Shown here one piece after another: positions 1 through 14,241 of a stretch of DNA of 14,241 bases (positions are counted from its first letter, which is position 1; the number at the start of each line of letters is the position of its first letter). The position numbers and the translations under genes are program-made. This DNA is from an uncultured Mycoplasmatota bacterium (GTDB taxonomy: Bacteria > Bacillota_I > Bacilli_A > RF39 > UBA660). The notes below the pieces were generated by a model. It saw only the letters and a list, made by a program, of their open reading frames with translations. It was not told the DNA's origin and did no database searches. Where the stretch lies: positions 1 to 14,241 of the forward strand of contig CAMLYN010000019.1 in the NCBI GenBank assembly GCA_946491675.1, given 5' to 3'.

Positions 1-10
1 AAGACTTATT

Positions 11-35
11 TGGACACTATGTTTTTTAGTGTCTA
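11..35 (+). terminator. Possible terminator hairpin at left edge
   Basis: A 7-bp perfect stem, GACACTA (13-19) with TAGTGTC (27-33), can be extended to 9 bp with one wobble pair and has a T-rich loop. A T-run (43-46) follows only after about 8 bases, so this is not a textbook terminator. It may end a gene to the left of the window. A second, weaker hairpin, TTAACA/TGTTAA, lies at 50-70. Confidence 0.4.
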
Positions 36-101
36 ACTTAATTTTTCAGTTAACAGTTTTCACTTGTTAAAATAATAAATTCGTAAAAAATTGTAAGAAT
101 A

Positions 102-110
102 TGCTATAAT
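102..110 (+). promoter_or_regulatory. Extended -10 promoter for the radical SAM operon
   Basis: TGCTATAAT is a perfect extended -10 element (TG at 102-103, TATAAT at 105-110). No good -35 hexamer lies 17 bp upstream, as is usual for extended -10 promoters. Transcription would start near 117, leaving a leader of roughly 38 bases before the ATG at 155. No other convincing promoter is seen before 4941, so it probably drives all four genes. Confidence 0.65.
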
Positions 111-154
111 AACCTATATAAGGTATAAAGAGTTCGAGTGGTATGAGGTGTTGT

Positions 155-1801
155 ATGAAAAAATATTTATTGTTAATTAGCATGTTTTTTTTGCCTACTA
201 TAGTATTTGCAAGTTCTGGTGATAATTCTCTTTCATTAATTGAAGCAATTCTTATTGAAGCCTTTATGACTTTTCATGTTTCTTTTTTTGTATTTAATCC
301 TTTTGCTAAAATTTTTTCTAAAGAAAACTATAAAAAAGTTTTTTGGATATCATTTATTATTAGACTGGTAATTCTTTTATATTTTGATTTTTTTGTAACA
401 CCTCAAATAGCATTCATAGATTTTTTTGCAGTTTTAATTGGTACTTTTATCATTCGTCCTATATCAAAAACTGTAACGTTTAATAGAAGATATGAAGGTG
501 TAGATAATTCTGTTTTAAATACAGAATTAAATAATGTACTATTATCAAATAATCAGGGAGCGTTTCATTGTACTCATTGTGGAGGAGTAATAAATACAGG
601 AGATAAATTTTGTGCAAATTGTGGAGCTGTTATTGATATAAATCGGGTTGCTACTTTAACATCATCTAAAGCTTTAGTTAATTATTCAAATTTTGATCCT
701 ATGTTTAATAATACTGAGGATAAACTGTTAGAAGAATTTATAAATAAAGAATTAAAAAAAGCAGGAATTGATCAAAATAATAAATTAGTTCCTTTTGATA
801 TATTAAAAAGAAAAAGTATATTAACTATTATTTTTTCTATATTGGTTTTTGTATACATTTCTTTAATTTTTTTCCATTTTCCAATATATACCTATATTAT
901 TGGAATTATTATATTATTTTGTTTCTTTAGGATTACGTCTAAATATGATTTAATAAAATATTTAAAAAAAGAAATTAAAGCTAGACCAAGTGAGAAAATA
1001 TCAAATATAGTTATGAATGTTAAAAATTCATTTATATCTGATAATTTGAAAGTGTTAAGAATACTATCTATTATCATTGCTTGCATATTACCTCTGATTA
1101 TTTTTATTAACCCTAGAATCATGTATGAAAAAGTAGAAGGTGGATATGCAGTTAGGTTTTATACGTTTGGTTTAACTAATTTCAAAACAGCTTCTATTCC
1201 TGCAAAATATAATGGTCAAAAGGTAGTTAGTCTTAGGGGAAATACATTTTCAAACATGCCTTTTTTAGAAAGCGTAACGCTTCCTAATACAATTACCGAA
1301 ATTAGAGGTCAAGCTTTTAAAAATGATAGTAGTTTGAGAAGTGTTAATATTCCAATAAATTTAGAATATTTAGGTGGTGGAGCTTTTTATAATTGTTCAT
1401 CTATTACTAGTATAGAATTGCCTGATACATTAACATATATGGGAGGAGAAGTTTTTTATGGTGCATCTTCTTTATCTAAAATAAAATTATCAGAAAATTT
1501 AACGGAAATTAGAGGAGATTCTTTTGAATATTGTACGTCATTAAGAAGCATTGAAATTCCAGATAGGGTTACTAGAATTGGTGGTCATGCTTTTTATGGG
1601 GATACATTATTATCTGAAGTATTATTTACCGAAAATAGTAAATTAAGAGAAATAGGCTCATCTGCTTTTAGACAATGTACGAGTTTATATAGCATAACTA
1701 TTCCAAGTGATGTATATGTTAATGAACGGGCATTTAAAGAAAGTCCTACATCAATCAATTATTTTGATTTATATGATGAATATTATAATTCAAACTATTA
1801 G
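155..1801 (+). CDS. Membrane protein with zinc ribbon and BspA-like leucine-rich repeats
   Basis: An ATG at 143 is in frame, but the ATG at 155 is preferred: GAGGTG (145-150) is its ribosome site and it begins MKKYLLL, a signal-like N-terminus. Numbered from 143, the order is as follows. A signal peptide or first helix spans about 5-25, with helices near 65-82 and 88-105. A four-Cys zinc ribbon follows (C143, C146, C157, C160). Three more helices lie near 226-244, 247-262 and 305-323. From about 355 to 535 there are six or seven BspA-type repeats (LRR_5 family) of about 23 residues, with the recurring pattern L-x-x-I-x-G-x-A-F. BspA-type repeats usually mediate binding. An even helix count would place ribbon and repeats on the same side; my helix calls do not settle this. 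The gene ends 11 bases before the radical SAM start. The role is unknown; a scaffold or substrate-binding partner of the downstream enzyme is inference. Confidence 0.85.
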   Translation: MKKYLLLISMFFLPTIVFASSGDNSLSLIEAILIEAFMTFHVSFFVFNPFAKIFSKENYKKVFWISFIIRLVILLYFDFFVTPQIAFIDFFAVLIGTFIIRPISKTVTFNRRYEGVDNSVLNTELNNVLLSNNQGAFHCTHCGGVINTGDKFCANCGAVIDINRVATLTSSKALVNYSNFDPMFNNTEDKLLEEFINKELKKAGIDQNNKLVPFDILKRKSILTIIFSILVFVYISLIFFHFPIYTYIIGIIILFCFFRITSKYDLIKYLKKEIKARPSEKISNIVMNVKNSFISDNLKVLRILSIIIACILPLIIFINPRIMYEKVEGGYAVRFYTFGLTNFKTASIPAKYNGQKVVSLRGNTFSNMPFLESVTLPNTITEIRGQAFKNDSSLRSVNIPINLEYLGGGAFYNCSSITSIELPDTLTYMGGEVFYGASSLSKIKLSENLTEIRGDSFEYCTSLRSIEIPDRVTRIGGHAFYGDTLLSEVLFTENSKLREIGSSAFRQCTSLYSITIPSDVYVNERAFKESPTSINYFDLYDEYYNSNY

Positions 1802-1812
1802 GGGGAAATGAA

Positions 1813-3564
1813 GTGAAAGTAAATAAATTCATACATTTATTATATGTTCCAACAATGGCTTGTAATATGGCTTGTAAATATTGTTATTTAGAAGATAATA
1901 CAAAAGATGAATATCATAAAATGAAAGCTCTTGATACTTTAAAATATACGATAGATAAGATGAAGAATTCCAATGTAATTCCATTTAATATATCTTTACA
2001 TGGTGGAGAAGTAACTACTTTATCACATGATGATTTTTATGATTTAATAAAATATATTAGTGATTACTATGAACAAAATAGAGAGGTTATTTTGAAAGCT
2101 GGTTTTAAAATAGGAAGACCACATATTAAGACAAATTTATATAGTATAGATAAACATATTGATATTATTAAAGAATTTAATGTTTCTATATCAGGAAGTT
2201 TAGATTTACCATTGTCACTTCATGATGAGTATAGAATAACTAAAGGAAATCAAAAAACTTTAGAGAAAATATTTAAAAATATAGAATTACTAGAAGATAT
2301 TCCTAATAAAAAGAAAGTATCTTCTACAGTTTTTAGAGAGCATTATAGTTATATTGATGAAATTATTGAGGATATAAAATATTTACATAAAAATACATGT
2401 TTAGATATGAATGATTTTAATTTTATGATTGGTTTTGATTATAATTCTAATGGTATTCTTCATCATATGAGTGAAGATGAACAAGTAGAATTTTATAAGA
2501 GAATGCATAAGGAATTTGATGGAACGGATTTGGATTATGGTGTAAATGGTCCTTGGTTTGATGAGTTTGGTCCAGGATATTGTTCTAACTGTGATAATTG
2601 TGGTGAAAAGTTTTTTTTATTAGAAAAAAATGGAGATATTTATTCCTGTGTTAGAGGACAAAAAAATCCTGATTATTATTATGGTAATATATATAATAAT
2701 AGTGTTGAAGAAATTATGAATACTGCATATAACAAAATATTTAAAAATCATAATAAGGAACCATTTAATGAGGAATGTAGAAAATGTGGTTATTTATATT
2801 TATGTAAAACGGGATGTCCATTTGTTAAGAATAATTATAAGTCAAATAAAAGTTATACTTGTAAATTACAACAGTTGATGTATCAAGATAGAAATTATTC
2901 AAAAGATGAATATAATGATGAGTTTGTTTATGAATATGTTACTAAGATGAGATTAGAGGATATTAGTAAATATATACCAACTAGAAGAAATGTAAATGAT
3001 TATCCATTACTTGAAGATATTATTAAATGTGATAAAAATTTAGAGTATATTTATGATGATAATTCATTTATTCTAAAAGTGGATAATCAATTATATAAGT
3101 TGGAATCTCAAATTATCAAGAAAACAAGGGATGTTGTTTATTTTACACCTAAATCAACGATAGTTATTTATATGAAGAAAAGTTTAATAAATGAAGTATG
3201 TGAATATCCTGAAAATAATTCTTTATATATTATGTTATTAACTGGTGATTTAGTTACGTATGGTGATGAAAATAGAACAAAACAAAGGCATATTTGTACG
3301 CATCAAATTTATAAGGGAGTGCTAGATAATATAAAATCAGATAAAGAAGGATTTTATAAATATGATATTTCTAATCTTATTAAAGAATATAAATATATGT
3401 ATTCTAATGAAAATTATAATAATTTATTTTTTACTACTTCTGCTTTAAGAGATTATCATTATGTGAAGCAAAAAAATAATGCATATTATCATATACAAGC
3501 TATTAATTTACCATTTCAAAATATTGAATTTTATTATATAGATAAGGAGTTAAATAATGAATAG
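1813..3564 (+). CDS. Radical SAM/SPASM protein, probable peptide or protein maturase
   Basis: The start is GTG, with GGGGGA (1801-1806) as ribosome site. The N-terminus has the radical SAM cluster motif C17-x3-C21-x2-C24, with GGE at 64-66 matching the SAM-binding region. A SPASM-type auxiliary cluster region follows, with cysteines at 257, 260, 263, 279, 322, 325, 331, 335 and 350; the C-x2-C-x5-C-x3-C spacing at 322-335 is typical. This architecture is that of anaerobic sulfatase-maturase and RiPP maturase enzymes, which use auxiliary clusters to modify a peptide. At 583 residues it is much longer than a usual SPASM maturase (roughly 370-450). Residues from about 405 look like an all-beta domain and do not belong to the radical SAM core. 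The stop overlaps the next gene by 8 bases. The substrate is not known; the adjacent 126-residue protein is the best candidate. The rSAM/SPASM call is firm, the maturase role is inferred. Confidence 0.9.
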   Translation: MKVNKFIHLLYVPTMACNMACKYCYLEDNTKDEYHKMKALDTLKYTIDKMKNSNVIPFNISLHGGEVTTLSHDDFYDLIKYISDYYEQNREVILKAGFKIGRPHIKTNLYSIDKHIDIIKEFNVSISGSLDLPLSLHDEYRITKGNQKTLEKIFKNIELLEDIPNKKKVSSTVFREHYSYIDEIIEDIKYLHKNTCLDMNDFNFMIGFDYNSNGILHHMSEDEQVEFYKRMHKEFDGTDLDYGVNGPWFDEFGPGYCSNCDNCGEKFFLLEKNGDIYSCVRGQKNPDYYYGNIYNNSVEEIMNTAYNKIFKNHNKEPFNEECRKCGYLYLCKTGCPFVKNNYKSNKSYTCKLQQLMYQDRNYSKDEYNDEFVYEYVTKMRLEDISKYIPTRRNVNDYPLLEDIIKCDKNLEYIYDDNSFILKVDNQLYKLESQIIKKTRDVVYFTPKSTIVIYMKKSLINEVCEYPENNSLYIMLLTGDLVTYGDENRTKQRHICTHQIYKGVLDNIKSDKEGFYKYDISNLIKEYKYMYSNENYNNLFFTTSALRDYHYVKQKNNAYYHIQAINLPFQNIEFYYIDKELNNE

Positions 3565-3937
3565 AGAACCAGAAACTTATGAAGAATTAATTAGAAAAAA
3601 AAGATGTATTGATTTGACTAGGTATTATGAATTAACACAATCTGATTTAGAACAAATATATAATTTTTTAGAGCAAAATCCTAATGGTCAAGTTAGGGCG
3701 GGAAAAGAAAATATTTCTTTAGTGATTGGAAATGATCTTGCTAAAGCTACAGTTATTACGTCTAAGTGTACTAATTCTTCTATTGACGGAATTGTCTTAA
3801 CTAATACGATATTTAATATAATACCGCATTATAGTCCATCTACTTCTAGAAGTTCTAGTGGTGGATTTTCATCAAATAATAATAACAATAATAATGTGAA
3901 TAATAACAATAGAGAGGATATGATACTATGGCTTTAA
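3557..3937 (+). CDS. Small Ser/Asn-tailed protein, candidate radical SAM substrate
   Basis: AAGGAG (3544-3549) precedes the ATG, which lies inside the end of the radical SAM gene. The 126-residue product has no signal peptide and no membrane segment. Residues 1-90 look like a folded or leader-like part, acidic and helical at first (TQSDLEQIYNFLEQ) and then strand-rich. Residues 92-118 are low complexity: a Ser-rich stretch around SGGF, then a run of Asn broken once by Val, then a short charged-to-hydrophobic end (REDMILWL). Cysteines are at 17 and 71. A leader-like domain with a simple, Ser/Asn-rich tail, encoded next to an rSAM/SPASM gene, is what a RiPP precursor or modified-protein substrate could look like. 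I recognise no family. It may instead be a structural or partner protein with a flexible linker. Its stop overlaps the next start by 10 bases. Confidence 0.75.
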   Translation: MNREPETYEELIRKKRCIDLTRYYELTQSDLEQIYNFLEQNPNGQVRAGKENISLVIGNDLAKATVITSKCTNSSIDGIVLTNTIFNIIPHYSPSTSRSSSGGFSSNNNNNNNVNNNNREDMILWL

Positions 3938-4941
3938 TATCAGATAATTCACATTTAAAAAAATTACAGAAGTTTAATATTAATATTAAAACTAAATATA
4001 TTGTTGGAAATAAAATTTTAGAAAGAAACACAGATAATAGTTGTAATGATGATATAAAAAATGGAATTATATGTGAAAAACAATATTATGTTAATCATAG
4101 ATTAATACATACTGAGAAATTGTTTGATTCTAGGATGGAATATACATTTATTTCAGAAAGTCAACAAAATGAAGATTATACATGCCCTAATTGTGGAATG
4201 CATGCAAAATTAAGGGATTTTAGCTCTGGTTGTCCTTATTGTAAAACATATTATAATATTGATTATACAGATAAAGATTTAGGTGGAAAATATCACTATG
4301 ATTTAATTCTTCAAAGTAATACGTATAGAATTATTACTGCTATTGTTGACTTGATTATTAGTTTATTATTAGCATTTCTTTTTATTAAATTTACTTCCAG
4401 GACATTTAATTCGTATGATATTTCTAAAATATTTATATATGGAATCATATTAGCATTAATTTTATATTATTTCTTTTATATTATTGATGGATATGTTATA
4501 TTAGGACCAATAAAAAAATATAAGGATAAACAAAATCAGAAACAGATTGATTTTTGGAATAGAAGTAAAATTGATAAAAAAACGTTTTTTAATAATTTAA
4601 ATTATGAAATTAGAAATAAATATTATGAGTCTACTAATATTATTGATTATGATATTATCGATTTTATAGAACTTCAGGAATATGTTAAAGATGATAATTT
4701 ATTTGTTAATGTTAAAGCAAATGTTAGAATTGTAACTTTTGAAAATAATAAGATTACTTCAAAGTTTGTTGATGAGGTTTATATATTAAAAAGAATTTAT
4801 GATGATACATTAAAATTAAATGAAGGTGTCAATATTATTAAATGTCATAATTGTGGTGCTTCCATTGATGTTACAAAGGGGTATTGCGAATATTGCCATA
4901 CAAAAATTAAATATTTTCAATCCTGGGTTTTAGAAAATTAG
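3928..4941 (+). CDS. Membrane protein with two zinc ribbons and a Tim44-like region
   Basis: The ATG lies within the final codons of the preceding gene and has GAGAGG (3912-3917) upstream, so the two are probably translationally coupled. The 337-residue product has a first zinc ribbon at C86, C89, C102 and C105, two transmembrane helices near 134-155 and 168-190, and a second ribbon near the C-terminus at C306, C309, C320 and C323. Between the helices and the last ribbon, about residues 205-290, the sequence resembles bacterial Tim44-like domains: a helical start followed by strands of the type LFVNVKANVRIVTFE. With two helices, both ribbons should lie on the same, probably cytoplasmic, side. 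The Tim44-like call is by eye and moderate. It ends the operon before the terminator at 4995-5030. The likely role is a membrane partner of the radical SAM enzyme or its product, by inference. Confidence 0.8.
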   Translation: MALISDNSHLKKLQKFNINIKTKYIVGNKILERNTDNSCNDDIKNGIICEKQYYVNHRLIHTEKLFDSRMEYTFISESQQNEDYTCPNCGMHAKLRDFSSGCPYCKTYYNIDYTDKDLGGKYHYDLILQSNTYRIITAIVDLIISLLLAFLFIKFTSRTFNSYDISKIFIYGIILALILYYFFYIIDGYVILGPIKKYKDKQNQKQIDFWNRSKIDKKTFFNNLNYEIRNKYYESTNIIDYDIIDFIELQEYVKDDNLFVNVKANVRIVTFENNKITSKFVDEVYILKRIYDDTLKLNEGVNIIKCHNCGASIDVTKGYCEYCHTKIKYFQSWVLEN

Positions 4942-4994
4942 GTATTATAGATATTTATTACTTGATAAGTAGGTATTATTTGTTTGCTTAATAT

Positions 4995-5030
4995 AAAAGT
5001 ATCCTGCTCTTAGTGAGAGGATACTTTTTT
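4995..5030. terminator. Bidirectional rho-independent terminator
   Basis: An 11-bp perfect stem (AAAAGTATCCT, 4995-5005, with AGGATACTTTT, 5018-5028) has a 12-base loop and ends in a T-run to 5030. The A-run on the left side gives the complementary T-run on the minus strand, so it serves both converging transcripts: the radical SAM operon and the minus-strand gene ending at 5063. Confidence 0.9.
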
Positions 5031-5062
5031 AAATTTTAATTAAAAATAGATTTGATAAAATT

Positions 5063-6037
5063 TTATTTGTTCCAGTTATATCCGGGATTGTATTCTTTTA
5101 TAACACAGGGATCAATTATTTGATTTATATATGTATCTACATTATGTATTAATATAAAAATATTTTTTGAAAATTTATTTAATTCTTTCATTGGTATTTC
5201 AGCTTGTAAAAAATAGTCTTTAAATAAATTTTTAATTTCTTGTTGATTTAGATTTGCTAATTGTTTAAAAGAATATAATTTACATTTATTAATAGTATAT
5301 ATTTCTATTGTTTTTTCTAATATTTTGGAGCGAATACAAATATATTTATTTAAATCATTAGGATAATTCATTAATTTTAGTGAAAACATTGCACCATATA
5401 ATTTTTCATTATATTCATCAATATTTACTGTTTCATAATATGGATTGAAATCCCAATGAACATTAGCATCTATGATTTCGTGTTTATAGTTTATTCTTTT
5501 ATTAGCTACTAATTCATAAGGATAGTCGGTATTATTTGGAAGAAATTTTACACTCATTGTTCCTTGTGATAGATATGGATATTTTAAAGAATTTTCACCA
5601 TCATAGAATGATATTGTATTTGTAACTCGGAAACCTGGATCAAAAATTGTAAAATAAAGTTTTTCATTTTTTAACGAAGGGTAAAGTAAAAATATATGAG
5701 CTTCTTTTACAAATTCGTTACCCGCTTGATTTGAAAAATCAGTTGCTTTGCAGCTAACAAAATATGTTTTTAATCCAATTTTATTTAATTTTTTCTTTAG
5801 TCTTTTGCAAGAACTAATACATCCAGTATTTTTGTTATAGGTTGCAAATTTCATTGGTTTATCTTTTTTTTCAAATACGTAGGTAATATTATCAAAATTT
5901 GATACAAGACTGTTTGTAATTTCATTATTTAAATACTCAACAGCTTGTTTTACTTTAAGTTCATCATATGCTTTAATATTTTTAAAATTTATTTTTCTTT
6001 TTTTTATGATTGAGTTATCATTTCTTTTTATTTCCAT
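5063..6037 (-). CDS. Transglutaminase/NAT-like predicted cysteine enzyme
   Basis: This 324-residue minus-strand protein has no signal peptide or membrane helix. I see a Cys-His-Asp order typical of the papain-like transglutaminase or arylamine N-acetyltransferase superfamily: C73 in NTGCISSC at the start of a helix, H114 in KEAHIFLLYP, and D133 in FTIFDPGF, with strands around the last two. The spacing (about 41 and 19 residues) fits that fold. C77 is a second candidate nucleophile. The N-terminus is rich in Lys and Asn and the C-terminal half (about 200-324) is unassigned. The ATG has only a weak ribosome site (GAAAG about 10 bases upstream). It is transcribed convergently to the radical SAM operon and divergently from the methyltransferase operon. 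Substrate and reaction are unknown; the family call comes from motif order, not a confirmed match. Confidence 0.7.
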   Translation of the reverse strand: MEIKRNDNSIIKKRKINFKNIKAYDELKVKQAVEYLNNEITNSLVSNFDNITYVFEKKDKPMKFATYNKNTGCISSCKRLKKKLNKIGLKTYFVSCKATDFSNQAGNEFVKEAHIFLLYPSLKNEKLYFTIFDPGFRVTNTISFYDGENSLKYPYLSQGTMSVKFLPNNTDYPYELVANKRINYKHEIIDANVHWDFNPYYETVNIDEYNEKLYGAMFSLKLMNYPNDLNKYICIRSKILEKTIEIYTINKCKLYSFKQLANLNQQEIKNLFKDYFLQAEIPMKELNKFSKNIFILIHNVDTYINQIIDPCVIKEYNPGYNWNK

Positions 6038-6127
6038 ATAATCATCTGCTTTCTTTTTTTATTAGTAAGGGTGTTTTAATTTTTTCTCATTTGTTTTTTG
6101 CAAGGTTGTGGTTCTTATAAAGTCTAT

Positions 6128-6136
6128 ATTATATCA
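6128..6136 (-). promoter_or_regulatory. Extended -10 promoter for the minus-strand gene
   Basis: Read on the minus strand, the sequence is TGATATAAT, a perfect extended -10. It lies about 90 bases upstream of the ATG at 6037. The -35 position (TCGCAA at 6151-6156) is poor, as at the other extended -10 sites in this window. Confidence 0.6.
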
Positions 6137-6299
6137 TATTATGTATTAAATTGCGATTAGATTTTAATTTTTTATTTTCATTTCTTTCATTATTTATAAT
6201 TGATTACTTTTTTATAAGAAATATATTATATTACAGTTTAATTTTTTCAAAAAATGATATGATATTCTTACGAAGAGGTTATACTAAGAAATTCAATCG

Positions 6300-6328
6300 T
6301 TGACACAGTTTGATGATAATAGTAGAAT
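6300..6328 (+). promoter_or_regulatory. Sigma-A promoter for the methyltransferase-to-PurA-like operon
   Basis: A consensus -35 TTGACA (6300-6305) is separated by exactly 17 bases from TAGAAT (6323-6328). This is the best full -35/-10 pair in the window. It predicts a start near 6335 and a leader of about 100 bases to the ATG at 6434. Confidence 0.8.
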
Positions 6329-6433
6329 ATGACGTAGTTATTTGATAGGAAGATGACTCATTTTTTTGGTTCTCTATTTTTATTGTTTTAGTATAGCAGT
6401 GAATTTAATTAAACGATTAAAGGAGGAAATAAG

Positions 6434-7195
6434 ATGCAACTTAAGAAAGATAATTTGAATGATTTAAAAAAAGACTATCAAGAAGAAAATAAACCAACTA
6501 ATATAGATAATAATGTTTCTGATGAAATTAATTATTATATGGCTTATGAAAAGAGATATTCACAAGTTTATAATAAAAAAATGATGTGGACATCTAAACA
6601 GCCAACACCAGATGTTATTAATTTTTTTCATGAATATAATATTTCTAAAAATAATATGGTTTTGGATCTTGGTTGTGGTGAGGGTAGAGATGCAATTTAT
6701 TTTTTAGACAAAGGTTATAATGTTTTGGCTGTTGATTACTCTAAAACAGTAATTGAAATGTGTAATAAAATTACCAAAAATAAATATAAGAATAAATTTA
6801 GACCTTTTGATTTAATAAAAGATAAAATGGAAGAAAAATTTGACTTTATATATTCAGTAGCTGTATTACATATGTTTATTACGAAAGAACATCGAGATAA
6901 GTTTCTAACATTTGTTAAAGAACATCTTAATGAGAATGGAAGATGTTTATTATGTGTTTTAGGTGATGGAATAGAAAGTTATTCTAGTAATATAGAAGAT
7001 TCTTTTAAAAATGTAGAACGGACAGTAATGAATAATGGTACTAAATTAAATATTGCAGCAACATCTTGTAGAATTGTTAATTGGAGTGAATTAGAAAGTG
7101 AAATTATAAATAATAATTTAATAATAGAAAGAAGATGGATTTCTACTGAAATACCAGGGTTTACTACTTCTATGTGTGTTATAGTGAGGAAATGA
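6434..7195 (+). CDS. Class I SAM-dependent methyltransferase
   Basis: AGGAGG (6421-6426) sits 7 bases before the ATG. The 253-residue protein carries SAM-binding motif I, VLDLGCGEGRD (76-86), an acidic end of strand 2 (VDYS, D101) that would hold the ribose, and FDFIYSVAVLHMF (136-148) in the position of the post-motif strand. This pattern is that of the TehB/UbiE-like methyltransferases (Methyltransf_11/25 type). The first 35 residues are a charged, Asn/Lys-rich extension that lies outside the fold. The gene opens the operon; the next gene begins about 106 bases later. The methyl acceptor cannot be told from the sequence. A role in small-molecule or nucleotide modification with the downstream PurA-like enzyme is inferred from position only. 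Confidence 0.88.
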   Translation: MQLKKDNLNDLKKDYQEENKPTNIDNNVSDEINYYMAYEKRYSQVYNKKMMWTSKQPTPDVINFFHEYNISKNNMVLDLGCGEGRDAIYFLDKGYNVLAVDYSKTVIEMCNKITKNKYKNKFRPFDLIKDKMEEKFDFIYSVAVLHMFITKEHRDKFLTFVKEHLNENGRCLLCVLGDGIESYSSNIEDSFKNVERTVMNNGTKLNIAATSCRIVNWSELESEIINNNLIIERRWISTEIPGFTTSMCVIVRK

Positions 7196-7301
7196 GAAAA
7201 TAGCATCAGTAGGATTAATGTATATAGTAATAAAATACTAAATGTTTTAGAGTTGAAGTAGAAATTTGTAGATATAAATGTAGCAGAGAGGTGGATTTTA
7301 A

Positions 7302-8381
7302 ATGGAACAATTAAATAATCAGTTTGAATTAGAAAATATTAAAAAGAAATTATTGATGACTTATACTAGATATAATGGTGATAATGTTCCATATACAGAT
7401 GAAGAATTATCAAAAGCAGCTATACAAATTAAGAATTTTTTTAATCAATTAAATAATATGGTAATATATGATGATAATATGTCTAGAAAATTAAATAATT
7501 TAGAATTGTTTGTTGCGATATATGAATTTGTTGCTGATAGAGTTTATGTTGAACAGGATACTAGTCATGATATAATTGGTACTCTAATAACAAATAAAGG
7601 AGTCTGCCAAGGTTATTGTCAGTTAATGAGTTTTTTATGTGAATCATTCAATATTCCTTTTTTATATAAGAATTCAGAAACTTTTGATGAAAATAAAAAT
7701 CCAATAGGTTCACATGGGAATTTTGAAGTTATTGTTCGAGATGAAAATGGATTTTATCATTGTTTGCATTGTGATCCTACTATTGATTCTCCTAAGCATG
7801 AAGCAGATATATTAGGGTTTAATGCTTTTTTAATCCATGATAGTGATATCAATCGATATTATCATAAACAAATTCTATCGGGAAATAATATTTCTATTTT
7901 TTATAGTAATTTTTTAGATGAGCAAAGTTTTGAACACTCAATTTCGTTATTAAGTCAAGTTAATCCAAATGAACAAATGACATCCAGAAAAACAGAAGAA
8001 GAAATAATTAATGGACACTTTAACAAATTAAAAAATAATTTATTTGAGTTAAATAATTTTTTTAGATTAAATATTGATTTTAATGGTCTTGATAATTCTC
8101 AATTAATTGGTGCATATAGAACAATGTATGAATATTATAATAGTATTGCTCAGCTATTTTCTTCTGATGAGTTAAAACAAGCTATTAAAAATGTAAAAAC
8201 TTCTGAATTTATGTATCAATATCATTTAAGTTTTGCTGATGCTTCTATGCAAAGTCAGCAAATATTTGAACAAAGAATGACAAAGTCTATTTACCAGCAA
8301 GAAAAATATTGGGAAAATGATGGTGGTAAATCTTTTATGTTTATGGAAGTGAAAAGTGGTAGTAGCTCAACAATGAAATAA
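7302..8381 (+). CDS. Transglutaminase-like superfamily protein
   Basis: GAGAGGTGG (7287-7295) precedes the ATG. The 359-residue protein has a clear transglutaminase-like core: GVCQGYCQL with C102 as nucleophile, H138 in SHGNFEV and D158 in HCDPTIDSP, giving the Cys-His-Asp order and spacing of the family. No signal peptide or membrane segment is seen, so it is probably cytoplasmic. This is unusual for the many secreted bacterial members. Residues from about 190 form a helical, charged C-terminal part with no family I know. Known members include proteases, amidases and acyl-transfer enzymes; this one cannot be assigned to any of them. It is the second gene of the operon and shares its catalytic order, but little else, with the minus-strand protein at 5063-6037. 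Confidence 0.85.
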   Translation: MEQLNNQFELENIKKKLLMTYTRYNGDNVPYTDEELSKAAIQIKNFFNQLNNMVIYDDNMSRKLNNLELFVAIYEFVADRVYVEQDTSHDIIGTLITNKGVCQGYCQLMSFLCESFNIPFLYKNSETFDENKNPIGSHGNFEVIVRDENGFYHCLHCDPTIDSPKHEADILGFNAFLIHDSDINRYYHKQILSGNNISIFYSNFLDEQSFEHSISLLSQVNPNEQMTSRKTEEEIINGHFNKLKNNLFELNNFFRLNIDFNGLDNSQLIGAYRTMYEYYNSIAQLFSSDELKQAIKNVKTSEFMYQYHLSFADASMQSQQIFEQRMTKSIYQQEKYWENDGGKSFMFMEVKSGSSSTMK

Positions 8382-8434
8382 AAAATCTAAGTTATTTTGA
8401 GTTTGTGTTAAAATAAGAGGTAGGAGTGAGGATT

Positions 8435-9331
8435 ATGCAGAATTATTATATTGATCTTGGTTCATCGACAATTAAAGTATATTGTTATGAAGATACATTA
8501 AAACTTATAGAAGAACATTCTATTTATTTTAAAAATGACTTTGATAAGGAGAAAGGTATTAGTGAAAGTAATTTAAAAGAGTTATGTGATTATTTCGAAG
8601 AAATAAAGGTTAAATATGATTTAAAGTATTATAATACAAATATTTTTGTTACAGGTATATTTAGAAATTTAATACAGGAAAGAAAACAAGATTTAGTTAA
8701 GTTATTTAATGAAAAGTTTGATTTACATTTCAATATTATTAGTCATGGTATTGAAAATTATTATTTAGCCAAGGCTATGGAAAACGATTATAATAACCAG
8801 AAAGTCTTAATTATTAACATGGGTGGTAAAACTACTGAATTAGTAACTTTTGTTGGAGATAAAATAACTGATACAAAAAACTTAACTATTGGTGTTGCTG
8901 ATTTATTAAATAACTTTGATAAAGTTAATGATAAATATAGTGGTGATACTGTAGAAGAGATGGAAAAATTTGTTAGAGAAAAATTATCTAATATTGAATT
9001 AGATGAAGATTATGATTGTGCAATATTTACTGGTGGAGAAGAAAGATTTGAATTGTTAACTGGATTTAATTTAGTAGATAATACTTTATTTGACGATAAT
9101 ATTCATAAATATATGCTTAGTTTAGAAGATTATATTAAAGGTACTGAAAAGGTATTTTATGATATTTCTCTTGATGAATTATATGAGTTAATGCCTAATA
9201 ATCCTAAATGGATGGATGGTGCAAGAAGTGGTGCTATTATACCTTTAGTATTATTTAAAATTGCAAATGTAAAATGGATTATTCCGTCTGATTTAAATTT
9301 AATCAATGGTGTTATAAATGATTTAAAATAA
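8435..9331 (+). CDS. Ppx/GppA-like ASKHA-fold protein with altered phosphate loop
   Basis: A GTG at 8426 is in frame, but AGGAG (8422-8426) fits the ATG at 8435, giving 298 residues. The N-terminal YIDLGSST (residues 5-12) is the phosphate-1 motif of the acetate/sugar kinase, Hsp70 and actin fold. E107 in SHGIENYY matches the catalytic Glu of exopolyphosphatase and guanosine pentaphosphatase enzymes. The phosphate-2 motif, normally DIGGGSTE, reads NMGGKTTE (128-135): the Asp is Asn and GGGS is GGKT. TGGEERF (199-205) stands for the third glycine motif. Length matches the short two-domain Ppx/GppA form of about 300 residues. The changes suggest altered or lost polyphosphate or pppGpp hydrolysis, perhaps binding or regulation instead. 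Only 20 bases separate it from the PurA-like gene, so the two are probably co-translated and functionally linked. Confidence 0.82.
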   Translation: MQNYYIDLGSSTIKVYCYEDTLKLIEEHSIYFKNDFDKEKGISESNLKELCDYFEEIKVKYDLKYYNTNIFVTGIFRNLIQERKQDLVKLFNEKFDLHFNIISHGIENYYLAKAMENDYNNQKVLIINMGGKTTELVTFVGDKITDTKNLTIGVADLLNNFDKVNDKYSGDTVEEMEKFVREKLSNIELDEDYDCAIFTGGEERFELLTGFNLVDNTLFDDNIHKYMLSLEDYIKGTEKVFYDISLDELYELMPNNPKWMDGARSGAIIPLVLFKIANVKWIIPSDLNLINGVINDLK

Positions 9332-9351
9332 AATTTACTTAGGGGGATATT

Positions 9352-10719
9352 ATGGTTAAAAATGTTATATCAGTAATAGATGGAGAAGCTGGCAGTTGTG
9401 GTAAAGCTAAAGTTATTGGAGAAATAGCAACAGATAAATCTATTAATCTAGGCGCTTCTGTTACTAATTGCATGCCAAATGCAGGACACACTTTTGTAGA
9501 TGAAAATGGTAATGCTACTGTTTTTAGAAATATCCCTGTATCATCAGTTAATCCTAATACAGAGTTATTTATAGGTCCAGGGTCCGCTATTGATATGGAA
9601 GTATTTAAAAATGAATATGAACAAGTTAGTAAATATCTAGGAGATAGAAAAATTTATGTTCATGAAATGGTTCCTTTAATTGAAGAGCGACATAAACAAT
9701 ATGAAAGGAAATATATCAAGAGTGGTTCAACATTTAAAGGTTGTAATGCTGTTACTTGTGAGAAAATTCTTAAAGATAAAAAATTAGAGTTTTTTAAGAC
9801 CTTTAGAAATGCTATTGTTTGTTCAAATGATGAGTGGCATGAAAGATTATATGAACATCTTGAAAATCCTTTAGAATATGTAATATTAGAAGGTTCACAA
9901 GGTTGTGATTTAGATATTAATCATAGTGGACATTATCCTAATACCGTTTGTAGAGAAGTTTCTACTATGCAACTACTTGCAGATTCTGGAATTTCTGCAG
10001 AGAGATTATTACAAACAATTATGGTTATAAGGCCATTTCCAATAAGAATAAGTAATATAACTAAATTTGGTGAATATATTTATTCAGGTAATTATGGTAA
10101 AGGTGAAGAGTTAACTTGGACTCAAATTAATCTTGCATCAATGTATGGAAGTTATCCTTGCCGTGGTGATGTTGAATGTTTTCCTAATTATTTAAATATT
10201 AAAAGACTAAAGAAAATTATTAGTCATTGTCCGGAAGTGTGTTTAAAACAAGTCTTTGGAGATAATTATAAATCAAAGAATTTAGAGACTATAACATTAC
10301 TTCAAGCATTAGAATTAGAGCGATTAATGTATAAATCTAAGGGATTATCTGAATATGAAACAATGTTAATTGAACTTCCAATGGTGGATGGTGATTTTCC
10401 ACCTAATACTATATTTGATCAGTCTGAACAAACGACAGTAACAAAAATGGAGAGAAGAGTGTTTGATTTAGATATAAAAAAATTAAAAACAAATTGTCAA
10501 ATCAATACTCCATCTAGTTTATATTTAAATTTTTTTCAACATTTAGGATTAGATTTTAAAGGTGAATCTGGTAATTTTGAAGATTATTATTTTAATAGAT
10601 ATTTAAGAGAATACTTTGACTGGTTAGAAAGAGAAACAGGAGTTGAAATATCTGCTTTAGGAACTGGTGCTAAAAATGGAGAGAGAATTTTAAAAAAAAC
10701 ATTAGTTAAAAATATATAA
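9352..10719 (+). CDS. Divergent adenylosuccinate synthetase (PurA/PurZ) family protein
   Basis: AGGGGG (9341-9346) precedes the ATG. PurA joins aspartate to IMP using GTP. Family marks are NAGHTF with H46 (the catalytic acid His), GPGSAID (75-81), SGSTFKG (124-130, the nucleotide-phosphate loop), LEGSQGCDLDINH (179-191), RPFPIRI (227-232), TTVTKMERR (361-369, the aspartate-binding loop) and LGTGAKNGER (436-445, guanine end). The N-terminal loop, normally GDEGKGK with catalytic Asp, reads GSCGKAK: the Asp is S15, while K18 is kept. The motif style (GST loop, RPFPIR, TTVTK) is closer to archaeal PurA and phage PurZ than to ordinary bacterial PurA. Its 455 residues exceed both, because about 95 residues lie between WTQI (256-259) and EQTTVTK. 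The Asp-to-Ser change is what I recall for PurZ, which uses dGMP, so a substrate other than IMP is likely. Its true reaction is unproven. Confidence 0.85.
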   Translation: MVKNVISVIDGEAGSCGKAKVIGEIATDKSINLGASVTNCMPNAGHTFVDENGNATVFRNIPVSSVNPNTELFIGPGSAIDMEVFKNEYEQVSKYLGDRKIYVHEMVPLIEERHKQYERKYIKSGSTFKGCNAVTCEKILKDKKLEFFKTFRNAIVCSNDEWHERLYEHLENPLEYVILEGSQGCDLDINHSGHYPNTVCREVSTMQLLADSGISAERLLQTIMVIRPFPIRISNITKFGEYIYSGNYGKGEELTWTQINLASMYGSYPCRGDVECFPNYLNIKRLKKIISHCPEVCLKQVFGDNYKSKNLETITLLQALELERLMYKSKGLSEYETMLIELPMVDGDFPPNTIFDQSEQTTVTKMERRVFDLDIKKLKTNCQINTPSSLYLNFFQHLGLDFKGESGNFEDYYFNRYLREYFDWLERETGVEISALGTGAKNGERILKKTLVKNI

Positions 10720-10748
10720 AAAAGGTAATATTATGAATACCTTTTTTT
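10718..10748 (+). terminator. Rho-independent terminator after the PurA-like gene
   Basis: A 10-bp stem, AAAAAAGGTA (10718-10727) with TACCTTTTTT (10738-10747), begins within the stop codon and has a 10-base loop and a T-run to 10748. It ends the operon that starts at 6300. Confidence 0.85.
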
Positions 10749-10749
10749 G

Positions 10750-11123
10750 TTGTTTTTGTAATTTCAAGTTCTACGGGGAAAAAAGAATTTAGTATTGATA
10801 CAATTTTTATCATGACAAATGAACCGGCAACATAACCAGATTTATCTAATCATATCAAAAAGTATGCAATTAAAAATAATATAAAAATTAAAATTGTATC
10901 TAATGCATTTGCAGCGATAAATACTTATAAAAAAATGTTAATAAATATCAATCCTCTTAAATGGAGAAAACTTGTAACAGAATTATTTACATTAAAAAAG
11001 CAACTTGAAAATATAGAAGATTTTAGTGTACCAATTATTGCTATGACACAAAATGAGTTATTAAGGTTATATTTTGCAAATGATATTAAAATTTTAAAAA
11101 AATTATGGAGAAAAAGCCACTAA
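10750..11123 (+). pseudogene. Decayed reading frame with in-frame TAA
   Basis: One frame stays coding-like from about 10750 to 11123 but is cut by TAA at 10833-10835. Before it lies SSTGKKEFSIDTIF, then an ATG at 10812 followed at once by EPAT and the stop. After it comes a 62-codon open piece from the ATG at 10935, which has no ribosome site. The product is Lys/Ile/Asn-rich, partly helical (KKQLENIEDF, NELLRLYF), and I recognise no family. The DNA near 10772-10788 resembles the repeat at 12421 and 14136 with a six- or seven-base deletion. I read it as the ruin of a gene about 120 codons long. A functional 62-residue protein from 10935 is possible but unlikely. Confidence 0.55.
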
Positions 11124-11290
11124 AATTATGTTCAACTATTAATGGTAATAATATATATCTAAAAGCTGACAATGAGGATGTTTTTATATCACGATGTCAG
11201 ATATTATTTGGTAATATAGAAGAGTATTCTTTGAAATTTGATTATAATAAAAGAAAAATGATAAAGAAGGTAAGAGCTAATGATAATTGA
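11105..11290 (+). CDS. Small hypothetical protein, possibly a fragment
   Basis: A 61-residue reading frame overlaps the end of the preceding frame and the start of the next. No ribosome site precedes its ATG (only an A-run), so translation depends on coupling or does not occur. The product, with KLCSTI, RCQILFGNIEEYS and FDYNKRK, has the same outline as the next frame: a K-x-L-C start, a C-(Q/R)-x-L strand and a C-terminal basic aromatic segment. It may be a degenerate paralogue of the same small family. I recognise no function. Its stop (TGA, 11288-11290) overlaps the next ATG (11280-11282). Confidence 0.4.
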   Translation: MEKKPLKLCSTINGNNIYLKADNEDVFISRCQILFGNIEEYSLKFDYNKRKMIKKVRANDN

Positions 11291-11474
11291 AAAGAGTAAA
11301 ACATTATGTCCCGTAATATTACCAGAATTAAATGAAGAAGATGAAAATGGTAATAAATTATACTATGTTTGTAGAGTTCTTTTAGCAAATGAATCTGAAT
11401 TAGATTTTTAAATATTTGATAATGATATAGATATAGTATTTTATTCTAGAAGAGATAAGGAATTCCTATCATAG
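11280..11474 (+). pseudogene. Small family member interrupted by TAA
   Basis: The ATG at 11280 has a good ribosome site, AAGAAGG (about 11265-11271). The frame runs 43 codons to TAA at 11409-11411 and continues coding-like to a TAG at 11472-11474. Across the first stop the product reads YYVCRVLLANESELDF, stop, then IDIVFYSRRDKEFLS. This aligns by eye with the frame at 13870-14172, which has YEICRNL and VMVFYRNRRLFSS in the same order. The join across the stop therefore looks like one ancestral protein of about 64 residues or more. The truncated 43-residue form could still be made. Function unknown. Confidence 0.5.
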
Positions 11475-11639
11475 AAGGTATGCCAGAGTAGTTTTGTTAA
11501 CTAGGATATAGAAATTAATTTGTTTAAGATTGTTTTTTTGCTCTTTTTATAGTTGTTCAATGGTTCTTACTATTTTAACTGATTGATTTGCTTATTTTTA
11601 TTAGATGGTGTAATCATTGTTTTATATAAAATACTAACT

Positions 11640-11668
11640 TATGCACTGTAAAGGTGCGTAGTTTTTTT
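11640..11668 (+). terminator. Hairpin terminator before the Nudix gene
   Basis: TATGCAC (11640-11646) pairs with GTGCGTA (11654-11660), 7 bp with one G-T pair and a 7-base loop, followed by seven T (11662-11668). It would end transcription of the decayed small genes to the left. It is directly followed by ATATGGAACGAT, a motif repeated after other hairpins in this window. Confidence 0.75.
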
Positions 11669-11693
11669 ATATGGAACGATTATTTAATAAATA

Positions 11694-11702
11694 TGATATA
11701 AT
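11694..11702 (+). promoter_or_regulatory. Extended -10 promoter for the Nudix gene
   Basis: TGATATAAT is a perfect extended -10 with TATAAT at 11697-11702, about 30 bases before the ATG at 11732. The -35 region (11674-11679) does not match consensus. The leader would be only about 23 bases and carries the ribosome site. Confidence 0.65.
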
Positions 11703-11731
11703 ATTTATGTATTTATTATTTGGAGGATTAT

Positions 11732-12295
11732 ATGAAAGATTCTATATTAACTATAATAAATCAATATTTACTACTTTTTCCGGAGGAAAAACAAAGGCAA
11801 GCAAAACTAGTAAATTTTTTAAATAATTTTGATGATAATGAAATAATAGATTGGAATAACTTTAATGGACATATAGTTGCAAGTGGCTTTGTTTATTCTA
11901 AGAATGATAAAAAGTTTTTGGTTATGTATCATAACGATATGAAAATGTATACCTATCCAGGCGGACACATTGATTTATGTGATGCTAATCCGTTAGTAGC
12001 TGCCATTAGAGAGGTAAAAGAAGAAACAGGATTAATGGATTTTGAAGAAGTTAATATAGCCAGAAATGAATTAGTTCCCGTCGATATAGATACGCATATT
12101 ATAAGTTATAACGAAAGATTGAATTTACCACAACATTATCATTTTGATTTTAGATATTTATTTATTATTGATAAAATATTAAATGTAAAAGTAGATGGAA
12201 CAGAACTATCTAATTATAAATGGATTAATATCGATGAATTAAGTTCTGATCCTAATTATGGAAAAATAGTAGAGAAGTTAAGGAGACTTTTATAA
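11732..12295 (+). CDS. Nudix hydrolase
   Basis: An in-frame TTG at 11720 is possible, but TTTGGAGGA (11719-11727) is the ribosome site for the ATG at 11732, giving 187 residues. The Nudix box spans about 78-101: GHIDLCD, seven residues, then REVKEETGL, where the REVKEETG core holds the metal-binding glutamates. The early Glu of the consensus (G-x5-E) is Asp here, a tolerated variation. YPGGH (76-80) is the usual strand before the box. Nudix enzymes hydrolyse nucleoside diphosphates linked to another group. The N-terminal 50 residues are helical and acidic, as in many Firmicute Nudix proteins of this size. The substrate cannot be told. The gene has its own promoter and lies between decayed frames. 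Any link to the PurA-like operon is only by proximity. Confidence 0.9.
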   Translation: MKDSILTIINQYLLLFPEEKQRQAKLVNFLNNFDDNEIIDWNNFNGHIVASGFVYSKNDKKFLVMYHNDMKMYTYPGGHIDLCDANPLVAAIREVKEETGLMDFEEVNIARNELVPVDIDTHIISYNERLNLPQHYHFDFRYLFIIDKILNVKVDGTELSNYKWINIDELSSDPNYGKIVEKLRRLL

Positions 12296-12326
12296 ACTTA
12301 AATTATACTAATTTTCATGTATGATA

Positions 12327-12338
12327 TTGCCATGGCAA
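12327..12338. repeat. 12-bp perfect palindrome TTGCCATGGCAA
   Basis: TTGCCATGGCAA is self-complementary, with a GC-rich core in very AT-rich surroundings, about 30 bases after the Nudix stop. It could be a protein binding site or chance. No promoter stands beside it. Confidence 0.35.
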
Positions 12339-12348
12339 AAAATGAGTT

Positions 12349-12395
12349 GGATTTAATGAGGTAAAATTATTTTATTTTGTTAAAATCCCTTTTTT
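12349..12395 (+). terminator. Possible terminator after the Nudix gene
   Basis: GGATTTAA (12349-12356) can pair, with one bulge, with TTAAAATCC (12380-12388), and six T follow (12390-12395). The loop of about 23 bases is long, so this is a moderate call. Confidence 0.4.
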
Positions 12396-12405
12396 AGTAA
12401 ATTCT

Positions 12406-12491
12406 TTGTATTTTTAGCTTTACGGGAGATATAAAAAAAGAACTAGTTGTTGTTCTTGTATTTATATATGAAGTGATTATGTTATAGTTTA
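12406..12491 (+). pseudogene. C-terminal remnant of a small family gene
   Basis: Read from about 12406, the frame gives FTGDIKKELVVV and runs on to a TAG near 12491. The frame ending at 14172 finishes TTGDIKKEPVVD and a stop. The DNA is a near-exact copy there (12421-12452 with 14136-14167, 30 of 32 identical). Nothing upstream in this frame continues the protein: TAG and TAA lie just before. I therefore read this as a leftover 3' end with the stop lost. The segment AAGAAC/GTTCTT here also resembles a decayed terminator stem. Confidence 0.5.
12421..12452 (+). repeat. Direct repeat, copy 1
   Basis: It matches 14136-14167 at 30 of 32 positions, with the first 23 bases identical (beginning TACGGGAGATATAAAA). 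The spacing is about 1.7 kb, with the intact membrane-protein gene between the copies. A shorter, degenerate match with a small deletion starts near 10772. Confidence 0.85.
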
Positions 12492-12578
12492 TGAATTTTG
12501 ATGATTATTTCTAAAATCATTATATGGCATTTTTCATATTTCTTCATGGAAGTATGGTCATTATTTTGTAATTTATAG

Positions 12579-12584
12579 TATAAT
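12579..12584 (+). promoter_or_regulatory. Probable -10 for the membrane-protein gene
   Basis: TATAAT is perfect and lies 31 bases before the GTG start at 12616. No TG extension and no clear -35 hexamer is seen 16-18 bases upstream, so the call rests on the -10 and its position. Confidence 0.5.
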
Positions 12585-12615
12585 CTAATTAGTTAATTTA
12601 AGGAGAGGGTATTTA

Positions 12616-13641
12616 GTGGTAATATTTATTTATTTTTTATTGTTTTTTAGTGTTGAAATATTACTATTTGTGAAGTCACTTAAAACAAAAAATACAAAAT
12701 ATTGGAAAATATTGATACTGGTAGAATTTTTATCAATTATTAGTATTATTCTATTAATATTATTATCATCAGTAATTTTTGCAAATAAAGAATTTGGACT
12801 ACAAACATTAGAATTATTGCATTATAATTATATAGCAATTATAATGTATATAGTATTTGCAATCATTTCAGGTATTATATTAAGTATTATTTATTTCAAA
12901 AAAAGATTAGCAATTGTTAGAGGTATTTTAGGGTTTAAAAAAGCATTCATATATTTTGTTGCTGTTTTTGTAATTTTGCTAATGGTTGTTTTAGGCCAGC
13001 AAAAACTATATAAACATAACGTTGAAAATTTAAAAGAAGAAAGTAATACTTCTTATTTATTAATGCGCTTTGCATACAGAGGAATTGAAAATTTATTTCA
13101 TGATGAATATGAATACTATTTAATAAAAAACAATAAAACTTGTTTTGTTTTTACCTCAAATCAAATTAGTTATTACTTTAATCAAAATTTGAATGACTTA
13201 AGTATTTATGAAGATAAAAATACCAATTATTATTTTGTAGATTTACGTTATTCTCCTGATGGAAATTTTGGTATAAAGAATAATGATCAGTATATTAATG
13301 TATCTATAGGAGATAAATACAAATTATTTTATTCAAATTGGACAAATAATTCAATTACTTTATCTAAAAATGATAAAAATGTTATGAAAAAAATAGTGGA
13401 ACAATTGCATGATGGATATATAGAAAATTATACTTCAAATGGTGTAAAAGGTAGTTCTAAAACATTAGTATCTTTTATGTTGATTAAGAATAATAAATTT
13501 GATTATTATATTGTAGAAAAAGATGATAAAGAATTATTTGTATTTAAAAATGATAAGTTAACTAAATTAATTGATATACCTAATAATGGTGATTTTGATT
13601 ATTTTTATTTTATAGATAACCAATTAGAGATAGTAAATTAA
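12616..13641 (+). CDS. Four-helix membrane protein with a soluble C-terminal domain, unknown function
   Basis: AGGAGAGG (12601-12608) lies 7 bases before a GTG start. The 341-residue product has four hydrophobic helices at about 2-19, 32-56, 72-94 and 110-127, then a soluble domain of about 210 residues. That domain is rich in Asn, Tyr and Lys and strand-like (YEYYLIKNNKTCFVF, KYKLFYSNW, KFDYYIVEKD). An even helix number puts the N-terminus and the soluble domain on the same side of the membrane. Lys and Arg in the 95-110 linker suit a cytoplasmic loop between helices 3 and 4, which would place the C-terminal domain outside. I recognise no family. The gene is intact between two decayed copies of the small-gene repeat and has its own -10. 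No clear terminator follows the stop. Confidence 0.75.
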   Translation: MVIFIYFLLFFSVEILLFVKSLKTKNTKYWKILILVEFLSIISIILLILLSSVIFANKEFGLQTLELLHYNYIAIIMYIVFAIISGIILSIIYFKKRLAIVRGILGFKKAFIYFVAVFVILLMVVLGQQKLYKHNVENLKEESNTSYLLMRFAYRGIENLFHDEYEYYLIKNNKTCFVFTSNQISYYFNQNLNDLSIYEDKNTNYYFVDLRYSPDGNFGIKNNDQYINVSIGDKYKLFYSNWTNNSITLSKNDKNVMKKIVEQLHDGYIENYTSNGVKGSSKTLVSFMLIKNNKFDYYIVEKDDKELFVFKNDKLTKLIDIPNNGDFDYFYFIDNQLEIVN

Positions 13642-13869
13642 TTATGTGATAATAAGTTCTTGTAATGAGGTTGAAGATTCTCCATCTATATAAGAGCTTG
13701 TATGGCAGTGTCAATTCAGTGATGGTTAGTTAGGCATAAAATTTAATTTATCTTCATATTTTTAAGAGCCTAATTTTAAAGGATTGCGATTGTGCAGTCT
13801 ATTTTTTATTTATATGGAATTTGCGTCTTTAAAATTCAAATTTGAAAACTTGATAAAAATAGTTGACAT
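13642..13869. other. Non-coding stretch after the membrane-protein gene
   Basis: No gene is seen. TTAGGC (13730-13735) and GCCTAA (13768-13773) form a 6-bp stem with a long loop and four T after it, a weak terminator candidate. The clearer hairpin is at 13782-13807. Confidence 0.45.
13782..13807 (+). terminator. Hairpin terminator
   Basis: GATTGCG (13782-13788) pairs with TGCAGTC (13793-13799), including two G-T pairs, around the 4-base loop ATTG. T-rich sequence follows (13800-13807). TATATGGA follows at 13811-13818, as after the hairpin at 11640. Confidence 0.6.
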
Positions 13870-14172
13870 ATGAACAAAGAAATTAAATCTGAATATGAGG
13901 TTGATGTTATTATATATGATATTGTTGAAGATTTTATTTGAATAACGAAAGAAGAATTTGCATCATTGTATATATCTTTATTAACATTACAATCTATGTT
14001 ACATAATCTTAATTATAATCCTAGGTATGAGATTTGTAGAAATCTAGTTCAAGTAAAATGGTATAATATTTCAGATAATATTATAGAAGTAATGGTTTTT
14101 TATAGAAATAGGAGACTGTTTTCTTCCAAGTTGACTACGGGAGATATAAAAAAAGAACCAGTCGTTGACTAG
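13870..14172 (+). pseudogene. Small family gene interrupted by TGA
   Basis: An ATG at 13870 opens 23 codons (MNKEIKSEYEVDV and so on) that end in TGA at 13939-13941. The same frame continues without a break to TAG at 14170-14172, with ITKEEFASLYISLLTL directly after the stop. The joined product would be about 100 residues; a 68-residue piece from the ATG at 13966 is the longest open part. The central YEICRNL and VMVFYRNRRLFSS match the frame at 11280-11474, and the end TTGDIKKEPVVD matches the remnant at 12421. There is no ribosome site at 13870 or 13966. A TGG-to-TGA change is the simplest cause of the stop. Function unknown. Confidence 0.55.
14136..14167 (+). repeat. Direct repeat, copy 2
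   Basis: This is the partner of 12421-12452 (30 of 32 identical). It encodes the C-terminus of the interrupted frame at 13870 and runs into the terminator-like stem that follows. Confidence 0.85.
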
Positions 14173-14183
14173 TACTTGTTTTT
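14157..14183 (+). terminator. Terminator-like hairpin at the end of the small family gene
   Basis: ACCAGTC (14157-14163) and GACTAGT (14167-14173) form a stem with one mismatch around a GTT loop. T-rich sequence follows to 14183, and then CATATGGAGCGAT (14184-14196). The sequence overlaps the last codons of the interrupted frame. Confidence 0.5.
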
Positions 14184-14241
14184 CATATGGAGCGATAACT
14201 TTACTTATATTCGAAAAATTATACTCCTAAAGTTGTTTGAT

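Follow-up and report, generated by a model that had tools for sequence, protein, structure and literature searches.

The synthetase gene and its active-site residues

The window, by which we mean the whole stretch of 14,241 nucleotides analysed here, carries at positions 9352-10719 an open reading frame with an AGGGGGA ribosome-binding site, which starts 20 nt past the end of the open reading frame before it. PF00709 was the sole match when the encoded protein was scanned with Pfam. The two genes and the features of the second are as follows.

8426..9331, + strand: Ppx/GppA-family partner, 301 aa, 20 nt upstream of the PurZ-like gene (Pfam, Foldseek)
9352..10719, + strand: PurZ-like (Ser-type) enzyme of the adenylosuccinate synthetase family, long form, 455 aa (profile, residues, tree)
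9388..9411, + strand: nucleotide-binding/catalytic loop AGSCGKAK, residues 13-20, with the Ser15 codon at 9394-9396 (alignment)
9478..9492, + strand: NAGHT motif, residues 43-47, including His46 (alignment)
9772..9774, + strand: Lys141, counterpart of S-2L R146 (alignment; PMC8342488)
9934..9954, + strand: YPNTVCR, residues 195-201, with Val199 in place of the pocket Thr (alignment, model)
10045..10050, + strand: Arg232-Ile233, with Ile at the 2'-OH gate where S-2L PurZ has Val241 (alignment; PMC8342488)
10186..10392, + strand: core of the long-form insertion, residues 279-347 (alignment, structure model)
10432..10446, + strand: aspartate loop TTVTK, residues 361-365 (alignment)
10528..10539, + strand: NFFQ, residues 393-396, counterpart of S-2L N305/F306/Q308 (alignment; PMC8342488)

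An earlier, sequence-only reading of this DNA had reported a catalytic Asp replaced by Ser, with the NAGHT His, the loop Lys and the aspartate loop retained, and the alignments bear this out. The hallmark Asp of the bacterial PurA loop GDEGKGK is absent; the loop reads GSCGKAK, with Ser15 at the catalytic position, where PurZ enzymes have Ser or Gly, and Ser occurs there in 135/135 of the listed long-form relatives (the 120 listed from 1223 matches and a further 15 loci, some of which may be among those 120). The loop Lys (K18), the NAGHT His (His46) and the TTVTK loop are all kept. The residues of S-2L PurZ named in PMC8342488 were mapped onto one alignment with the window protein. Besides the long forms, the residue alignment held short forms (five of the window's branch and 117 of 120 listed, three having no readable loop), 119 relatives of the PurZ of Bacillus phage vB_BpsS-140, four phage PurZ/PurZ0 sequences and, on the PurA side, seven canonical PurA of the same GTDB family; Ser15 is fixed across all the Ser-type sets.

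At Ser15, S126, T361, F394 and Q396 the window protein has the S-2L PurZ residues, where the canonical PurA of the family have D, T, G, H and D, respectively. T361 and Q396 correspond to T273 and Q308, which are named as PurZ-specific substrate contacts in S-2L (PMC8342488). The remaining mapped pocket and aspartate-loop residues are also kept, except A13 (Tyr21 in S-2L PurZ), K141, N197/T198/V199, I233 and A440. In S-2L PurZ, R146 and the phosphate of the nucleotide are ion-paired across the dimer, and N305/F306/Q308 make contacts to the adenine base of the phosphate donor (PMC8342488). Position 141 is Arg in 90 and Lys in 45 of the 135 listed long forms, while position 199 holds the pocket Thr in 118 and Val in 17; the Val199 carriers (P0001-P0017) are the closest relatives of the window protein among the matches listed, and residues 195-201 of the model have low confidence (pLDDT 57-65). 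Since the window clade has both K141 and V199 in the nucleotide-phosphate site, its substrate may differ. A further difference from S-2L PurZ is the insertion around residues 279-347, mostly helical in the model (pLDDT about 89-95) and without counterpart in the compared phage PurZ and short forms. In one relative (G153) the loop has its Asp restored, together with NADHS and an altered aspartate loop.

These residues suggest certain preferences. Ile233, present at the 2'-OH gate in 135/135 listed long forms, suggests a deoxynucleotide substrate, and Ser at position 15 would leave room for a 2-amino group. Q396 suggests ATP or dATP as donor rather than GTP, a prediction that takes ATP as the donor of PurZ from PMC8342488 and the introduction of PMC12884076; one section of the latter, seemingly in conflict, gives ATP as the preference of PurZ0 and GTP as that of PurZ.

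Residues, profile ranking and phylogeny agree on a PurZ-type protein and not a PurA, as the sequence-only reading had proposed with phylogeny as its check. Among NCBIfam models, PurZ (NF038379) ranks first at 169 bits, followed by archaeal-type PurA at 124 and bacterial PurA at 74 and less (73.9 bits for TIGR00184, below its cut-off of 395.6). Because 169 bits lies under the curated PurZ cut-off of 300, we call the protein PurZ-like rather than PurZ. In PHROGs the protein matched the phage PurZ family and, weakly, one other entry, and the closest PDB sequences are the PurZ of cyanophage S-2L and of phiVC8 (7odx, 6fm1), at 27-31% identity. In the tree, the Ser clade has a support of 100 and the grouping of the window protein with PurZ a UFBoot value of 96; the AU test rejected its grouping with bacterial PurA (p=0.00016) and with archaeal PurA (p=0.00008), the archaeal enzymes being represented by one sequence only. 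When active-site columns were removed, window plus PurZ stood at 98, the value for a single Ser clade with PurZ0 in it dropped to 30, and that for the group of window, Nudix-fused relatives and vB_BpsS-140 dropped to 67. PurZ0 of actinophages (7vf6) lies on a separate branch, and its donor-base site is made up of Thr, Met and Asp, unlike the NFFQ of the window protein. The archaeal-type PurA of P. horikoshii (5k7x) likewise differs: its loop has the Asp, T361 is replaced by Gly, and the donor-base site holds Met and Asp.

The Ppx/GppA-family partner and other linked domains

The upstream protein passes the Ppx/GppA Pfam cut-off (35.1 vs 27 bits), and a Foldseek search with its model placed Ppx/GppA structures on top, 1t6c first (E=1.6e-20). 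It shares the fold of the Ppx/GppA phosphatases 1t6c and 6pc1, but is a single 301-aa form with about 18-21% identity to them, and the GGGSTE motif of the Aquifex enzyme reads GGKTTE; its catalytic activity is putative. A Ppx-like gene lies directly upstream of the PurZ-like gene, on the same strand and 14-24 nt away, in 31 of the 57 loci whose upstream sequence reaches 800 nt or more, where L001, on the same contig as L002 but on the other strand, was scored as a miss. A close Ppx-like copy (67% identity or more; partial in G188) was found in 13/24 genomes with the PurZ-like gene and in 0/36 others, of which 12 have a canonical PurA and 24 were picked from those without a PurA-family match (Fisher p=4.8e-7). 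Four of the 13 (G175, G171, G162, G043) have the two genes on separate contigs, and 11/24 carriers are without a close copy. More distant Ppx-like relatives (about 25-36%) occur among carriers and comparison genomes alike. The pairing does not track the K141/V199 change, since 21 of the 28 intact PurZ-like proteins with a Ppx-like gene upstream keep Arg141/Thr199, the others having Lys/Val (six) or Lys/Thr (one).

A second association was seen in shorter relatives. When an insertion-less protein (from G213) was used as query, 30 of the 120 relatives listed, out of 1080 matches, had a fused N-terminal Nudix domain, mostly MTH1-like (29 by listed Pfam domains, plus the truncated P0209). The Nudix domain of P0203 (residues 5-151) matches MTH1-type entries, with a best E value of 5e-34, and NGxGG and PDDxYW are kept in 19 of the 28 fused domains with a clear Nudix box; P0150, which represents 206 sequences, has another Nudix type. 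The fusions, annotated for example as "adenylosuccinate synthetase 2 [Clostridium sp. CAG:440]" (P0150), are Ser-type and belong to the same larger clade as the window protein, but are without the long insertion and have the N-terminal Nudix domain with no Ppx/GppA neighbour. Recurrent fusions of about 510 aa are seen in P0150, P0168, P0203 and others. In G171 and G213, insertion-less relatives directly adjoin a Nudix-like gene, with matches below family cut-offs, and a GNAT domain is fused to the Ser-type synthetase in two of the 120 listed relatives (P0141, P0198). In G008, a canonical PurA with Asp directly follows a gene in which a Nudix box can be read by eye.

Other candidates for association were discarded. 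The NUDIX gene at 11720-12295, 1 kb downstream of the PurZ-like gene, belongs to a cluster present in only 3/62 sources and variously placed (downstream in the window, on both sides in L046, upstream in L053), and the match with the near-identical L002 ends at 10768. Comparison of neighbour clusters across the 62 sources gave small shared groups and no widely recurrent third gene. Neither the synthetase nor its partner matched a PADLOC model of known anti-phage systems, so that a defence label was dropped, and RelA/SpoT, present in 59/60 genomes, was uninformative as a discriminator.

Carriers and their purine genes

The PurZ-like gene was found in 24 of the 243 genomes of the nearest genome's GTDB family; 34 matched, and ten weak matches were canonical PurA and were left out. 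A phylum-wide sample of 392 genomes contained a single carrier (G001) at E<=1e-30. The sixty loci from genome contigs are all MAG records, with titles mostly of Bacilli, Tenericutes or Firmicutes. Over ten comparisons with relatives, dN/dS was 0.10-0.20, and the gene is thus under purifying selection. At least six of the 24 copies are fragmentary or interrupted (G027, G072, G099, G151, G162, G188), which makes the gene dispensable and accessory. In G188, a single reading frame (L079) has a beginning that resembles the Ppx-like protein and an end that resembles the C-terminal portion of the PurZ-like one, an apparent deletion remnant of the pair.

As the sequence-only reading had it, this is a bacterial copy, lying in bacterial contigs without recognised phage genes. 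Its statement that the window holds no DatZ or MazZ partner also stands for the 10/11 open reading frames scanned with Pfam, among which no DutZ, DpoZ/Z polymerase or phage structural gene was found either. Viral contigs scanned with the window protein and with P0203 gave three matching stretches each, none confirmed as a relative.

The carriers are drafts, MAGs or similar, 22 of them 84-95% complete (G001 77%, G043 71%). No match to PurB (TIGR00928) or Lyase_1 (PF00206) was obtained in 24/24 carriers, a set that does not include the window's own assembly, whereas 14/14 control genomes matched both. Across the 60 genomes, TIGR00928 was over cut-off in four, all with canonical PurA, and matched below cut-off in G058; PF00206 was found in the same five. 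IMP dehydrogenase was over cut-off in 0/60 genomes, with weak partial matches in 36, against 11/14 controls over cut-off. Hence the carriers appear to be without the known steps from IMP to AMP and GMP, which makes a housekeeping AMP role, or completion of Z synthesis by the known route, unlikely. Eight of the 12 canonical-PurA genomes (G007, G008, G013, G081, G087, G104, G184, G197) also gave no PurB or Lyase_1 match, so either orphan synthetases are a more general feature of this family or its lyase goes unrecognised.

Proposed function and its alternatives

PurZ is the phage enzyme that starts the conversion of guanine to 2-aminoadenine, with the lyase, PurB, borrowed from the host. Compared with these phage systems, the window gene has a Ppx/GppA neighbour, no DatZ or MazZ was found beside it, and its carriers show no PurB match. 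The computations establish the enzyme class, the selection, the partnership and the lack of a detected lyase; substrate, donor, partner activity and role we infer as follows. We think it somewhat probable that this is a PurZ-type synthetase acting on a 2-aminopurine nucleotide, with a Ppx/GppA-family partner, the succinyl adduct as final product and an accessory role. The enzyme would phosphorylate O6 of the nucleotide, most likely dGMP and possibly GMP, with ATP or dATP, after which the amino group of aspartate would displace the phosphorylated O6 and yield N6-succinyl-2-amino(deoxy)adenylate. The neighbour may supply or govern the guanine nucleotide, a part that the Nudix domain may take in the shorter relatives, as MazZ or DutZ do in Z-phages; by that analogy, a phosphohydrolase could yield the purine monophosphate for a Ser-type synthetase. 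The adduct may be the end product, given that the hosts show no PurB-type lyase, or may be passed to some other enzyme. Guanine-nucleotide trapping, pool control or phage defence would be likelier roles than AMP synthesis or Z-DNA.

That the protein is a housekeeping adenylosuccinate synthetase, making AMP from IMP and drifted at its catalytic loop, is very unlikely, given the residues, the tree tests and the missing PurB and IMP dehydrogenase. Each of the seven carriers sampled for PF00709 shows one such gene and no second, which the sequence-only reading would have taken as the mark of a housekeeping copy. Yet this argument fails, because 84 of 98 genomes of this bacterial family are without any PF00709 match, PurB and Lyase_1 are matched in none of the 24 carriers, and IMP dehydrogenase is over cut-off in none of the 60 genomes. 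Moreover, PurA reportedly cannot do without its Asp13 (PMC12884076), Ser is fixed in the PurZ-like family, and both PurA groupings are rejected. A remnant or cargo of a Z-phage, making dZTP precursors for 2-aminoadenine DNA, has little more to recommend it: the window protein does stand beside phage PurZ in the tree, and its nearest annotated phage match is vB_BpsS-140 (33% identity over 57% of the query), but the viral-contig scans, the Pfam results for the window and the lack of a lyase match in the carriers all speak against it.

Damaged guanine nucleotides, for instance 8-oxo-dGMP released by an MTH1-like Nudix enzyme, might alternatively be tagged with aspartate and so barred from DNA. 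The MTH1-type profile of P0203, the conserved NGxGG and PDDxYW motifs and the space that Ser would leave for a 2-amino group are consistent with such sanitation. MTH1-type enzymes also act on other purines, however, and the window copy adjoins Ppx/GppA, with the rarely recurring NUDIX gene 1 kb away, so we consider this distinctly doubtful. Somewhat less doubtful, though still unlikely, is that the window clade (K141, V199, N197/T198) has the same fold and acts on a different purine derivative, possibly a guanosine polyphosphate. The Val199 and Lys141 subsets of the long forms, the fold of the partner and the near-universal RelA/SpoT would fit, but three quarters of the partnered intact copies (21/28) retain Arg141 and Thr199.

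Returning to the 2-aminopurine synthetase that we favour, a broader version is possible, though unlikely: a two-component system of gut bacteria, in which a Ppx/GppA-like or Nudix phosphohydrolase and a Ser-type synthetase would make an N6-succinyl-2-aminopurine nucleotide as final product, serving as antimetabolite, alarm or anti-phage signal. If true, phage PurZ and a cellular system with no part in Z-DNA synthesis would have a common origin. A conserved bacterial branch whose partner recurs and whose carriers show no lyase match would imply a cellular use of 2-aminopurine ligation unrelated to Z-DNA, and the chromosomal PurZ relative of these uncultured gut bacteria may make an unusual purine nucleotide. 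The branch also bears on the origin of PurZ, a group that in PMC12884076 comprises 147 phage and four archaeal sequences. New here are the recurrent Ppx/GppA neighbour, the Nudix fusions and the carriers without a lyase match, none of which the sequence-only reading had anticipated. In the open literature, with subscription papers mostly outside its scope, no title concerned a PurZ of bacteria paired with Nudix or Ppx/GppA and no paper treated PurZ together with exopolyphosphatase; titles on adenylosuccinate synthetase, GppA and operon concern (p)ppGpp.

Twelve plasmid records match, and among the matches listed all are rhizobial and about 28-30% identical. Ser-type PurA homologues with GSEGKG lie on plasmids of Sinorhizobium medicae (L124:4986-7048) and Agrobacterium rubi (L125:1490-5747). 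In one case the rhizobial gene overlaps the start of a following gene whose match is weakly dCTP-deaminase-like; in the other, the protein begins with a P-loop stretch (weak AAA_18 match) and a dCTP-deaminase/dUTPase-like gene is found two genes away. Such neighbours recall the dUTPase-like DutZ, which PurZ0 phages carry (PMC12884076), and a plasmid-borne Z-type pathway is possible.

Elsewhere in the window, no tRNA and no Rfam match at gathering threshold were found. L002 is 98.8% identical to the window over 10.6 kb, the identity ending at 10768, 49 nt past the PurZ-like gene; beyond the break it has a 678-aa open reading frame in place of the window's sequence. A putative mobilisation relaxase gene, recognised by eye, is shared by L002, L012, L015 and L061. 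Positions 1813-3564 encode a radical SAM/SPASM protein that is over cut-off for the SPASM domain model; maturases of sulfatases and peptides lead its NCBIfam matches, all under their cut-offs. Finally, a 32-nt direct repeat, 94% identical, at 12421-12452 and 14136-14167 flanks an open reading frame at 12616-13641.
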